A stretch of DNA of 64,000 bases from an uncultured Myxococcales bacterium (GTDB lineage: Bacteria > Myxococcota_A > Bradymonadia > UBA7976 > UBA1532): NCBI GenBank assembly GCA_903847385.1, contig CAINDO010000449.1:1-64000 (forward strand). The letters are read 5' to 3'. Below the pieces are notes generated by a model. It had not been told where the DNA came from. It saw only the letters and a list, made by a program, of their open reading frames with translations, and made no database searches. The first letter of the stretch is position 1. Each line of letters opens with the position of its first letter. The position numbers and the translations under genes are program-made. Positions 1 through 64,000 of this stretch are shown here, piece by piece.

Positions 1-789
1 GAGACCGCCACCGAGACCCTCGAGCACCTGAGCGACAAGCTCGGCGAGGTCAATCAGGACGAGTTCGTCGACTACGGCGCGAAGGCCCTCGAGTGGGTGG
101 TCAAACACCGCATCAAGCTCGTCGGCGTCTTCGTGTTCGCCGTGGCCGCCGCCACCGTGGCGCACTTCGTCATGAAGTCGCGCCGCGGCGCCGTGGAGTC
201 GAAGGCGGCCGTCTTCTTCGAGGGCGCCAAGCCCCTGAACGAGGCGCGCAACCTGCTGCCGCAGTTCGTCGTCGGCGCCACCGAGAAGCCCAAGGAGCCG
301 CTGTCGCCCGAGGAGCGCAAGAAGCGCCTCGAAGACGCCGCGTCCAGCTTCGGCAAGGCCCGGGACGCGAACGCCGGCGCACCGCTCGCCAAGGTCTCCG
401 GCCTCGGTTTGGCCGGCGCGCGCTTCGAGCTCGGCAAGTTCGACGAGGCCCTCAAGCTCTACGACGAGGTCGCCGGCGACGAGAAGGTCGATCCGGTCGC
501 CCGCGCGATGGCCCAGCAGGGCCGCGCCGCGGCGCTCGAAGCCCTGGCCAAGCCGGCCGAGGCCATCGACGCGTGGAAGCGGCTCGAGTCGCTCAACCCG
601 AAGAGCTACGGTCTGATCGCCGGCATGCAGGTCGGGCGTCTGCTGGAGAACCAGGGCAAGGCGGCCGACGCCAAGTCGCACTACGAGAAGGTCCAGAAGG
701 ACAACGCCAAGGCGCTGGAGCACATGGCCAACGCCGACGTGAAGCGCGAGCTCGAGCGTCGCCTCGGTCGTCTGAGCGACGGCACGTGA
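1..789 (+). CDS. TPR-containing single-pass membrane protein (5' end outside window)
   Basis: The reading frame is open from the first base, so the start lies upstream. A hydrophobic segment (VGVFVFAVAAATVAHFV) follows about 37 residues into the visible part. After it comes a soluble alanine/lysine-rich helical region with TPR-like repeats (KFDEALKLYDEV, KPAEAIDAWKRL, KAADAKSHYEKV). This is the layout of YfgM/CcmH-type anchored TPR proteins. The next gene is a BamB-like lipoprotein whose GTG start overlaps this stop codon, and YfgM-BamB adjacency is known from Proteobacteria. A role as an envelope chaperone or translocon-associated protein is inferred from that context, not shown by a catalytic motif. 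Confidence 0.75.
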   Translation, partial: ETATETLEHLSDKLGEVNQDEFVDYGAKALEWVVKHRIKLVGVFVFAVAAATVAHFVMKSRRGAVESKAAVFFEGAKPLNEARNLLPQFVVGATEKPKEPLSPEERKKRLEDAASSFGKARDANAGAPLAKVSGLGLAGARFELGKFDEALKLYDEVAGDEKVDPVARAMAQQGRAAALEALAKPAEAIDAWKRLESLNPKSYGLIAGMQVGRLLENQGKAADAKSHYEKVQKDNAKALEHMANADVKRELERRLGRLSDGT

Positions 790-1931
790 AGCGCGTCGGG
801 CTCGTCGCCCTCGGGCTCGGCCTCGCCGCCTGCGGCGCGGCGATGCCCGGAGGGGCAGGGGACGACACCCCGCTCAGCGGCCTGAGCCGCAACGTCGAGC
901 CCGTCTCGGTGCAGCCCCGCTGGCGCCTCGCGCTCAGCGAGGGGCCCGTGTACCGCCTGCGGCCCCACGAGCTGGCGACGCCCGCCTACTCGGAGACGCT
1001 CGACCGCATCGTGGTCGGCAGCTCCTCGGGTGAGGTCGTCGCGGCTTACGCCGGAAACGGCGCGGTCGCGTGGCGACGGAACATGGGCGGCGGCCTCAGC
1101 TCGACGCCCGTCTTCGACGGCCGCCGCGTGCTTCTGGGCACGGACGACGGGCAGTTGGTCTGCCTGGACGGCGACTCCGGCGAGGAACGCTGGCACTACG
1201 GTGTCCAGGGCGCGGTCCAGCAACCGCCGGTCCTCCTCGGAGACGTCGCCGTCTTCGTCGATGGCACCAACTCCGTCTACGCCGTTGGTCGCGCCGACGG
1301 CGCGTGGCGCTGGCAGTACCGCCGTACGGCACCCGCCGACTTCGCGCTCGCCGGCGAGGCGCCGCCCGTCTCGGACGGCAAGCGTATCTACGCCGGCTTC
1401 TCGGACGGCCACCTCGTCGCCCTGGACGCCCGCGATGGCGCCGTGAGCTGGACGCGCGACCTCGCGCCCGAGCACGATCGCTTCCAGGACGTCGACGCCG
1501 CGCCCGTGCTGATCGGCGCCACGCTCTTCGCGGCCTCGGCCGCCACCGGCGTCTACGCGCTGCGCCCGGACGACGGCACCGTGCTCTTCACCGTCCCGGT
1601 CGCTGGCGTGAACCGTCTCGTCCAGCACGACGGCGCGCTGATCGCCAGCGTCGACCGGGGCGAGGTCTGGCGTATCGCCACGGATGGGCGCGTCGAGTGG
1701 CGCACCCGACTGCCCGGCGGTGCGCCGAGCGCCGCGGTCACGCTCGGAGGCGTGCTCGGCGTGTCCATGAGCCAGGGCGCGCTGCACTTCCTGCGCGGCC
1801 GGGATGGCCGCCCGCTGCAGCGTTTCTTCCCCGGACAGGGCCTCGCGGCCGCGCCCGGCGTCGGCGTCGACGGCGGCCTCTACGTGCTCTCGAACGCCGG
1901 CATCCTCTACGCGTTCCGACCGGGCACCTGA
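786..1931 (+). CDS. BamB-like PQQ-type beta-propeller lipoprotein
   Basis: The 381-residue protein starts at a GTG that overlaps the upstream TGA (GTGA), which suggests translational coupling. The N-terminus is a lipoprotein signal with lipobox LAAC. The rest is a series of PQQ-enzyme-like beta-propeller blades, with repeated patterns such as GLVCLDGDSGEERW, GHLVALDARDGAVSW and GVYALRPDDGTVLF. BamB is the outer-membrane lipoprotein of the beta-barrel assembly machinery. Length and architecture fit it, but other PQQ-repeat lipoproteins look similar, so I give no gene symbol. The 3' end overlaps the convergent sugar-phosphate isomerase gene by 25 bases. Confidence 0.8.
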   Translation: MKRVGLVALGLGLAACGAAMPGGAGDDTPLSGLSRNVEPVSVQPRWRLALSEGPVYRLRPHELATPAYSETLDRIVVGSSSGEVVAAYAGNGAVAWRRNMGGGLSSTPVFDGRRVLLGTDDGQLVCLDGDSGEERWHYGVQGAVQQPPVLLGDVAVFVDGTNSVYAVGRADGAWRWQYRRTAPADFALAGEAPPVSDGKRIYAGFSDGHLVALDARDGAVSWTRDLAPEHDRFQDVDAAPVLIGATLFAASAATGVYALRPDDGTVLFTVPVAGVNRLVQHDGALIASVDRGEVWRIATDGRVEWRTRLPGGAPSAAVTLGGVLGVSMSQGALHFLRGRDGRPLQRFFPGQGLAAAPGVGVDGGLYVLSNAGILYAFRPGT

Positions 1932-2953
1932 GCGGCCTCGGCCCGCGCGACGAGCCGCCGTTTGAAGTCCTCGACCATCGCCACCGGCGTCGGGTCGATG
2001 CCAGCCTTCAACGCGATGTGGACGCTCACGACGTCGAAGTAATGGAGCGCCCAGAAGAGCTGGAACTCCCGCGTCCCGGCCGGCAGCTCGACGATCTCGG
2101 CCGGCACGCCGACGGAGACGAGCGTCTCCGCGGTGACGTCGAAGCGCCGCGCCATCGCGTCCGGCAGTGACGGCTCCCGCAGCAGAATCGCGGTGAACGG
2201 GCCCGTCAGCCGCGTGAACCCGACGAGTTCGTTGTGGTTCAGCTCGGGCAGACCGTTGAAAAACGCGGGCATCTTGGCGTTTTCATTGAGCTTTATCTTG
2301 ATGACCCGCGCGGCCGTCTCGGTGAACGCGCCCGTCGCATAGACAACCGGGATGCGGTCCCACAGGCGCCCGGCCAGGTCCTGAGCCGCCGAGTCCACGT
2401 CGAGCGCCGCCAACTGCGAGGCCAAAGCGCCGAGCGCCGGCCGGACGTCGTCGAGCAAGCCGGCGTTTGCCAGGATCGTGGTGAAGGCCCCGAAGAAGTA
2501 GCCCATGGCGGCCCGGGGCTGGAAGTTCGCGTCCGGGCGGTCGAAGTGGACGTGCGGGCAGCCGAGGCGCGCGGCTTCGCGTTCGAGCCGACCGCCGGCG
2601 CTGACCGTGACGACCCGGCAACCGGAAGCGTGCACCTGGGCAAGGGCGCTCAGCGTCTCCTCGGTGTCGCCGCTGTAACTGCTGACGATCGCCAGCGTGT
2701 CCGGTCCGAGTTCGACGTCGCGGACGAGGTAGTCCCGCGAGACCGAAACCGGCACGCCGCGCGGCCGCGCGAAGAAGCCGAGAAAGTCGCCGGGGAACGC
2801 GCTGCCGCCCATCCCGCACACGAGCACGCGCCGGGCACCGTTGCACGTCGAGCCCGCCGTTCCGACCGAATCGGCGCCCGCGAGGAACTGGGCCGGCAGA
2901 CCGAGGACGGCGTCCATCATGCCGCCCGGGTCACCAGGTCGCCGAGTTGACAT
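1907..2953 (-). CDS. bifunctional phosphoglucose/phosphomannose isomerase, SIS domain
   Basis: The 348-residue protein belongs to the SIS-domain family that interconverts glucose-6-phosphate or mannose-6-phosphate with fructose-6-phosphate. The sugar-phosphate site is visible as GMGGSAFPGD and SSYSGDTEETL. The C-terminal half carries the LNENAKMPAFFNGLPELNHNE segment typical of the archaeal/bacterial bifunctional PGI/PMI group. The ATG start has AAGGTG upstream at usual spacing. It is a single-gene unit, convergent with the BamB-like gene. Cytosolic central metabolism is expected. Confidence 0.88.
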   Translation of the reverse strand: MSTRRPGDPGGMMDAVLGLPAQFLAGADSVGTAGSTCNGARRVLVCGMGGSAFPGDFLGFFARPRGVPVSVSRDYLVRDVELGPDTLAIVSSYSGDTEETLSALAQVHASGCRVVTVSAGGRLEREAARLGCPHVHFDRPDANFQPRAAMGYFFGAFTTILANAGLLDDVRPALGALASQLAALDVDSAAQDLAGRLWDRIPVVYATGAFTETAARVIKIKLNENAKMPAFFNGLPELNHNELVGFTRLTGPFTAILLREPSLPDAMARRFDVTAETLVSVGVPAEIVELPAGTREFQLFWALHYFDVVSVHIALKAGIDPTPVAMVEDFKRRLVARAEAAQVPGRNA

Positions 2954-2979
2954 AATGCACCTTGTGCGACAACCGGGTG

Positions 2980-4272
2980 TTACCCGATTTCGATGAAGAG
3001 CTGGTTGATGATCTTCTGGAGTTCCTGCTGCTCTTCACGCTCGAGCCACTCGCGCGCCGCGAACATCTCGAAGAACAGCAGCTCGTTGAGCGCCTGCGAC
3101 AAGAAGCTGACCCGGTTCTCGATCTGGTTCTTGTTCAGGTTGGCCAGCAACGTACGCTTGTCGAGCGCGCCCCCCTGGTCGAAGGTTACGCCCTGGAAGA
3201 GCTCCACGAAGCCGTAGAACTGCAGGAACGTGTCCAGACCCTGCTTCAGCGCGTTCTGCTGGCCGTGTTTGGAGATGGCCTGGAAGATGCGCTGGAAGAC
3301 CGAGTTGAACGTGTCGACCATGTTCGACATCTCGGTCGTGACCTCGCTCGGGTCGACGCCGGCCGAGGCGTAGTCGCGCTCCTCGACGATGCGCACCAGG
3401 CCGCTCTGGATCAGATGGAACAAGACCTTCATGGTCTCGAACTCGCCCAGGCGGCAAAGTCGCGTGAGCTCCTCGACGCTGTGCGTCTGCGACAGCGCGT
3501 TGAGGATCTGGAGCTCCTTGGGCTCGAGCTTGATGCCGTCCGTGCTGCGGTTCTTGTCCCGCGTGACCTTGACGTTGCGGTGCGGGATGCGCTTCTGGAA
3601 GTGCTGCATCTCGTCGCTGCGCCGCAGGCCCTCCATGAGCATCGACTGAGCGTTGATCGACAGCGGGCTCGGCAGCGAGTCGACGTCGAACTTCGTCAGG
3701 TAGAAGTCGCCCTCTTTGATCAGCAGGACCGAGTAGAAGATCTCCTCCACCTGCCGGCGAATGAAGACGTAGAGCTCGGCCTGGTTGATGAGGCCCTGGT
3801 CCAGCAAGTAGTTCCCGAGCGGCCTCCGGAAGCGCTTGGCCTCGGCGATGCAGCGGTCGAGGTCCTCGCGGCTCAGCTGACCGAAGCGGTACATGACCTC
3901 GCCGAGGCGATCCTCGACCAGGTTCGACGACGCCCCTCGGAGATCACCCTGCTTGAAATACAGGCACTTACGCGCCGCGCCGCTGACGAAGATCAGGTTG
4001 CCGGACAGCCGAGCGCTCGTGACGAAGTTGATGACCTCGATGGTGCCACCCATGCCGGCGATGTCGCCGGAGAGCACGATCGGATCGCGAAACTCGTCGA
4101 GCGAGGGCATGGCCGTCGCGCGCTGGAAGTGCAGGAGCGTGCGCTCCGACGGCAGATGGGTGTAGTAGCCGGCGCGCGCGCGCAACTGAGTGCGCAGCGC
4201 GTCACCAATGACAGTGATTCGGCCACTGTCGTCTACCAACAGGTAGCCTTTGACCTCGTCGCGGCGGCTCAT
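2980..4272 (-). CDS. DUF4388-type (PATAN-like) protein
   Basis: A 430-residue soluble protein. The region from about residue 60 (DPIVLSGDIAGMGGTIEVINFVTSARLSGNLIFV) is the DUF4388/PATAN pattern found in many Myxococcota regulatory proteins, where it is thought to mediate protein-protein interactions in signalling. The remainder is helical, with no catalytic motif that I recognise. The gene begins two bases after the stop of the upstream J-domain/TPR gene, so the two are almost certainly cotranscribed. The last third (QQNALKQGLDTF onward) is amphipathic helix. The function is unknown. Confidence 0.7.
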   Translation of the reverse strand: MSRRDEVKGYLLVDDSGRITVIGDALRTQLRARAGYYTHLPSERTLLHFQRATAMPSLDEFRDPIVLSGDIAGMGGTIEVINFVTSARLSGNLIFVSGAARKCLYFKQGDLRGASSNLVEDRLGEVMYRFGQLSREDLDRCIAEAKRFRRPLGNYLLDQGLINQAELYVFIRRQVEEIFYSVLLIKEGDFYLTKFDVDSLPSPLSINAQSMLMEGLRRSDEMQHFQKRIPHRNVKVTRDKNRSTDGIKLEPKELQILNALSQTHSVEELTRLCRLGEFETMKVLFHLIQSGLVRIVEERDYASAGVDPSEVTTEMSNMVDTFNSVFQRIFQAISKHGQQNALKQGLDTFLQFYGFVELFQGVTFDQGGALDKRTLLANLNKNQIENRVSFLSQALNELLFFEMFAAREWLEREEQQELQKIINQLFIEIG

Positions 4273-4274
4273 CC

Positions 4275-6074
4275 TCAGGCTTTCTTCCGGCCAAAGAGAC
4301 CGCTCTGACTCTTGTCAGTGGTCGTCTCCTGCTTGCGCTGCAGGTGTCTTAGCTCGCTCGCGGCCTCGGCGCAACGCGGATTCACGTCCAGTGCGCGCTT
4401 GAACATCGCGACGGCCTTCGGGACGTCGTTCCGGGTCCGATAGACCCGACCGAGGTACAGGAACGGCTCGTCCCGCGACGTGTTGTCGTGGACGATCTCC
4501 TCGAGCGCGTGCCGGGCTTTTTCGGCGTCGACGTTCTTGCCGGCCCCGTGGGCGATCAGAAACTCGGCGAAGGCCAGCCCGGCCCGGGCGACGACGTCCG
4601 CCGGCGACCCGACGAGGGCCTCGTCGAACTTCACCTTGGCGCCGGCGGCGTTTCCGTTGCGCAGGAGCATCACGCCGTCGCGGACGAGGGTCTCGGCGCG
4701 GAAGATGGCGCCCATGTCGGCTCCGCCCCCTGCCCCGCTCGGCACGCGCTGACCCCGAGCCGCCATCTCGACCTGCAGGTCGTACTCTTTGCGTTTCTCC
4801 GGGTCCGCGAGCACCTCGTGCGCGCGGTTGATGCTCATGAAGACCTCCTGGACCTTCTTGAGCACCTCCGGCGAAAGCCCGTACCGCGTGAAACGGTCCA
4901 CATGAAAGTCGCGCGCGAGCTTGCGGTACTGCGTCCGGATGGCCTGGATGTCGGCCTCCTTCGGCACGCCGAGCAGCTCGTAGTGAGTCTGCTTGCGCAT
5001 GACCGCGAAGACGCGCTCGACCTCGGCGAGACCGGCCCGGCCCTTGTCGTCGAGCGGTTTGGGCGCGCGGGTCGGCTGGGGCGGCGCGGCAGGCGGCGGC
5101 GGCTCCGGCATGGTCACCGGACCGACGGGCGCGGTCGGTCGCGCCGGCATGACGACGGGTCGCGAGCTCGGCGTCGCCGAGGGCGGCACACCGCGGGGCG
5201 ACGGCGTCGGCTCGGGGTGCACGACCCGCGGCGCAGGCGTGGACGCCGGCGGCGGCGCGCTGACCGGTGCGCCGCGCATCGGCAGCGGGCCCGTCTGGGC
5301 GGGCGGCACCGGCCGGACCGGCATCGGGCCCGTCTGCGGTGACGACGCCGGCCGGAGGCCCGTGTCCAGCTTCTGGAACACACCCAGCCCGCCGATGATG
5401 AGCGTGAACACCTGCCGCCGGACGCGGTCGGCGTCGCGGAGTTGTCCGATGAGCTCGTCGATGCTCGAGGGCCGGGACAGCGTATGGCGGATGTTCGGCG
5501 AGCCGAAAGCGGCGTCGAAGGGCGCCGCATAGGTCTCGGCCCAGGCCGTGAGCCGGATGAGCTGACCGCCGAACTGCTCGCAGAACCGACGGCACTCGTC
5601 TTCGGGCGTGACCTTTGCGCCGGCCTCGATCAGCAAAGAGATCAGGTCGATCGCCTCGTCCTCGGGCTCCGCGCGAAAGGTCGCCGGCGTGAAGGTGTAC
5701 TCACCCTCCCGCCACGTGAAGATCTCGAGCAGGCGCCGGCGTGCGAGGCGATTCTCGATCGTCCGGAGGCGGGCCCAGTCGAGGTAGCCCAGCTTGACCA
5801 GCGCCTCTTCGACCGTCACGCGCTGAGCGTCCCGCGCCTGCCCGACGCGTTCGACGTCCTCCGCCGTGAGGAAGCCCTGCTCCTGAAGCGCTGCGAGCGC
5901 GGACTCACGTCGGGCGTTCGACACCACGCGCACGGGCAGGCCGTTCATCACGCGGAGGCGCTTGACGATCTGCCCGCGGGTGAAGACCAGGTGTCCCGTC
6001 AGCTGCTGCTCGAGCAGGCTGCGGAAGATCTTGAACAACTTGACGGGGTCCAGCGGACCGGTCCGCGTCGACAT
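4275..6074 (-). CDS. DUF4388-like N-terminus, J domain with HVD in place of HPD, and TPR-like C-terminus
   Basis: A 599-residue protein from the ATG at 6074; a GTG four codons upstream is the alternative start. The N-terminal ~200 residues resemble the DUF4388 family of the downstream gene (LLEQQLTGHLVFTRGQIVKR). A proline-rich linker follows. A J domain (THYELLGVPKEADIQAIR through RAHEVLADPEKRKEYD) spans roughly residues 355-440, and helical repeats end the protein. J domains normally stimulate DnaK through His-Pro-Asp, but here the loop reads DFHVDRF, so the proline is missing. Coupling to a DUF4388 gene fits a regulatory or scaffold role, and true DnaK co-chaperone activity is uncertain. 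Confidence 0.72.
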   Translation of the reverse strand: MSTRTGPLDPVKLFKIFRSLLEQQLTGHLVFTRGQIVKRLRVMNGLPVRVVSNARRESALAALQEQGFLTAEDVERVGQARDAQRVTVEEALVKLGYLDWARLRTIENRLARRRLLEIFTWREGEYTFTPATFRAEPEDEAIDLISLLIEAGAKVTPEDECRRFCEQFGGQLIRLTAWAETYAAPFDAAFGSPNIRHTLSRPSSIDELIGQLRDADRVRRQVFTLIIGGLGVFQKLDTGLRPASSPQTGPMPVRPVPPAQTGPLPMRGAPVSAPPPASTPAPRVVHPEPTPSPRGVPPSATPSSRPVVMPARPTAPVGPVTMPEPPPPAAPPQPTRAPKPLDDKGRAGLAEVERVFAVMRKQTHYELLGVPKEADIQAIRTQYRKLARDFHVDRFTRYGLSPEVLKKVQEVFMSINRAHEVLADPEKRKEYDLQVEMAARGQRVPSGAGGGADMGAIFRAETLVRDGVMLLRNGNAAGAKVKFDEALVGSPADVVARAGLAFAEFLIAHGAGKNVDAEKARHALEEIVHDNTSRDEPFLYLGRVYRTRNDVPKAVAMFKRALDVNPRCAEAASELRHLQRKQETTTDKSQSGLFGRKKA

Positions 6075-6168
6075 GGAATCCAGCACACCCTGATGATTGG
6101 ATGCAGGATTGTAATCGACGTCTGCGCGATCGGCTACCTCGGCGCGCAGACGTCGTGCGAACTCGCCG

Positions 6169-7401
6169 TCAGCGCGTGGCGACCTGGAGCGAGCGCAGGT
6201 GCCAGGCGGCCGACTTCTTCAGCATTTCGACGTCGCCGTCGAGCACCTGACGCCAGAGCTTCTCGGCGAGGGCCGTGTCGCCTTCGATCTCGGCGATCAG
6301 CGCGTCGCGCTGCCAGGCCCACTCGTCCATATAGAAGTGCATATTGAGGCGGGTGAGCTGGTTCTGGTCCCGCTCCCACCCGTCGATCATCTGGTCGACG
6401 GCGGCGTCGTACTGGCCGGTCACGTCGAGGAGCGCCGCCTTGCCCATGTAGCCCCAAGCGCCCTCGGGCTGGAGCTCGATGGCCTGGTCGTACATCGAGC
6501 CGGCGTCCTTGAAGGCGCTCTGGAGCTGCAGAAGCTCGCCGAGGTTCGCCGTGGCGATGCTCTGGGAGTACTTCGACGCGCCATCGCTTTCGAGGATGCG
6601 CTCGAAGAGCTCGGCGGCGGCGTTGAAGTCACGCCGCATGTACTGGATGTTGCCGAGGTTGTTCAGGGCCGTGCCGTTCTCGGGCTCGACGCGGAGGATC
6701 TCCTCATACAGGTCGGCGGCGTCGTCGTACTCGGCGCCGTGCAGGTGCACGTAGGCGAGCGCCAAACGGCCCTCGGTCCGCGTCGGGGCGAAGCGGATCA
6801 GCGTGCGGGCGGCCTGCTCGGCCGAGGTGAAGTCACCGGCCAGGACGTGCAGCTCGGAGAGCATGCCGAGGTGCTGGACGTAGGACTCGGCGATCGAGAT
6901 GGAGCGCCCCGTGCCGATGTCGCGCCGATTGGCGCTCCCTTCGTCGAGCTGGCGGGCCAGCAGGGCCACGACCCGCGCCTCGGCCTCGGCCGCGCGGGCG
7001 AAGTCGCCGAGGCGGACGTTGCCGCGCGCGACGCGCTCGGCGAGCGCGTCGTTCCACGGGGCGAGCGCGGCGGCCTGTGCCCACGCGTCGACCGCTGGAC
7101 GCACCTTGTCCAGGGAGAAGCGGAGGTCGCCGACGACCTGCCAGAGACCGACGTTCGAGGACTCGGAGGCGAGGGCGCGTTCGAACTCGCGCAGGGCCCC
7201 GGGCTTGTCGCCCTTCTGGAGCAGCGAATGCGCGCGCTCGAAGGCGCCCGTGGCGCTCTGCGCCCGCACCGCTGCCTTGCCCGCCTGAACGACTGGCGCC
7301 TTCTTCGGCGCCGGCGCGGCCGAAGCCGAGCTCGCGCCCATCAGAAGTACGGCCGCCGCGGTCCCCATCATCCACCGTCGCGACTGCTTACCGAGCTTCA
7401 T
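6169..7401 (-). CDS. secreted or periplasmic TPR-repeat protein
   Basis: 410 residues from an ATG preceded by AGGAGG at good spacing. The first ~28 residues form a Sec signal peptide (MKLGKQSRRWMMGTAAAVLL... ASA). At least six TPR-type helical pairs follow, for example GDKPGALREFERALA, YDDAADLYEEILRVEPENG, FNAAAELFERILES and GQYDAAVDQMIDGW. TPR proteins act as protein-binding scaffolds, and no enzyme motif is visible. The frame stays open far upstream, antisense to comM, but the signal peptide and ribosome binding site fix this start. The gene is divergent from comM across about 280 bases. Confidence 0.8.
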   Translation of the reverse strand: MKLGKQSRRWMMGTAAAVLLMGASSASAAPAPKKAPVVQAGKAAVRAQSATGAFERAHSLLQKGDKPGALREFERALASESSNVGLWQVVGDLRFSLDKVRPAVDAWAQAAALAPWNDALAERVARGNVRLGDFARAAEAEARVVALLARQLDEGSANRRDIGTGRSISIAESYVQHLGMLSELHVLAGDFTSAEQAARTLIRFAPTRTEGRLALAYVHLHGAEYDDAADLYEEILRVEPENGTALNNLGNIQYMRRDFNAAAELFERILESDGASKYSQSIATANLGELLQLQSAFKDAGSMYDQAIELQPEGAWGYMGKAALLDVTGQYDAAVDQMIDGWERDQNQLTRLNMHFYMDEWAWQRDALIAEIEGDTALAEKLWRQVLDGDVEMLKKSAAWHLRSLQVATR

Positions 7402-7619
7402 CCAAGATCCTCCTGAACTGAATGGGTCTCGTCGAATTGCGCCTCTGCGTCCGATTCGAGCATGCCCCGAATCGGAGCACATATCCATCAGACGCTCAAC
7501 CGGAGGGAAAGTTCCATTCATTCCGAGATTCCCGAAGGGTGGAACGCGAAGCGGTGCAAATCTGGACACCCGGTGCGAATCGATACGCCCGCTGCACCAT
7601 CGCCAGGGCACATAAACCT

Positions 7620-7640
7620 TCGAGATCATTGAATTCTCGA
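7620..7640. repeat. inverted repeat TCGAGA-N9-TCTCGA upstream of host comM
   Basis: Perfect 6-bp arms separated by nine bases lie just upstream of the sigma-54-like promoter of comM. The position suits an activator or operator site. A longer version of the same motif (arms AATTTCGAGA and TCTCGAAATT) precedes the element's tyrosine recombinase gene at 25325-25352. The binding protein is unknown. Confidence 0.45.
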
Positions 7641-7643
7641 CGT

Positions 7644-7659
7644 TGGCACCGCGCTTGCG
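7644..7659 (+). promoter_or_regulatory. probable sigma-54 (-24/-12) promoter of the host comM-recA operon
   Basis: TGGCACC-GCGC-TTGCG matches the sigma-54 consensus TGGCACG-N4-TTGCW at nearly all fixed positions, with GG (7645-7646) and GC (7657-7658) ten bases apart. Initiation would fall near 7670, just before the AGGAGGA ribosome binding site at 7672-7678 and the ATG at 7685. If real, comM and normally the downstream recA depend on an enhancer-binding protein. The element insertion leaves this promoter facing the element's own comM-recA copy. Confidence 0.55.
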
Positions 7660-7684
7660 ATTCCTCGGCTCAGGAGGAACGCAC

Positions 7685-8361
7685 ATGTTGGCGACCGTCG
7701 CATCCGCCGCCGTATTCGGCATTGAGGCCCACCGGGTCGACGTCGAGGTCGACCTGGGCCGAGGGATGATGGTGTTCTCGACCGTGGGCTCGGTGGCGAC
7801 CTCGGTCTGCGAGGCCCGGACCCGCGTGAAGTCCGCGCTCGACAACACCGGGTTCCCGTTTCCGCAGCGACGCGTGACGGTCAACCTGGCGCCGGCGGAC
7901 GTGCGCAAGGAGGGCACGGGCTTCGACCTGCCCATCGCCTTGGGCATTCTCGCCGCGGACGGACAGCTGCCGCCCGACGCCCTGGAGCGGACCCTGGTCG
8001 TCGGCGAGCTCTCCCTGGACGGACGGGTCCGCGGGATCCGCGGCATGCTCCCCCTGGCGGCGGCGGCGCGCCGCGGCGGCCTGACCCGCCTGGTGATTCC
8101 CCGCGAGAACGCGGCGGAGGCCGCCGTCGTCGAAGGCCTGAGCATCGTGGCGGTCGAATCCCTCCCCGGCGCCGTCGAGGTGCTGCGCGGGCTGGCGCCC
8201 CCCCTGCCCTTGCCGCCGGCGTCCCCCATGCAGACGGGCGTGCGGCGCGAAGACGAGGCCGATCTCGCCGACGTCCGCGGGCAGCTGATCGCCCGGCGCG
8301 CGCTGGAGATCGCGGCGGCGGGCGGCCACAACCTCATCTTCATCGGGCCGCCCGGGGCAGG
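7685..8361 (+). pseudogene. comM: host comM (YifB family), 5' fragment cut at the Walker A motif
   Basis: This is the N-terminal ~225 residues of a ComM/YifB-type Mg-chelatase-like AAA+ ATPase. It includes the N-terminal ChlI domain ([52 protein letters not shown]) and ends in IGPPGAG. ComM is a branch-migration helicase that helps integrate donor DNA during natural transformation. Homology stops at the second G of a Gly codon inside GPPGAGKT. The missing part lies at 62817-63669, and fusing the two gives an in-frame 509-residue protein. Upstream are a sigma-54-like promoter and AGGAGGA. The broken frame continues into the element to 8779 and would give a 364-residue product without a working ATPase. 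Confidence 0.93.
8360..8361. other. attL crossover point
   Basis: To the left the sequence is comM codons for GPPGA, and to the right it is non-homologous element DNA beginning GCGGTCG. Rejoining element arms across GG would give an attP with the half-sites ACGGGTTCC and GGCGGTCGT. Read outward, these share GG, CGT and a GGG block, a weak dyad of the type seen in serine integrase attP sites. The exact extent of the site is not defined. Confidence 0.6.
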
Positions 8362-8763
8362 GGCGGTCGTATCCGGGGACCATGTCGCTTCGGGGAACCC
8401 TCTCTTCGCTCAGAAGTTGGCGTCGCCGAGGCTCAAGCGGGCCCTGACCGCGTCTCGAACACGGACGCTCGTCTCGAGGAACGGTCACCACGGGGCGGCT
8501 CGGCTCCTCGGGCGAACGGGCTCCGTCCTCCCTCAGCCCAACCTCGGGCGGGGTCGCCGCCGCATCGCGGCTCGCGGTCTTGGCTCTCCGGTCCCCCTCC
8601 TCCCTCCGTGGACCGCCGCGAGGGGTCGCCGCCTCGCCGGGGGATTGACCGCGGCAGCCCCACGGCGAATTGCGCTCTCGCATGCACGCGCATGTGGCCT
8701 CGCCGGCAATCGACGGCGGATGCCCTGCCCCACCACTTCGTTCAGGCCTGAGGAGGACGGACC
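8362..8763 (+). other. left-end junction region of the element
   Basis: I see no independent gene in these 400 bases. The frame of truncated host comM stays open through all of it and stops at 8777-8779, just inside the element's comM. Ribosomes reading the truncated gene would therefore terminate across the next start codon. A GC-rich stretch contains GTCGCCGCC repeats near 8559 and 8622. Close to the right side (8704-8713) is CGGCAATCGA, the left half of the palindrome found before parB. I could not pick out a confident sigma-70 promoter. Confidence 0.5.
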
Positions 8764-10290
8764 ATGTTGGCGACCGTGATTTCGGGTGCCGTTCTCGGCA
8801 TCGAAGCGTACCGGGTGGAGGTCGAGGTCGACCTCGGCCGGGGGATGATGGTCTTCAGCACCGTCGGCTTGGCGATGGGCGCGGTGTGCGAGGCCAGGAC
8901 GAGGGTGAAGTCCGCGCTGGAGAACTCCGGGTTCCCCTTTCCTCAGCGACGGGTGACCGTGAATCTCGCCCCCGCACACATTAAGAAGGTGGGGACGGCG
9001 TTCGACCTCCCGATCGCGCTCGGCATCCTGGTCGCCGACGGGAAGATCCCGCCCGAGGCGCTGGCCGACACTCTGGTCGTCGGGGAGCTCTCCCTGGATG
9101 GTCGGGTCCGTGGTGTCCGGGGCGTGCTGCCCATCGCGGCTCAGGCCCGGCGGATTGGCGTGCGGCGCATCATCGTGCCCGCCGAGAACGTCTTGGAGGC
9201 AACAGCGGTCGAAGGCGTCGAGGTTGTGCCGGTCGAGCACCTCGCGGCGCTGGTCGCCGGCCTCTGCGGGACCGAACCCCTTCCCTGTCGGACCGGAATG
9301 CCCGCCGAGGCTCAGAGCACCCGCTCCGACGAGCTGGACCTCGCGGACGTCCGTGGCCAGGCTGTGGCGCGCCGGGCCCTCGAGGTCTGTGCGGCAGGGT
9401 CGCACAACATCCTACTCATAGGTCCGCCCGGGGCAGGCAAAACGCTGATCCTGAGGCGCTTGAATGGAATTCTGCCGGTACTCGGGCCCGAGGAGCGCCT
9501 GGAGTGCTCCACCATCGCGAGCATCGCCGGGCTGCTCCGCCCCGAAGAACCGCTGATGCGGTACCGCCCCTTCCGGGCGCCGCACCACACCGTCTCGGAT
9601 GTCGCCCTAATCGGCGGCGGCTCCAACGCCCGTCCCGGCGAGGTGGCCCTGGCGCACAACGGCGTGCTCTTCCTCGACGAGATGCCCGAGTTCCGGCGGA
9701 ATTCGCTCGAAGCTCTGCGGCAGCCCATCGAGGACGGCGAGGTAGTGGTGGCCCGGGCGGAATACCGGCTCACCTACCCGGCCCGCTGCATGCTCGCGGC
9801 TTCGATGAACCCCTGCCCTTGTGGCTACTTCGGGCATCCCAGGCAGCCGTGCGCCTGCAGCCCCACGGTCATTCGCGCATATCGAAACCGGATCAGCGGG
9901 CCCCTGCTCGACCGGATCGACCTGCAGGTCTGCGTGGACCCAGTGGACTCCGCGACGCTGCGAAACGCACCGCCCGGTGAGGCTTCCGCGGACGTCCGCG
10001 CCCGGGTGATGGCGGCGCGGGAGCGGCAGCTGGACCGGTTCAAGGGGACCGCCGTGCGCAGCAACGCCCAGATGCGGCCGAAGGACCTGGCCCGGTTCTG
10101 CAAACTCGCGCCGGACGCCTCCCGGCTCCTGGAGAGCGCGATCCAGCGCCTCGGGCTCTCCGCCCGCGCCCACGACCGGGTCCTGAAAGTGGCTCGCACC
10201 ATAGCGGACCTGGAGGGGACCAGGGACGTCGGGACGGCCCATGTGGCCGAGGCCATCCAGTACCGCCAGCTCGACCGGGAGGCGCTGTGA
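8764..10290 (+). CDS. comM: ComM/YifB family Mg-chelatase-like AAA+ ATPase (element copy)
   Basis: A complete 508-residue ComM with the N-terminal ChlI fold, Walker [10 protein letters not shown], Walker [11 protein letters not shown], the [11 protein letters not shown] cysteine motif, an arginine-finger region ([13 protein letters not shown]) and the C-terminal lid. It is clearly related to the interrupted host gene along its whole length but differs at many positions, so it is an old homologue and not a fresh duplication. The ribosome binding site is GAGGAGG. Its 3' end leads into recA in the same order as in the host. By family it should supply DNA branch-migration activity in transformation, replacing the function that the insertion destroys. 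Confidence 0.95.
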
Positions 10291-10418
10291 GCGGCCTCCT
10301 CCCCGATCATCAGAGCGTTTGTTTGTCCCTGCTCCGCCGCGCCGCAGAGGCGCTGCACCGATTCATCGTCGGGCGCCGGCCCCATACCCGCCGGCTTCAA
10401 CAACAAGGAGAGAAGAAC

Positions 10419-11450
10419 ATGTCCCGCACAGCCACCCTGGAAAACCGGAACGACCGCAGCCGCGCCCTCGAGACCGTCCTCGGGAACCTCGAGAAGCAGT
10501 TCGGCAAGGGCACCATTTGGCAGATGGACGAGAATCAGAAGATCGAGCCCGTCGCCGTCCACCCCACCGGCTGCCTCGGGCTCGACCTCGCCCTGGGCAT
10601 CGGCGGCCTCCCCGAGGGCCGCGTCGTCGAGATTTTCGGCCCGGAGAGCTCCGGAAAGACGACGATGATGCTGGAGGTCATCGCCGGCGTGCAGAAGCGC
10701 GGGGGCACTGCGGCCTACATCGACGCCGAGCACGCCCTGGATCTCACCTACGCCCGCAACCTGGGCGTCGACATCGCACGCCTCCTGATCTCCCAGCCGG
10801 ACAGCGGGGAGCAGGCCCTGGAGATCGCCGACGCGCTCGCCCGGTCCGGGGCCGTCGACCTCATCGTCGTGGACTCCGTGGCGGCCCTGGTGCCCAAGGC
10901 GGAGTTGGAGGGCGACATGGGCGATCAGCACGTGGGCCTGCAGGCGCGGCTGATGTCCCAGGCTCTGCGCAAACTGACCGCCGTCGCCGCACGTGGCCAG
11001 TGCACGGTCGTCTTCATCAACCAGCTCCGCATGAAGATCGGGGTGACCTTCGGCTCGCCGGAGACCACCACCGGCGGCAACGCGCTGAAGTTCTACGCCA
11101 GCGTGCGGCTCGACATCCGCCGGATCGGCGCCGTCAAGGTCGGCGAGGAGACGGTCGGCAACCGCACGCGGGTGAAGGTCGTCAAGAACAAGATGGCGCC
11201 GCCGTTCCGCGAGGCCGAGTTCGACATCCTCTACGGGAGCGGCATCAACCGCGCCGGGGACTTGGTCGACCAGGGCGTTGCCGCCGGCATCGTCGAGAAG
11301 AGCGGCTCCTGGTACAGCTTCGGTTCGGAGCGGCTGGGCCAGGGGCGCGAGCAGGCCTGCGCGCTGATCCGCAGCCGGCCGGAGCTAGAGGAGACGCTGC
11401 GCGCGGCGGTCATCGACCATACGGCCCCGAAGGTCGCCGCCGCGGCGTGA
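10419..11450 (+). CDS. recA: RecA recombinase (element copy)
   Basis: 343 residues from an ATG preceded by AAGGAGAG; the frame is open further upstream but lacks homology there. The RecA core is complete: the [10 protein letters not shown]-terminus, Walker [10 protein letters not shown], Walker [11 protein letters not shown], the L1/L2 DNA-binding loops (including [28 protein letters not shown]) and a C-terminal domain. The extreme acidic tail common in other RecA proteins is short. It catalyses strand exchange and LexA/CI co-protease activation. The first ~58 residues are close to host RecA at 63825. The insertion separates the host recA from its upstream promoter, so this copy may be the main RecA in the cell. 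Confidence 0.95.
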
Positions 11451-11534
11451 GCGGGGGCGCAGTGGGGTGACCTGCGCGCTGCGCGGAGCGAGCTGAGGAG
11501 AGAACCGCCTCGTGAACCAGGACAGCGCGGCGCG

Positions 11535-12905
11535 CTACATGCCGTAGACGCCCAACCGGGACTTCAGCGTCACCCGGCCCGCAGAAACGATCTCGACGTT
11601 CATGTAGTGGAAGCCTCGATACGCGACATGCCGCCAGTGCTCACACCGGGCTGCATCTTCGGGGGTGAGTAGAGGGATCACACTAGGCTGCTGAACAAGG
11701 TCCTTCGCCTTTCGCGCGTCCTGGCCGTGGTTCCGCACCGTGAAGCGCGCCTCGGCGGGAAACTGGATGGATGACGGAATCGTCGGCTTGAAGCGAAGCC
11801 AGCGGCCCTTTCGCACGTGGCGGGAGGTGGGGCGGTAGGTGCTCAGGTACTTGCCCCGCTCCGTTGCGTGCTCCGTTACACTCACGTGAAGCGCGCCGGG
11901 CGTGAGGACGGTCAGAGCGGTCACCGCGCCAGTATCTGTCTGGGCGTTCGGCCCGCTGCCGAGATACGCCTCCCATTCGAGCCGGCGTTGCTGGTAGCTG
12001 GCTGGAACTCCGTCCGCATCCGCAAGGTCCGGAAGAACAAAGGGCAGCTCCCGGTGGCTGTCGCCATCGCCTAGCGTCTTGATCGACATCACGTCATCGG
12101 CGAGGTCGACGGTCTCGATCAGGGTCTGGCCGATCATGATCTCCCCCGGACCAGCCGACTGTTGGAGCTTTGCGGCCACGTCAACGTAGAACGAAGTCGC
12201 CGTGACCTCCTCGACGTTGGGATAGCCGTATGCCGACCACATCACGAACTCCTGCGCGCCGTGGTCCAATCCGATTCGGATGGAAAATCCGCTGCCGTAC
12301 CCCTCCTGAGCCAACTTCGCGCTAACACGGTCGGCGACCAGCCGAAGGAGTGCGGCACAGTTCAGGCCGTCGACGATGCCGCTCTCCGGAGGGCTGCTGT
12401 CCGACGGCATGAAGAATGCCAGCACCGCATCGCCCATGATGCGATGGACATGGCCATCAAAGGCCGTGATGGTATCGATTGCGGCACAAATGAAGGCGTT
12501 CTTGACATCTCGGACGAACCCTGGGTCCTGACGCCTAAGGTATGCCAGCCGGGTCGAACCGACCATGTCCATGAACATGGTCGTCGTTGCGCAGAAGGCC
12601 TGCTGGTCAGTCCCTCGGAGGTGCTCGAGACCTGGTGGCGTTCCAAACGTGGGGCTTCGGACGCCGGGCTTGCCGTAGAGCTCGCGGATCTTCTGCTGGG
12701 CCGCGAAGTGGTGGCCGAGCGATGCGGCCACCTTGCTCATGAGAAGCGAGTCCGGACGGTCCATCGACTTGGCCATTTCGGACCGCGCCAGCGCCTTGCC
12801 CTCCTCCGTGAATACGGTAGGGCCATGGCCAGCAGTACGGTACCGCGTGAACGAATCGAAAATCGCCGCCGCCGCGGGGTTGGAATCAGCTGACGAGGTG
12901 GTCAC
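11535..12905 (-). CDS. Pycsar-type nucleotide cyclase (PycC-like)
   Basis: A 456-residue protein with a class III nucleotidyl cyclase domain. The metal aspartates lie in FMDMVGSTRL (D113) and HRIMGDAVLAFF (D159). The second half (from about residue 300) fits the C-terminal sensor-like domain of Pycsar cyclases. In Pycsar systems the cyclase makes cCMP or cUMP on phage infection and a partner effector responds. The GTG start overlaps the TGA of an upstream four-helix membrane protein with the features of the Pycsar TM effector, which is the strongest support. The nucleobase made cannot be read from the sequence with confidence. Confidence 0.82.
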   Translation of the reverse strand: MTTSSADSNPAAAAIFDSFTRYRTAGHGPTVFTEEGKALARSEMAKSMDRPDSLLMSKVAASLGHHFAAQQKIRELYGKPGVRSPTFGTPPGLEHLRGTDQQAFCATTTMFMDMVGSTRLAYLRRQDPGFVRDVKNAFICAAIDTITAFDGHVHRIMGDAVLAFFMPSDSSPPESGIVDGLNCAALLRLVADRVSAKLAQEGYGSGFSIRIGLDHGAQEFVMWSAYGYPNVEEVTATSFYVDVAAKLQQSAGPGEIMIGQTLIETVDLADDVMSIKTLGDGDSHRELPFVLPDLADADGVPASYQQRRLEWEAYLGSGPNAQTDTGAVTALTVLTPGALHVSVTEHATERGKYLSTYRPTSRHVRKGRWLRFKPTIPSSIQFPAEARFTVRNHGQDARKAKDLVQQPSVIPLLTPEDAARCEHWRHVAYRGFHYMNVEIVSAGRVTLKSRLGVYGM

Positions 12906-13471
12906 GGGCCATTCTCTCCGAGCCGGGCGATAAGGATTGCGACACCGAGGACAATGAGAGCCGGAACTTGGCCGAAGATGGCCACATTCATCCCTGCCTT
13001 GATGAGCCGGAACTTCTTCGCCAGACCTCCCGCAAGGGCATGGGCCTGAAACGAGAGATCTTCGGCGAGGGAGCGGCGCGTGGCCTTGACGATGTAGTCG
13101 CGGTAATCCCCAGGCAGAGAGTGCATTGCGACGTCCCCGAAGAAGACCGCCGAAAGGTAGTGGCTCTCGTCACCTTTCGTGCGGAGATACGGCGCGACAG
13201 CCAACAGGCACAGGACTACAGCCACAGCCGCACAGACGGCCGTCGCTCCCAACGCGAGGTGGAGCACATTGCGGAGCGCCGACCCGCTCGCGTCTGAAAC
13301 GATGCTGTTCCACTTGACGAGGATCGTACCGACCATGAGCGAGTTCAGCGCGACGATGAAGGAAGCCTTCGTGTTGGTCGCGCTGATGTACGTGTCGTAC
13401 CGCGCAATCACCTTCCAGAGGAAGTCGATCCGCTGAGCCTCGTCGAGTCGCTCGTCCACGTCATCCCTCAT
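12902..13471 (-). CDS. Pycsar membrane effector (PycTM-like)
   Basis: 189 residues. An N-terminal amphipathic part (WKVIARYDTYISATNTKASFIVALNS) is followed by two hydrophobic segments (about residues 38-55 and 72-92) and a final one near the C-terminus (GQVPALIVLGVAILIARL). The sequence YDTYISATNTKASFIVALNSLM is the recognisable Pycsar TM-effector signature. In this family the protein binds the cyclic pyrimidine nucleotide and disrupts the inner membrane, stopping growth of infected cells. It lies upstream of the cyclase with a GTGA overlap, so the two are translationally coupled. Confidence 0.82.
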   Translation of the reverse strand: MRDDVDERLDEAQRIDFLWKVIARYDTYISATNTKASFIVALNSLMVGTILVKWNSIVSDASGSALRNVLHLALGATAVCAAVAVVLCLLAVAPYLRTKGDESHYLSAVFFGDVAMHSLPGDYRDYIVKATRRSLAEDLSFQAHALAGGLAKKFRLIKAGMNVAIFGQVPALIVLGVAILIARLGENGP

Positions 13472-13593
13472 CGGTTTCCCCGCCTAGCAGCCGCCCGGAG
13501 ACACTGCCCGGATGTTCAGCACATTCGCCAGGATAATACGCAAACGTCCGTCGGCCGCAACTGGTTGGTCGATGGCGACGTTGGCGAGGCCGA

Positions 13594-14133
13594 TCAGGAC
13601 GCCAGCAGCGGGACCCACGCAGCACCCTCCTGCCACTTGACCCGGACTTCCCAGCGATACCCGTCAAAGCTGTGCAGGCGCCAAGTCGTCACCGGCGCAC
13701 GATCCACTTTCGCTCCGGCGAAGCCGCCCGCGAACGCGCCAACGAGAGCACCGAGTGGATGCTTCGTCAGGGCCAGCCCCGCAAGCGCGCCCCCCACGAT
13801 CCCGTGGGGCACGTAGGTCTCCTCCACCAAGTGCTGCAAGGGTCGCTCAGCCGGGTCGAACCTGTCGAGGTGGAACCGAGCAACCTGGAAATCGCGGAAC
13901 CAGTGGGCATGGATGGCCTCCCCGTTGTTCAACGACCAGCGGCAGTTCCCGGTCTGCCCGCGGTCCAACGACGGGGTGCCGCCGTCCGAGCACGAAGCGA
14001 ACTCACGCCACGCGACGCGCCGGTCGACGTAGCTGAGTTCGAGTTCGTGGAAGCCAGGCCGGCTGAGCCCGACACGGCTCAAGATGCTGGCAACATGGCG
14101 GAACCCAATCTGGCCGGGGAGGTTCATGGTCAC
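13594..14133 (-). CDS. unknown protein with glycine-zipper segment, in the Pycsar operon
   Basis: 179 residues from a GTG that overlaps the stop of the preceding small gene; an in-frame ATG lies two codons later. The N-terminal half is soluble, with several W/F/H residues. The C-terminal half contains GGALAGLALTKHPLGALVGAFAG, a glycine-zipper-like hydrophobic stretch that could insert in a membrane. It stands about 120 bases upstream of the PycTM-like gene on the same strand, so it is probably in the same transcription unit. I do not recognise the family. It could be an accessory, a second effector or an unrelated passenger. Confidence 0.6.
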   Translation of the reverse strand: MTMNLPGQIGFRHVASILSRVGLSRPGFHELELSYVDRRVAWREFASCSDGGTPSLDRGQTGNCRWSLNNGEAIHAHWFRDFQVARFHLDRFDPAERPLQHLVEETYVPHGIVGGALAGLALTKHPLGALVGAFAGGFAGAKVDRAPVTTWRLHSFDGYRWEVRVKWQEGAAWVPLLAS

Positions 14134-14306
14134 CGCTCCTTCGTGACGCCCTTGAAGGGCGCTTTGTCCTGCTTCACGTCCATGAAACGGCCGGTGTCGG
14201 AGTCCCGTTTCACCCAGTTGCCGCTGGGCGTCTGGGTCTGAGAGCGGTCCTTCACGGGGCCGATGCGGTGTCCATTGCCGGTGTTCTTCGCCACTTTACT
14301 TCTCAT
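14130..14306 (-). CDS. small basic protein, first gene of the Pycsar-side operon
   Basis: 58 residues from the ATG at 14306; the frame is open to a GTG at 14408. The core reads NGHRIGPVKDRSQTQTPSGNW, then VKRDSDTGRFMDVKQDKAPFKG, a pattern I have seen in many small uncharacterised proteins of bacteria and phages (a T/S-G-[KR]-F segment followed by PFKGVRKE-like ends). It overlaps the next gene by GTGA. Lys/Arg-rich, without cysteines or membrane segments. The function is unknown. Confidence 0.55.
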   Translation of the reverse strand: MRSKVAKNTGNGHRIGPVKDRSQTQTPSGNWVKRDSDTGRFMDVKQDKAPFKGVTKER

Positions 14307-14435
14307 TTCCTCGGCCGACGCGCGGCCTCCTGTTTGCGCCGGCTCCCCGCCGAACATGGGTCGCCAGCCCCTCAGGACTGGCACCTCCACGAATAGCGAC
14401 CGGTCCACAGGTGGTCAAATGGCGGAACATCAGAC

Positions 14436-14453
14436 TGGACCAAATTGGATCCA
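14436..14453. promoter_or_regulatory. near-palindrome between the WYL gene and the Pycsar-side operon
   Basis: TGGACCAAATTGGATCCA is an almost symmetrical site (GGACCAA against TTGGATCC) in the divergent control region. A WYL regulator gene starts 27 bases to the right. It is a candidate operator for that regulator, by analogy with CapW/BrxR-type WYL repressors that bind inverted repeats beside defence operons. The link is positional only. Confidence 0.4.
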
Positions 14454-14480
14454 TTTACGCCGTCTGGTATCCTCGGGGGC

Positions 14481-15473
14481 ATGGCACGATTCGATCCGTT
14501 GCGCCGCCTGCTGCCTCTCGTCGCGGGCCTCTACCGGGGGCACAGACTCGGTTGGGAGGAGGTTGCCCGCGATACCGGGCTCGGAGAACAACAGGCTCGC
14601 CGGATGTGGCGGACCTTGGTGGACGAGTTGGGTCTGCGCATCGCGCGCGATGGTCGCCGAAAGGTTGCGTCCCTTCCGGTCGAAGATCCTGAGTGGACAC
14701 CCGACCTTGAAGGCCTTGTGGCCATCAAGTTCGCGGACGCCGCGATGGAGGCCTTCCGCGGCAGTGACGTCCACGCACGCTGGCGTGAGTTGGCAGACCG
14801 GGCCGTGCTGACCGCAAGCGAGCGGGCCCGAGGAAAGTTCGAGCTCCTCCGCAGCGCCCTGGTCTATGTCCGTGGCCCGCACACGGACCTCGGCCCGGTC
14901 AGAGATTCCCTCACCGAAATCATAGACGGACTGGCCTGCCGCCATCGCGTTCGACTCTTGTACCGCAAGAACGGCGCCAGCGATTGGGAGCCTTGCGACG
15001 TGGAGCCGTGGTCGCTCGTTTTGCACGCGGGGAGCCTCTACCTCCTGGCCCCGCGCCGCGGTCAGGACCAACCGAAACTCTGGAAGCTGGAATCGGTCCG
15101 GCGTTGCGAACGGCTCAAAGGCGACACCTACGAGTACCCGAGCGCCTACCGCTTCGACGGGGCGCGACATTTCGAGCGTTTCATCGGTGTCTGGACCTCC
15201 GACTTGCTGCCGGTCGATGTTGTTCTGCGGTTCGTTGGCCGCATCCGCGACTACGTCGAGGCCACGACTTGGCACCCGACCGAGCGGAAGACCCGACTCG
15301 AGGACGGCGGAGTGGAGGTGCGGCTGACGGTCGCACTTACCCCCGACCTCGACCGCTGGGTCATGGGGTTCGGAGAGGAGTGCCGCGTGGTGGAGCCGCC
15401 AGAGTTGGCCACGCGAATCTCTGCGCGCCTTCGGCCGGCTGCCGACCAATATGGATCCCCGCCAGCCGGGTGA
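14481..15473 (+). CDS. WYL-domain transcriptional regulator
   Basis: 330 residues from the ATG after CTCGGGGGC; an in-frame TTG at 14445 is an alternative start. An N-terminal winged-helix DNA-binding region (YRGHRLGWEEVARDTGLGEQQARRMWRTLVDE) is followed by a WYL domain (HRVRLLYRKNGASDWEPCDVEPWSLVLHAGSLYLLA) and a C-terminal WCX-like part (VDVVLRFVGRIRDYVEATTWHP). WYL proteins sense nucleic acid or nucleotide ligands and often repress phage-defence islands. Here the gene is divergent from the Pycsar-side operon, so it most likely controls that operon and itself. Confidence 0.85.
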   Translation: MARFDPLRRLLPLVAGLYRGHRLGWEEVARDTGLGEQQARRMWRTLVDELGLRIARDGRRKVASLPVEDPEWTPDLEGLVAIKFADAAMEAFRGSDVHARWRELADRAVLTASERARGKFELLRSALVYVRGPHTDLGPVRDSLTEIIDGLACRHRVRLLYRKNGASDWEPCDVEPWSLVLHAGSLYLLAPRRGQDQPKLWKLESVRRCERLKGDTYEYPSAYRFDGARHFERFIGVWTSDLLPVDVVLRFVGRIRDYVEATTWHPTERKTRLEDGGVEVRLTVALTPDLDRWVMGFGEECRVVEPPELATRISARLRPAADQYGSPPAG

Positions 15474-15733
15474 CGTCTGCTGACGTAACCCCTCCCCGCG
15501 ACCTGGCCGTGGCGCTCGGGTCCGTCGCAAGCGCCACGGACGCCCTCATCGTCGAGCTGGCGGTCGCCCGCCTCTGTGCCGAGTTCGGAGTACCCGGAAG
15601 GCTGCGACACCCCGAGCTCGTCACAGCATGGATCACGACGATGAAACAGGATTCCCGGTTCGTGATCGCCGCTGCCGAAGTCGCGCAGGTCGCGGCGGAC
15701 AGCCTGAACGTCGTGAGATTGATAGGAACATGA
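15470..15733 (+). CDS. ArdC-like C-terminal fragment, coupled to the WYL gene
   Basis: 87 residues from a GTG that overlaps the WYL stop (GTGA). The sequence DALIVELAVARLCAEFGVPG, then HPELVTAWITTMKQDSRFVIAAAEVAQVAADSLN, matches the end of ArdC-type antirestriction/zincin proteins (the helix with an E..A..LC motif and the WL..LK.D.R.IF.AA..AQ.A.. stretch). The N-terminal ssDNA-binding domain and the HExxH zinc motif are absent. It could be a truncated relic or a small protein that has kept one binding module. The overlap suggests it is still translated. Confidence 0.55.
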   Translation: MTSADVTPPRDLAVALGSVASATDALIVELAVARLCAEFGVPGRLRHPELVTAWITTMKQDSRFVIAAAEVAQVAADSLNVVRLIGT

Positions 15734-15902
15734 CCCTCCGTCGGTCGCCCGGCGGCAAGTTTGCTTTGCAAGTTCGCGGGGCTTGGCGGGCCCGACGAAG
15801 AACCGGCTTGCTGTCCGGAATCCAGCTTCTGACGCGTCTGGGCATTGCCTGCTCTTGAGCTCGCGAACGAATTTGTCGACCACCGAGCACCGCGAGGTTC
15901 TG

Positions 15903-16343
15903 ATGGCGAGGAACAGCACGAGGCCAGGCCACATGAACCCTCAGTCGCAACGCGTGGGTCAGCGCCTTGGCTCCAGCAAGCCGCACCCAAGCCAGTACGT
16001 CTATGAGCTTCGGTGCGAGCGCCCCCTCATCGCCGGTGGACAGTGCGGACAAGTCTATGGGGCGAACGGGTGCGACATTGATGGCGGCGGGGCTGGCAGT
16101 GGGCGGAAGTGCCCGGCTTGCCAGGCCGTCAAAGCCGGAGAGATTCACATCGTGACTTTGCCCCGGGCTGCAGGGCCGCGAAAGCGATCGTGGGCTGCGC
16201 CCACAGGGCAACAATCCGGTCGGCGTCACCTTACGTCCCAGCCGCTCTATTTCCCATGGCACTTCTTGTACTTGAGCCCGCTCTTGCACGGGCACGGGTC
16301 GTTGCGCCCGACCTTCGGTACCGCTGGTGCTGGCGCGAACTGA
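15903..16343 (+). CDS. small zinc-ribbon protein
   Basis: An ATG start is followed by a region containing QYVYELRC, QCGQVYGANGCDI and KCPACQ. This is the cysteine layout of a short zinc-binding family (YVYELRC..CG..YGANG.DI...CP.CQ) common beside mobile-element genes. The last ~50 residues are antisense to the 3' end of the SEC-C gene and look less protein-like. The true end may therefore be different, or the gene may be damaged there. The function is unknown; members may act as DNA-binding or nuclease-associated proteins. Confidence 0.45.
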   Translation: MARNSTRPGHMNPQSQRVGQRLGSSKPHPSQYVYELRCERPLIAGGQCGQVYGANGCDIDGGGAGSGRKCPACQAVKAGEIHIVTLPRAAGPRKRSWAAPTGQQSGRRHLTSQPLYFPWHFLYLSPLLHGHGSLRPTFGTAGAGAN

Positions 16344-17971
16344 CCGGTTGCTCTCGCGTTGATGCTAGGGCTGCGCGTCCCAGCCAAGTGTGCGTCCAAC
16401 CAAGCGGCTCGGCGTCGTATCTCGGCTTCGTCGACCCCGGGCCCCGCCTTCATCCGCACCATCTCAAGTTGCGACTCCTTCGAAAGCCGGCCGGCGGTCG
16501 GATCGGTCTTCGTGAGCCGCGCAGCGAGCTCGTCCGTTTCGAATCGACGCGAGCCGTCGGGATTGCACTGGTACCAGACGGCCGACAGTTCTTGGTGGCG
16601 TTCCTGCGTCCTGGGCAATCGCCGAAGATACGCGTCGAGTCGCAGATAGGCAGCCTGGGCGACCTTGCGAGCGTCGGGACCTGTGTCCGGCTCCGCCTTC
16701 TCGGCCGCCCAGGTGCGCCCCAAGGCCAAGCCGAAATTGGCCTCATCGTCGGACTTGGCAAGCTCCCGCTCGGCCGTCCAGAGGAGGGCTTCGGCACACT
16801 CGTCCTGACACGCACGTTCCAGGAGGTCCTCTGCGCTCTCCCCAGGCAATGCCCTCGCTCCATCGAGAATGAGGGTCGCCAGCGTGAACATCGCCAGTGG
16901 AAAGTCTTGCCTGGCCGCACGGCGAAGCCACACGAGTCCGGTCTCGGGGTCCTCGGGTCCGCCAACACCATTGACGAGGAAGCTGCCGTACGTGAATTGG
17001 CCAATTGGGAACCCGGCCTCGGCCGATCGGCGCGCGTAGTCTCTCGCTGCTTCCGGGGACGACTCCACGCCTCTCCCACCTCGATACAGAATGGCCAGCG
17101 CGTTGAAAGCCCGCGGGTCCTCGTGGGTCGCAGCTCGCTCGAAGAAGTCAGCCGCCATGGCGATGTCGGTCTCGAAGCCATGCTTGCCCTCGAGGTGGAA
17201 TGCTCCCAGGAGGAACAAGGCCTCCGGGTCGTCATCCTGGGCCGCCCAGTCCAGGTACCACTTCGCCTCCTCCAACTTGTCCTGGGCAGCGTCCTGCTCG
17301 TCGAAAACCAACTTCGCCATTTCGGTTCTCGCCGCGGGGACTCCGTGGAGAGCGACGCGCAGCAACTCCCGGATCTCGTTGGTCCGCAGGTGGAGGACGC
17401 CGAATTGTGCGGCCCGAAGTTCACGTCGCTTCTGGGCCTGCGACGCCAGAATCGCTTTGGCGACGTAGTACTTGGCAGCGTCGTCGCCCATGTTCTCGCG
17501 CCCGCCCAACACTGCGTCGCGGAAGATCGCGTTGCTGTCCGCCGGCGTCGGCGGTTCGTATGCAGGGACTTCGTCAGGGCGACCGCCCATGTGACAGTGA
17601 AGCCACTCCGCGAGTGACCATGCCGTCCTGATCAAGTCGGGAATCGGCACGGCACTGGGCGTGCGTTTCGAGGGGTGAGCGCCGCGGTTCCCGGACTCTC
17701 GCAATTCGTCTAGTTTGTCGACGACCCCGGCTGGGACCGTAGCCGTCTTCCTCATGGCGTCCAGCAGCTCGAAGAACGTCTTCCTGGCGTTCGTCGCATC
17801 CGGGCAGAGGTGGCGCCGGGTGAGCCCCTCACCGAAGGCACGGAGAGCGACGGTGGCGGAGGCCGGGTCGTCGTGACCGAGCTGTGCCGCCCGGAGGAGC
17901 TGCGTCGCGAGGTCGGTGTCCAGCGTCCGCAGGAACTGGAGGCGATCGCCAAATGTCCTTCCGTCGTCCAT
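16247..17971 (-). CDS. DUF4145-like, Sel1-repeat and SEC-C protein
   Basis: 574 residues in three parts. The N-terminal ~130 residues resemble DUF4145-type domains (AFGEGLTRRHLC, RKTFFELLDAMRKTA, VVDKLDELRESGNRGAHPS), which are found in restriction and abortive-infection proteins. A run of Sel1/TPR-like repeats follows (AKWYLDWAAQDDDPEALFLLGAFHLEG and similar). The protein ends in a SEC-C zinc motif (GRNDPCPCKSGLKYKKCHGK). SEC-C binds zinc and often tags proteins for nucleic-acid or ribosome-linked roles. The start lies 12 bases after a small upstream gene on the same strand. A defence function is plausible from the domains but not proven. Confidence 0.75.
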   Translation of the reverse strand: MDDGRTFGDRLQFLRTLDTDLATQLLRAAQLGHDDPASATVALRAFGEGLTRRHLCPDATNARKTFFELLDAMRKTATVPAGVVDKLDELRESGNRGAHPSKRTPSAVPIPDLIRTAWSLAEWLHCHMGGRPDEVPAYEPPTPADSNAIFRDAVLGGRENMGDDAAKYYVAKAILASQAQKRRELRAAQFGVLHLRTNEIRELLRVALHGVPAARTEMAKLVFDEQDAAQDKLEEAKWYLDWAAQDDDPEALFLLGAFHLEGKHGFETDIAMAADFFERAATHEDPRAFNALAILYRGGRGVESSPEAARDYARRSAEAGFPIGQFTYGSFLVNGVGGPEDPETGLVWLRRAARQDFPLAMFTLATLILDGARALPGESAEDLLERACQDECAEALLWTAERELAKSDDEANFGLALGRTWAAEKAEPDTGPDARKVAQAAYLRLDAYLRRLPRTQERHQELSAVWYQCNPDGSRRFETDELAARLTKTDPTAGRLSKESQLEMVRMKAGPGVDEAEIRRRAAWLDAHLAGTRSPSINARATGQFAPAPAVPKVGRNDPCPCKSGLKYKKCHGK

Positions 17972-17983
17972 TTTATTCGCGAC

Positions 17984-18265
17984 CTACGCCCCGTCCGGCC
18001 ACCGAAACTCGCGCGCTGTGTGCGCCCGCAGAACCTCTTTCTTCGTCAGGTGGGTACCCTGCTTCTCGTGGAGGCGGCTCTTCACCTCTCGGCAGACCTT
18101 GCCGCCCTGGAATACCTCCAGTCCGGCGTCGATCACCATACTGCCGAACCGAATGTAGCGCCTGTGCGCGAGTTCGCCGAATTGCCTGTCGTCGGCGAGG
18201 CAGATGGTGGACACCTTGAGGCCCTTCTTCCGAGTGGCCCGAGGGCAATCCGCGATCGCAGGCAT
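17984..18265 (-). CDS. small unknown protein upstream of the SEC-C gene
   Basis: 93 residues starting at an ATG with GAGG just upstream. The sequence has good protein character, with segments such as STICLADDRQFGELAHRRYIRF and VFQGGKVCREVKSRLHEKQGTHLT, and it lies outside the neighbouring genes. It ends 12 bases before the SEC-C gene, so the two probably form an operon. The frame stays open much further upstream only because it runs antisense to the AAA+ gene. No family recognised. Confidence 0.5.
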   Translation of the reverse strand: MPAIADCPRATRKKGLKVSTICLADDRQFGELAHRRYIRFGSMVIDAGLEVFQGGKVCREVKSRLHEKQGTHLTKKEVLRAHTAREFRWPDGA

Positions 18266-18400
18266 GACCTCATCCGCGGTCGGCACGGGCGCGATGGTCG
18301 ACCATACGAGCCGCAGGGGCAGGGCCCACAACGTCGCCGGTCCGCCATCGGCTGCCTCGTTTGCGGATTGACCGTTGGCCTGCATCGGCTGAATGGCCGC

Positions 18401-20662
18401 ATGCCGACCTCCACTCCCGACAGGCCATCTCGCAAGGTCAAGGCGCGGCCCCTGAAGACCGCCCAGTCCGCCCCCTCCCCGGAGGTCTACGCCTCCGACC
18501 TCGAGTACGTCCGGGAGGAGCTGGAGTGGATCGAGGTCCGGTCGCGTCGCGTGACCGTCGGCCAAAAGCTCGCCGACCGTTGCGAGAAGCGCCAGGCCCA
18601 CGGTGACGAGGATGAAAACGAATGCGCCGACGAAGACCTGAAGTCCCTGCGCCGGCGCCTTCAACAGCGCGAAGAAGTGCTGCGCGCGGCAATCGATTTC
18701 CGCCTCTCGTTCCATCGCGCCCACGGGCAGCCGTTGGCCCTGGACAACCTCGTCGAGCTCTGCGGCCTGGACGACTTCGAGCGCCTGACGCTCTTGTTGG
18801 CCCTGGCGCCCTGCATCTCGGTGAAGCTGGCGTCCGTCCTGGGCCGGCTCTCCGGTGACCACCGGGGCCCGACCATCGAAGGCGTCTTCAATTTCGCAGA
18901 GCTCGAGTTTCCCGCCCGAGTCAGTCGGCGGGCGGCGTTCACCCCCATCGGACCCCTGGTGGCGCGTGACCTGATCGACCTGCGGGGACGCTTCCGCCGC
19001 GACGAGCTCCCCTCGGAGTTCCTCGCCAGGGACATCAACCTCGACCGTAGGATCTTCGGCTTCCTCACCGGCGCGACCGACCTGTGGGAGGAGGTGGTGG
19101 GCTTCACGTCCGTGGAGGAGCCGAAGGCGACCCTCTCCCAGGTCGTCCTGAACCCCGACGACAAGCGTCGCATCCTTTCGGTCGTGGAGAATCACCCGAC
19201 CTACCTCCGCTACCGGAAGGAGTGGGGATTCGACGAGGCCGTCCGGTACGGGCGGGGTTTGATGATGCTCTTCCATGGTCCCCCGGGGACCGGAAAGACG
19301 CTGGCGGCGCATGCGGTCGCTCATCATCTCGGGAAGCGGATCCTGAACGTCGATGTTCCCGCCTTCATCGACGCCTACGAGGCGGACCGGTTCCTCCCAC
19401 GCCTCATCCGGGAGGCGCGTCTCCAGGACGCCGTCCTGTTCTTCGACGAATGCGAGGCCTTGCTCGCCAGCCGCCGGACCGGGAACCGGCTCCTGAACGT
19501 GCTCCTCACGGAGATGGAGAGGTTCGAGGGCATCGCGATCATGGCGACGAACGCGCCCGGCGTGATCGACGAGGCCGTGGTCCGCCGCGTGATGGTCCGC
19601 GTCGCCTTCCGGGAGCCCGACCGGGAGGCCCGTGCGGAGATCTGGCAACGGCATCTCCCGTCGCAGGCGCCGCTCGCCGCCGATGTGGACCTGCAACGGC
19701 TCGCCGAGAAGTTCGAGCTTCCGGGCGGCTACATCAAGAACGCGGTGTTGGTCGCCCTGGCGGACGCGGTGCATGGCGGGGAGGAGGAGCCGATTCTCAG
19801 AATGGAGCACCTGGAGCGGGCCGCCTCCGAGCAGGTCCTGAGGCCGGGTGACGACGACGAAGCGCTCCAGCGCCCGAATATTCGCTTGGCCGACGTGGTG
19901 CTCACGCCCGAGGCAAAGGAGCTCGTGGAGGAGATGGTGGCTGCAGCCCGGGACCGCCGGACCGTGATGGAACGGTGGGGTGTCGGCAAGGGCTCGGCCC
20001 GTGGTTGCGGGGTCACAGCGCTGTTCCACGGGCCGCCCGGCACGGGGAAGACGCTCTGCGCGGAAGCTGTTGCGGGCGAACTGAACCGTCCCCTCCTCGT
20101 CGGTGCGCTCCCCTCGCTCGTTTCCAAGTGGGTGGGCGAGACGGAGAAGAACATGGCCGCACTCTTCAAGCAGGCGGCGAACCGAGGGGCGGTTCTGTTT
20201 CTGGACGAGGCCGACACGATCCTGCCGGACCGCGAGGCCTCGGGTGGCTCTCGCCACGACGTCTCCATGGTCAACACCCTCCTGGTCCAGCTGGAGAGGT
20301 TCGACGGCACGGCCATCCTCGCGACCAACCGGCCGGCCGCCGTGGAACCGGCGCTCGGGAGGCGCCTCGCCTACCTGATCGGATTCCCGCTCCCAGACGC
20401 GGAGGCGAGGGCCGCCATCTGGCGACGCCTCCTACCCGCCAGCGCCCCCCTCGAGAGCTCGGTCGACTTCGCCGCTCTCGGGAATTCGTACGCGCTCTCG
20501 GGTGGCGAGATTCGGACCGCCGCCTTGCGCGCGGCCTTCCGCGCTGCACGCGAGAACCGGGGGCTCCGCCAATCGGACCTGATGCGGGCGGCGTCCGAGG
20601 AGACGGCGAAGCACGGCGTGGGACGAGCACGGCAGGTCGGGTTCGCCCGGGGTGCCGCGTAG
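18401..20662 (+). CDS. tandem AAA+ ATPase (Ycf46/SpoVK/VPS4-like)
   Basis: 753 residues with two AAA+ modules. The first has Walker A HGPPGTGKTLAAHA and Walker B AVLFFDECEALL; the second has HGPPGTGKTLCAEA and AVLFLDEADTIL. Each is followed by a sensor-1 ATN motif (MATNAP, LATNRP) and arginine-finger-like residues. The N-terminal ~270 residues are helical and specific to this family. Such ATPases remodel protein complexes. Members occur on plasmids and phage-like islands, but their clients are unknown. The frame continues upstream without homology, so I chose the ATG before PTSTPDRPSRKVK. It is divergent from the SEC-C operon. Confidence 0.82.
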   Translation: MPTSTPDRPSRKVKARPLKTAQSAPSPEVYASDLEYVREELEWIEVRSRRVTVGQKLADRCEKRQAHGDEDENECADEDLKSLRRRLQQREEVLRAAIDFRLSFHRAHGQPLALDNLVELCGLDDFERLTLLLALAPCISVKLASVLGRLSGDHRGPTIEGVFNFAELEFPARVSRRAAFTPIGPLVARDLIDLRGRFRRDELPSEFLARDINLDRRIFGFLTGATDLWEEVVGFTSVEEPKATLSQVVLNPDDKRRILSVVENHPTYLRYRKEWGFDEAVRYGRGLMMLFHGPPGTGKTLAAHAVAHHLGKRILNVDVPAFIDAYEADRFLPRLIREARLQDAVLFFDECEALLASRRTGNRLLNVLLTEMERFEGIAIMATNAPGVIDEAVVRRVMVRVAFREPDREARAEIWQRHLPSQAPLAADVDLQRLAEKFELPGGYIKNAVLVALADAVHGGEEEPILRMEHLERAASEQVLRPGDDDEALQRPNIRLADVVLTPEAKELVEEMVAAARDRRTVMERWGVGKGSARGCGVTALFHGPPGTGKTLCAEAVAGELNRPLLVGALPSLVSKWVGETEKNMAALFKQAANRGAVLFLDEADTILPDREASGGSRHDVSMVNTLLVQLERFDGTAILATNRPAAVEPALGRRLAYLIGFPLPDAEARAAIWRRLLPASAPLESSVDFAALGNSYALSGGEIRTAALRAAFRAARENRGLRQSDLMRAASEETAKHGVGRARQVGFARGAA
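18686..18703. repeat. second copy (17 of 18) of the parB-side palindrome
   Basis: GCGGCAATCGATTTCCGC lies inside the AAA+ ATPase gene and differs by one base from the perfect palindrome at 54250-54267, just upstream of parB. A chance match this close in 64 kb is very unlikely, although here the bases also encode residues (AIDFR). It may be a second ParB-binding site. Confidence 0.4.
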
Positions 20663-20923
20663 TTCTTCAGGCCCCTCCCCGACCGAACGTTTGCCCTGGG
20701 GCGCAGCTCCAAAGCGACAAACGTTCGTTGTTCCCCGTTCGGATGCCCGAATGTTCGTTCCGCCCGTTCGAGAGCGCGCGGGGTGACCACCCCCTCCCGA
20801 ACATACATATACATACATATTCGAACGGCCACCGACCTTCCCGCGGGAGGGGTACCTCTCGGCTTCATTGACCGGCCTCCTCTTCAGGCGAAGGAACCCA
20901 TAACCTGAACCTTGGAGGACGAG
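20663..20923 (+). promoter_or_regulatory. regulatory region before the DUF932 gene, with CGAACGTTTG inverted repeat and GTTCG words
   Basis: No gene here. CGAACGTTTG (20684-20693) and CAAACGTTCG (20718-20727) are perfect 10-bp arms 24 bases apart. GTTCGTTGTTC (20723-20733) recurs exactly at 25173-25183. GAATGTTCGTTCCGC (20749-20763) recurs exactly at 22558-22572. A local AT-rich run (ACATACATATACATACATAT) near 20802 stands out from the ~70% GC background and could contain a -10 element. The layout suggests operators or iterons for an element-encoded protein. Confidence 0.5.
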
Positions 20924-21916
20924 ATGGCGCACGAAGTCGAAAGCATGGCCTTTGTCGGAGACACCCCCTGGCACGGAATCGGGGTCCAGGTGCCGCCCGG
21001 CATCGATACGCCGGCGATGCTGCAGGCGTCCGGCCTCGCCGGGTGGGGCCTCGAGAAGGTCCACGCGGGCGCCGAAGTCGGCGGGAAGTTCGTGGCGGCG
21101 GACGACCGATTCTTCGTGCGACGGACGGACATCGCGGATGGGCCGCTGCTCGGTCCCATCACCGGCCGCTACGAGGTGCTACAGAACGAGGAGGCCTTCT
21201 CGGTCTTCGAGCCCGCGGTCGAGGCGGGCCTCATCCAGTACGAGACGGCGATCTCCCTGCAGCGCGGGCGGATGGTCGTGGTGCTGGCCAAGGTCATTAA
21301 CACCGCCGTCGACGTGGTGAAAAACGACGAGATGAACCTCTACCTGCTCCTGACCACGGCGCACGACGGGACCCGACGTGTGAGCTTCAAGCCGACAGCC
21401 GTCCGGGTGGTGTGCGCGAATACGCTGCGAGCCGCGCTCCGCGTCGACCAGGAGAGCGAGACCGGCATCCCCCACACCCGGAAGATGCGCGACGCGCTGA
21501 AGCTTCTCTCGGAGAAGATCCAGGTCGTCCAGCAGTCCTACCGCGACGTGACGGCCGCATACCGCCTGATGGCGAAGAAGCGCCTCTCCGACCGGGACGC
21601 GCAGGCCGTCCTCGCCTTCCTCCGCCCCGACCCGCCGAAGAACCCGGAGAAGGCCCAGCAGGCCCGTGGTCGGATCCTGCACCTCGCGGCGCATGGTCGG
21701 GGGAACGAGAAGCACGCCGGGACCGCGTGGGGCCTGATGAACGGGGTGACCGAGTACCTCAGCTACGAGTACGGGGTCGACGCGGAGACCCGCCTCGTTG
21801 CGAACCATTGGAACGTTGCCGCTCGAACGAGGAACAGGGCGTTCGACGTGTTGACGAGCGTGAGCGCTGGTGTCGACGTCTCCACGGCCATCGCGACGGT
21901 GCAGCGGGCGGCCTGA
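20924..21916 (+). CDS. DUF932 phage/plasmid-like protein
   Basis: 330 residues from an ATG with GGAGG at good spacing. The typical N-terminus is present (MAFVGDTPWHGIGVQVP, then GRYEVLQNEEAFSVFEPAVE). The core continues through LLLTTAHDGTRRVSFKPTAVRVVCANTL and ends NHWNVAARTRNRAFDVL. This is the DUF932/TIGR03299 family carried by plasmids, phages and integrative elements. Its biochemical role is not established. It follows a control region with repeated GTTCG motifs and probably opens an operon with the next small gene. Confidence 0.85.
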   Translation: MAHEVESMAFVGDTPWHGIGVQVPPGIDTPAMLQASGLAGWGLEKVHAGAEVGGKFVAADDRFFVRRTDIADGPLLGPITGRYEVLQNEEAFSVFEPAVEAGLIQYETAISLQRGRMVVVLAKVINTAVDVVKNDEMNLYLLLTTAHDGTRRVSFKPTAVRVVCANTLRAALRVDQESETGIPHTRKMRDALKLLSEKIQVVQQSYRDVTAAYRLMAKKRLSDRDAQAVLAFLRPDPPKNPEKAQQARGRILHLAAHGRGNEKHAGTAWGLMNGVTEYLSYEYGVDAETRLVANHWNVAARTRNRAFDVLTSVSAGVDVSTAIATVQRAA

Positions 21917-22005
21917 CCGGGCCGGGCCCGCGCCGCGGATTCGGGAGTCCTGGCGGGGCGGTGCTGCCGGGCCTTCTCACCCACGTCTTGCCGAAGGAGG
22001 AACCC

Positions 22006-22389
22006 GTGATCTCACCCACGGAACATCATGTGCTGGACACGCTCGCCGCCGCGGTGGAGGGGGCACGGGTGGCGACCGGCGAAAGGGCCATCCTCGCCGT
22101 GGCCATCCTCCCCGACAACACAGCTGGCGCCGCCATCACGCTCACGCTGGGCGAGAGCGTCGGCCAATTAACCCGGGCGGGGGCGATCCTCGCCCGCCTC
22201 CTGGCTGCCTCGGAACCTGGGTGCAGCTGGGCGGTCCTGAGCGTCAGACAAGGTGGCCGTGTTCACCGGACGGAGAGGGAGGCTGCCGAGCGGATCGCCG
22301 CTGCAGCGCACCTCGTGGACGTCCCACTGACAGGGGTCTTCCTGGTGCGGGCCGCTGCGGTCGATACTATCTGGGCTCCTGCGCCCTGA
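22006..22389 (+). CDS. small unknown protein downstream of the DUF932 gene
   Basis: 127 residues from a GTG with AAGGAGG at ideal spacing. Reads VISPTEHHVLDTLAAAVEGA, then ILAVAILPDNTAGAAITLTLGE, and ends LVDVPLTGVFLVRAAAVDTIW. The alternation of strands and helices, with an LV(D)xPL near the end, is faintly reminiscent of RadC/JAB-like folds. The HxH-x-D metal motif is absent, so I do not assign that family. The gene is 89 bases after DUF932 and likely cotranscribed. Confidence 0.65.
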   Translation: MISPTEHHVLDTLAAAVEGARVATGERAILAVAILPDNTAGAAITLTLGESVGQLTRAGAILARLLAASEPGCSWAVLSVRQGGRVHRTEREAAERIAAAAHLVDVPLTGVFLVRAAAVDTIWAPAP

Positions 22390-22785
22390 TATGGGGTCGA
22401 ATCCCGACCCCATCGTGCGAGCCGGCGCGAGCCGATCCCCCCGACCAATCCCCAGGACCAGCCCTGATTCCTGCCACGCGTTGCAGGGAATGGCCGCTCG
22501 CCTGTCCACTATCGTCGTCCCGCTCCGCCCATCACGCCTGCTCGGTCGTCCGCGAACGAATGTTCGTTCCGCGCGCAGGCCGCCCGCACCAATCACTGCG
22601 GCCGAATTACCCTTCTCTCCTGGGCCTGTTCGTTCGCGACGAGCCTCCGGTTGCAGATTCTTGCAGGCGTCAGCGCAATCCACTTTCGCTGCAAACACGG
22701 CTGCAAGATTCTCTTGCGTTGCAAGGGATCAACCAGTCCGCGAAGCGTCAGCCGTGCATCATGGGGCTCCACAACAGGAGGCCCC
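22390..22785 (+). promoter_or_regulatory. ~400-base control region with GAAC-N4-GTTC palindrome and TTGCA/TGCAA cluster
   Basis: No convincing gene. Positions 22554-22569 are GAACGAA-TG-TTCGTTC, which includes GAAC-N4-GTTC, the layout of Gram-positive-type LexA boxes. From 22651 to 22727 there are paired TTGCA words (22651, 22661) followed by inverted TGCAA words (22690, 22702) and TTGCGTTGCAAG, giving several overlapping dyads. The large unknown gene at 22786 starts after AGGAGG. These are candidate regulator sites or iterons. Confidence 0.5.
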
Positions 22786-25050
22786 ATGACCCTGGGTTCG
22801 CGCATCAGTTCATACCTCGGAACGAAGTCTCAGAAAACCGTCGCCGGTGATTGGCTCCAGGACCGGCCCGTGCCGGAAGGTCGTGAGCAACTTGAGCTCG
22901 GGACAGCCGCGAGCCAACTCAACCGCCTGCTCCGCCACGACGACCCCGGCGCGGTCCGCTTCTTCTTCGGGTCACGCGAGGACGCCAAGCGGCTTTTCGA
23001 TGTTCTGCAGGTCCCGGAGGCCGAGCGTGCGAGCCTACTGGAAGCCGCAGACGCCCTCCTCGAGAACGGTGGGCCCCCGGTGCGGCTCGTAGCTGACCTC
23101 TCAGCCCTGTCGTCGGACCGTGACAGCGCGATCGCGCTGTTCGAGGCAATCGGGGACAAGCTGGTCCGCACGAAGATCGTGTCGCCCGCCGTGCTCGTCA
23201 TGACCGAGCGCCAGTACGACGTGCTTCCGCGCAGCTTCGATGACGCGAGTGAATGGCTGGAAATCGTTCGAGTCCCAGACCCCGCCTCCGGCCGTGCTCG
23301 GGCGGTGGAGCTCGCCGGTAGCCACGTCCTGGTCATGTCTCCCTGGACCTTCCAGGAGCCAGCCAGGTGGCTCGCGGCGTCGTTCGAGAAACGGGCCCTC
23401 GTGCTGGAGCCGCGCGACGGCCTGGAGGTCTTCGCGAAAGCGGGCGGACTCCCCTGGCCCACGGTCCTGCACGACCTCAGCGCCATCGTTGCAGACACGC
23501 CCAACGCGAGGGTCCGAGTCGATGTACCCGCTACGGGTCCCGAGCGCCGGCGACTGATGCACGCGTTGCGGGATGAGGAGGCGGCGGTCGAGGTTGATTC
23601 CGACCCCCGCGTCCGACTCGCACTCGCACGTGCCCTGGGAACGGAGGCAACCTCGACGGAGCGAGAGCGGACGGAGGTGGAGCTCCGCGCTGCCGCAGCA
23701 GTGCTCGATGTCGCGCCGACTCGCTCCAACGAAGCCGAACTCACGCGTCGATTGGAAGCCGCAGGAAGGCGCATCACTCCGACGACAGTGCTCCGGGTTG
23801 GCGACGTCCTCCACGTGATCAACCCCACCACTGAGCTGCCGCTGGAACGGCATCCGCGAATCACGGTCCACCGAGTCGAGCCCGCCGTGCCCGCGGTCGT
23901 CCGCCTGCGAGATGCCGCGGTCGGAAGCACCCGCGAGGAACTGTTGCAGGACCCGACGCTCACGCGCTTGGTCGACCGGCTCGATCCTGACCTGCGCGAG
24001 CGGCTCGCGTTCCTTCATGCCCGCGCCAGTCTGCTTTCCACTGGCGCCCTGATGCTCCCGCCTGACCTCCGCCAGCCCGTGCCCGTCCAGGACGCCGCAG
24101 CGTCGCTGGCACGACTCCTTGCCGGGGATCCTCCAGCCGCCGCACTTCGGGTCTCCGTTCCGCAGGGCCTTGAAGACTTCGTCGCTGACGCTGATGGATG
24201 GAGTTCGCAGAAGGCGTGGGCAGAACGGCACCTCGTCGCCGTCCCCGAGCCGGTAGCCGGGACGCTTTCAGCCGTTCCACCTGTGACGAATCGCGAACCC
24301 ATCACGCTCGTGAGGGGCGGCCGCCTTCTGTGGGTGGCGCTCACGGGTCTTCGGTCATACGACTCGCGCTCACTTCGGCTGCCGAAGCAGGCCTCCGACG
24401 CGCTGGATGCGAACAATTGGCTGGACCACCTCGAATGGTCGACCGCTCTCCAACCGGAGCCCACCCTCGCGCGCCAGAACCTCACCCCATACGGGAGCGG
24501 CCCTGAACCCTACACCGGCGGCTGGGCAGCTTTCACTTCTCCCTTCGAAGCGCCCGAATCACTTTGGCGCGAAGCGGACCTTCACGTTGCTGCCACCTGG
24601 ATCGCGCTCCGACGTGGGCTGGCAGAGGCTGTGCCCATCGGAAATGGGGAGGTCGTCGTCCCGGTGGGTGGGGGAATCTGCGCCGTTGTGGTGATGGAAA
24701 CGACGACCGATGCTCGTGCCGCCACCCTCCCCGTCCCCCTCGCCGCCCGTTCCGTGCGGATCTATGACAAGGAACCTGCAGTCTCCCCGTGGAAAGACGC
24801 GCATTGGGGGATCACCCGTGCTCTCTGCCTCGGCCTTGAGGCGGGAGGAGTGGAACTGCGGGCCGAGGTGCCGTCGGCGGTCACGCTCACGGGCGCGGGC
24901 GTTCGTGCGGAGATTCGCTTCAAGGCCTCGTCGCTGCTGTTCGGCGAGTCGACCAGCGCAGGTGCTCGCGGAGCACTCGTAGGAGGGTGGGCCGCCGAGC
25001 AAGAGCGGCAGGCGGAGGAACGCCGACAGCAGGAAGACGGCGACGACTGA
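22786..25050 (+). CDS. large unknown protein (754 aa) of the element core
   Basis: The ATG follows CAGGAGG. No family recognised. The protein is soluble, without signal peptide, membrane segments or clear catalytic motifs. Visible features: PGAVRFFFGSREDAKRLFDVL near residue 50, a stretch resembling a Rossmann-like core (VRLVADLSALSSDRDSAIALFEAIGDKL), an Arg/Glu-rich helical middle with a repeated (A/S)NEAEL-type pattern, and a beta-rich C-terminus ending in a charged tail (EQERQAEERRQQEDGDD). A large control region precedes it, and the recombinase operon follows. It could be a replication or maintenance protein, but that is only positional inference. Confidence 0.7.
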   Translation: MTLGSRISSYLGTKSQKTVAGDWLQDRPVPEGREQLELGTAASQLNRLLRHDDPGAVRFFFGSREDAKRLFDVLQVPEAERASLLEAADALLENGGPPVRLVADLSALSSDRDSAIALFEAIGDKLVRTKIVSPAVLVMTERQYDVLPRSFDDASEWLEIVRVPDPASGRARAVELAGSHVLVMSPWTFQEPARWLAASFEKRALVLEPRDGLEVFAKAGGLPWPTVLHDLSAIVADTPNARVRVDVPATGPERRRLMHALRDEEAAVEVDSDPRVRLALARALGTEATSTERERTEVELRAAAAVLDVAPTRSNEAELTRRLEAAGRRITPTTVLRVGDVLHVINPTTELPLERHPRITVHRVEPAVPAVVRLRDAAVGSTREELLQDPTLTRLVDRLDPDLRERLAFLHARASLLSTGALMLPPDLRQPVPVQDAAASLARLLAGDPPAAALRVSVPQGLEDFVADADGWSSQKAWAERHLVAVPEPVAGTLSAVPPVTNREPITLVRGGRLLWVALTGLRSYDSRSLRLPKQASDALDANNWLDHLEWSTALQPEPTLARQNLTPYGSGPEPYTGGWAAFTSPFEAPESLWREADLHVAATWIALRRGLAEAVPIGNGEVVVPVGGGICAVVVMETTTDARAATLPVPLAARSVRIYDKEPAVSPWKDAHWGITRALCLGLEAGGVELRAEVPSAVTLTGAGVRAEIRFKASSLLFGESTSAGARGALVGGWAAEQERQAEERRQQEDGDD

Positions 25051-25363
25051 CCGAGGAGCGGTGCCGCGTGCAGAGTGTCTTCGTTGTTATCCTCAGCGGG
25101 CCCAGCAGTTCCAGGATCGCGCTCACGTTCTACTGACATTCCCCCGGGCTGCCGAGGGGACGAACATTCGCTGTTCGTTGTTCGTTCGTGGCCGCGATCG
25201 ATTCCATCCCCCACGAGCCTGATCGATGTCGGCGGGGCCCGTCCGCCATCTGGACCGGGAGTCGTCGCTGGCTACGCTGGGGGTCCGAACGATGAACACC
25301 AGTTGACCCGTACTTGCCGAAGTGAATTTCGAGAATGGAGACTCTCGAAATTTCGGAGGCAAC
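25051..25363 (+). promoter_or_regulatory. control region of the tyrosine recombinase operon
   Basis: No gene. It contains CGAACATTCG and then GTTCGTTGTTCGTTCG between 25161 and 25187, related to the repeats at 20.7 and 22.55 kb. At 25325-25352 there is a perfect inverted repeat with arms AATTTCGAGA and TCTCGAAATT around an 8-base loop. The repeat ends three bases before the GGAGG ribosome binding site. It could be a repressor operator or an RNA hairpin limiting translation of the recombinase. Confidence 0.55.
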
Positions 25364-26317
25364 ATGAATCTAGAACACATCAAGCAGAATACCGAGCTGT
25401 CCGATGAACTTGTCGACAGAGCGCGGCACTTCGCCAGCAGGTCCAAGGCAAATTCCACCATCCGTGCCTATGGTTCAGCGTGGACCGCATTCGTCTCGTG
25501 GTGCCGGGCAAGGGGTGTCGAACCACTCCCCGCTGCGGCCGAGTCGGTTGCCCTCTACGGTGCCGATCGGGCAAGCGATTCCAAGCCCTCCACGCTGAAC
25601 CGGTACCTGGCCGCAATCGCCTCTGCGCACCGACTCGCTGGCCAAGCCTCCCCCATCGGGGACGAGATGGTCCGAGCGGTGATGGCCGGCATCCGGCGGA
25701 CGGTCGGAACTGCGCAGCGCGGGAAAGACCCCCTCCTCATCGGCCACATGCGGGCCATCGTGGAGACGCTGCCCGAGGGCCGTGTCGGTCTTCGGGACCG
25801 GGCGCTGCTCCTCCTCGGGTTCGCCGGAGCCTTCCGGAGGTCCGAGCTCGTCGCGCTGGACGTGGAAGACCTCAGGTTCCGGGACGAGGGCATGGTCGTG
25901 TTCCTGCGGCGGAGCAAGACCGACCAGGAGGGACGGGGCCGCGAGGTGGCGATCCCGTGCGGCGTTCGGGAGTCCACCTGCCCCGTGCAGGCGATGCGCC
26001 GGTGGCTCGAGCACGCGGGGATCTCGTCGGGACCGGTCTTCAGGGGACTCACCCGCGGGAAGGTCGCGGAGGATCGCCTGTCCACACAGGGGCTCGCGAA
26101 CGCCGTGAAGCGCGCCGCCGCCTCTGCGGGCCTGGACGTGGAAAACATCTCCGCCCACTCGCTGCGTGCCGGCTTCGCGACCACCGCGATCATGGCGGGC
26201 GTCCCGGAGCACCTGGTCATGCGGCAGACGGGCCACAAGAGCACCACCGTATTCCGCCGCTATGTGCGGGACGGCTCGCTGTTCCGGGACAACGCCGCCG
26301 CGATGGTGGGCCTATGA
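25364..26317 (+). CDS. tyrosine recombinase (XerC/D-like)
   Basis: 317 residues with an N-terminal core-binding SAM-like domain (ANSTIRAYGSAWTAFVSWCRAR) and a full catalytic domain. Visible are the first arginine (GAFRRSELVALDVEDL), the beta-hairpin lysine region (RRSKTDQEGRG), H-x-x-R (SAHSLRAGFAT), the second H (QTGHKSTT) and the tyrosine (FRRYVRD). It cleaves and rejoins DNA through a phosphotyrosine link. The stop overlaps the start of a partner gene (ATGA). It is unlikely to be the comM integrase, because the element ends share only two bases. Resolution of multimers or a separate inversion reaction is more plausible. Confidence 0.85.
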   Translation: MNLEHIKQNTELSDELVDRARHFASRSKANSTIRAYGSAWTAFVSWCRARGVEPLPAAAESVALYGADRASDSKPSTLNRYLAAIASAHRLAGQASPIGDEMVRAVMAGIRRTVGTAQRGKDPLLIGHMRAIVETLPEGRVGLRDRALLLLGFAGAFRRSELVALDVEDLRFRDEGMVVFLRRSKTDQEGRGREVAIPCGVRESTCPVQAMRRWLEHAGISSGPVFRGLTRGKVAEDRLSTQGLANAVKRAAASAGLDVENISAHSLRAGFATTAIMAGVPEHLVMRQTGHKSTTVFRRYVRDGSLFRDNAAAMVGL

Positions 26318-27162
26318 AGCCCCGCCGCCTGCGCGAGGACGAGGCTGGGGACTCGGAGCTTCCCCCGAATTGGGAAGTCCTGGTCCAGGAATTCCTGGGC
26401 ACCAAGAGCGCCCCGCGGACGAGGATGGCCTACTACGCGGAGATCGCCCGCCTCGTCCGTGCCCTCGGCGCCAGAAGCGTGGCGGCGGTCAGCTCGGCGG
26501 ACCTGCTGGCCTGGCGGGACACCCTGGATCAACTGGGCGAAGACACCCGCCGTCGGAAGCTGGCCGCGGTCAAAGGCTTCTTCGCCTTCTGTTCCCTGGG
26601 GGGCCACATCACGAACGACCCGGCCAGGGTCCTATACGGCCCGAGCAGCTACCCGGAAGACCCACGCGGAGACCAGGACCACCCCGAGATTGACGAACCG
26701 GAGCCGAACACTGAGCCATTCGACGCCGACGAACCTCCGGCTGCGGAACCGCCGGATTCGCCGGGCCCGTCGAACGAATCAGCGCCGCAGGTCCGAACGA
26801 TCGGTTGCCCCCCGCCCGACCAGGTGCGCCCCAGCGCGGACCGAGCCAAGACCAAGTTCGAGGGGACGCCCGAGTACCAGGCCCTCGACGCGAGAGTTCG
26901 CAGGCTCGTGGCCGAACTCACAGGCCAGCTCGACGGCGAGGCGCTCGCCATCTGGCTCGACCTGGAGGCCACAATGAACCACAGGGCCGAGTTGATCGCG
27001 GCGGCACATCTCGAGGCCGGCCACGAGGCGGGATGGTGGGTCGCGTTCGCCGAGCAGTCGGTGGGGGCACCAGCATCGACCCCCGACGTGGCCTCGGCAA
27101 TGAGCTCCCTCGCCGAGGCACTTTTGGCCCGGTTCAGCCTTCCTCCCCGCACGCGAGAATGA
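26314..27162 (+). CDS. core-binding-domain protein without catalytic domain, partner of the tyrosine recombinase
   Basis: 282 residues, coupled to the recombinase by an ATGA overlap. Residues ~18-110 form a phage-integrase SAM-like DNA-binding domain (WEVLVQEFLGTKSAPRTRMAYYAEIARLV through KLAAVKGFFAFCSLGGHITNDPARVLYG). No R-H-R-Y catalytic residues follow. Instead there is a Pro/Glu/Asp-rich linker and a helical C-terminal domain (LDARVRRLVAELTGQLDGEALAIWLDLEATMNHR). It may bind the same DNA as the recombinase and act as a directionality or accessory factor. The 3' end overlaps the convergent XRE gene by 29 bases. Confidence 0.7.
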   Translation: MKPRRLREDEAGDSELPPNWEVLVQEFLGTKSAPRTRMAYYAEIARLVRALGARSVAAVSSADLLAWRDTLDQLGEDTRRRKLAAVKGFFAFCSLGGHITNDPARVLYGPSSYPEDPRGDQDHPEIDEPEPNTEPFDADEPPAAEPPDSPGPSNESAPQVRTIGCPPPDQVRPSADRAKTKFEGTPEYQALDARVRRLVAELTGQLDGEALAIWLDLEATMNHRAELIAAAHLEAGHEAGWWVAFAEQSVGAPASTPDVASAMSSLAEALLARFSLPPRTRE

Positions 27163-27478
27163 GCTCCACGATGCGCCTGATCCTGCGCTGCTGCTCTGGC
27201 GTCTCCTCGCGAAGCACGTGAACGATCCTCCCGACCTCAGGCGGGAGTTGCTCGATCGGGGCCTCCCCACCCTCCCCGACCAGCGTCGCGAGGGACGTCC
27301 CGAGGACACGCGCCATCGTCTGCAGGTTGTCCACGGTCGGCGACTGGACGCCACGTTCCACACGCGACACGGTCTCGAGCGCGAGGTCCGCGGCCTCCGC
27401 GAGCTGGGTCTGGGTCAGACCCGCCCGCTTCCGCGCCTCTCGAAGCCGAGATCCAACCTCCACGCCTACTCCATTCAT
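27134..27478 (-). CDS. XRE-family helix-turn-helix regulator
   Basis: 114 residues. The HTH_3 domain (VGSRLREARKRAGLTQTQLAEAADLALETVSRVERGVQSPTVDNLQTMARVLG) is unmistakable. A helical tail follows (EVGRIVHVLREETPEQQRRIRRIVELILACGEEG). The start is chosen at the ATG after GGAGACGAGG; the upstream extension lacks homology. It probably represses the neighbouring recombinase operon or its own gene. Convergent with the recombinase partner gene. Confidence 0.82.
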   Translation of the reverse strand: MNGVGVEVGSRLREARKRAGLTQTQLAEAADLALETVSRVERGVQSPTVDNLQTMARVLGTSLATLVGEGGEAPIEQLPPEVGRIVHVLREETPEQQRRIRRIVELILACGEEG

Positions 27479-27699
27479 CCTCGTCTCCGCCGTGAGGGTC
27501 AGGGAGGCCTCGGACGAAACGAAGGGAGAGGACGCCCATTGACGACATAGACGCCCACGTCCAACCGAGTTTAGGATGCGGCCTGTTGCCACGCCCTTGC
27601 TGGAACCGTATGGTGCGAATCGGAAGACGGCTGAATCCGTCACTGGGTGTGGGCGGCAGGGATGAAGCGTCGACGTACGTGTGCGTGAGGAGATGCAGG

Positions 27700-28275
27700 A
27701 TGGGGCGGTTGTCGCTGCTTGGTGGGCTTGCGGCTCTGTTGTTGGCAGGTTGCCTTTCTGGGGAACTCGGCTCCAGGTGCACAGGTGAAACGGAGTGCGA
27801 ATCAGGTCTCAGATGTTTCAAGCCGGCGGGCGAAAGCACCGGCATTTGCACTGTGGCCTGTACTGCAGGGCGTTGCTCCAAAGGAACGTGTTTGGCATCG
27901 GTATCTGGGGACGTTTGCGCTCAGGCGTGCGAATCATCTTCCGAGTGCGAAGGCGACCTCGGGTGCGTTGAGCCACTTGGAGGCCCTGCAGGATGTTGGG
28001 TTGTCGACTCGAAGGTAGTGCCGGTTGAGGACGACCTTCTGCCCCCGACCTCCAACAGTGAGCGTGATACCGAGGGGACTAACGCGCTGTGCAGCGACAA
28101 CGTCGACAACGACGGAGACGGCTTCACCGACTGCGACGACTACGGCTGCTCGGGCAACCCGGACGTCGCTGTATGTGGCGCGGGTGTGCAGGAGTGCGGC
28201 GTCGACTCGGATTGCCCCGCTGGTTTCTCGTGCGTCGAGCAACGATGTTCGAACGGGCAGGGAGGGAGCCAATGA
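27700..28275 (+). CDS. cysteine-rich lipoprotein
   Basis: 191 residues. The ATG follows GAGGAG. A lipoprotein signal with lipobox LLAGC is followed by many cysteines in EGF/dickkopf-like spacing (CTGETECESGLRC, CTVACTAGRC) and an acidic DNDGDGFTDCDDYGC loop. This style is typical of Myxococcota and relatives, so this part of the element was probably acquired from such a host. It is first in an operon of four or five secreted-protein genes. The function is unknown; extracellular adhesion or structural roles are common guesses. Confidence 0.75.
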   Translation: MGRLSLLGGLAALLLAGCLSGELGSRCTGETECESGLRCFKPAGESTGICTVACTAGRCSKGTCLASVSGDVCAQACESSSECEGDLGCVEPLGGPAGCWVVDSKVVPVEDDLLPPTSNSERDTEGTNALCSDNVDNDGDGFTDCDDYGCSGNPDVAVCGAGVQECGVDSDCPAGFSCVEQRCSNGQGGSQ

Positions 28276-28370
28276 GTTCCACCTCGCCAGTGTCTGGCAC
28301 GGCCACGAGCCCCACGGGCCGGCCACCCTTCTCGTGGTCCGACACGTTCACCCTTGAGGTGTTCCGGTGA
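28272..28370 (+). CDS. 32-residue coupling ORF between two lipoprotein-operon genes
   Basis: The ATG overlaps the stop of the cysteine-rich lipoprotein gene (ATGA), and the stop overlaps the GTG start of the next gene (GTGA). The chain of two 4-base overlaps is what one expects if a short ORF carries terminating ribosomes to the next start. The peptide (MSSTSPVSGTATSPTG..., ending FTLEVFR) is Ser/Thr/Pro-rich, with no recognisable domain. It may matter only for coupling. Confidence 0.45.
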   Translation: MSSTSPVSGTATSPTGRPPFSWSDTFTLEVFR

Positions 28371-29911
28371 CTGCCCGGAATTTGGTAATCGCCGGGGGAT
28401 TCATCTGCCAGGGGTGCTATGCGGCGACGGGTCTCCGGCAGGACACGACGTCGGTTGAGTCGAAGGTTGTCGCCAGCAAGACGGTTCCGGTGGAGCTCGA
28501 CGCTCCGCGGGATGTCGCAATTCGGGCCGACGGTGGCCGCCTGACGTTCCAGGTCGACGACCTCAGGCAGTGCCGGGCCGATGTCGTGGAGACCCACGCG
28601 AACCGCGAGACCACCGCGCGCACCCTCCCCTCCAGCTTCTGGTGGGCCGCCGGATCAGCTGTGGCCGTTGTCGGAGCAGGGGCAGCGCTTTGGGGCGTGG
28701 GCGCAGAGAAGGTCTCCGAGGGGCAGTCGATCAGGCTTGGGGATCCCGACCACGAGAGGAGCCTCGACCGCGGTGTCCAGATGACAATTGCGGGGCAGGT
28801 GGCCGTTGCTGTCGGCGGGCTTGTACTGTCGTCGTCGGTCATCGACCTCTGGCTGGCGGGCGACGAATCGCGGGACTTCTCCACAACCACCACGACGAAG
28901 GGCACAGGTCACGAGTGCCGACGCCAAGCGGCCCCCAGCATCGAGCTGACCGCGCGAGTTGGGGGGATCGAAGCGTCCGTCCGGACGGACCTGACGGGAG
29001 CAGCGACGGTCAACCTCGCATCTCCGGCGTTCAGTTCGGCGGGGTTCGTCGAACCGCTCGGGACCGCGGCGTGCACAGGATGCAAGAGCGCGGAAATCGC
29101 TCTGAGCCCAGAGGAACTGAAGAACCTCATCCTTCCTCGGAAGATGCCTGAGGAGTTGCAGGCATGGCTCTCGAAGCACTCCGATGACCCGTCTGCGCCC
29201 GAGGTGCAGGCTGCGCTCGCTGAAAGCCTCCAGGCCGAGACGGAGCGACTCGCCGTGGAGTCGCGAGCTGCCATGTCGAGCGGTAACCTGGCGGATGCGC
29301 GGGAGAAGGCGAATCGCTGCCTCTTCTTGCTCCCGGAATCGGCAACCTGCCGGCAAGCCGCCGACGCAGTCACTCGCGGTGAAGCCGACGCTGCCCTTGC
29401 CCTCGGGCGGAAGGAAGCGAAGGCCAAGAATTTCGCTGCGGCGACAACGGCAGCGACAGAATGTCTGAAGCTGATCCCGGATTACGCTCCATGCAAGGCC
29501 CTCGCTCGCACGGCAGAGCTCGGTGCCGCAGCCGAGGCACAACGGGGCGAGGCCGCTGGAGCCGCGGAAGAGGCGCTAGACGATCTCGGAAAGGCCGCCG
29601 AAGTCGCAGCGCTGAAGCGGGCGCTCGACAGCCGCGGGTTGGCTTACAACTATGCGCAGTTGGCCCAGGGCATCAATTTCATGGTTGCCCGCGGATGCGA
29701 ACGGCGGGCCGAGTTCCTGACCGAGTACTCGTGGAAGGACTGGACGACGGCTGCGACCGACTTCTGCAAGTCCAACTGGCCCGAATCCTGGCCTGAAGAG
29801 GGCGTGGGGGATCCACCTTCGCCGCAGGTCTGCCTCGGATTCGCCTTGTCGGGGAACTGTTCGGGTGGTGGCGGTCAACCCGGCGGCGGCAGACCGAAGT
29901 CGGGATGGTGA
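28367..29911 (+). CDS. exported TPR-like protein of the lipoprotein operon (paralogue 1)
   Basis: 514 residues from a GTG overlapping the upstream stop. The N-terminus is short and hydrophobic, with a cysteine (VIAGGFICQGC) that may be a lipobox. Two hydrophobic helices lie around residues 84-105 and 140-165 (WWAAGSAVAVVGAGAALWGVG, QVAVAVGGLVLSSSVIDLWLAG). A TPR-like helical part (NLADAREKANRCLFLLPES, FAAATTAATECLKLIPDYAPC) comes next. The C-terminal ~70 residues (FLTEYSWKDWTTAATDFCKSNWP through a final KSGW) are homologous to the end of the next gene product. The function is unknown. Confidence 0.65.
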   Translation: MTARNLVIAGGFICQGCYAATGLRQDTTSVESKVVASKTVPVELDAPRDVAIRADGGRLTFQVDDLRQCRADVVETHANRETTARTLPSSFWWAAGSAVAVVGAGAALWGVGAEKVSEGQSIRLGDPDHERSLDRGVQMTIAGQVAVAVGGLVLSSSVIDLWLAGDESRDFSTTTTTKGTGHECRRQAAPSIELTARVGGIEASVRTDLTGAATVNLASPAFSSAGFVEPLGTAACTGCKSAEIALSPEELKNLILPRKMPEELQAWLSKHSDDPSAPEVQAALAESLQAETERLAVESRAAMSSGNLADAREKANRCLFLLPESATCRQAADAVTRGEADAALALGRKEAKAKNFAAATTAATECLKLIPDYAPCKALARTAELGAAAEAQRGEAAGAAEEALDDLGKAAEVAALKRALDSRGLAYNYAQLAQGINFMVARGCERRAEFLTEYSWKDWTTAATDFCKSNWPESWPEEGVGDPPSPQVCLGFALSGNCSGGGGQPGGGRPKSGW

Positions 29912-29927
29912 TGTGAGGGGTAGTGCG

Positions 29928-31442
29928 ATGAAGACGAGTGCGGTCGCACAGGCGCGCCGAGATCTGCGCAGGAGCAGAACAACCCTAGCCTTGAGCGCGG
30001 CGGTCGTGGGGGTCCTCGGATGCGGTGGGAATCTGCGCAAGACCACGAGGTTTGACGACGTCCCTGTGAGGACCGAATCGGAGCACGAAGTGGTCGACCG
30101 TGCGAACTACCTCGGTAGCGCGGTCATCGAAAGCGGCCAGCTCGTCGTGCAGGTCCAGCAAGAGGACCTCTGCAGGCAGCGTGCAATCGAGGTCGTCGAT
30201 CGGACACAGGTCGCGGGCATCACTAGCAAGCACCTGGGCGAAACCCGGCTCCCACACGACTGGGAGGACGCGCACTGCAATCGACGGCCCGCCGTTGGCC
30301 GCTCGGTGTACCTCCGGTTCAGGGAGCCGCCAGTCGTACCGTCATCTGTGCTCGCGGCCGCTCCGACTGACGCGTCCGGGACTGCCAGCTTCCCGCTCAA
30401 AGAACTTAAGGCGCAGCTCGTGGTGTATCCCGAACCGGTCTTGGCCGCGCTCGTCGCGGCCTTGATGCCTGAGGAGGAAGCACCGGTGGAAGCGGCGAGC
30501 GCGCCGGGCACGCTCGCAACGCCTGCGCCACGGGCCTCGCCCTCGGCAGCGACTTCCCAGGGTGCCAGAGCGACGAAACCGGGTCCGACCGGGGAGAACT
30601 CCATGGTGATTGTCGCGACCGTGCCCGCGGAAGACTTGCGTGCGCTCGTTGCCGACGCTCGATCCGAATTCGCCCAACAACGGGCGGCTGCCGAGTCGGA
30701 GGAGGCAGGCAGCACGATCGCTGTTGCGAAGGCGAACCGGCAGAAGGAGCCCGATCCTGAGGCGGTGCGCGCTGCGGTCGCTCGCGGTGAACCTGTCGCG
30801 GACAGTCGAACTGCGGCGCTTGGCGAGGCGCGAGGTCGCCTCGCAGTCGCGGGCGCCTGGATGCAGTCAGTGAGGCCCGATGCGCCAGGCGCCCCTGAGC
30901 TGGCGAAATCCATTGACGACCAGCACTTCGAGGTCGCCCGAATCGCCAGCACCGCCGAGAGCTATGGCACATACCTTTCAGTGATGCCGAACGGCGCACA
31001 CGCATCTGAGGCGAGGAAGGCCCTGGAGGCGATCACCAAACGACAGGAAGCAGCAGCAGCGGCTGAGGCGCACAGGGCGGAGGCCGCAGCTGCAGCCAAA
31101 GAGGCCCTTGGCTACATCGGGAGCGCCGCGGACCTCGGTTTCTTCAAGCGGGTAGCCGTCACGCGCGACCTGCAATACAAGGGCGACCTACGGTCGGACA
31201 TCAAAGACGCCGCCGAATTCGGCTGCGAGGCGAAAGCCGAGTTCCTCAGGAGCTACTCGTGGAGCGACTGGGTGCGGGCGGCAAACGACTATTGCAAGTC
31301 TGTTTGGCCAGATGCGAATTGGTGGACCGACGATGTCGGGCCCGGGCCCTCTCCATCGGTCTGCATTGCTGCGGCCCTGGCGGGGGACTGCGGAAAGAGT
31401 GGGCAAACGGGCGGCTCGGCGCCCAGCAAGTCCGGCTGGTAA
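29928..31442 (+). CDS. lipoprotein of the same operon (paralogue 2)
   Basis: 504 residues. The signal region ends in VVGVLGCGGN, a lipobox. The middle has Ala/Pro-rich low complexity and TPR-like helices (ESYGTYLSVMPNGAHASEARKALEAI). The end (FLRSYSWSDWVRAANDYCKSVWPD, a VCIAAALAGDC box and a final KSGW) parallels the previous protein, so the genes arose by duplication of at least the C-terminal module. It starts 16 bases after the previous stop. The role is unknown, with an outer-membrane or periplasmic location inferred from the signal. Confidence 0.65.
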   Translation: MKTSAVAQARRDLRRSRTTLALSAAVVGVLGCGGNLRKTTRFDDVPVRTESEHEVVDRANYLGSAVIESGQLVVQVQQEDLCRQRAIEVVDRTQVAGITSKHLGETRLPHDWEDAHCNRRPAVGRSVYLRFREPPVVPSSVLAAAPTDASGTASFPLKELKAQLVVYPEPVLAALVAALMPEEEAPVEAASAPGTLATPAPRASPSAATSQGARATKPGPTGENSMVIVATVPAEDLRALVADARSEFAQQRAAAESEEAGSTIAVAKANRQKEPDPEAVRAAVARGEPVADSRTAALGEARGRLAVAGAWMQSVRPDAPGAPELAKSIDDQHFEVARIASTAESYGTYLSVMPNGAHASEARKALEAITKRQEAAAAAEAHRAEAAAAAKEALGYIGSAADLGFFKRVAVTRDLQYKGDLRSDIKDAAEFGCEAKAEFLRSYSWSDWVRAANDYCKSVWPDANWWTDDVGPGPSPSVCIAAALAGDCGKSGQTGGSAPSKSGW

Positions 31443-31454
31443 GGAGCCGTCACA

Positions 31455-33089
31455 ATGAAGAGAACAACGTACTTCTTGGTCGCGTTGGTGGCCTCCGTGG
31501 CCGGTGGTTGCAAGAGCTCCAGCGACGGTCCAGGAACAGACTCGCCTACGCCGGTCAGCGCGGCGGCCCCAGTGTCCGCGGGCGCATCCCCCGCAACAGC
31601 GCCACCCAGCGCAGCCGCCTCGTCAGGCGCGCCAAGTTCGGCGGCACAGGCGAGCTCGGCGACCGCAAGTGGGCCGCCAGGAGCTGTCGCCACCGCTCCT
31701 CCATCGGGCCCCGCGCAGAAGGCGTCTGCCCCGCCGGAAGCAGAAGCGGTGCCGGAGCTGTCCGAGGACATCGGGGTAGCGATCGTGGCGGCAGAGGTTC
31801 TGCACTCGGGTGGCCAGATGATCTCATGGCTGGCTGCAGATCATTTCGCGGTCGGCGTGCTGCTCGAAGCGACGAACCTGGGATCCGCGGTGCGTGAACC
31901 CCCCGTCGCGAAGGTCGTCATCGTGATCGACACCGAGTTGGGCGAGCTAACCTGCGCGGTCAGCGGCGCGAAGAGCGACCCGGCCTGGTTCGTCGATACT
32001 CCCGGAGCAAGCGGCAGCTGGCAGGAGTTCCGCCGTTGGCAGCAAGCACGTGCGCGCCATGTGGAGTTGGGGGCGCGCCCGGGCGGTTGGCTCGACCCGA
32101 AGCGGGGGCAGTCAGGATGGCCCGAGCACCTGTGGCGGCCGGGCGAGGCCATGCGATTCCAAGCCATCGCGGACTGCGCCGACCTGACGCTGCTCGATTC
32201 AGGAATCAAGGGCGCACGCGTGGCCGCCGCGGTTGAGGCCAAGGACATGGACCCCTTCGAGGGCTCGGCGCGGGCCGTGGCAATGCCGGTCGACTTCCCT
32301 GCGGCACGGTTCATCGCCGAAACCGTGATCCTCGACGGTGGGCTGCGCGGGGTTGCCGCCGGAGACCGAATTGCCTACGGCGACGGCAAGGCGCTGCGCC
32401 AGGTGAGTGCCTGGACACTGCGTGCCGTGAAGCGCGCACCCGTTCCCGCCAAGTTCGTCCCCGTCGATGTCGGGACCGACGAGCTCACCGTCCACCTCGC
32501 GAGCGCAGCACGCACACATCGGACCGATTCCGCGACGGTGCCGCCGCAGCGCAAGCGGATCACGGTTTCGGGCCGGGTCGGCATCGACGCAGCGGCGATA
32601 GTGCGGCGGCTCCAGGGCGCCGTCGACAGCTCCCGCGCCAAGGAGACCGCTGCCATTGCCGTAAGCACGGCGGCGGATGCAGCTCTGGCGAAGGCGGCCC
32701 CCAATAGCCCCGAGTGGGTGCAGGCATCTGGGGGAGTGCAGGCGGCTCGGGCCGCGGTCGCTCAGGCTTCTGCGGGTCTCAAGGGAGCCGAAGCCGCATT
32801 CGCGCGGAGCCAAGCATCGGAGCGGAACCGGCTCGCGTTCGCGTTCCCCTGCGAGCAGGTGGTCCTGACCACGAGCGCCGGTCCGGTCGCTCCAGTCAAC
32901 GGTGCAGGCCTCAAGGCGAGCTGCGCGAAGCTCGGCACCGCCGACGCTGTCGATGTCCAGTGGACCTTCGACCTGACCCGCTACCAAATGCCGATGGTCC
33001 TCGGTCTGCCTTTCAAGACGTCGGCTGGCCCGAAGACCGAGGTCGTCGCCGTGGCGACGGAGGAGACGGTCGCCATCGACCGGCGGTAG
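31455..33089 (+). CDS. lipoprotein with long Ala/Ser/Pro linker
   Basis: 544 residues. The lipobox is VAGGC. A linker of about 75 residues, almost entirely A/S/P/G/T, typical of surface lipoproteins spanning peptidoglycan, leads to a folded domain. That domain is beta-rich (HFAVGVLLEATNLGSAVREPPVAKVVIVI) and has no recognised family. An alanine-rich coiled helix (DAALAKAAPNSPEWVQASGGVQAARAAVAQ) follows. It begins 12 bases after the previous gene and is the last gene of the operon, with a hairpin just after its stop. Confidence 0.65.
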   Translation: MKRTTYFLVALVASVAGGCKSSSDGPGTDSPTPVSAAAPVSAGASPATAPPSAAASSGAPSSAAQASSATASGPPGAVATAPPSGPAQKASAPPEAEAVPELSEDIGVAIVAAEVLHSGGQMISWLAADHFAVGVLLEATNLGSAVREPPVAKVVIVIDTELGELTCAVSGAKSDPAWFVDTPGASGSWQEFRRWQQARARHVELGARPGGWLDPKRGQSGWPEHLWRPGEAMRFQAIADCADLTLLDSGIKGARVAAAVEAKDMDPFEGSARAVAMPVDFPAARFIAETVILDGGLRGVAAGDRIAYGDGKALRQVSAWTLRAVKRAPVPAKFVPVDVGTDELTVHLASAARTHRTDSATVPPQRKRITVSGRVGIDAAAIVRRLQGAVDSSRAKETAAIAVSTAADAALAKAAPNSPEWVQASGGVQAARAAVAQASAGLKGAEAAFARSQASERNRLAFAFPCEQVVLTTSAGPVAPVNGAGLKASCAKLGTADAVDVQWTFDLTRYQMPMVLGLPFKTSAGPKTEVVAVATEETVAIDRR

Positions 33090-33105
33090 CCGGAGGCACC
33101 GGCTC
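33089..33105. terminator. short hairpin between convergent genes
   Basis: AGCCGG and CCGGCT form a perfect 6-bp stem with the 5-base loop AGGCA. It lies in the 27 bases between the convergent lipoprotein and reverse-transcriptase genes. There is no clear T-run, so it is a possible bidirectional terminator only. Confidence 0.4.
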
Positions 33106-33116
33106 CTTCGTCTGCA

Positions 33117-36100
33117 TCAGGTCTTCCGGGTCCCGCTCTTTCCTCGGGCATTCTTCGGCGCCAACAGCAGCCAGTCCCCCACCCGCTTGGCGCAGTGTGC
33201 CCTGGTGATCGCCGACATGGCGGCGGCGAGTGGGACGTTCCTGGGGCGGCACGGGTGCCCAACCAGTAGCCGAAGAGCTCCCTGCACGGGCACGCGGATG
33301 GTCGCCCCCGGGTTGGCCTCCACAAGCTGGGCCACGACCTCCATGACGGCGATGGCTGGGTCCGGCGTGGTGACTGGCCAATTTGTCCACACGGGTGGCG
33401 CCTCACCCATCTGGACGACCGTGTTCCAGGCTAGGCAGTCGGTCCGCGACCGTCGGGCGCGGAGGAGGACGACGTCGGCCTGTGGGGGCCCGACGAGCGC
33501 CTTCTCCCTCTCGGGGCGGCGACCCCCGCGGGCGCGGAGCCGGAGGCGCAGAAGCTCCCCCTCTGGGTGTGGTTGCCGGCCTGTCACCCGGTAGGCGAGG
33601 TCGCCCTCGTTCCCGAGTACTCCGGGGAGGGCCGTCCAGGGGTCTCGTGGGTCTACGAGCGCCCAGGCCGCCCCGAATACGCGCACCGACTTCAGAGCGG
33701 CCCCGACCGCCCGACGGATACCTCCCTGGGGCAGCTCCCGGAGGGGCCGCAGATCCACGGCTACCCGTTGCCCCTCGGCGTAGACCTTGTGATTGTTCCC
33801 GAGCTTCGGGCGACCACCCCCGGCGAGGAAGTCTATGTCCAGGCAATCCGGGGGCATGCGGATTACGGATGCCGCCGGGGTGTGCGTGGCGTTCACGCCC
33901 CGGCGACTTTTCGCTCTTCTTACAGAGCTTACGGCCGTTGTTGCAGCCGCTCCTTCGTCAGGTTCCCCTGGATCGTGATCATACGTTTCCACACTCTCAC
34001 GATCCGAGAGGATTCCAGTAATACTGGAACCAGAGCTGTAAGGTAGACCCACGTCCTGCGAGACATGGTGATCATCCACAGAGCTCTCTAGGCCACAGAG
34101 CTTATAACTCGAGAGGAGAGAGGAAGAAGAGAACGGAGAAGAACATCCACCCCGAACTCCATCTCCCTCACCAACCGAGCACCTGGTTCCACTACCGCCT
34201 CCCCAGACCCCAATACCGACATCTGGAAGAGGTGATACTACGAGGAGACTTGGCTCCCCGTCTTCCCTTGGCCTACCCGCCTCCCGAGGGAGGATAGTTT
34301 GCCAGGGGGCGACCATCGGATTCGGTTTCCCATCCCCGATGGGGGTATCATAGACACCTACGCCACGGGTGGAAGTACCCGAGGCCTCTTTCGTGTTGCT
34401 TTCATGGCCACCACCGTCAACATCTGGCTCTGTGCAGATTCCACAGTACTCTGGGTGGCAGTGTGTTGCCGTCATTGCCGAATTATCGGCAGCAGTTGAC
34501 TCTACTTCTTCTCCCACGGCGACAACTAGTAAATTACCGTGCTCTCTTCCTCCGTGCGGACCGATGTACCCACCAGAATAATTCGCTAGTTCGCGAACTA
34601 TAGGCGCCGTCTCCTCTGTACGTCCGCCAACGTCTCCTCCCGTGGTGATAGTTCGTCTGTATCCATCCTCTTCTCCTCCATGTGAGCCGCTGTCCACACC
34701 AGGATAATTCGACAACTCGCGAATTGTCACCGCTTCTTCACACCAGTATAACTCATCTCCTCTGTGTGAATTTTCGCCACCACAATTCGACGAATTATCA
34801 ACTACTCGTGGCTCTTCGGTGGATTCTTCTAGTTCGTCATCTCCTCCGAAATGAACAACTGCCCCACAATTCGATGTCGGATGAATTATCGGTGAACTCT
34901 GTGCGGCTCGTTCTGCTCCCGTGAACAGACCTGCTGTCAGAATTGTTGCCAGACCTGAATTATTGTTACCGCCATCGAATTCATCTCCACCATGGGCAAT
35001 AATTCGGCCGGCGAATTGTTCTTCATCTCCCGGTGGCTCGGATCCGTCTGCCGCAGGCTGATAGTTCTCAGTTGCCAATAGTTCATCTCCATCGGCGATG
35101 ATTCTGCGCTGCACCTCTCCACCTGGGACGAGCATGTGGGGATAATTCGCCGGGCTCGTGGCCCCACAGTTCGTCCCGCTACGGGCACCACAACTCGCAG
35201 GGTTCCCCTCCCCCCGAGCATGCTCCCCTCCTCCTCCGTGGCGGGCGATCGCATGGGAATAGTTCGCTGGTTCTCCTCCCAAGCAGATGCCCCCGGGAAC
35301 TTCTTCTCTTCCCGGAGCTGCGGTGGAATTCAGTGCGGAGAGCTTTCGGACCTCTCCTCGGTCGGGAGCTGTCGACCCACACGCCTCTCCGTCCTTCTCT
35401 CCGCCGGCTTCTCCCGGAGAACTCGCCGGCCCCACGCCAGCTCCTTCTTCTCCTCCCGTGACGCTGGACACTCGCAAGAGGCCCGCGCTCTTCATCCAGT
35501 TCCTGGAGATCGCCTGGCCGCCCAGGCTCCGCACTCTTCTCTTCGTGGCGGCGGAGTCCCCGAGTTCCTCGAGCAGGGCGTCCGTCTTCCCCGCTACGAG
35601 CCCCACACCCGACGGCCGGACCTCGTAGGTCTTGAGGACCACGACCGGGTCGGATTCAGTGACCTCGCGGATGCGGGACTCCTTGTGCCCCTCCCCGAGC
35701 GGCCGGATCCCCGTGAAGCCGTGCTCCTTCGCCTTCGCCGAGAATTTCTCGAATGCCGCATGTGCGCCCGCGAGGCTCCTGGCCATCACGTAGATGTCGT
35801 CCAGGTAGGCGGACACGCGGTGCCCGTCCGTCTCCAGCTCCCGGAGCACGAGCGCCAACGCCAGGGCGAAGACCAGGGGCGAGAGCGGGTTCCCCTGCTC
35901 CAGCCCGCGGCCGTTTCGGCGGACGAGATTCCCGGAGCGGTCGACCGTTTGGATCCGCACGAGTTCGAGGACACGGCGGCGTGCCGCCTGGGGGATCCCC
36001 AACTCCTTCATGGCGGTCGTGGCGGCTTCATGAGGGACGAGCGCGAATGCGTCTCGGAGGTCCAGTTCGAGGCACGTCCCGAAGCCCTCCCGGACCGCTG

Positions 36101-36554
36101 CATGCACCAGGCTCGCCGCGTGGTCCTGGGGCCTCGCGTGGAGTTTCTGGCAGAATCCGGCGGGCAGTTCGTCTCCCTTTCTCCAGGGGACGACGCCGAC
36201 CTGCCCGGGGAGGAGGAACCCGCGCACCCGATCGCTGGCCAGGAGTTGCTCGAGGATCAGGAGCGAATTCAGCCGCGTGGACTCGGCCGGAAGGTCAATC
36301 GCTCGGAAACCCCAGGGCCCGTTCCCCTTAGGAATCCGGATACGCAGGGAGGGTACCCGCGACCGGTTCATGGACCCGAAGTACTCGTACTCCCGGTTCA
36401 GCGCCGCCCGGTGGGTCATGGCCTTCGTCCGGCCCTCGCAGTCCGGGACGTGGGGGGAGCCGTTGTGGATCCCCAGGTGCGGCTCGGCACCGTCGCCGCC
36501 AACGGCACGCCAGGCGGCGGAGCAGAGTTCTCGGTCTGTGAAGAAGGTTCTCAT
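33117..36554 (-). CDS. reverse transcriptase fused to a long repeat region and a C-terminal domain
   Basis: 1145 residues from an ATG that overlaps the upstream stop (ATGA). Residues ~65-330 are an RT domain: RIRIPKGNGPWGFRAIDLP (motifs 1-2), CLELDLRDAF (motif A, D165), GLEQGNPLSPLVFAL (motif B) and SAYLDDIYVMA (motif C, YLDD at 250-253). I see no retron-specific NAXXH or group II maturase X/HNH domain. Residues ~380-720 are low-complexity Gly/Glu/Asn/Tyr repeats, encoded by clearly lower-GC DNA with many AATTCG dyads. The last ~250 residues form another domain (CLDIDFLAGGGRPK, VAVDLRPLREL, FGAAWALVDPRDPW) that I cannot name. This frame stays open across the repeats while other frames there are broken, so the fusion appears to be translated. 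Confidence 0.75.
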   Translation of the reverse strand: MRTFFTDRELCSAAWRAVGGDGAEPHLGIHNGSPHVPDCEGRTKAMTHRAALNREYEYFGSMNRSRVPSLRIRIPKGNGPWGFRAIDLPAESTRLNSLLILEQLLASDRVRGFLLPGQVGVVPWRKGDELPAGFCQKLHARPQDHAASLVHAAVREGFGTCLELDLRDAFALVPHEAATTAMKELGIPQAARRRVLELVRIQTVDRSGNLVRRNGRGLEQGNPLSPLVFALALALVLRELETDGHRVSAYLDDIYVMARSLAGAHAAFEKFSAKAKEHGFTGIRPLGEGHKESRIREVTESDPVVVLKTYEVRPSGVGLVAGKTDALLEELGDSAATKRRVRSLGGQAISRNWMKSAGLLRVSSVTGGEEGAGVGPASSPGEAGGEKDGEACGSTAPDRGEVRKLSALNSTAAPGREEVPGGICLGGEPANYSHAIARHGGGGEHARGEGNPASCGARSGTNCGATSPANYPHMLVPGGEVQRRIIADGDELLATENYQPAADGSEPPGDEEQFAGRIIAHGGDEFDGGNNNSGLATILTAGLFTGAERAAQSSPIIHPTSNCGAVVHFGGDDELEESTEEPRVVDNSSNCGGENSHRGDELYWCEEAVTIRELSNYPGVDSGSHGGEEDGYRRTITTGGDVGGRTEETAPIVRELANYSGGYIGPHGGREHGNLLVVAVGEEVESTAADNSAMTATHCHPEYCGICTEPDVDGGGHESNTKEASGTSTRGVGVYDTPIGDGKPNPMVAPWQTILPREAGRPREDGEPSLLVVSPLPDVGIGVWGGGSGTRCSVGEGDGVRGGCSSPFSSSSLLSSYKLCGLESSVDDHHVSQDVGLPYSSGSSITGILSDRESVETYDHDPGEPDEGAAATTAVSSVRRAKSRRGVNATHTPAASVIRMPPDCLDIDFLAGGGRPKLGNNHKVYAEGQRVAVDLRPLRELPQGGIRRAVGAALKSVRVFGAAWALVDPRDPWTALPGVLGNEGDLAYRVTGRQPHPEGELLRLRLRARGGRRPEREKALVGPPQADVVLLRARRSRTDCLAWNTVVQMGEAPPVWTNWPVTTPDPAIAVMEVVAQLVEANPGATIRVPVQGALRLLVGHPCRPRNVPLAAAMSAITRAHCAKRVGDWLLLAPKNARGKSGTRKT
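34394..35300 (-). repeat. array of imperfect ~40-50-base repeats inside the reverse-transcriptase gene
   Basis: On the coding strand the recurring words are CGAAYTAT or CGAAYTGT, followed some 25-40 bases later by GGAGRNGA; I count roughly ten loose copies. On the + strand these appear as ATAATTCG and TCATCTCC/TCTCCTCC. Dyads include TAGTTCGCGAACTA (34587-34600, perfect), GACAACTCGCGAATTGTC (34711-34728, two mismatches), AATTCG-A-CGAATT (34784-34796) and AATTCG-N5-CGAATT (35001-35017). Local GC is well below the flanks. In protein the repeats give NYx and GG-acidic patterns. Confidence 0.65.
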
Positions 36555-37642
36555 TTCGTGAATCTCCAGGCGGAAACGATGCGGTCCGTTGGGGGTGACG
36601 ACCACCAGGATCTCCTCGGCGTTTCCGGGTACCTCACGAGGGCATTCCGGCCCCGGATGGACTCGAGGGCGGCGGTGGTGGCGGATTCGGCGCCGAGCGC
36701 CACGAGAACGCCCTCGGAAGCCTCCGGGATACCGGCACCGGGACGGCCGATCCCCACATGGGCGAGCAGGACCACCAAGGCCCCCGGCTTCGCGTAGCTT
36801 CTGGCCAGAGCGACGATCGGACCGACATGTGCGAGGTCGAGTATCCGCGGCGGACGTGGTCCCGCCTCGGGGTCGGTCGCCCATAGGTTGAAGGTGAAGG
36901 CCTCAGCCGTGGGGATGTTAATCACGATGGCGTCGAACGGGTCCGGGGGCGGAACGTTTACGACTACGCCCTGGTACGGTTCCCGGCACGGGCGAAGCAG
37001 AGGTGCGACCGCCAGACTTGCTGTCCAGACCCGTGTCCGCGGCTGGAATACCGAGAGCGCCGCGGGGCCAGAGGAGTGCCCGAGCTCGACCGTGAGAACC
37101 TCACGCCGGTCGCCGAGGATCTCCGCGGCCAAGAGCAGGGCTTCCACGGGGGCGCGCTCCGGGTCGCCGAGATGGAGGAGCCTCCCCGGCTGTGCCGGGT
37201 CCGCCTCGACGATTGCAGACTCCCCCATCTGGATTCCGGTCCGGGCGAGGAGACGCAGGGACTCGCGGTCCTCGTGGGAGAATGGATTGGCGACCGGCGG
37301 GTTCGGCGCACCGTTTACCCACACGAGGGGCCGAGAACCTCCCGTGGCCTCGCGATACTCGATGGAGGGGTGACGGTTCCGGGTACCAAACTGGACGCAG
37401 GCTGCGTCGGATGGTTCCCCGCTTCGGGCTGCCCGCTCTGCATAGTCCGCCATCGTGGCGAGCTCATGGTCCGACGGCGGCCTGGCCCTTGTCCCGATCG
37501 CCGCCCGGATGAGGGGGTCCCAGTGGGCCCTCGCCCCGGGAACATCGTCGGCGACGAGGCACTGGAGCCCCGCGGCCGCATCTCGAGCCTCCAGGGCCCG
37601 ACTCCTGCGGACGAGCTCCTCCGTTCGGCGTCGGGGCCTCAC
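36551..37642 (-). CDS. unknown protein, possibly methyltransferase-like, upstream of the reverse transcriptase
   Basis: 363 residues from a GTG overlapping the stop of the small upstream gene (GTGA); its own stop overlaps the RT start (ATGA). The C-terminal half has Rossmann/methyltransferase-style features: ALLLAAEILGDRREVLTVELG, DPFDAIVINIPTAEAF and VALARSYAKPGALVVLLAHVG. The last resembles the LxPGGxLVL strand of SAM enzymes. A canonical NPPY/DPPY or GxGxG motif is missing, so activity is doubtful. The tight overlaps on both sides make it a likely functional partner of the RT. Confidence 0.6.
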   Translation of the reverse strand: MRPRRRTEELVRRSRALEARDAAAGLQCLVADDVPGARAHWDPLIRAAIGTRARPPSDHELATMADYAERAARSGEPSDAACVQFGTRNRHPSIEYREATGGSRPLVWVNGAPNPPVANPFSHEDRESLRLLARTGIQMGESAIVEADPAQPGRLLHLGDPERAPVEALLLAAEILGDRREVLTVELGHSSGPAALSVFQPRTRVWTASLAVAPLLRPCREPYQGVVVNVPPPDPFDAIVINIPTAEAFTFNLWATDPEAGPRPPRILDLAHVGPIVALARSYAKPGALVVLLAHVGIGRPGAGIPEASEGVLVALGAESATTAALESIRGRNALVRYPETPRRSWWSSPPTDRIVSAWRFTK

Positions 37643-37824
37643 GGGTGGTCGCCCCCGGGGACCTTGGATGGGATCCCCTTGCGGTCGAGCCCCTCGCGTG
37701 CGGCATCGGCGAGCACGAGGGCCTCCACGTACTTGGAGACGGTGGTGCCGGTCTGCGCCGCGCGGACGCGCACCAGAACGCGGACCTCCCTGGGGAGGCT
37801 GAGATGGGTGATGCCAGGCTTCAT
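37639..37824 (-). CDS. small ribbon-helix-helix-like protein
   Basis: 61 residues from an ATG with GGAGAG at good spacing. The sequence THLSLPREVRVLVRVRAAQT, then GTTVSKYVEALVLADAAREGL, fits the beta-strand plus two-helix layout of RHH/CopG-type DNA-binding proteins. It opens the translationally coupled set RHH, methyltransferase-like, RT. A repressor of the RT operon is the simplest reading. The 260 bases upstream hold no other gene and probably its promoter. Confidence 0.6.
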   Translation of the reverse strand: MKPGITHLSLPREVRVLVRVRAAQTGTTVSKYVEALVLADAAREGLDRKGIPSKVPGGDHP

Positions 37825-38085
37825 TCGATTCTCTCCTGTCTGTTGAACGATGGGTGCCACCGCCCCCTCCGCCACGTATCGAAGGGGTATCGGGGCTGGT
37901 TGCGACAGCCCGCAGTAGTTCGGTCCGTCTGGTCCGTCTGGTCCGGTCGGCCGCGTTGGCCCAGGAGCAACACGTCTCGTGGGCCCACGTGGCAGCACAG
38001 TTGGGGCGGCGTCGGCATCGCACGCACGGCACCGCCCCGGTCACATCTCCGAGAGTCAGCGGGCTCGTCGAACCCGCCTCGCTTC

Positions 38086-38733
38086 TCAGACCTGAGTGAG
38101 CAGGGTCCCGAGGATGGCGGTCTCACGTGCCGTGAGCCGCGGACCAGGTAGCGGCGGGTCTTCTGTCTTCCCAGCCGCCGGGTAGCACACCGCTAGCAAC
38201 GCATGAACGGGGCCCCACGTCGGACAACGGACTATCTTCGGCGTACGGCCAAGTGCCTCCGCCGCGGCCATGGCGACGTTCAGCGCTTCGGCCGCGCAGG
38301 TCTCCTTCCCGCCGACGCGCATCTCGGCGACCTGCCGCACCAGGTCGAGTACCGCGAGTTCCGGTGCCTCCTCGTAGAACGGGGCGCCCAGATCGAAGCA
38401 CTGATTCGTGTCGACGATCCGGGAGAGGGCGAGTTCCACGCAGCCGTCGACTATCTCCTGATCCACCGCCCCACCTTGGTAGACTGGCGCCGCGGCCGGA
38501 TCACGACGGAGCGCCTCCAGGACATCGTCGGGGTCATAGGACTCCGTGATGGCGACGCATGCGCATATCTCGGCACACAAGGCGAGGGCAACTCCGGCGC
38601 CTATGTCCAGGGGCACATCCTCGTCCTCCTCGGCCTGTGCCAGGGTGCCAAAGATCACAAGTTGATGGGCGGGGATAATCAGGTCGTCGCACTGGGGGAT
38701 CTCGCCAGCGGCGGATTCTACTGTTGGTAACAT
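38086..38733 (-). CDS. unknown acidic protein in the minus-strand operon
   Basis: 215 residues from the ATG (an in-frame GTG nine codons upstream is possible). Rich in Ala, Glu and Cys (CAEICACVAITESYDPDDVLEAL, DGCVELALSRIVDTNQCFDLG), with no metal-binding spacing that I recognise. It ends with RLTARETAILGTLLTQV. Similar in style to the other small proteins of this operon (40423-43161), which may be a lineage-specific set. No function assigned. Confidence 0.6.
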   Translation of the reverse strand: MLPTVESAAGEIPQCDDLIIPAHQLVIFGTLAQAEEDEDVPLDIGAGVALALCAEICACVAITESYDPDDVLEALRRDPAAAPVYQGGAVDQEIVDGCVELALSRIVDTNQCFDLGAPFYEEAPELAVLDLVRQVAEMRVGGKETCAAEALNVAMAAAEALGRTPKIVRCPTWGPVHALLAVCYPAAGKTEDPPLPGPRLTARETAILGTLLTQV

Positions 38734-38818
38734 CTGATGTTCTTTCTTTCTGTGGGTCACTGCCCACGGTGTTCTTGCGGCATTTGGCCGCGACGTCGTT
38801 CAAGCTCCTGCACCGCTC

Positions 38819-38920
38819 TCAGCGGCGCTTCTTCCTCGGGTGTGTGGCCCTCCTTTCGTAGATGTGGGACGGGCTCTCGCCCGACGGCGTCGTGGGTTCA
38901 AGGGCAGGCGGCGTGGCCAT
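38819..38920 (-). CDS. 33-residue ORF carrying the EPTT repeat
   Basis: Reads MATPPALEPTTPSGESPS and then a basic tail ending RKKRR. The segment PPALEPTTPSGESPS is encoded by a 32-base sequence that recurs (30 of 32 identical) at 39913-39944, on the other side of the DUF5131 gene and in the same frame. The ribosome binding site is weak (GGGCGAG). It may be a real microprotein or a relic; its best support is the conserved reading frame of the repeat. Confidence 0.35.
   Translation of the reverse strand: MATPPALEPTTPSGESPSHIYERRATHPRKKRR
38868..38899 (-). repeat. 32-bp direct repeat, copy 1
   Basis: Matches 39913-39944 at 30 of 32 positions. The repeats lie on both sides of the DUF5131 gene in the same orientation. 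Both copies are open in the frame giving EPTTxSGExPS, so they may be remnants of duplicated small genes or cassette boundaries. Confidence 0.7.
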
Positions 38921-38973
38921 CTCGCCCGGACCACGCCTCGCCCCTCTGCTCCAGAACTCGTTTCGTCTTCATC

Positions 38974-39798
38974 TCACAGCCCTCCGTCCTGAGGCTGTTG
39001 GTTCATGCCTAGACTCATTCGCGGCCGGGACTCCAACTCGCTCGGGTACTGCCGAACGCGAAGGTCGGCGGGCCACCCCTCGGGGTCGTTCCCCTTGCCG
39101 CCGCTCTCCGCCAGCTGACCACCGACCTGCTTCATGAAGACCGCCTTGCCGACCGCCTGGAAGGCGCGGATCGTGGACCGCGCCCAGGCGAGGTCGAAAG
39201 GCCGGCACCCCGGGCCGGACTCGCCGCCGATCACGATCCAGTCGAGCTTCGCTGCCCAGCGGTGCCAGTCCACCGGACCGAGTGCGGGCTCGTACGACAC
39301 CCACAGGACAGGCGCGTACCGCCGCGCCGTGAGGAGCGGAATCCGATGGTCCGCCGACTTCTGGTCCTCGACGCTTACGCCGAGCCAGACGTTGTCCGGC
39401 CACGTCACGCCCGCATCGTGGAGTTCCGACAGTCGCTCCGGGCGCTTGGTGAGGATCTGGTACGTGTGACGCGGCGTGTCCCGCATCACGGCAAGGATCT
39501 CGCCGATCTGCTCCCCGCCCAGGCCCTCGTGGAGGAGGTCGCTCATGGAGTTCACGAACACCACGGTCGGCTTGCGCCAATGGCGGGGCTCGTCGATCCG
39601 GCCGGGCAGGAAACGCACTTCTCCTGTCCATCGCGGCTTCCGCAAGTTCCCGTTCGTGAGGCCGTCGTACTCACGCAGACCCATGTTGGCGACGCGCACA
39701 GCCATGCGCTCGGCATAGCAATTGCGGCACCCCTCGCTGACGCGAGCGCAGCCGATGACGGGGTTCCAGGTCTTGTTGGTCCAGTCGATGTTGCTCAT
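38974..39798 (-). CDS. DUF5131 (phage Gp37/Gp68) family protein
   Basis: 274 residues. The start is an ATG after AAGGAG. The N-terminus IDWTNKTWNPVIGCARVSEGC is diagnostic. Three cysteines (C17, C24, C27) are arranged like an iron-sulfur or zinc site. Other family blocks follow: FVNSMSDLLHEG, YQILTKRPERLS, NVWLGVSVEDQ and IGGESGPGCRPFDLAWARS. The family is common in phages and mobile elements; its fold is radical-SAM-like, but the reaction is unknown. The start overlaps the end of an upstream open frame (ATGA), consistent with an operon. Confidence 0.88.
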   Translation of the reverse strand: MSNIDWTNKTWNPVIGCARVSEGCRNCYAERMAVRVANMGLREYDGLTNGNLRKPRWTGEVRFLPGRIDEPRHWRKPTVVFVNSMSDLLHEGLGGEQIGEILAVMRDTPRHTYQILTKRPERLSELHDAGVTWPDNVWLGVSVEDQKSADHRIPLLTARRYAPVLWVSYEPALGPVDWHRWAAKLDWIVIGGESGPGCRPFDLAWARSTIRAFQAVGKAVFMKQVGGQLAESGGKGNDPEGWPADLRVRQYPSELESRPRMSLGMNQQPQDGGL

Positions 39799-40132
39799 CT
39801 GGATGTCTCCTTGGCATTCGGGTTGAGGGCGGCCGCGTCGTTCGAATCCGCGACGACGGCGGCGACGCCGCTGTTGTGGCAGTCGTTCACGACAAGTTCG
39901 CTCACGTACTCGGACGGGCCCTCGCCCGACCGCGTCGTGGGTTCCTGCTTCGGCGGTGCAACGGTGTTCGCGCGCCGCCGCCTGCGCTTCTTACAAATCG
40001 TCTAACGGGGTTCGCGGGGTGATGCGGGTGTTCCGCACCGACCTCCCGCATTTCCGGGGCCGGAGCGGGCGGAGGGGGAGCCCCGCGCCTCGGGCCCCTG
40101 CCCTGTCTCGTTACCGCCGTGTCCCGCCGCTA
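39799..40132 (-). other. ~330-base stretch upstream of DUF5131, with second repeat copy and a possible start-less small ORF
   Basis: On the minus strand a frame reads PPKQEPTTRSGEGPSEYVSEL and ends with a TGA overlapping the DUF5131 ATG. I see no ATG, GTG or TTG at its natural beginning (a stop lies just before KKRRRRRANTVA), so it is probably decayed or starts internally at the GTG in EYVSEL. The 32-bp repeat copy 2 lies at 39913-39944. Nothing else coding is convincing. Confidence 0.4.
39913..39944 (-). repeat. 32-bp direct repeat, copy 2
   Basis: GACGGGCCCTCGCCCGACCG starts this copy; copy 1 at 38868 differs at two positions. The GGGCCCTCGCCC portion could form a hairpin. Confidence 0.7.
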
Positions 40133-40426
40133 TCATGGAAGACTATACAACCGGCTCCCGACGTCCCCGAGGCAGGGGTATGAAGAAAATTGCGCCAGAT
40201 CAAACGCATCCCGGCGGACTGTGCCCGACACCGGGTTGGGAGAGGCAGGACCCGCCGCCTGGAAATCCAGCGCCAAGGAACTGTCGGTGGGGTGTCCGAG
40301 AGCGAGGATCCAGCACTGCTCACGGCGCCCGGCGCTCACCCGTCGGCCGTCGGCTGGCATGTCCGGCGGGACCATGTCAGAGGAGGTCCTGCAGGACTCC
40401 ATGCTGGGCACCTGCGTCTCCTTCAT
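40133..40426 (-). CDS. small unknown protein coupled to the upstream gene
   Basis: 97 residues. The ATG overlaps the TGA of the preceding gene (ATGA), the main reason to believe it. The sequence (MKETQVPSMESCRTSSDMV onward) has no recognisable domain and two isolated cysteines. It fits the run of overlapping minus-strand genes but could be a chance open frame in GC-rich DNA. Confidence 0.4.
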   Translation of the reverse strand: MKETQVPSMESCRTSSDMVPPDMPADGRRVSAGRREQCWILALGHPTDSSLALDFQAAGPASPNPVSGTVRRDAFDLAQFSSYPCLGDVGSRLYSLP

Positions 40427-41199
40427 TGGTGTGCGCAGCCATTCGCGCTCGGCAATCCAAGCAGACTGCGCAGGCGCCCCAACCTAGCCCCGTGGTCATC
40501 CGTCCGACCGGGCGCCAGCCGCTGCGTCAGGACCGCAGCCTGGCAGCCCCAGGAGGCGAGGTGCAGAAAGGCCGTCGCGGCCAACTCGACGGAGGGCGGG
40601 GCAAGCATGTCCTCCGTAATAAGGCGGATCACTCCGTCGGGCGTCTTGCACAGCGCAGGAAGCGCCAGCGCCGTCGCCGGTTCCCACTTCGACGCGAGAG
40701 CTGTTAGCTGATCCGACCCGCCCTCGTAGACGGCGATCTCCCCAGTGAAGGCCGGCTGCCCCTGAGATTCCGGCCTCCGGCTGGCGGTCGGGCGAGGCAG
40801 CCGGAAGCACACGACCGACCCAAGGCCCACGAGGGCCAGCACGTCTCCCCCCTTTGCCGTGGCCTCCGCGAGCCGGGCGGGGTTGTACCCCGCCGCATTG
40901 AGACCAAGGATCAATTGCGAACGGGGTACTACGCTGATGACAAAAGCTCGTTCACCGTTCGCTGCCAACAGCCCCCGGATCAGTTCCGCGCTGGCACCAC
41001 AAGCCTCGGCCATCGCACGACCAAGCCGGTCGTTCAGGAGCAGAACGAGTGCAACTGGCTGGGCTTGCCCGGCCTGTCGCCCCTGTTGCAAGGCGGACAG
41101 TGCACCGTCTCCAAACAACTCGATGACAGTCTCCGCAAACGATGCGCCAGGTTGTGGCGCCCTCTGGTTCAAAACGACATTCTTCTTCAGCTTCTTCAC
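40423..41199 (-). CDS. unknown protein in the minus-strand operon
   Basis: 258 residues from a GTG with AAAGGAG at good spacing. Starts MKKLKKNVVLNQRAPQPG and continues as a mostly helical soluble protein (VALVLLLNDRLGRAMAEACGASAELIRGLLAANGE), with beta-strands near LALVGLGSVVCFRLPRP. No motif recognised. It sits between two families of short duplicated proteins, probably cotranscribed from 43.2 kb downward. Confidence 0.6.
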   Translation of the reverse strand: MKKLKKNVVLNQRAPQPGASFAETVIELFGDGALSALQQGRQAGQAQPVALVLLLNDRLGRAMAEACGASAELIRGLLAANGERAFVISVVPRSQLILGLNAAGYNPARLAEATAKGGDVLALVGLGSVVCFRLPRPTASRRPESQGQPAFTGEIAVYEGGSDQLTALASKWEPATALALPALCKTPDGVIRLITEDMLAPPSVELAATAFLHLASWGCQAAVLTQRLAPGRTDDHGARLGRLRSLLGLPSANGCAHQ

Positions 41200-41348
41200 G
41201 ATCTTCTCCTTTGCGCCTGTCTTGCGGCGCTGTTTGTGAGAGACGGACCCTCTGCGTAGTTCTGGACCGTCTCGGCTCTGCCTCAGTCTGTTCAGCGGCT
41301 GTTACGTACCTACCTACTCAACCTCCCACGGCTAACTCGGGTCAGGCT

Positions 41349-41804
41349 TCATCGCGCACCTCCTTCGTCGCTGTCCGAAGGCTCGAGCGGAGGTTCGCCG
41401 AACTCGTCGACCCAGCTGCGGGCCGCCATCGTCCCCGCGGCCTCCCAAAGGGTCGTCGGCGTCTCGTGCGCACCCACGGCGCCATCGCCGACTCCAAACT
41501 CGCCCCCCAATCTCGACAGTTCTGCTGCGCGGTCCCCCTCGTCGAGTCTCGCCAAGTGCTCTCGGTAGACCTCGTACGGTGTCCGCGGGTTCGGCGTCCT
41601 CGCCAACTCGCTGGCCTCGGCGGGGGGCTCCTGCGGACACCCGACGGGGGTCAGGCAGACCCGATCTGAGGCGGCGGCTCGGACCTTCTCGTCGGACCGG
41701 CAACACCGCTCCGGGCTTGTAGTCGCCCCCGAACTGGGCGCTGGCACAGCGGCTCCCGGCCTTGCTTTGACTCGGTTCTTGGATCGATCTTCCTTCTGGC
41801 TCAT
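41349..41804 (-). CDS. small unknown protein, paralogue of the C-terminus of the next upstream gene
   Basis: 151 residues with an AGGAGG ribosome binding site. The N-terminal half is basic and low complexity. The end (HLARLDEGDRAAELSRLGGEF through ARSWVDEFGEPP) parallels HLATMDDEGRGSEIAGIASE through ARSWVEDFGAEA in the frameshifted gene at 42087-43161. That indicates a local duplication. The function is unknown. Confidence 0.55.
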   Translation of the reverse strand: MSQKEDRSKNRVKARPGAAVPAPSSGATTSPERCCRSDEKVRAAASDRVCLTPVGCPQEPPAEASELARTPNPRTPYEVYREHLARLDEGDRAAELSRLGGEFGVGDGAVGAHETPTTLWEAAGTMAARSWVDEFGEPPLEPSDSDEGGAR

Positions 41805-42086
41805 CGTCGTACCTCCTGCCAGCCCCTCGGGCCGGCCTGTTGTTGGCGAACGGGAGGGAATCCCCCGTCCCCTATCTCGCTAAGTTCATCTGTCGGGTCA
41901 TGCCCCAAGCGGACACCGACCCGGCGAGCGCTGAAGACAGCGAAGTCCTGCCGGCGTCGGCCGAATGGCTTGTTCCCGGATCCTCAGCTCCGCCACGAGA
42001 AACGGTGGTCGGGTCCCCGGAAGTTGCTGCGAGAGCTGGCGCAGCAGGCCGATCGGGTAGCCGTGTGCCGGACGCCCGGGGCCTTC

Positions 42087-43161
42087 TCACTCGTCGTTGT
42101 CGTCTTCTCCGGCCCCCACAATCCCGACGGCCTCGGCGCCGAAGTCCTCCACCCAGCTCCGGGCAGCCTGCGGGTCCGCCCGGGCCCATTCCCGGAGGCT
42201 GTCCAACAGTGCTTCGGAAAGAACCCGGGCGGCTGGCCCCGCATCTAGCGGGTGCACGCACACGCACAAGTCAGCCTCGCTCGCGATGCCAGCGATCTCG
42301 CTTCCTCGGCCTTCATCGTCCATGGTCGCAAGGTGCTGAACGACAGCGGCGCGCGCGGCGCGGTAATCGTTGGCAGGCGGCAAAGCTGAACCACGCTGAG
42401 AAGGCGAAAGCGCGCATGTCGCGTCGCTGTGGTCGTTTGCCGCGGCAACGCCTTCTCCCGCGCGCGGTTCTGCTGCCAGAGGGGCGGCGGTGGTCACCGA
42501 TCGCCGCGACGCCGCACGTGCCGTACGCCTGCCGGGCACGTTCTTGGGGTCCGCGAGCGCGAGGATCGAGCGGAGGCTCCATTTCTCCGGCTTCGGGGAT
42601 TCCTGCAACGTGTTGCAGGGAGCAACTGCGGTCAACCCGCCGGGAACGTCGAGACCCAGCATCGCCCGGACGTTGCTCTCGGGAATGCGCTTGTAGACCC
42701 TGATGTAGTTGTAGAAGGTGCTTTCCCCAAACAGCAAAGAACATTCTTGGATCAGCTTCTTCACGGCCCCACGCCCCCCCAACGCTCTTGGCCGCCTCGC
42801 GAAGCTGGTGCAGTTCCCACCCCGCAACCCAGGCGCACAACCCGAACAAGGACGCCGAATTCTGAGTATCCCGCTGGTGGTGTTCGGCCCGGACGATCAA
42901 CTCGCGCACGTCGGCCACCTGGGAGGGGCGTCCCCCCAAGATGCGGGCGCGGATGAGACCGAGCTCTGACTCGATGGATGGGGGCACCGATGGACTTTCC
43001 GGTGCCGGGGCCACGTCGGCCGCCCGACCGCCCGTCACGACCAGCCCAGTCTGGCTGGTACTCGGGACTACTGGGAAGATGCCCGGGGTTGGGACATCTG
43101 CGTGGGTGTGGGCCGGCGGCGGGTCGCCGTGCTCGTTGTCGCGTGCGCCATCCTGGGACAT
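42087..43161 (-). CDS. DUF3102-like protein, interrupted by a frameshift at a G7 run
   Basis: Starts at an ATG after GGCAGGAGG. The first ~127 residues (to WELHQLREAAKSVGG) and the next ~230 (from GRGAVKKLIQECSLLFGESTFYNYIRVYKRIPES) are in different frames. They meet at seven consecutive C on the + strand (42774-42780). Together they resemble DUF3102-type mobile-element proteins (a helical region that ends in a F.LSERT..NYMR-like block), which may bind DNA. Without the shift the product would end about 282 residues in, with no protein-like sequence after the run. A sequencing error, phase variation or programmed slippage are all possible. Confidence 0.6.
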
Positions 43162-43301
43162 GATTGCCTCCTGCCGGCGTTTCGGCCGGCACGTCAGCTC
43201 GACGGAGCGAGCAGTAGGTTGACCGGCCGGGCGATTTCCCGGGCCGCGTGGTTACTCCTCCCCGGGCTAACTCATGTCAGGCGCACCCCAGAGGACACAG
43301 C

Positions 43302-44021
43302 GTGACGAAGCATACGGAGAGGCTGTCCCAGTCGCAGCGAGACGAGTTGGAGGCGGCAAAGGACGGCAGTTGGGCACAAGGGCGGGAACGGGTCGACGCA
43401 GTCCTGGCTTTCGACCTCACCGGCTCCCCCCTGCCGTGCGAAGGACAGAGCGTTCGACCCGTTCGGTCGATGGACACCTACTTCAAGTGGATGCGCCTCT
43501 ACCGGCTAGGCGGCGTCGAGGCATTGCTGCGCCCGCCGGGCGCCCGCTGGTCGCCACTGACCGAGGGGCAACGATCCGAGCTTGAAGCGGCAAAGGACCA
43601 CCCCGAGCGATTCCCTATCCTCCCGGGGCGTCTGTACGAGCGAGTGAACGCGATCCTGGAGATGGACCGCAGCGGCTCCCCGCTGCCCGACCCCGCGGAT
43701 GTTCGGCACAAGACGGAGACCTATACGATCTGGATCCAGCTTTACCTGGCTGGCGGTATCAATGCCCTGCTGAGGATCCCGGGCCGGACATCAGCACTGA
43801 CTCCAGCTCAACTGGAGCACGTAGCGGAGGCGTTCCGGGTGTTCAAGGAGACCGCCGTCGGCGAAGGCCAGAAGACGATCGGGAAGGAGTGGAAGAAGTA
43901 CGCAATGGGCAGGCGCTCCACGAAGGCGAGGCGAGCCCTTGAGCAACTGTTTGGAGTGGGTGCGGACGTCGTGCGCGTAGCCTGGCTCCGATGCGTCAGG
44001 CGCACACCCGCACGGTTCTAG
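43302..44021 (+). CDS. protein with two tandem HTH-like repeats
   Basis: 239 residues from a GTG with GAGGAC upstream. Two internal copies are visible: LSQSQRDELEAAKDGSW... through YRLGGVEALLRPPG, and LTEGQRSELEAAKDHPER... through YLAGGINALLRIPG. The TYFKWMRLYRLGGVEALL and TYTIWIQLYLAGGINALL segments look like the last helices of transposase-type HTH domains (HTH_23/29). It probably binds DNA. It is divergent from the minus-strand operon and lies just upstream of the serine recombinase, so a regulator or recombination accessory is a fair guess. Confidence 0.6.
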   Translation: MTKHTERLSQSQRDELEAAKDGSWAQGRERVDAVLAFDLTGSPLPCEGQSVRPVRSMDTYFKWMRLYRLGGVEALLRPPGARWSPLTEGQRSELEAAKDHPERFPILPGRLYERVNAILEMDRSGSPLPDPADVRHKTETYTIWIQLYLAGGINALLRIPGRTSALTPAQLEHVAEAFRVFKETAVGEGQKTIGKEWKKYAMGRRSTKARRALEQLFGVGADVVRVAWLRCVRRTPARF

Positions 44022-44102
44022 CTACGTTGCCCGGCCACCCCGTCGCTGACATTCTGCAATCGGTGCCCCCGTCCACCCCGCCTCCCCCTTGTATAGTAGG
44101 AG

Positions 44103-44321
44103 GTGCAAGGACACCGCCCGAGATCCCCGGCTGTTGACCCCGCCCTCCCGGGTCCGAAGTCCGCCCGAGTACCTGAAGGCTCGGAGGTCGGCTTCAACAT
44201 CACCTGGACGAGCGAGCCCGGCACCTCAACCCCTTCGGCGCCGGTAGTCACCCTGGACCGACGGGTCATCGCCGAGGTCGCGGGGCATCTCAAGGCCAAG
44301 CAGAGCGCCGGGCCGAAGTGA
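44103..44321 (+). CDS. small protein coupled to the serine recombinase
   Basis: Up to 72 residues; the first plausible start is the GTG in AGGAGGTG, and a later start is possible. Its stop overlaps the recombinase GTG (GTGA). The sequence (VPEGSEVGFNITWTSEPG, then VVTLDRRVIAEVAGHLKAKQ) is short and partly beta, with no known domain. A recombination directionality factor would sit here in some elements, but there is no motif evidence. Confidence 0.45.
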   Translation: MQGHRPRSPAVDPALPGPKSARVPEGSEVGFNITWTSEPGTSTPSAPVVTLDRRVIAEVAGHLKAKQSAGPK

Positions 44322-46450
44322 ACCAGGCGCATCACCAGCACGGGGCCCATGCGGGCACCGGGGCGACGGCCTTCTACTCCCGGGTGACGCGGGAGGAGAG
44401 CGTCCGGAAGGGCCTATCCCTCCCCAACCAGCGGAAGCGCTTCCAGGAGCTGGCTGAGCGCCACAGCTGGAACTTCGTGGCGTTCGAAGAGCCCCGCCAA
44501 GTCAGCGGGGAACTGGGCGAGTCGGAGCGCCCCGCCCTCCACGAGATGCTCGAAGCGGTCCGCCGTGGCGAGGTCTCCCGGGTCGTCGTCCGCCACCTGG
44601 ACCGCCTGGGCCGTGGCCCCGTGCTCGAGGAGCTCCTCGCCGAGCTCCGGACCCGCGGCGTGGACCTGCAGACCTTCGAAGGCCCTGTGGACTTCGCCAG
44701 CGCCGCCGGCCGCCTCGCGGTTCGTGTCCAGGGGGCGGTCGGTGCCTTCGAGGTGGAGCGCGGGGGCGAGCGCTCCCGTGAGTCCCGGCGCCAGCGCGCC
44801 CGCCAGGGGGTGTACGCCGGGGGCCCCGCCCCCTACGGTTACACGAGCCAAGCCCGCCTGCGGGCGGAGCTCGTCGCCGAGTATGGCCCAGAGGGGGCCG
44901 AGCGAGCACGCCGCGAGTCCCAGGAGCGAATCCCGATCTCCCCCGGCCTGATCATCGACGAGGCGGAGGCCCAGGTCGTCCGGGAGATCTTCGCGAAGTA
45001 CCTCGCCGGCAAAGGCCCCCGGGCCCTCGCGGGGGAATTCAACCGGCGAGGACTGACCCGCCGTGGGGCCAAATGGTGGGCCGTCCTGATTCGCAAGGTG
45101 CTCCGCGACCCCAAGGTTGCCGGATTCACGACCTTCGACGAGGAGGCCTATGCCAACCGCCGCCCCTCCTCGTCCCCGATCCACCGTCAGGCGCGGTACC
45201 CCGCGCTGCACGAAGCCATCATCGACGTCGAGACCTTCGAGCGGGCCCAGGTGCGCCTCGAGCACGGCCGGCGGAGAATCGCCGGGTTCGAGCGAACCAG
45301 CCGCATCTATCCACTAACAGGCGTCGCACATTGTGCGGTGGGTCACCCCATGAAGGGTAGCTGCGGGGACACGGGGGGCGATGGTAGGCACCACTATTAC
45401 AGGTGCCGGCCCCGCGCCCACCGTGGGACCGACTCCGGGCTTGGCGGCTGCGACGCCCCCTACATCCGGGCGGACAGGGCCGAGGCGATGGTGCGCGAGG
45501 TTCTCGTGGAGGTGCTCACCGCCCCCGAGCATGTTCTGAGGTACCTGGAAGCCGCCAACCAGAAGGCGCAGGAGGAGTCGCCTGAGCGGCGGAGGGAACT
45601 CCAGGCTGTCGCCGCGGAGATCGACGACGTCCACCGCCGACGGTCCAAGCTCTACGCCCTCCTCGAACGCGCCGGGGACCCGGAGCGAGAGCAGGCCCTC
45701 CTCGGCCGCGTCGTCGAACTCAACCGAGAGATCCGCGACCTCCAGGAGAAGCAGGCGGAACTCGACCGGAGAATCGTGCCCCTCCGGGAGCGTGGCGTTA
45801 CGGAGGCGGAGGTCGTCGCATACCTCGCCGATCTCCGGGACCTCCTCTCGGAGGACCGGGCAGCGGCCAAGCAGCTGGTGCTCCTCATGCTGGAGCATCA
45901 CGACCTACGGGTCGACATCCTGGACGCCTACCAAGTGCGGGTCAGCATGCAGCTCGACCCCTCCCGGATCATCAGCGGCGATTCCGGCGCACGGACCCCG
46001 CGTCTGGTGGCCCACGTCCGCCCCAAGCACGCTCTCACGATCGATGCGGGACGTGCGCGCCCGGTCAGCAACGAGGATTGGGCCGCCGCCGAAAACGCTA
46101 CGGGCCGCTTCTGCGCGTGTGGCTGCGGGGAGCGGCTCCTGGTGCAGCCCATCCACCGGGCGCCGGGCGTGGGCATCCCGCGGTTCGTCCAAGGCCACCA
46201 TCGGATGGACATGACGGAGTTCGTGGCCGCCCTGAACGCAAGCGGACTCCTGACGGTCTCCCAGGCGGCGACGAGACTCGGCGTCTCCTCGAACACGATG
46301 CGCCGGGCGGAAGGCCACGGGTGGGTCACGCCCCAGTGGCACCCGTGGGGCGGACGCCAGCCCATGCGGTGCTATGCCGAGGCCGACCTCCCGGAACTGC
46401 GGCGGCGGTTGGTGGCGGCGGGCTTCCGGTTCCGGGACGACGGGGGCTGA
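44318..46450 (+). CDS. large serine recombinase with extra C-terminal zinc and MerR-like HTH modules
   Basis: 710 residues. The resolvase catalytic domain is visible (FYSRVTREESVRKGLSLPNQ; RHLDRLGRGPVLEELL), then the Recombinase domain (GGPAPYGY; EIFAKYLAGKGPRALAGEFNRRGLT), a zinc ribbon (GVAHCAVGHPMKG, YYRCRPRAH) and a coiled coil (residues ~425-500). The usual nucleophile serine of YxRVS is a threonine here (YSRVT). After residue ~600 two modules are added: FCACGCGERLLVQPIHRAPG with RFVQGHHR (zinc-like), and a MerR/excisionase-type HTH (LLTVSQAATRLGVSSNTMRRAEGHGWV). The 2-bp GG at the element ends suits this enzyme class, so it is the best integrase candidate, subject to the nucleophile question. 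Confidence 0.82.
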   Translation: MNQAHHQHGAHAGTGATAFYSRVTREESVRKGLSLPNQRKRFQELAERHSWNFVAFEEPRQVSGELGESERPALHEMLEAVRRGEVSRVVVRHLDRLGRGPVLEELLAELRTRGVDLQTFEGPVDFASAAGRLAVRVQGAVGAFEVERGGERSRESRRQRARQGVYAGGPAPYGYTSQARLRAELVAEYGPEGAERARRESQERIPISPGLIIDEAEAQVVREIFAKYLAGKGPRALAGEFNRRGLTRRGAKWWAVLIRKVLRDPKVAGFTTFDEEAYANRRPSSSPIHRQARYPALHEAIIDVETFERAQVRLEHGRRRIAGFERTSRIYPLTGVAHCAVGHPMKGSCGDTGGDGRHHYYRCRPRAHRGTDSGLGGCDAPYIRADRAEAMVREVLVEVLTAPEHVLRYLEAANQKAQEESPERRRELQAVAAEIDDVHRRRSKLYALLERAGDPEREQALLGRVVELNREIRDLQEKQAELDRRIVPLRERGVTEAEVVAYLADLRDLLSEDRAAAKQLVLLMLEHHDLRVDILDAYQVRVSMQLDPSRIISGDSGARTPRLVAHVRPKHALTIDAGRARPVSNEDWAAAENATGRFCACGCGERLLVQPIHRAPGVGIPRFVQGHHRMDMTEFVAALNASGLLTVSQAATRLGVSSNTMRRAEGHGWVTPQWHPWGGRQPMRCYAEADLPELRRRLVAAGFRFRDDGG

Positions 46451-46600
46451 TGACGACTCGCCGTCCGCGACGAAATTCGAGTCGGCCGAGTGCGCGATGA
46501 ACACGCGAGAACCGCAGGCAGGGCACTGTTTCATTGTGCCACCCCGCGCGAATCTCGCTGACAACGCGGCGCACGTTGTGTGACTCGTTGAGCGTGCTCT

Positions 46601-46644
46601 TTTCATAGTTCACACCTCTACGGGCGACGCAGTGAACTATGAAA
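46601..46644. repeat. 13-bp perfect inverted repeat between convergent genes
   Basis: TTTCATAGTTCAC and GTGAACTATGAAA are separated by 18 bases, downstream of the serine recombinase and facing the 3' end of the next minus-strand gene. No T-run follows on either strand. It could be a terminator-like structure or a protein-binding/recombination site. The surrounding 270 bases contain no confident gene. Confidence 0.6.
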
Positions 46645-46720
46645 CAAGACGCGGCATGCAGGTGAGCGGACGCTACAGTGAGCGGACTCTGCGGTATGTC
46701 TTCGTGCACAATGAGAAGGA

Positions 46721-48412
46721 CTACGTGGGGGGATCTGCGACGTCACCAACAGGCAGGTCGCCTTGATGAGCAAACCCGAATCGGTTGGCTTCGTCCATTG
46801 CTTCGAGAAACGCTTTCTCGATGAACTTTGCCGTTGTCGCGCGTGCCTCCGGTACATGCATTGAGAGAAAGTTGGTGAGGTTGTGCTTGAAGGCACCACT
46901 GACGTTGCCCACAACGGCAATCTTGCTGTCATCGGGCCAGGAGCGGTGCCAGGCGGCAAGCAACGACGCACAAGTAGTTGGAGTGCCTGCTTTGTGAAGA
47001 TGGCGCATGGTCCCGACCAGATACTCAAGCTCGCGAATCGAGATGAACACCGTTCGCTCGTTGAGGCCGCGCTGAGCAGCGGTGAATCGCTGGTCGGCCC
47101 ATAGTTCTCGACGATAGGGCATCCAGTTTACAATGGGAGGGAGCGGATCTGGGACGACAATGACATAATTGATATTTGCAACAGCAGGGGGCCTACCAAG
47201 CTGCGCGATGACGCGTGAGTCGTTGTGGCGCCATGCGTCGAGAAAGCGAAGTCCCTGGTCGAGTGGGCCGCGCTTGGGAGGTCGAGCGCCAGCCGCGGTA
47301 TCGAGCCATGTATTGAAGTCAGACAGTTTGGGGCGCCCCGGGGGATCGGGTGTGCGGGTCGCTTTCGCCTCGAAGATAGTAACTTCACTCCCCCGCAGGA
47401 ATCCGTCGGGAGAGAGTTCCGCGTTCCCAAATGGGAATTCGTCGCAAAACAACTCGTCCCTACTGTACGTCGCGCATTCCGAGAGCAACGCTCTGAGATG
47501 AGCTTCGTGGCAGTGGCCAAGAAGGGTAAGGACTTCCTCTCGCTCGGACGCATCGTCGTAGGTGGACGCCAGTCGCTGCGAGAGCCGTGCGTCAAGCCCG
47601 CCGAGCAACATGCCCGGTTCGGGGGCAATGATGCTGCCATCGGGCAAGCGCAGGAGCGGATGTTTAAGGAATACGCTCCCAATACCACCTAATGGATATC
47701 GTTCAATGTCGAACCACGTCCCAACCGCAACATGCGCATCGCAGGCGTACCACTTGACAACCTGATCAACCTGGGCGCCAAAGCGAGTCAACGCGAAGGT
47801 CGTGGCTGGGTCAGCGAGTCGCACCTCCTGCTTCGGAATGACGGATGCCGCCATGAACAGGTAGCCCTCAATGCAGTCAAAGGCAGTCGAGAGTGGCTTG
47901 AGGTTGCGCGAAAACTGGTGTGGGCGAGCTCGGACGACGTCGTCCCAGTAGCGGCGGTAATAGAGCCAGACGCGCGCGATCTCATGGACCGTGGTGTGGT
48001 TTCGATCTTTATGAAGAAAGCCGAGAAGGTACGTCAGCTCCGCAATCGCGCGTCGTCTACTTCGCTCCCCGCCCTGATCCAGCGGCGTCCATACGGCGAG
48101 ATTCCCAAGGCCGTTTGCCGCGAGCAGAATTCTAAGAAATAGATCGCGGCGCTTGTCGGTAAGGGACTCAGTGTCGTCCGGCTCGGTCGCATCGAAGTCA
48201 TCAAGAATGAGACGCAGAGCCGCTCGGCAAATTATCGGATGATTCGTGTAGTTATGCACTGCACCGCCGATGAACCGACCGGAGTGCTTCACTTCCTGCT
48301 TGGCAGCGTGAATGAGCCGCGACAGCAACCGCCGCGGACCAAATGCTGTGATGTCTGCTCGAAACTGCTGCCAACCGGGAAAGGGCAGGCTCTCCATAAC
48401 GACAGTGTTCAT
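46721..48412 (-). CDS. large protein with PD-(D/E)XK-like nuclease motif, third gene of the low-GC operon
   Basis: 563 residues from the ATG in MNTVVMESLPFPGW; a TTG nine codons upstream is an alternative. Around residues 330-360, CDEFPFGNAELSPDGFLRG is followed by SEVTIFEAKATRTPDPPGR. A D in a strand followed by ExK is the core of PD-(D/E)XK nucleases. The N-terminal half is helical, without known domains. GC is visibly lower than in flanking genes, a sign of separate origin. It follows gene two by about 150 bases on the same strand. A restriction or abortive-infection nuclease is a reasonable inference. Confidence 0.6.
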   Translation of the reverse strand: MNTVVMESLPFPGWQQFRADITAFGPRRLLSRLIHAAKQEVKHSGRFIGGAVHNYTNHPIICRAALRLILDDFDATEPDDTESLTDKRRDLFLRILLAANGLGNLAVWTPLDQGGERSRRRAIAELTYLLGFLHKDRNHTTVHEIARVWLYYRRYWDDVVRARPHQFSRNLKPLSTAFDCIEGYLFMAASVIPKQEVRLADPATTFALTRFGAQVDQVVKWYACDAHVAVGTWFDIERYPLGGIGSVFLKHPLLRLPDGSIIAPEPGMLLGGLDARLSQRLASTYDDASEREEVLTLLGHCHEAHLRALLSECATYSRDELFCDEFPFGNAELSPDGFLRGSEVTIFEAKATRTPDPPGRPKLSDFNTWLDTAAGARPPKRGPLDQGLRFLDAWRHNDSRVIAQLGRPPAVANINYVIVVPDPLPPIVNWMPYRRELWADQRFTAAQRGLNERTVFISIRELEYLVGTMRHLHKAGTPTTCASLLAAWHRSWPDDSKIAVVGNVSGAFKHNLTNFLSMHVPEARATTAKFIEKAFLEAMDEANRFGFAHQGDLPVGDVADPPT

Positions 48413-48558
48413 CGAGTGAGCTGACCCTCGCTGCGCCAATGCGACATCAACGTCGCCTCAAACAGGTGGCCCAGAGTTGAGTTGGTTGACGATCTGAAGG
48501 GGAACGCGCCAGGGAGCGAGACGAGCGGACCCTGCGCTTTGTGCCGACGGCAAAAGGC

Positions 48559-50136
48559 TTACGTGAAAGGGTCTGCGACGATTCCGGGCGCTATTGGGCG
48601 CTGTGCGCGTCGGTGCTCTCTTCGCTCAATCCCGCGTTGAACACGATCCGAAAGGGAAACGCGATTCGGACCGTTCCGAACTGCTGTTCCCGGGTGCAAA
48701 GAACACAAGATCGGCTCCACATGTTCCCATGCGGCGTTCAACGCTTTCTTGCGCCCGCTGATGCATAGAATGGAGACTTCAACTTTGCCCCGCTCCAGCA
48801 GAACACGTGCGTCAATGCCGTAGTGATGAAGCACGATTCCTAAACGCCTACGAGTCACGTCTGCCTTCACCATAGAGTCAATTGCCAGTACACAGAATTC
48901 AATGTCAACGGACATCAAGCGCAAGTCAAGCAGTCGCCACCACGTTGCGGGGAAACGCCGAGCTGCCGCTTCAACAATGTCGAGTGAACGATGATACGGG
49001 ACGAGCGAGCCCTCGATGGCCGGTTCGTGCCAGTATTCGAGTAGCGCGGATGACAGCCCTAGTAGCAAATTTCTTGCCTCAAGAAGTGAGCACGCTCGCA
49101 GCGCAGCACATCCCACCACAAGCAGGCTTGTCATGGAGGTCCAGATCTTGTACCCGCGAGAATACTCAAGGCGGCCTCGGTAACGTAGCTCAGCCAAGGA
49201 CCTCCACGACTCATTCCAGCGTGATGAAGGCTGTCCTAGTGTGGCCAAGGCTTCGCCGATCGTGCCAGACCACAGAGGTTGCAATGACCGTTCATCAGGA
49301 TGGTCATCTGTGTCTGAGAGTGCCGAGATGTAGATTTTCCAAATCGACTCAACGGCCCGGTGCCTTACGGACGCGTCGCTCAAGCCAAATGCAATGTGGA
49401 TTTCGAATAGGAGAAACGCTTGACCTGCGATCCCTGCACAGGCGGGCCACTTCGCGAATTCCTGTATCCGCTCCGGATGGACGCCCTGGTCCGAGAGCCA
49501 GACGAGACAGGCATTGATCATGGGGACTCGTTCGTGAGTCCCAAGGTAGAGCAGTTCGTGGAGGAGGTTGGCGCAGATTGCAATGACCAGCTCGACGCAG
49601 TCAGGTCGGGTCGAGAGCGCGGCGAGCAGTGCTTGAGGCCAATACTGACGGTGCTTGTGTCTCTTCACCCACGTCCGTCGTCCCTGATTTGAAAACGATC
49701 TAATGTTGGTCAGGACGGTCGAAAGTATCTGTCCTGCAATCGTAAGGGCCAAGCACTGGTGCACGTCACCATTCTGAAAGGACTTGGGCGCATGGCTCAG
49801 AATCGCGGTCGCGTCGAAGTGCGATGAAGAAGACTCAAGATCATTGCACACTGCATGCAGAAGCGTCGCATGTTTGATTCGCACCAAATTCGCAGTCAGT
49901 GCGTCGGCGCCCCACACCGCAAGTATTGCCGCGTATGTGTCGCGTGCTTTGCGAGAAATCGAACATTCTCCGCCCGGATTCAAAAGCGATCGAATGCCGT
50001 AGGCGACCGCAGGATTAGAGTAGCTACGCACGTCGCGTGAAAGCCAGACCAAGTCTGATGCATGCACCGGACCCGACGCAGCCAGCGAGCGCCAATCCAA
50101 CTGCGGTAAATCTTCCGTCTCCTCGTTGTTCATCAT
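48559..50136 (-). CDS. large helical protein, second gene of the low-GC operon
   Basis: 525 residues, starting with ATG ATG; the first overlaps the stop of the upstream gene (ATGA). Almost entirely alpha-helical (LVIAICANLLHELLYLGTHERV; CAALRACSLLEARNLLLGLSSALLEYW), with cysteines and tryptophans spread through. It could be a HEAT/ARM-like repeat scaffold or sensor, but I do not recognise a family. Tight coupling to the PLD-like gene means the two proteins are probably made in similar amounts and may interact. Confidence 0.6.
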   Translation of the reverse strand: MMNNEETEDLPQLDWRSLAASGPVHASDLVWLSRDVRSYSNPAVAYGIRSLLNPGGECSISRKARDTYAAILAVWGADALTANLVRIKHATLLHAVCNDLESSSSHFDATAILSHAPKSFQNGDVHQCLALTIAGQILSTVLTNIRSFSNQGRRTWVKRHKHRQYWPQALLAALSTRPDCVELVIAICANLLHELLYLGTHERVPMINACLVWLSDQGVHPERIQEFAKWPACAGIAGQAFLLFEIHIAFGLSDASVRHRAVESIWKIYISALSDTDDHPDERSLQPLWSGTIGEALATLGQPSSRWNESWRSLAELRYRGRLEYSRGYKIWTSMTSLLVVGCAALRACSLLEARNLLLGLSSALLEYWHEPAIEGSLVPYHRSLDIVEAAARRFPATWWRLLDLRLMSVDIEFCVLAIDSMVKADVTRRRLGIVLHHYGIDARVLLERGKVEVSILCISGRKKALNAAWEHVEPILCSLHPGTAVRNGPNRVSLSDRVQRGIERREHRRAQRPIAPGIVADPFT

Positions 50137-51740
50137 TCGCCTACCGTCCGGTCAATGGCTTCATGAAGGGGAGTTGAATTCTCCCAGAACGCATCGAGCA
50201 AACTGAGAAGATCCGCGTTGTTGTCATGACGCGCCGCAGTGGTCAGGGCGTCACCGAAGTTGTTGAAAGAGCACCCAAGGACCCAGGTTTGATCGTCGAC
50301 AACAAGAAATCGATCATGAATGTCGTCGGCGAGGAGAACTCGAACCTCGACCTGGACGGAGCGATCTTGCTGAGATATTTGGTTAAGCATTGATTCGATA
50401 TTGACAAGTCGCCCAAGAGGCTTTTCGACGGCGCCCGGCACAATCTTAGAACGAGTCAACAAGCACTGAACTTTCACGCCTTCGCGACCTGTTGCGAGAG
50501 CGAATCGCGCGATGTCGCCCTCGGAGAGGAAGGGATCAACCATACGCACTCGCTTCTGAGCGGTGGCGATTTGAGCACGCAGCCAGGTCGTTGCTTCCGG
50601 AATCTGCTTGAGGAACGACACCTGCAAGGCCCGCTCCTCCATATCCCCTCGCTGCGCCCAGCGAAGTTGACGAGAACGGAGGAAGCTTTCATGAGCCGGT
50701 GCGGACGTGCCAATGCTCGTTGTTCGCTCGGAACTCACGAGGGGCACCTCGTAGGTTTCTGGTTCAGTGGTTCGTTTCCTGGCTGGCGCAGAGACTTGGC
50801 GCGTACCGGATCTGATTCCTATGTTCACTGATATTTGGCGAAGTCGATATGCTGGTGCCTGCGAATACAGTGTGCCCCTCGTGCTGCATATGAGATGCAT
50901 GCCATTCTTGCCGATATCATGGTTCCACCGTAGTAACGTAAGTTCGCCGCGCACGGGTGCGACCACGACAGTCGAATGTTCCCCAAAACGTTCTTCGAAC
51001 GCGACAATCGTCAGCTCATCGAGGGCACATCCAACACGTGCTCGCAGATGCACAGCCATGACCTGGTCCTCGGGGAAGAAGACGTCCAGTTCACGCAGCA
51101 ACGGATTTGGCAAGATGAGGTACACGCACCCGGCCAGGTCAGGGTAGCCAGCAAGGTTCAGGCCGCATCGCGAGTGCACCCACTCGCATAGCCTGCCCCA
51201 AGCACCAATTGCTAACGCACTGCGCAAGACCTCAGGCTCGGTGCAGGAATACGATGCGAAGCGCACGCCGGCAGGCACACTTCCCGCAAATGACAGCGGC
51301 GATCCAACGGTGCTGCCGGCAACGCAGAAGCTGCCCCACGGGGGTTCGAAGCCCCCCACCGCAACCGTGAGGCGATTATCGACTATTGACGGTCGATCGA
51401 TTTGTACATGCGGAATGCTCGCGCCACCGACTCCCAAATTCCGGAACCACTTGAGGCCCGCTTCAATATTGAGATGTGCGCGACGGTGCCACGCATCTAC
51501 GTGTCCCGGAAGCACCGTGTGGCCGTCACGTGGGTTGGTAGGGATTTCCGGTAGTATACACTCGCCTCTGGGAACCAGACGCATTGACGCAAACAGAAGT
51601 CGTGCATGTTGTTTTGAGTCCGTCGGCAGGCGGAAGGAGATGATGTCGATAGTTGCTTGCTGATAATCACGCAGCAGAGCCCGCAGCGATTTGTCGCCGG
51701 AGTCAAGTGGCCCGCCTGGATTCGACATTTGTGTATTCAC
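50133..51740 (-). CDS. PLD-like nuclease-domain protein, first gene of the low-GC operon
   Basis: 535 residues. The C-terminal ~170 residues resemble a phospholipase D-like domain of bacterial conflict proteins: RMVDPFLSEGDIARFAL, VKVQCLLTRSKIVPG, then DIHDRFLVVDDQTWVLGCSFNNFGD. The H-x-R-F-x-(V)-x-D part replaces the classic HKD. The N-terminal ~350 residues are unique. PLD-like nucleases cut or process nucleic acids in several antiphage systems. The 570 bases upstream hold no gene and probably its promoter. Confidence 0.65.
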   Translation of the reverse strand: MNTQMSNPGGPLDSGDKSLRALLRDYQQATIDIISFRLPTDSKQHARLLFASMRLVPRGECILPEIPTNPRDGHTVLPGHVDAWHRRAHLNIEAGLKWFRNLGVGGASIPHVQIDRPSIVDNRLTVAVGGFEPPWGSFCVAGSTVGSPLSFAGSVPAGVRFASYSCTEPEVLRSALAIGAWGRLCEWVHSRCGLNLAGYPDLAGCVYLILPNPLLRELDVFFPEDQVMAVHLRARVGCALDELTIVAFEERFGEHSTVVVAPVRGELTLLRWNHDIGKNGMHLICSTRGTLYSQAPAYRLRQISVNIGIRSGTRQVSAPARKRTTEPETYEVPLVSSERTTSIGTSAPAHESFLRSRQLRWAQRGDMEERALQVSFLKQIPEATTWLRAQIATAQKRVRMVDPFLSEGDIARFALATGREGVKVQCLLTRSKIVPGAVEKPLGRLVNIESMLNQISQQDRSVQVEVRVLLADDIHDRFLVVDDQTWVLGCSFNNFGDALTTAARHDNNADLLSLLDAFWENSTPLHEAIDRTVGE

Positions 51741-52309
51741 TCCTGCACCGACCGATCATGCGCCATCAATTTCGCGTCAGCTCATTCGAAACCGTGCCCG
51801 GAGAATTCGCTCCACGCATTGTCGAGGTTCCGCACGAATGCTGCGGAGCCGATCAGGACCCATGCGCCTGACCTTGTGATCGCTCGGCGGGCCTCGTCAG
51901 CAATCCGGGGGTGGCGTCAGCCTTGTGGACGATAGCAAATGAGGCCCCTTCGACGACAACAAGTGCGCCGCTTCGAATTGTTCGCGCGAGTTCCCGGCTG
52001 GTTGTCCCGGAATCTCACCGGAGTTAGGAGCGCCCCGGAGGCAACCGCCACCGTCCAACTTCACCAACCGATTCCGGGCCGACCTCATGCGACCTACGCG
52101 AGTTTGTACATGCCCTGTCCCCGCGCGAAACGGCGGAGCGCACCCCATTGACCATCATCGTCACGGGCCGACGGTTAGGTTGCGCGAACTCCCTGGAGCC
52201 CGGTTCTTCCCAGCAGCGGCAAGACTCCCCGCTGCAGGAGACGGCGCCCGCTCGCGCTCGGTGAGCGATCGAGGGAGGGCCTGCCAATTGCGTCTGACTG
52301 CCTCCACCG
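51741..52309 (-). other. ~570-base gap upstream of the low-GC operon
   Basis: I see no convincing gene on either strand: the open frames are short, overlap each other and lack ribosome binding sites or protein-like sequence. Base composition changes from moderate GC on the left to higher GC on the right, so this may be a junction between cargo blocks. The promoter of the three-gene operon should lie near its left end. Confidence 0.4.
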
Positions 52310-53173
52310 TCAGGCCATCCGCTGCTGATGTGCGAGCTCGACAAGCACCTTGAGCGCCGGCTTCGTCACGTCGCTGTCTTTCAACCGGAGCCGGTAGCAG
52401 TTCCACCGGTTATCGTAGCTGAGCGCATCAAGCCCCGCCTCAGCGATTACCTTGTCGATATCCGGCGACTCGCGCAACTTCACCTCCATGACCACGTGCG
52501 CCTTCTGCGGAGTGAAAGTGACGAAGTTGATTGCCCTGCCGTCCTTCTGAAGCCCGATGTAGAATTTATTATACTTCAACTCGACGGCTGGGTCGATTTC
52601 GCGCGCAATCGCGAAGAGCTTGTCGGCAGTCGCTACCGTGGCGGGCTTGGCGCGCTGCTCCCAGTACGCACGGTCCGCAGGGGCCGCTTCGGCTGCCTCG
52701 TCCTCGTCCACGACGCCTCGGCGGAGTTCGTCCAGGACCGTAGTGAAAACAAGCGTCGTTTGATCTCCGACCTCCAGCGCCTGAACCCTGATCGCAACGA
52801 GTGGAATCGCACCGTTGAACAACGAAATCACATTCAGGAACCGGCCAGTCACGTCCTCCGCGATGATCACCGCGCAGTGGTCGTACTGCGGATAGCGCTT
52901 CCGCTCGACGTCCCAGTACTCGATCGTCCGAACAATGTGCGTCTCGTCCGTTGCGCCCAGCTGCAGCTCAACCTCATACCGCCGCTTGGTCTCCCTGTCC
53001 TGCAGCAACAGGTCCAGACGACCGCCCGATGGCTGGATTCGCTCTGCTTGGAGCATCACGAGGTCGCCAAGCCCGAGAATTGACGGATCGTCCTGTATCA
53101 ACTTTTGCACCCACTTCTCGTCCAACTCCGGGTGCAGCTTCATGTTCAGCATTTTTGGCTTTACATATTTCAT
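52310..53173 (-). CDS. PD-(D/E)XK-like nuclease family protein
   Basis: 287 residues. The N-terminal half has a restriction-endonuclease-like core: LVMLQAERIQPSGGRLDLLLQD, then RYEVELQLGATDETHI, followed by RTIEYWDVERKRYPQYDH and AVIIAEDVTGRF. The second catalytic residue pair reads ELQ where E-x-K is usual, so catalysis may be altered. The C-terminal part (TPQKAHVVMEVKLRESPDIDKVIAEAGLDALSYDNRW) resembles a DUF5655-type domain. It resembles a conserved, uncharacterised bacterial family. Located between parB and the low-GC operon. Confidence 0.65.
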   Translation of the reverse strand: MKYVKPKMLNMKLHPELDEKWVQKLIQDDPSILGLGDLVMLQAERIQPSGGRLDLLLQDRETKRRYEVELQLGATDETHIVRTIEYWDVERKRYPQYDHCAVIIAEDVTGRFLNVISLFNGAIPLVAIRVQALEVGDQTTLVFTTVLDELRRGVVDEDEAAEAAPADRAYWEQRAKPATVATADKLFAIAREIDPAVELKYNKFYIGLQKDGRAINFVTFTPQKAHVVMEVKLRESPDIDKVIAEAGLDALSYDNRWNCYRLRLKDSDVTKPALKVLVELAHQQRMA

Positions 53174-53250
53174 TACAACTCCAGGCTGGTCCCAGAAACA
53201 GAGTGGCCGATAGGTGCAAATGCAAGCGCCAATGCCGTGCGGCCGGTTAC

Positions 53251-54162
53251 CTACCCCAGCAGCTTCAGCAGCTTCTCCAGTTCGGCCTTCATCAGCACCT
53301 TCTCCGTCGGCGTGAGCTTGCCGATCTCCACCTTCACCGGTGAGAACCGGACTTCTCCGGCCTTCAGGTCCGTCTGCTTCGGCTGGAAGAGGCTGACGAA
53401 CCCCGGAGCGGCCTTCTTCGCGGCTGCTTTGCGGAATTCCTTCTTCAGCTGGGCGACCGAGAGTTGCTCGTCATTGACGCGCTTGACCCAGCGCAGGTAG
53501 TCCGCAGGCTTCCCGTCACCGAGCAGCGCACGAAGGGTGATAGCGTGCGTGGCCTGGAAGGGCTGCTCCGGGTCATCCACTGCCTCTTGTACGGCAGGTG
53601 GCAGTTTGAGGAGCGACTTGACGTTCCGTTGCTGCCGCTCGTTCAGCCCGAGCACGCCCGCGATGTCGGTCCCCGTGTAGCCGCGGGCCTCGTATCCCCG
53701 GATCGCGATGGCCTTGTCGATGTCGCTGTAGGTCTTCCGGTTGGAGTTCTCGAGGACGGAGACCCGATACGCCTCCTCGTCGGTCAGCATACGGACAACA
53801 GCGGGGACCTCCGTGAGCCCCGCGTTCCTGGCAGCCGTCGTCCGCCGGAACCCGCAGATCAGCTGAAACTTCGGTCCCTTCCTGCCGTCCTTCGCCCGCA
53901 GCACGATGGGCACCTGGATCCCCTGGGCCTTGATCGATTCCTCCAGCGGGCCGGTCCGAAGAGCCGCTCGGAACATGTACGCCTCGTCGGCGAGGTCGAT
54001 GTCCTCGATGGGGACCATCTGGACCTTGCCGGCACCCAGGGCGATGGAGGGAGCCGGCGAAACCGCCTCGCCATCGGCGGCAGTGCCTGCAGCGCCTTCG
54101 GCCGCCTCCAGGCTCGACACCATCGTCTCCGCTTCGGTCTGCTCCCGTTTCCCGCTGCTCAC
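53251..54162 (-). CDS. ParB/Spo0J-like partition or DNA-binding protein
   Basis: 303 residues from a GTG with AAGAGG upstream. The ParB N-domain is visible: VPIEDIDLADEAYMFR, ESIKAQGIQVPIVL, and FQLICGFRRTTAARNAG, the CTP-binding GxRRxxA box. An HTH region follows (TDEEAYRVSVLENSNRKTYSDIDKAIAI; YTGTDIAGVLGLNERQQRNV). No parA neighbour is seen. It could help segregate the element when excised or act as a regulator. A perfect 18-bp palindrome lies 88 bases upstream. Confidence 0.85.
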   Translation of the reverse strand: MSSGKREQTEAETMVSSLEAAEGAAGTAADGEAVSPAPSIALGAGKVQMVPIEDIDLADEAYMFRAALRTGPLEESIKAQGIQVPIVLRAKDGRKGPKFQLICGFRRTTAARNAGLTEVPAVVRMLTDEEAYRVSVLENSNRKTYSDIDKAIAIRGYEARGYTGTDIAGVLGLNERQQRNVKSLLKLPPAVQEAVDDPEQPFQATHAITLRALLGDGKPADYLRWVKRVNDEQLSVAQLKKEFRKAAAKKAAPGFVSLFQPKQTDLKAGEVRFSPVKVEIGKLTPTEKVLMKAELEKLLKLLG

Positions 54163-54249
54163 TGAGAATCCTCTTGTCGAAGTTGCCGAAGCACTTTCGG
54201 ACGATGAAGTTCGCAGTGCAAGGTCAAACTCGGAGAAATGAAGAAGCGG

Positions 54250-54267
54250 GCGGCAATCGATTGCCGC
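54250..54267. promoter_or_regulatory. 18-bp perfect palindrome upstream of parB, candidate ParB-binding site
   Basis: GCGGCAATCGATTGCCGC is fully self-complementary. Its size and symmetry match parS-type centromere sites, although the sequence differs from the Spo0J consensus. A copy with one mismatch is at 18686-18703, and CGGCAATCGA (the left half) lies at 8704-8713. An autoregulatory operator is the alternative. Confidence 0.6.
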
Positions 54268-54383
54268 GACCGTCGCTGGGCGAGAACCGCTTGGAATGAC
54301 CTTGGGCGGCGCTCGTAGGCCGCAGTCCTGCAGGTCGCCAAAATCTTGGGTCCACGATCATTACGCCTGGCTGACCCCGTACG

Positions 54384-55070
54384 TCATGCTTCAGCTTGCG
54401 GCACGTTGCACGTTGCGAGTCCGTGGGCGCGGCACCCGCGGGCGTCGACGACAATCCAGGAGATCGTCCCTCCGACCGCATCTGGCTCCTGTTCAATCGC
54501 GTGCTCGATCCGGAGCGCTGCAACCGTAGTGAGCCTATTGCCGTCGCAGTGCCCTTGACCGCGGGTGAACTCTGGTGCGCTGAGCATCTTGCCACGCGGC
54601 GTGCGCCCGAGGCGGCTACCTCTCTTCCTCGGGATGTCGGCCCAACACGACACCGGCACCTCGTCGACCAACTGGAACGACTTCAAATGGCCGCCCTCGT
54701 TGAACCCGCCTTGCCATCTGGAGACCCTTGGGAACTCCCCTTGCGTGTCGACGACCAGGATCTCGCACAAGGTCGACACCAACTCGGGCCGATGTTCCCG
54801 CAGCCGACGATGAACTTCCCGAATCTGGGCGACAAGCTCCTCGGCGGAACAAGGGACCGTGGCAGTACCTGGGTTCGCCGCCACCGCACTTTCGAGGCGA
54901 ATGATCGCCTCGAAAACTGATGAGCGCCCGGAGGTTCCGACGAGGAAGCGTCCAAACAAGAGTGCAATCTTGGCGCACGTTCCTGTCACCTTCCCGTCGT
55001 CGTCTGTGATCGCGGAATCCGCCGCGATCACAGACGCACTGCTGTCGGCCCATGCCGTAATGTAGGTCAT
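54384..55070 (-). CDS. possible Ntn-hydrolase/proteasome-like protein
   Basis: 228 residues from the ATG after GGGGGGCAG. Begins MTYITAWADSSASVIAADSAITDDDGK, which resembles the first two strands of proteasome-beta/HslV-type Ntn hydrolases (T-x-I-x-A... V-I-A-A-D-S), followed by AKIALLFGRFLVGTSGRSSVFEAI. If the initiator Met is removed, Thr2 would be the nucleophile. It is the last gene of the operon led by 56854 and shares the XRE-ImmA context. The assignment is tentative. Confidence 0.5.
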   Translation of the reverse strand: MTYITAWADSSASVIAADSAITDDDGKVTGTCAKIALLFGRFLVGTSGRSSVFEAIIRLESAVAANPGTATVPCSAEELVAQIREVHRRLREHRPELVSTLCEILVVDTQGEFPRVSRWQGGFNEGGHLKSFQLVDEVPVSCWADIPRKRGSRLGRTPRGKMLSAPEFTRGQGHCDGNRLTTVAALRIEHAIEQEPDAVGGTISWIVVDARGCRAHGLATCNVPQAEA

Positions 55071-55124
55071 TCTGCCCCCCTTTGGCGTGAAACTCGCTTC
55101 CACGCCCCATCAACCATTGCTGCG

Positions 55125-56231
55125 TCACGGGGCTGCTCTCAACAGCAGGCCTTCGAGGTCCTGCGGGCGAACCCCAAGAAGTGTTGCGATGTCGGCCCGA
55201 CTGCTTTCCTCCTCTGCAATCTGCAGTGCCTGGCCGAGCACCACCGGGAATTCTCTGTTTGGCTCATCGGGCTCCGCCGTGCCGAAGTGTTGATTCAGGT
55301 AGACGAAGGCCCTCCGGTAACTGGCCTCCGAAAGCACACCGAGGTCACGGGAACGGCGGACGATTGCGCGCGCCGAGACACGCCAGCGGCGTTTGAGTTC
55401 CCAAATCAGCTCCCAGTTCAGCCAACGCGGCGCTTCACGGATGAATGATTCACTCGGCATGAGGAATGCGCTCGCGAACAGGTTCGCTTGCCGCTCAAGC
55501 TCAGGATTGCCCGGCTGCGCATCTACGTGCATCACCAAGTGGCCGAGTTCGTGGGCTGCGTCGAATCGGGAGCGCGCCGGAGCCCCCTTCCCGTCGGAGA
55601 GGAACAGGAACGGGCGCTGCTTCCCAGAGCCCGCCCGCCAGCCGGAAAACGCGTCTACTTCGGAGCACTCGTTCGATATATATGTAACAATCGCACCTCT
55701 CCCTTCCAATAGCCACACGACGTTGCTGATGGGGCCGGGTCCGAGCGCCCACGCCCGGCGAACTTCATCCGCCGCTCGTTCCACGTCGCCATCGCTCGCG
55801 ACGGCTCGGTCGAGGCGCGGAATTTGCTCTGCTGGAATCGCTGCGTACTCCTCAAGCACATCTGCAAGTTCGCAAAGAAGAGTTCCCACGGACAGGAGAT
55901 AGCGCCGGTCCCGTTGGGTGGCCGAGCGAAGGCTTCGGAAGTGACACGACTCCACCGAGAGGACGCCGGCAGCCAGTTCCTTCGCAAAGAATCCCGCCGG
56001 TACGCCGAGCGCGAGAGCAAGCTCCCCCACAGTGCGGCCATCGGGCTTGATACGCCCGGATTCAAACTGGCTCATGGCGCTGGGAGTTCGCGCCACCCGC
56101 TCGGCGAGCTCAGCCTTCGTGAGCTTCCGGAGCTCGCGCGCGAGCGTAAGGCGTTCGGGGCGAAACAGCTGAGCAGCCAAGTGATGGTCATTAGGACCAA
56201 GGGTTAGCGGGGGCTGGAAACCTCGGGTCAT
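55125..56231 (-). CDS. XRE-HTH plus ImmA/IrrE metallopeptidase
   Basis: 368 residues. The N-terminal HTH (LTLARELRKLTKAELAERVARTPSAMSQFESG) is followed by an ImmA/IrrE domain with zinc motif AAHELGHLVMHVDA and a downstream ERQANLFASAFLMP box. Proteins of this type cleave a partner repressor when triggered by DNA damage or infection, releasing mobile-element or defence genes. The start overlaps the stop of the preceding gene (ATGA), so the partner is probably that 208-residue protein or the following gene. Soluble and cytosolic. Confidence 0.88.
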   Translation of the reverse strand: MTRGFQPPLTLGPNDHHLAAQLFRPERLTLARELRKLTKAELAERVARTPSAMSQFESGRIKPDGRTVGELALALGVPAGFFAKELAAGVLSVESCHFRSLRSATQRDRRYLLSVGTLLCELADVLEEYAAIPAEQIPRLDRAVASDGDVERAADEVRRAWALGPGPISNVVWLLEGRGAIVTYISNECSEVDAFSGWRAGSGKQRPFLFLSDGKGAPARSRFDAAHELGHLVMHVDAQPGNPELERQANLFASAFLMPSESFIREAPRWLNWELIWELKRRWRVSARAIVRRSRDLGVLSEASYRRAFVYLNQHFGTAEPDEPNREFPVVLGQALQIAEEESSRADIATLLGVRPQDLEGLLLRAAP

Positions 56232-56854
56232 GCGCCGCTTCCAGGCCTACGCCGGCGCTGGATGACCGGCACCTCGATCGTCTCCTCGGGCGGCAACGTG
56301 GCCTTGATCGGCTCGCGCTCGCGAACCCCGTCACCCCGCTGCCAGATCCGCTCGGCGTGGCCCCATCGCTTGATTCGGTTGTTGTCGTCAATTGAATCGG
56401 GGAGGGCGAGGTACACCGCGCACAGGCCGTCGGTCGGGTTTCCGAGATGAGCAATGACCACGCCACCCGCACGCGGTGGGCGCTCGAAACCCGGCAAAGT
56501 CAGCTGGTGATTGGACAACGTCCATGCAGCACTACAATTGTCCGGGAGCGCCTCGTCGATCGATTCGCGCTCGTTGCTCCCAACCCGGTGGCAGCCTACC
56601 TCGAAGCCTGCCACGTCGAGACGAAATACCGGCGTTCTGCTCTTCACCACCACGCCATGCAGGGATGCGGCGTCGACAAGGCGCTTCGCCGCATAGTGGT
56701 AGACGCAGAACCCGAACGTTGACGGGTTGCTCCCCTCTTCGGGCTTGTAGTCCTCGCAGGCCTTCGAATAGGCGTTTCGGAGACTACCGACGATGGCGTC
56801 ACGCCACTCGGGCACGAAGGCCTTCTGGAACTGGGCACGCAACTTGTCGGGCAT
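56228..56854 (-). CDS. unknown partner gene of the XRE-ImmA protein
   Basis: 208 residues from the ATG preceded by TGGAGG; an ATG four codons upstream is possible. Contains YHYAAKRLVDAASLHGVVVKS, VFRLDVAGFEVGCHRVG and TNHQLTLPGF-like blocks, and ends in a basic tail. I do not recognise the family. Translational overlap with the XRE-ImmA gene suggests a matched pair, for example effector or substrate with regulator. Confidence 0.6.
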   Translation of the reverse strand: MPDKLRAQFQKAFVPEWRDAIVGSLRNAYSKACEDYKPEEGSNPSTFGFCVYHYAAKRLVDAASLHGVVVKSRTPVFRLDVAGFEVGCHRVGSNERESIDEALPDNCSAAWTLSNHQLTLPGFERPPRAGGVVIAHLGNPTDGLCAVYLALPDSIDDNNRIKRWGHAERIWQRGDGVREREPIKATLPPEETIEVPVIQRRRRPGSGA

Positions 56855-57096
56855 CGCAGCCTCCATTCGTTGCGGTAGAATGTAGCATACTGCTCACTTT
56901 CTGCAACAAACTTAAGGCAGGTGCGCGTTCCGCAGAGCCGATCACGTGACGGCGGATTCTCCCGGCGCGATGCGGCCGATCTGCTGGGTGGGGTACGCCG
57001 AGGGATATCCGTTGTGCATTAAAGCGCAGCTTGCACAACGAGCCGGCCCCTGGTACTCCTCCTCCGCCACGACAACCACGCGGAGGAGTTCACGCC

Positions 57097-58452
57097 ATGG
57101 CGTACGTCCGGAAGAAGGGCAACCAGCTCGCAATCGTCCACGGAGAGCGGGACGAGGCAGGCGCGGTCCAGCAGCGGACGCTGTTCACCATCTACTCGAA
57201 GGCTGAGGCCCTTGCCGCGGTCGGCGACCAGACGAGCCTCTTCAGACACATCCTCGAGAGCGACAACCCGAACATCAAGTTCAACTGGTCCACCATCGAG
57301 CGGGACATCAAGGCCGACCTCGGCCACCTCCCCGACCTGGTCGCCTACAAGCCCCACCGTGTGGAGGGGCAGTTCAGGGAGGCCCTGGTCGGCTTCGCGC
57401 GGGAGTTACTCCTGGCCGACCCCCAGACCCTCATCTCGTCCGCCCGCCTCCTCCAGGGCCAGAGGCGTGAGCTGGAGTACGTCAAGAAGCTCATCGACTG
57501 GCGGCTCAGCCTCACCGACCAGAAGGAGAACGAGTGGAACCGGGACAACCCCTTCTTCTGGCGAGCGACGATGGCCAGGAAGGGGGTCCCGAGCGACGCC
57601 TGGGAGGAGCTGGAGGAGCTGTTCAACTCGGGCAACCATGACGGCGCGGAGGCCCTCGCGAAGCTCCTGGTGGAGGCGTGGGACAACTTCGCCATCGGCC
57701 ACAACTACCTGGGCCTCGTGAAGATGGAGCGGCGCGACTTCCAGGGGGCCGTCGCGGACTTCCAGAAGGCGATGGAGGTCGGGCGCACGCTGTTCCCGAA
57801 GCGGATCAAGAAGGCCGACTACTGGTCGGACCACGAGACCCGGCCCTACATCCGGTCGATGTGCTACCTGGCGCAGGCCTACAACCGGCTCGGGGAGTAC
57901 AGGAAGGCACTGGACCTCTGCGACCGCCTGGAGAGGGAGTGCGGCCAGGACATCACGGGCACGACGGAGCGGATTCCGCTCTACCTGAACAGCCGGCAGT
58001 GGGATCTGGCCAAGCGGGCCGCGTCGACGGTCCACGGGATCTACCCGGAGGAGACCTTCGCACTGGCGTTCGCGACATTCGAACTCGGGGACAGAAAGGC
58101 GGCCGCGGCCTACATGCTCCACGCCGTGATCAGGTTCCCCCGGGCCGCCAGGATGCTCTGCGGGGAGAAGCGCAGGACGGCCCCCAAGGGGTACGAAGAG
58201 GTCAACGACCACAACACCGGGGTCGGCCTGCTGCGGGACCTGGAGACCTACCTGAAGGAGCACCGAAAGGCGGTGGGATTCTTGAAGGAGTTCATGGGTC
58301 GGCCCGAGGTCGTCGCGCTCGTGGAAGAGGCCAAGCAGGTTCGGGAGAAGGCGAGCGCGAACCGCACCGAGGACCGGACCTGGTACGACCGCCGGGCCGA
58401 GATGGAGGGGCTGCCGTTCGCACAGGCGAAGGCGATCGAATTGGGGCTGTGA
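57097..58452 (+). CDS. TPR-containing soluble protein
   Basis: 451 residues from an ATG with CGGAGGAG. The N-terminus (MAYVRKKGNQLAIVHGERDE) looks like a short DNA- or RNA-linked beta-hairpin. A helical region (SLFRHILESDNPNIKFNWSTIERDIKADLGHL) follows, then TPR-like repeats (FAIGHNYLGLVKMERRDFQGAVADFQKAMEVG; RLGEYRKALDLCDRL). No catalytic motif. It is divergent from the XRE-ImmA operon and is followed by a hairpin just after the stop. The function is unknown; a signalling or scaffold role is likely. Confidence 0.75.
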   Translation: MAYVRKKGNQLAIVHGERDEAGAVQQRTLFTIYSKAEALAAVGDQTSLFRHILESDNPNIKFNWSTIERDIKADLGHLPDLVAYKPHRVEGQFREALVGFARELLLADPQTLISSARLLQGQRRELEYVKKLIDWRLSLTDQKENEWNRDNPFFWRATMARKGVPSDAWEELEELFNSGNHDGAEALAKLLVEAWDNFAIGHNYLGLVKMERRDFQGAVADFQKAMEVGRTLFPKRIKKADYWSDHETRPYIRSMCYLAQAYNRLGEYRKALDLCDRLERECGQDITGTTERIPLYLNSRQWDLAKRAASTVHGIYPEETFALAFATFELGDRKAAAAYMLHAVIRFPRAARMLCGEKRRTAPKGYEEVNDHNTGVGLLRDLETYLKEHRKAVGFLKEFMGRPEVVALVEEAKQVREKASANRTEDRTWYDRRAEMEGLPFAQAKAIELGL

Positions 58453-58453
58453 A

Positions 58454-58470
58454 GCGGCACATCGTGCCGC
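58454..58470 (+). terminator. hairpin after the TPR gene
   Basis: GCGGCAC and GTGCCGC form a 7-bp stem with loop ATC, two bases past the stop. A short A/G-rich stretch rather than a T-run follows, so an intrinsic terminator is possible but not strong. Confidence 0.45.
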
Positions 58471-58621
58471 GGAACAAGAAGAACGAGAAGACGGCGGATT
58501 GACAGGGCGGCCCCAATTCGGGCAGTCGATAGCGAGACCGCCATCCTGCCGGGGACCACGCGCCATCCCGGCGCGCCAGGCGGCTTCTGCGGTTGGCCGA
58601 GTTCGGGGGGGGTGAGGATCG

Positions 58622-59011
58622 ATGGAGATGCAGGTCGGCGCGTACTTGGTGAGGGGCCTCGCGCTGCGGGCGTTGGTGCTTGGCGTGGTGCTCGGCTACG
58701 ACTTCGTGCCCGGGGTCGAGTGCAGACGTTGGAGGGACGGGTTCATCGTCGGCGTGTTCGCCGCCCTGGCCGCCCAAATAGCGCTCGTCGTCGTGTCGAT
58801 TGTCCTGGGCCAGGCCGGCGTTTTCCAGCTATTCGGTGTCGCTGTGCTCGTCGAAGGGGCGGTGCTGGCGGGCGCGGTGTGGCTGGCGGGGCTGAAGGGC
58901 CGCTTCGTCGAGGTTCGCAGAGTCCCCGGACTGCTCGCCGTCAGCTTCATCGTGCTGGCGACCGAGCAACTGCTGCGTCTGGTGCTGGACCCGCTCTGGA
59001 ACCGCTGGTAG
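58622..59011 (+). CDS. small integral membrane protein
   Basis: 129 residues from an ATG with TGAGGA upstream. At least three hydrophobic segments (ALRALVLGVVLGYDF; FIVGVFAALAAQIALVVVSIVLG; LFGVAVLVEGAVLAGAVWLA) and a fourth near LLAVSFIVLATEQLLRL. No family recognised. It is convergent with the small membrane protein gene at 59022, with ten bases between. Confidence 0.6.
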   Translation: MEMQVGAYLVRGLALRALVLGVVLGYDFVPGVECRRWRDGFIVGVFAALAAQIALVVVSIVLGQAGVFQLFGVAVLVEGAVLAGAVWLAGLKGRFVEVRRVPGLLAVSFIVLATEQLLRLVLDPLWNRW

Positions 59012-59021
59012 TTGGACGCGG

Positions 59022-59327
59022 TCAGCGAGCGAGCGCGCCGAAGAGCAGGCAAAGCGCGGCCGAGAAGCCCACAAACGCAACAAGGCCGCCGAAGAAGAGC
59101 CGCAGCAGAAATATTGCAGCGCTGATCGCGGCGCAGACGGCGGAGAAGACCATCCACCCGCCGAGCGCGTAGCCAATCACCTGCCCAAGCAGGAATGGGC
59201 GCTCGATGAGGGCGACGATCAGCAGGGCGGGAACGCCGTAGCCCGCGATGGTGATGGCGCGAAAGAGGCGGAGTTGCTTCTCGTGGGCTGCTTGGCTATC
59301 CGCCTTCTCGGAGTGGGTGGCGAACAT
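59022..59327 (-). CDS. small membrane protein of the FGE-like operon
   Basis: 101 residues from an ATG two bases after the stop of the upstream FGE-like gene. Three hydrophobic segments follow a charged start (MFATHSEKADSQAAHEKQLRLF): TIAGYGVPALLIVALIE, VIGYALGGWMVFSAVCAAISAAIFLL and GGLVAFVGFSAALCLLFGAL. Probably a partner of the preceding protein in the membrane. No family recognised. Confidence 0.65.
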   Translation of the reverse strand: MFATHSEKADSQAAHEKQLRLFRAITIAGYGVPALLIVALIERPFLLGQVIGYALGGWMVFSAVCAAISAAIFLLRLFFGGLVAFVGFSAALCLLFGALAR

Positions 59328-59329
59328 CG

Positions 59330-61900
59330 CTACTCGCCTGGCCTCAGGGAACGGGCGATTCGGAAGGCCCACCGGCCGAAGTTGTCTATGGAACGATCCT
59401 CGATAATCATCCTGATATCGGCGTTCAACTTCTCCCAATAGACTCCTCTGAGATCTTCCGAGTGAACGCCACCACTTGGCTCATGAGACCATGGCAAGTT
59501 AGCAGTATGCGACATCTCGCACAGATCGTCGATAATGTCGGGCAGCCTCAGGCCATTTGGCAAGGCCTTGCCGAGAACGTAAGAGCGTCGACGGCCTTCC
59601 TCAACAGCGCCGGAAGATCGATCGAACACCCGGGGGGCAAATGCATGTCGACATTCGTACTCGGTCGGAAGGCGAAAGCCCCCGCTACGCTCGTCGAGCT
59701 TTCTGCTGTCGATGTATGCAGAACTCAGACCGCACAGTCTCGACAGTTGATTGCAGAACTCCCGCGCGGCAATCCCCGAGACCCGCGCTGTCCGGTCGGC
59801 CGGGCATTTCGAGGATGCGTTGCCAGTTACCGCTTCGTACAGCGCATTGGAAACGGGCGCAGCGCCTAACAAGAACGGAGCGACCGGCGCACCGAAAGGC
59901 AGTACCCGATCGCTGTGGCGACTGGTAACCTTCCAAGCAACCTGCCCTTCCGGAACACGAAGGAAGTCGTAAGGACGGACTGGCACCAGGTCACCAAACC
60001 CATCAACGACGGAAATCAGCCAACGCATTTCCTGCTGGGTGAGTGTTCGCGTTACGGTCTGAATCCGGGTAACCCGTCGCGTCCGTTCGACAGCCTCAAT
60101 GACCGGCTTGCGGAAGAGCCCGCCAGGCCGCAACACGACCGTGTCCGTGTAGCGTTCCTCGACCTCAACCGGTTCATTGATGGTCACGGTCGATGCTGTG
60201 TCGATTACGTCCTGCCCATGCCGGACACCCCGCGACGATCGCAACTCCGCGATCTTTGCGTTAATCTGACCCTCTCGGTGTGCGGCTGCGCCCTCACTCG
60301 TGAATCGTCTGACCTCGGCGATTCCCCAACCAGACCTGCGACCGTCTGCGACCGAACGCAGTTCGACGACGGGCCCGCACGTCGTCAGGACCTGGCTCTT
60401 GGCCAGCAACTCGTCGATCGCGCCCATTTCGGCCGCCGCCGCGGCCTTGGCCGCTTCCCAGGCGACGCGGAGTTCCTCTGCGTCGCGCTCGGCCTTGCGT
60501 GTCCTTTCTTCGGCCTCCTCACAGGCTTTGCGCGCCCGCGCCTCCTCGTCTTCGACCGTGCGAATCAGGCGCTCGATCGAGGTGACATCCGCAGCCAAGC
60601 CGACCTTCTCATATTCGTCGAGCGCCTTCCCACGCCAGTGCTCCTGAAACCGGCCCTCGGCCGCTGCCACCAAGCGCCGAAGCGCTTGCTCGCCATGAAC
60701 CTTGGGGTGCTCGGCGAACGCACCGACCTTTGCGACCGCGACTGCGGCCCGCTCCTGCAGCCGTCGCTGCAATTCCTGATGGGCCTCTGCCGCCTCCAAC
60801 TGCCGGACGGCTTTCCGAATGTCGGCGACGTCCGCCTCAAGGCCTTTCTCGGCGTACTGATGCAGTTGAAGCAGCGCCCAGTTCTGCACATCGGCGCGCG
60901 CGACCGTCTGCAGCCGGATCGTCGAGTGGGCGCGGGCCAAGTCCTCGTGCGCGCAAATCCGGGCCTCAAAAGGCAGAAGCGCCGCCCGGGCAACCTGTGC
61001 GGTCAGTGCAATGCGCTCTTGTCGAAGCGCCTCGAGAAACTCGTTGAGGTCCCGTTCATGCCGGCGGAAGTCAGGATCCTCGCCCGCCCGAACAACAAAC
61101 GCGATGTCGCGGTCGACGGCCTTCCGCAGCACCGGCAGCCCAAGGGTCGGCGCGCCCAAGGCCATGTGGGCCTTCCCAACCTGGAAGGCTGCCTCGCCGA
61201 GGGTTGCGTTCAATGCGAGTGCGCCCTCGGCGTGCCGCAACATGTCCGTGAGCTTCTGGGGGGCGCCGTGCGATTGGGCAAACGCGGCTACGCTCGCCAT
61301 GAGCAGCGATCGGGCGGCCTCGCGGGGGTCGTCGGCACGGGCGTAGCGGGCGGCGAGAAGGAACGACTGCTCCGCTTTCGCAGTGTCGACCCCTGGCCAG
61401 TCACAACGTGCCGGCGAGCCCAGGAGCAGCTCGCCCTTGAGCCAGTGGAAGTGCCAATCCAGCTTGTAACCCTTGGAGTGGGCGTCACCTTCGATCGCCG
61501 CGACGACGTATTCCAGCGCCTCGTCCCACAGCCCCCGGTTCAGGGCAAACGCCGCGTAGCGGAAGTTCTCCATCGCCTTGCGTTGCTCCTCCAACTCGAC
61601 CAGCTCGACGAGCCGCTGGAGCTCGCGTTTGATCTCGTCGGACTTCCTGAGGACCCCCGCGAAGCCGTCGTCGAGGATGCCCGCAACGTGGCCCAGCCCT
61701 GACTCCAGCCCGGCGGCGAGCGCCCCAATATCGCCGCTCAACGCGTCGGCAACCTGCTCCGCCGAGCCGATCAGGTCCATCGTCTGTCGCGAGAGACCAT
61801 CGCGAATCTCACGCAGTCCGCTCACCTGCTCGTCGAGGACCGAGCGCCGGCGCAGGAAGGCCGGGTAGCTCTCGAGGCGACTGTCCCATGAATACGACAT
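59330..61900 (-). CDS. TPR/coiled-coil protein with C-terminal formylglycine-enzyme-like (SUMF1/CLec) domain
   Basis: 856 residues. Residues ~100-250 are TPR-like (LWDEALEYVVAAIEGDAH; KGELLLGSPARC). Long charged coiled coils cover ~400-540 (LIRTVEDEEARARKACEEAEERTRKAERDAEELR). The end has the pattern of the FGE-sulfatase fold: PVSNALYEAVTG, CNQLSRLCGL, FRLPTEYECRHAF and FGRWAFRIARSL. In defence and conflict operons this fold usually serves as a ligand or sensor domain and not as an active FGE; the active-site cysteines of true FGE are not clear here. Flanked by two membrane-protein genes in a tight operon. Confidence 0.7.
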   Translation of the reverse strand: MSYSWDSRLESYPAFLRRRSVLDEQVSGLREIRDGLSRQTMDLIGSAEQVADALSGDIGALAAGLESGLGHVAGILDDGFAGVLRKSDEIKRELQRLVELVELEEQRKAMENFRYAAFALNRGLWDEALEYVVAAIEGDAHSKGYKLDWHFHWLKGELLLGSPARCDWPGVDTAKAEQSFLLAARYARADDPREAARSLLMASVAAFAQSHGAPQKLTDMLRHAEGALALNATLGEAAFQVGKAHMALGAPTLGLPVLRKAVDRDIAFVVRAGEDPDFRRHERDLNEFLEALRQERIALTAQVARAALLPFEARICAHEDLARAHSTIRLQTVARADVQNWALLQLHQYAEKGLEADVADIRKAVRQLEAAEAHQELQRRLQERAAVAVAKVGAFAEHPKVHGEQALRRLVAAAEGRFQEHWRGKALDEYEKVGLAADVTSIERLIRTVEDEEARARKACEEAEERTRKAERDAEELRVAWEAAKAAAAAEMGAIDELLAKSQVLTTCGPVVELRSVADGRRSGWGIAEVRRFTSEGAAAHREGQINAKIAELRSSRGVRHGQDVIDTASTVTINEPVEVEERYTDTVVLRPGGLFRKPVIEAVERTRRVTRIQTVTRTLTQQEMRWLISVVDGFGDLVPVRPYDFLRVPEGQVAWKVTSRHSDRVLPFGAPVAPFLLGAAPVSNALYEAVTGNASSKCPADRTARVSGIAAREFCNQLSRLCGLSSAYIDSRKLDERSGGFRLPTEYECRHAFAPRVFDRSSGAVEEGRRRSYVLGKALPNGLRLPDIIDDLCEMSHTANLPWSHEPSGGVHSEDLRGVYWEKLNADIRMIIEDRSIDNFGRWAFRIARSLRPGE

Positions 61901-61909
61901 GCTACCTAC

Positions 61910-62575
61910 CTACCTAGCTTTCTTTCTGGCTGCTGCAAGCGCGGCCCAGCGCCTCTCGTCGTGTGCCCTCGTCACTTCCACGGAACAGAGCATTCGTTCG
62001 AATTCCTCGTACCCGATGACCCTTTGCCAGATCGTCGTGTGCCGATCATAGCTGTTGCCGTCGTCGTACACCGATTCACTCTTCATCCGCACGAGAACGA
62101 GGCAGCCCGTTTCGGAAGCGAGCCCGAGGTAATAGCGGAAGGCACCGTCGTTCCCGCCTGGCGGGACGACGACAAACGCCGGCACCCCAAACCCCACATC
62201 GTCGTACTCAAGTAGACTGATTTGGCCGAGGTGGAACTCGACTCTGTCCTTCCGGAATCGGTGGTGGTGCGACAGTGGCGTCGGTACGCCAGCCGCGCCA
62301 GCAGCGTTCTCGAAGCGGCTAGCCCACATCTCCAGGATGTCGCACATTGTGCGATGATGCCCGGTGGCGGACTGGAAACGCTCCATGGTTTCCGGGTTCG
62401 GGGTGCGCTCAACGGACGGCGAGGACTCAGCGCTCGCGGCACGTACCTCGCGCACTTCCTCGAATGTCGCTTGCCATTGCTTCAGGGCGGCGCGCCCGCG
62501 CCATCGGGCAACTGGTACGGCCGCGGCCGCCACGGCGCCGAGCGCAAGCAATGTGAGCGAGGGGGCGAGTTCCAT
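61910..62575 (-). CDS. membrane-anchored unknown protein, first gene of the FGE-like operon
   Basis: 221 residues. The N-terminal hydrophobic helix (LAPSLTLLALGAVAAAAVPVARW) anchors a cytosolic part with FEEVREVRAASAESSPSVERTP, HHHRFRKDRVEFHLGQISLLEYDDVG and FVVVPPGGNDGAFRYYLGLASETG. Nine bases, inside a TAGGTAGG run, separate its stop from the next start, so the run serves as ribosome binding site for that gene. No family recognised. It is the gene nearest the right end of the element. Confidence 0.6.
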   Translation of the reverse strand: MELAPSLTLLALGAVAAAAVPVARWRGRAALKQWQATFEEVREVRAASAESSPSVERTPNPETMERFQSATGHHRTMCDILEMWASRFENAAGAAGVPTPLSHHHRFRKDRVEFHLGQISLLEYDDVGFGVPAFVVVPPGGNDGAFRYYLGLASETGCLVLVRMKSESVYDDGNSYDRHTTIWQRVIGYEEFERMLCSVEVTRAHDERRWAALAAARKKAR

Positions 62576-62814
62576 TTCGTTCCCGACTCCAGACTCGAAA
62601 ATGCCCCGTCCTAGCTGGAGCCGTCGAACAGGTCAAGACCCGCGGTCGGCCGCAAGGCCGTTCCTGGCTGTCGTCCGCAGGCTCCCCGGAGCCCTCCCCT
62701 TTTCGATTCGAAAGAACGCGAAGGCGAATCTCCCATTCTCTCCCCCGCCTCCCGCCCAACTCTGACGCTTCTGGCACCCACAACCCAAGCCTGTTGGCCC
62801 ACGGAACGGGTTCC

Positions 62815-62816
62815 GG
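62815..62816. other. attR crossover point
   Basis: Left of the GG is element DNA (ACGGAACGGGTTCC); right of it host comM resumes with CAAGACG, completing GKT of the Walker A motif. The ~215 bases between the last element gene (ends 62575) and this point contain no gene. Confidence 0.65.
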
Positions 62817-63669
62817 CAAGACGATGCTCGCTCGGCGCCTGGCCACGATCCTGCCCCAGATGGGCCAGGACGAGCGGCTCGAGGCATCGGTCGTGGCCTC
62901 CGTCGCGGGGTTGCTGCGCCCGGAGGAGCCCCTGCTCTGCCGGCGGCCGTTTCGGGCGCCCCACCACAGCGTCTCCGACGTCGCCCTCATCGGCGGCGGT
63001 CCACTGGGCCGGCCCGGCGAGGTCTCGCTCGCCCACCACGGCGTGCTCTTCCTCGACGAACTGCCGGAGTTCCGGCGCAACGCGCTCGAGTCGCTTCGGC
63101 AGCCACTGGAGAGCGGCGACGTGGTCATCGCCCGCGCCGGGTACCACCTGACGTTCCCCGCGAGCTCCATGCTCGTCGCCTCGATGAACCCCTGCCCTTG
63201 CGGCTACTTCGGGCATCCGCGACAGCCTTGCGCCTGCAGCCCGACGGTCATTCGCGCGTATCGGAATCGCATCAGCGGCCCGCTCCTCGACCGCATCGAC
63301 CTGCAGGTCGCGGTGGATCCGGTCTCGGCGAACGACCTGCGCGACGCCCCGTCCGGGGAGAGTTCCCGGGATGTGCTGGCTCGGGTCGTCGAGGCGCGTG
63401 AGCGCCAGACGCGGCGCCTGGGACGCTCCACGGCCCACTGCAACGCCCACATGCGCCCGGGCGAGATCAGGCGCCACTGCGCGCTCGACGCGGCGGCCTC
63501 GAGGCTCCTGGAGTCGGCCATCGACAAGCTCGGCCTCTCGGCGCGCGCCCACGACCGCGTGCTGAAGGTCGGCCGGACCATCGCAGACCTCGCGGGGGCG
63601 GAACGCCTGCAGGCCGCGCACGTGGCCGAGGCCATTCAATACCGACAGCTCGACCGGGAGGGCCTGTGA
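62817..63669 (+). pseudogene. comM: host comM, 3' fragment
   Basis: The C-terminal ~283 residues of ComM begin at KT of the Walker A motif. They include Walker [31 protein letters not shown], the arginine-finger region [13 protein letters not shown] and the C-terminal lid. The sequence is closely similar to the same part of the element copy. There is no natural start codon; the open frame runs back to a TTG in element DNA. It continues into the recA leader. Fusing with 7685-8361 restores the whole gene in frame, which shows the break is insertional. Confidence 0.93.
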
Positions 63670-63824
63670 TGGCCACGGCGACCCTGCCCCACGACTTCGA
63701 CACCCCCTTTCGACGGTGGGCGCGCAGCGCCTGGCACCGTCTCGTCTCGGGGCTCCTCGGCAGACGGAGCCTCGCTCATACCCATGGCGCCCGCGGGCGC
63801 CCGTTCGAAAATGGAGAGAAGAAG

Positions 63825-64000
63825 ATGTCCCGCAATCCCAACGAGAACCGCACCGACCGCAGCCGCGCCCTCGAGACCGTCCTGGGCAACCTGGAGAAGC
63901 AGTTCGGCAAGGGCACCATCTGGCAGATGAACGAGGCGCAGAAGCTCGACCCCGTCGCCGTGCACCCCACCGGCTGTCTGGGTCTGGACCTGGCCCTGGG
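63825..64000 (+). CDS. recA: host RecA recombinase (3' end outside window)
   Basis: The ATG follows GGAGAG. The visible ~58 residues ([20 protein letters not shown], then [20 protein letters not shown]) match the element's RecA with a few substitutions. RecA performs homologous recombination and SOS activation. In an uninterrupted chromosome this gene would follow comM by about 150 bases. Here the upstream promoter region has been separated from it by 54 kb, so its transcription depends on whatever lies in the 3' comM fragment, the comM-recA gap or the element's right end. Confidence 0.93.
   Translation, partial: MSRNPNENRTDRSRALETVLGNLEKQFGKGTIWQMNEAQKLDPVAVHPTGCLGLDLAL

What the first reader, a model, noticed from the sequence alone, without database searches (positions are those of the whole stretch)
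33117..36554. Reverse transcriptase fused to a ~340-residue repeat region and a new C-terminal domain
The RT core has all main motifs with YLDD, but I could not place it as a retron, group II intron, DGR, Abi-type or CRISPR RT. It continues in frame into a lower-GC Gly/Glu/Asn/Tyr repeat region and then a distinct ~250-residue domain. About 430 codons across the low-GC region have no stop, while the other frames there are short, so selection for translation is likely. I know of no RT with this architecture. It may be an undescribed RT-based defence or DNA-synthesis system.
Basis: partly seen in the sequence, partly recalled or inferred. Interest (0 to 1): 0.85.

Follow-up and report, generated by a model that had tools for sequence, protein, structure and literature searches.

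The report
Reverse transcriptase gene carrying built-in structured RNA
A rare, undescribed bacterial three-gene cassette makes a reverse transcriptase whose own gene contains, in reading frame, a stretch selected to fold as RNA, which suggests that the enzyme carries its RNA partner or template inside its own message instead of next to it.

Summary
The ORF is real, but on the minus strand (36554→33117; 1145 aa, ATG). It has an RT core (motifs intact, YLDD), a ~514-codon linker and a ~245-aa C-terminal domain (CTD). Three homologues in other Myxococcota MAGs keep the same single-ORF fusion, with linkers of only ~148-165 aa and alignable CTDs; a fourth, diverged locus (G051) has the same layout. 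In each, the RT overlaps (ATGA/GTGA) a methyltransferase-like partner gene, preceded by a small DNA-binding gene (HTH_17 or ribbon-helix-helix). The fusion is therefore a conserved system.

The linker is the surprise. Its protein sequence is not conserved. Third-position GC collapses there in 5/5 loci. Sense-strand RNA structure exceeds codon-preserving shuffles in all four core members (z −4.8 to −6.6; CTD about 0). A GC-rich hairpin sits at the linker–CTD junction, with different sequences. The frame stays open (0 stops; 15 expected in the window).

The RT fits no group II, retron, DGR, CRISPR or DRT/Abi family tested. Best reading: an RT–RNA system whose cognate RNA is embedded in the RT ORF (RNA element well supported; template/scaffold role inferred; defence role plausible from context only).

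The parts
33117..36554 (-). RT-linker-CTD open reading frame, 1145 aa, ATG start
   Evidence: same single-ORF fusion in G001, G005, G061 and the diverged G051
35475..36362 (-). RT core, residues about 65-360
   Evidence: RVT_1 E 6.9e-15; nearest solved relative GsI-IIC group II RT, E 1.9e-11 with the family profile
35796..35807 (-). YLDD catalytic motif, residues 250-253
   Evidence: translation; DD invariant in the family
33900..35441 (-). In-frame linker, residues 372-885: low third-position GC, no stops, excess RNA structure on the sense strand
34530..35267 (-). Linker part with degenerate two-box elements (GAATTAT-like, then GGAGGAG-like 20-37 nt later); seen only in the window copy
34605..34832 (-). 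Strongly structured linker segment
   Evidence: z -6.2 against dinucleotide shuffles, fold; only z -2.0 for the surrounding segment against codon shuffles
33825..34052 (-). Hairpin cluster at the 3' end of the linker, running into the CTD
   Evidence: codon-shuffle z -6.6 sense, -2.8 antisense for residues 835-900; fold
33871..33907 (-). Junction hairpin (10 bp, GTCGCCGGGG/CCCCGGCGGC)
   Evidence: equivalent hairpins of 8-12 bp at the same place in G001, G005, G061 and 9 bp in G051; rank 1 or 2 window of the gene in the four core members
33120..33857 (-). C-terminal domain, residues 900-1145, unknown fold
   Evidence: conserved in the family; no Pfam match; model pLDDT 44, no fold match
36551..37642 (-). 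Methyltransferase-like partner gene, 363 aa, GTG start; stop overlaps the RT start (ATGA)
   Evidence: start read; family; found only in RT-bearing genomes among 58 relatives; the G061 partner matches mad2 E 3.4e-4
37639..37824 (-). Small putative DNA-binding protein, 61 aa, looks like ribbon-helix-helix; stop overlaps the partner start (GTGA)
   Evidence: no Pfam hit for this copy, but HTH_17 in G001, G005, G061 and RHH_3 in G051 at the same place

Best explanation
A three-gene reverse transcriptase system: small DNA-binding protein, methyltransferase-like partner, and RT. The cognate structured RNA of the RT is encoded inside the RT reading frame, in a linker between the RT core and a C-terminal domain. 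Proposed working: one transcript is translated into the three proteins; the linker segment of that transcript (within the mRNA, or cut out of it, or separately transcribed) folds into hairpins that end in the junction hairpin; the RT, with the CTD and partner, binds it and uses it as template and/or scaffold for DNA synthesis, as retrons and DRT2/3/9 do with separately encoded RNAs. The DNA-binding protein would control expression or direct the complex, and the output is most likely anti-phage or anti-plasmid defence. Shown computationally: fused ORF, conserved operon, catalytic motifs, open frame, RNA-level selection for structure on the sense strand. Inferred: RT-RNA binding, templating, roles of partner and CTD, defence.
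For: Sense-strand structure beyond codon-preserving shuffles in the linker of all four core genes, not in the CTDs; 16-30% of linker windows z<-2 against 3.7% in 32 control genes; junction hairpin at the same place with different sequences; third-position GC dip in 5/5; linker protein sequence not conserved; catalytic DD kept; overlapping genes leave little room for an RNA elsewhere in the window operon, and partner genes and upstream regions lack a systematic signal; characterised DRT2/3/9 depend on structured RNAs (PMC13213688).
Against: No expression, binding or cDNA data. Only five loci, all MAGs, too diverged for a covariation test. The G051 member is weaker (linker z -3.3 and -1.9, and its RT part also scores -3.7), and its partner and CTD could not be tied to the core by profiles. 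Some RTs act without an RNA template (DRT1, DRT4). Defence is judged from neighbourhood only.
Confidence: 0.5

Rival explanations
1. The linker hairpins are translational control elements: they slow ribosomes between RT and CTD for co-translational folding, or tune expression, and the RT uses another template or none.
For: The structure lies in translated mRNA between two domains, with the junction hairpin just before the CTD; template-free RTs exist (DRT1, DRT4; PMC13275509 and PMC13213688).
Against: Structure spreads over much of the linker, and in the window over several segments, more than a pause site would need; the third-position GC collapse covers the whole linker.
Confidence: 0.22
2. 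The linker is only a disordered, fast-evolving tether; GC drift and hairpins carry no RNA function.
For: No conserved peptide sequence; very different linker lengths.
Against: Codon-preserving shuffles keep protein and codon use, yet structure exceeds them with z -4.8 to -6.6 in four of four; ordinary genes of the same genomes do not do this.
Confidence: 0.13
3. The linker is a DNA-level element: a binding or recombination target for the small DNA-binding protein or a nearby integrase, or a region diversified by the RT as in DGRs.
For: Inverted GAATTAT-like motifs in the window copy; excisionase-type HTH_17 proteins in three operons; tyrosine integrases near the window, G061 and G051 copies.
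Against: No second copy or template of the linker in the genome; structure is stronger on the sense strand in the top segments, which favours RNA; the box motifs were seen only in the window copy.
Confidence: 0.1

Closest known systems
DRT2, DRT3, DRT9, DRT10 (defence-associated RTs with a noncoding RNA)
   Same: RT with a structured RNA, compact cassette, plausible defence context
   Different: Their RNA lies outside the ORF (upstream in DRT2 and DRT9: PMC11100668, PMC12489045); UG/DRT profiles match only weakly here; different partner genes and CTD
Retrons
   Same: RT plus a structured RNA in one operon with accessory genes
   Different: Separate RNA gene; retron-specific PADLOC profiles do not match well; no retron RT motifs noticed
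Group II intron RT / maturase
   Same: Nearest RT core by profile; RT gene and structured RNA overlap
   Different: The relation is inverted: there the ORF sits inside the RNA, here the RNA sits inside the ORF. No intron RNA found, no maturase domain hit
CRISPR-associated RT and RT-primase fusions
   Same: RT fused to a large C-terminal part, found in Myxococcota
   Different: Their C-terminal part looks like a primase, with cas1-like genes alongside in two (read by eye); no linker signal of this kind in the three tested

Membership tests
Reverse transcriptase (RVT_1) | RT fold profile with catalytic xxDD | tested here: met
   RVT_1 above cut-off in all five proteins; YLDD, FGDD or YVDD
Group II intron RT/maturase | TIGR04416 above cut-off and intron RNA around the ORF | tested here: not met
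   39.6 bits against a cut-off of 300; no group II intron RNA by Rfam
Retron | Match to a retron RT profile and a neighbouring msr-msd RNA | tested here: not met
   no retron profile match for the window RT; one weak 'RT_outgroup' match for G005; a neighbouring msr-msd was not searched for specifically
Diversity-generating retroelement | Template repeat and variable repeat copies; DGR form of RT motif 4 | tested here: not met
   linker has no second copy in the genome; motif is QGNPLSP, not the DGR form (DGR form from own knowledge)
CRISPR-associated RT | cas genes beside the RT | tested here: not met
   no cas1-like gene seen in the Pfam-scanned neighbours; best PADLOC RT profile is a general CRISPR/RT one
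DRT / Abi / UG | Strong match to a UG, DRT or Abi profile | tested here: not met
   best UG match for the window 1e-4; core members at best 9e-9, below general RT profiles; G051 matches many UG profiles moderately
DRT / Abi / UG | Anti-phage activity | not testable with these tools
   needs phage challenge
SAM methyltransferase (partner gene) | Rossmann fold with SAM-binding and catalytic (N/D)PP(Y/F) motif | tested here: inconclusive
   mad2 hit E 3.4e-4 for one member; fold matches mostly methyltransferases but pLDDT 33 and none significant; catalytic motif position reads NVPG, NIPT, NLAN or NVPS

The most novel reading that the evidence does not exclude
A categorically new RT system in which one nucleotide stretch is both a protein-coding linker and the RT's dedicated RNA: the RT binds the RNA within its own mRNA (in cis) and copies it, coupling its own synthesis to template supply, with a catalytically dead methyltransferase-like partner.
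Probability: 0.3. Interest if true: 0.95.

Novelty: new variant of a known kind. Interest (0 to 1): 0.78.

Why it matters
RT-RNA defence systems are usually found by looking for RNAs beside RT genes. An RNA hidden inside the RT reading frame would be missed by such searches, and some 'single-gene' RT systems might be RT-RNA systems in disguise. It gives a clean test (synonymous recoding of one segment), and a self-contained RT plus template would interest those who study DNA-writing enzymes. It also adds an RT clade with a new set of partners.

Tried and rejected
Plasmid, phage and IMG/VR searches: no relatives of the core family; plasmid hits to the diverged P0009 and to P0002 were mostly annotated group II RTs, and those I opened were group II-type or ordinary mobile-element RTs. 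Weak whole-genome hits near 50 bits in other Myxococcota: those opened were group II-type RTs or RT-primases; G240 and G496 were not opened. The G051 CTD and partner could not be joined to the core by profile comparison; only its RT, layout, GC3 dip and junction hairpin tie it in. DGR reading rejected. Known RNA families: none. AF2 models of CTD and partner too poor to use. Junction-hairpin alignment for covariation: too diverged. RNA upstream of the operon: no signal in the window, G001 and G061; isolated dips in G005 and G051. Internal start for the CTD: none conserved on reading. CsrA-type GGA motifs in the window linker (12 ANGGA) were not seen as a conserved feature. Literature: no RT with its RNA inside the ORF found, but only an open-access library was searched.

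Full report
1. Observation. The reported interval holds one ORF on the minus strand, ATG 36554 to stop 33117, 1145 aa. Residues 160-281 match RVT_1 (E 6.9e-15), with YLDD. GC falls from about 69% to 50-56% in the middle. Between residues 372 and 885 there is no in-frame stop where 15 are expected from position-specific composition, while the other sense frames have 16 and 25. The C-terminal domain has no Pfam match.

2. Homologues. Whole-genome searches of Myxococcota found three more copies with the same single-ORF fusion: G001 (770 aa; MAG.78, JAKLJY010000127), G005 (816 aa; KLAP118, CAUJDF010000029) and G061 (811 aa; a different class). Linkers there are about 148-165 codons, so the window's ~514 is the exception. 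The CTDs align across the four. A fifth, diverged locus in G051 has the same layout; its RT region matches the core profile (hhalign 97.7%), though any RT would match to a degree. In a small tree the four core RTs form a clade (100/98) on a long stem with G051 as sister (85/94); the window copy and its same-genus relative G001 are not nearest neighbours, G001 pairing with G061 (95/94), which suggests horizontal transfer. 1,295 genome searches, with repeats, were counted up; the family is rare. It was not found in plasmids, phages or IMG/VR.

3. Operon. The RT start overlaps the stop of an upstream gene in all five (ATGA or GTGA). The window partner is 363 aa (37642-36551). Among 58 relatives searched with the partner profile, only the three RT-bearing genomes G000, G001 and G005 match. 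One partner (G061) matches PADLOC mad2 (E 3.4e-4), a profile that also hits DNA methyltransferases; a low-confidence model finds mostly methyltransferases, none significant; the position of the catalytic NPPY motif is degenerate. Preceding it is a small DNA-binding protein: HTH_17 in G001, G005 and G061, RHH_3 in G051, and in the window a 61-aa protein that looks ribbon-helix-helix but has no Pfam hit. In the window it overlaps the partner by GTGA; in G005 there is a gap as annotated here. So the window has one tight three-gene unit.

4. The linker is an RNA. (a) GC at third codon positions falls in the linker in all five genes: 0.28-0.6 against 0.8-0.9 in the window, and by roughly a quarter to a third in the others. 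(b) Against dinucleotide shuffles, strong structure is concentrated in and at the edges of the linker, chiefly on the sense strand. (c) Against codon shuffles that keep protein and codon use, the strongest linker segments have z -6.6, -4.9, -4.8 and -5.2 in the four core genes on the sense strand, with antisense -1.6 to -2.8 at the same segments; CTD segments lie near 0 and core RT segments between +0.6 and -2.7. (d) In 24-codon windows, 16-30% of linker windows have z<-2 against 3-9% elsewhere in the genes; 32 control genes give 3.7%. One control stands out, a group II-type RT gene (L009, 21%), which may itself lie in structured intron RNA (not verified). (e) A hairpin of 8-12 bp sits at the linker-CTD junction, 27-43 residues before the first conserved CTD strand in the four core genes, and a 9-bp one at the matching place in G051, with different stem sequences; it is the first or second strongest window of the gene in all four core members. 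(f) No Rfam family matches. (g) Partner genes and the region before the operon show no systematic signal, although single segments in G005 and G051 do.

5. What it does. The linker is under two constraints: open frame and RNA fold. Several characterised bacterial defence RTs work with a dedicated structured RNA (DRT2, 3, 9: PMC13213688), so the economical reading is that this is the RT's cognate RNA, encoded inside the RT gene. Steps shown: architecture, operon, active-site residues, translation-compatible frame, RNA-level selection. Steps inferred: RT-RNA binding, templating, function of CTD and partner, and defence. Context: an hsdR fragment 14 bp downstream of the G061 copy, type II methyltransferases near G005, and integrases near the window, G061 and G051 copies. 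Rivals are translational control, a mere disordered tether, and a DNA-level target; the last is weakened by the absence of any second copy of the linker in the genome.

6. Membership. It is an RT. It is not a group II maturase (39.6 of 300 bits), retron, DGR or CRISPR RT by the features tested, and core members match UG/DRT profiles only weakly. The closest working analogues are ncRNA-containing DRTs and retrons; in DRT2 and DRT9 the RNA lies upstream of the ORF (PMC11100668, PMC12489045). I found no report of an RT RNA within the RT ORF, in an open-access library only.

7. Limits. Five loci, all from MAGs; no covariation test; poor structure models; the G051 member is weakly tied; no expression data. 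I rate the RNA element itself about 0.85 likely, and its role as the RT's template or scaffold about 0.5.

Noticed in passing
window 48559-51740 (-): Two overlapping genes; the second has a PLD-like nuclease domain and matches PADLOC candidate PDC-S05, so it may be another defence candidate.
   Followed up: partly
window 25322-26317 (+) and 44318-46450 (+): Tyrosine integrase and large serine recombinase on either side of the RT cassette; the region may be a mobile element, ends not mapped.
   Followed up: partly
window 28367-31442 (+): Two neighbouring genes with similar C-terminal tails (ending in KSGW), which look like tandem paralogues of unknown function.
   Followed up: no
window 38086-38760 (-): 224-aa gene just upstream of the cassette on the same strand, no Pfam match.
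   Followed up: no
L001:1264-2619 (-): A second, unrelated RT gene in the same genome (contig C617), retron-like by eye.
   Followed up: no
L045:1925-4564, L046:3706-6423, L047:654-3158, L007:8-2281: RTs with a long C-terminal part that looks like a primase, some with cas1-like genes alongside, in other Myxococcota.
   Followed up: partly
L009:964-2400: A group II-type RT gene also shows excess RNA structure against codon shuffles (21% of windows z<-2), unlike the other control genes.
   Followed up: no
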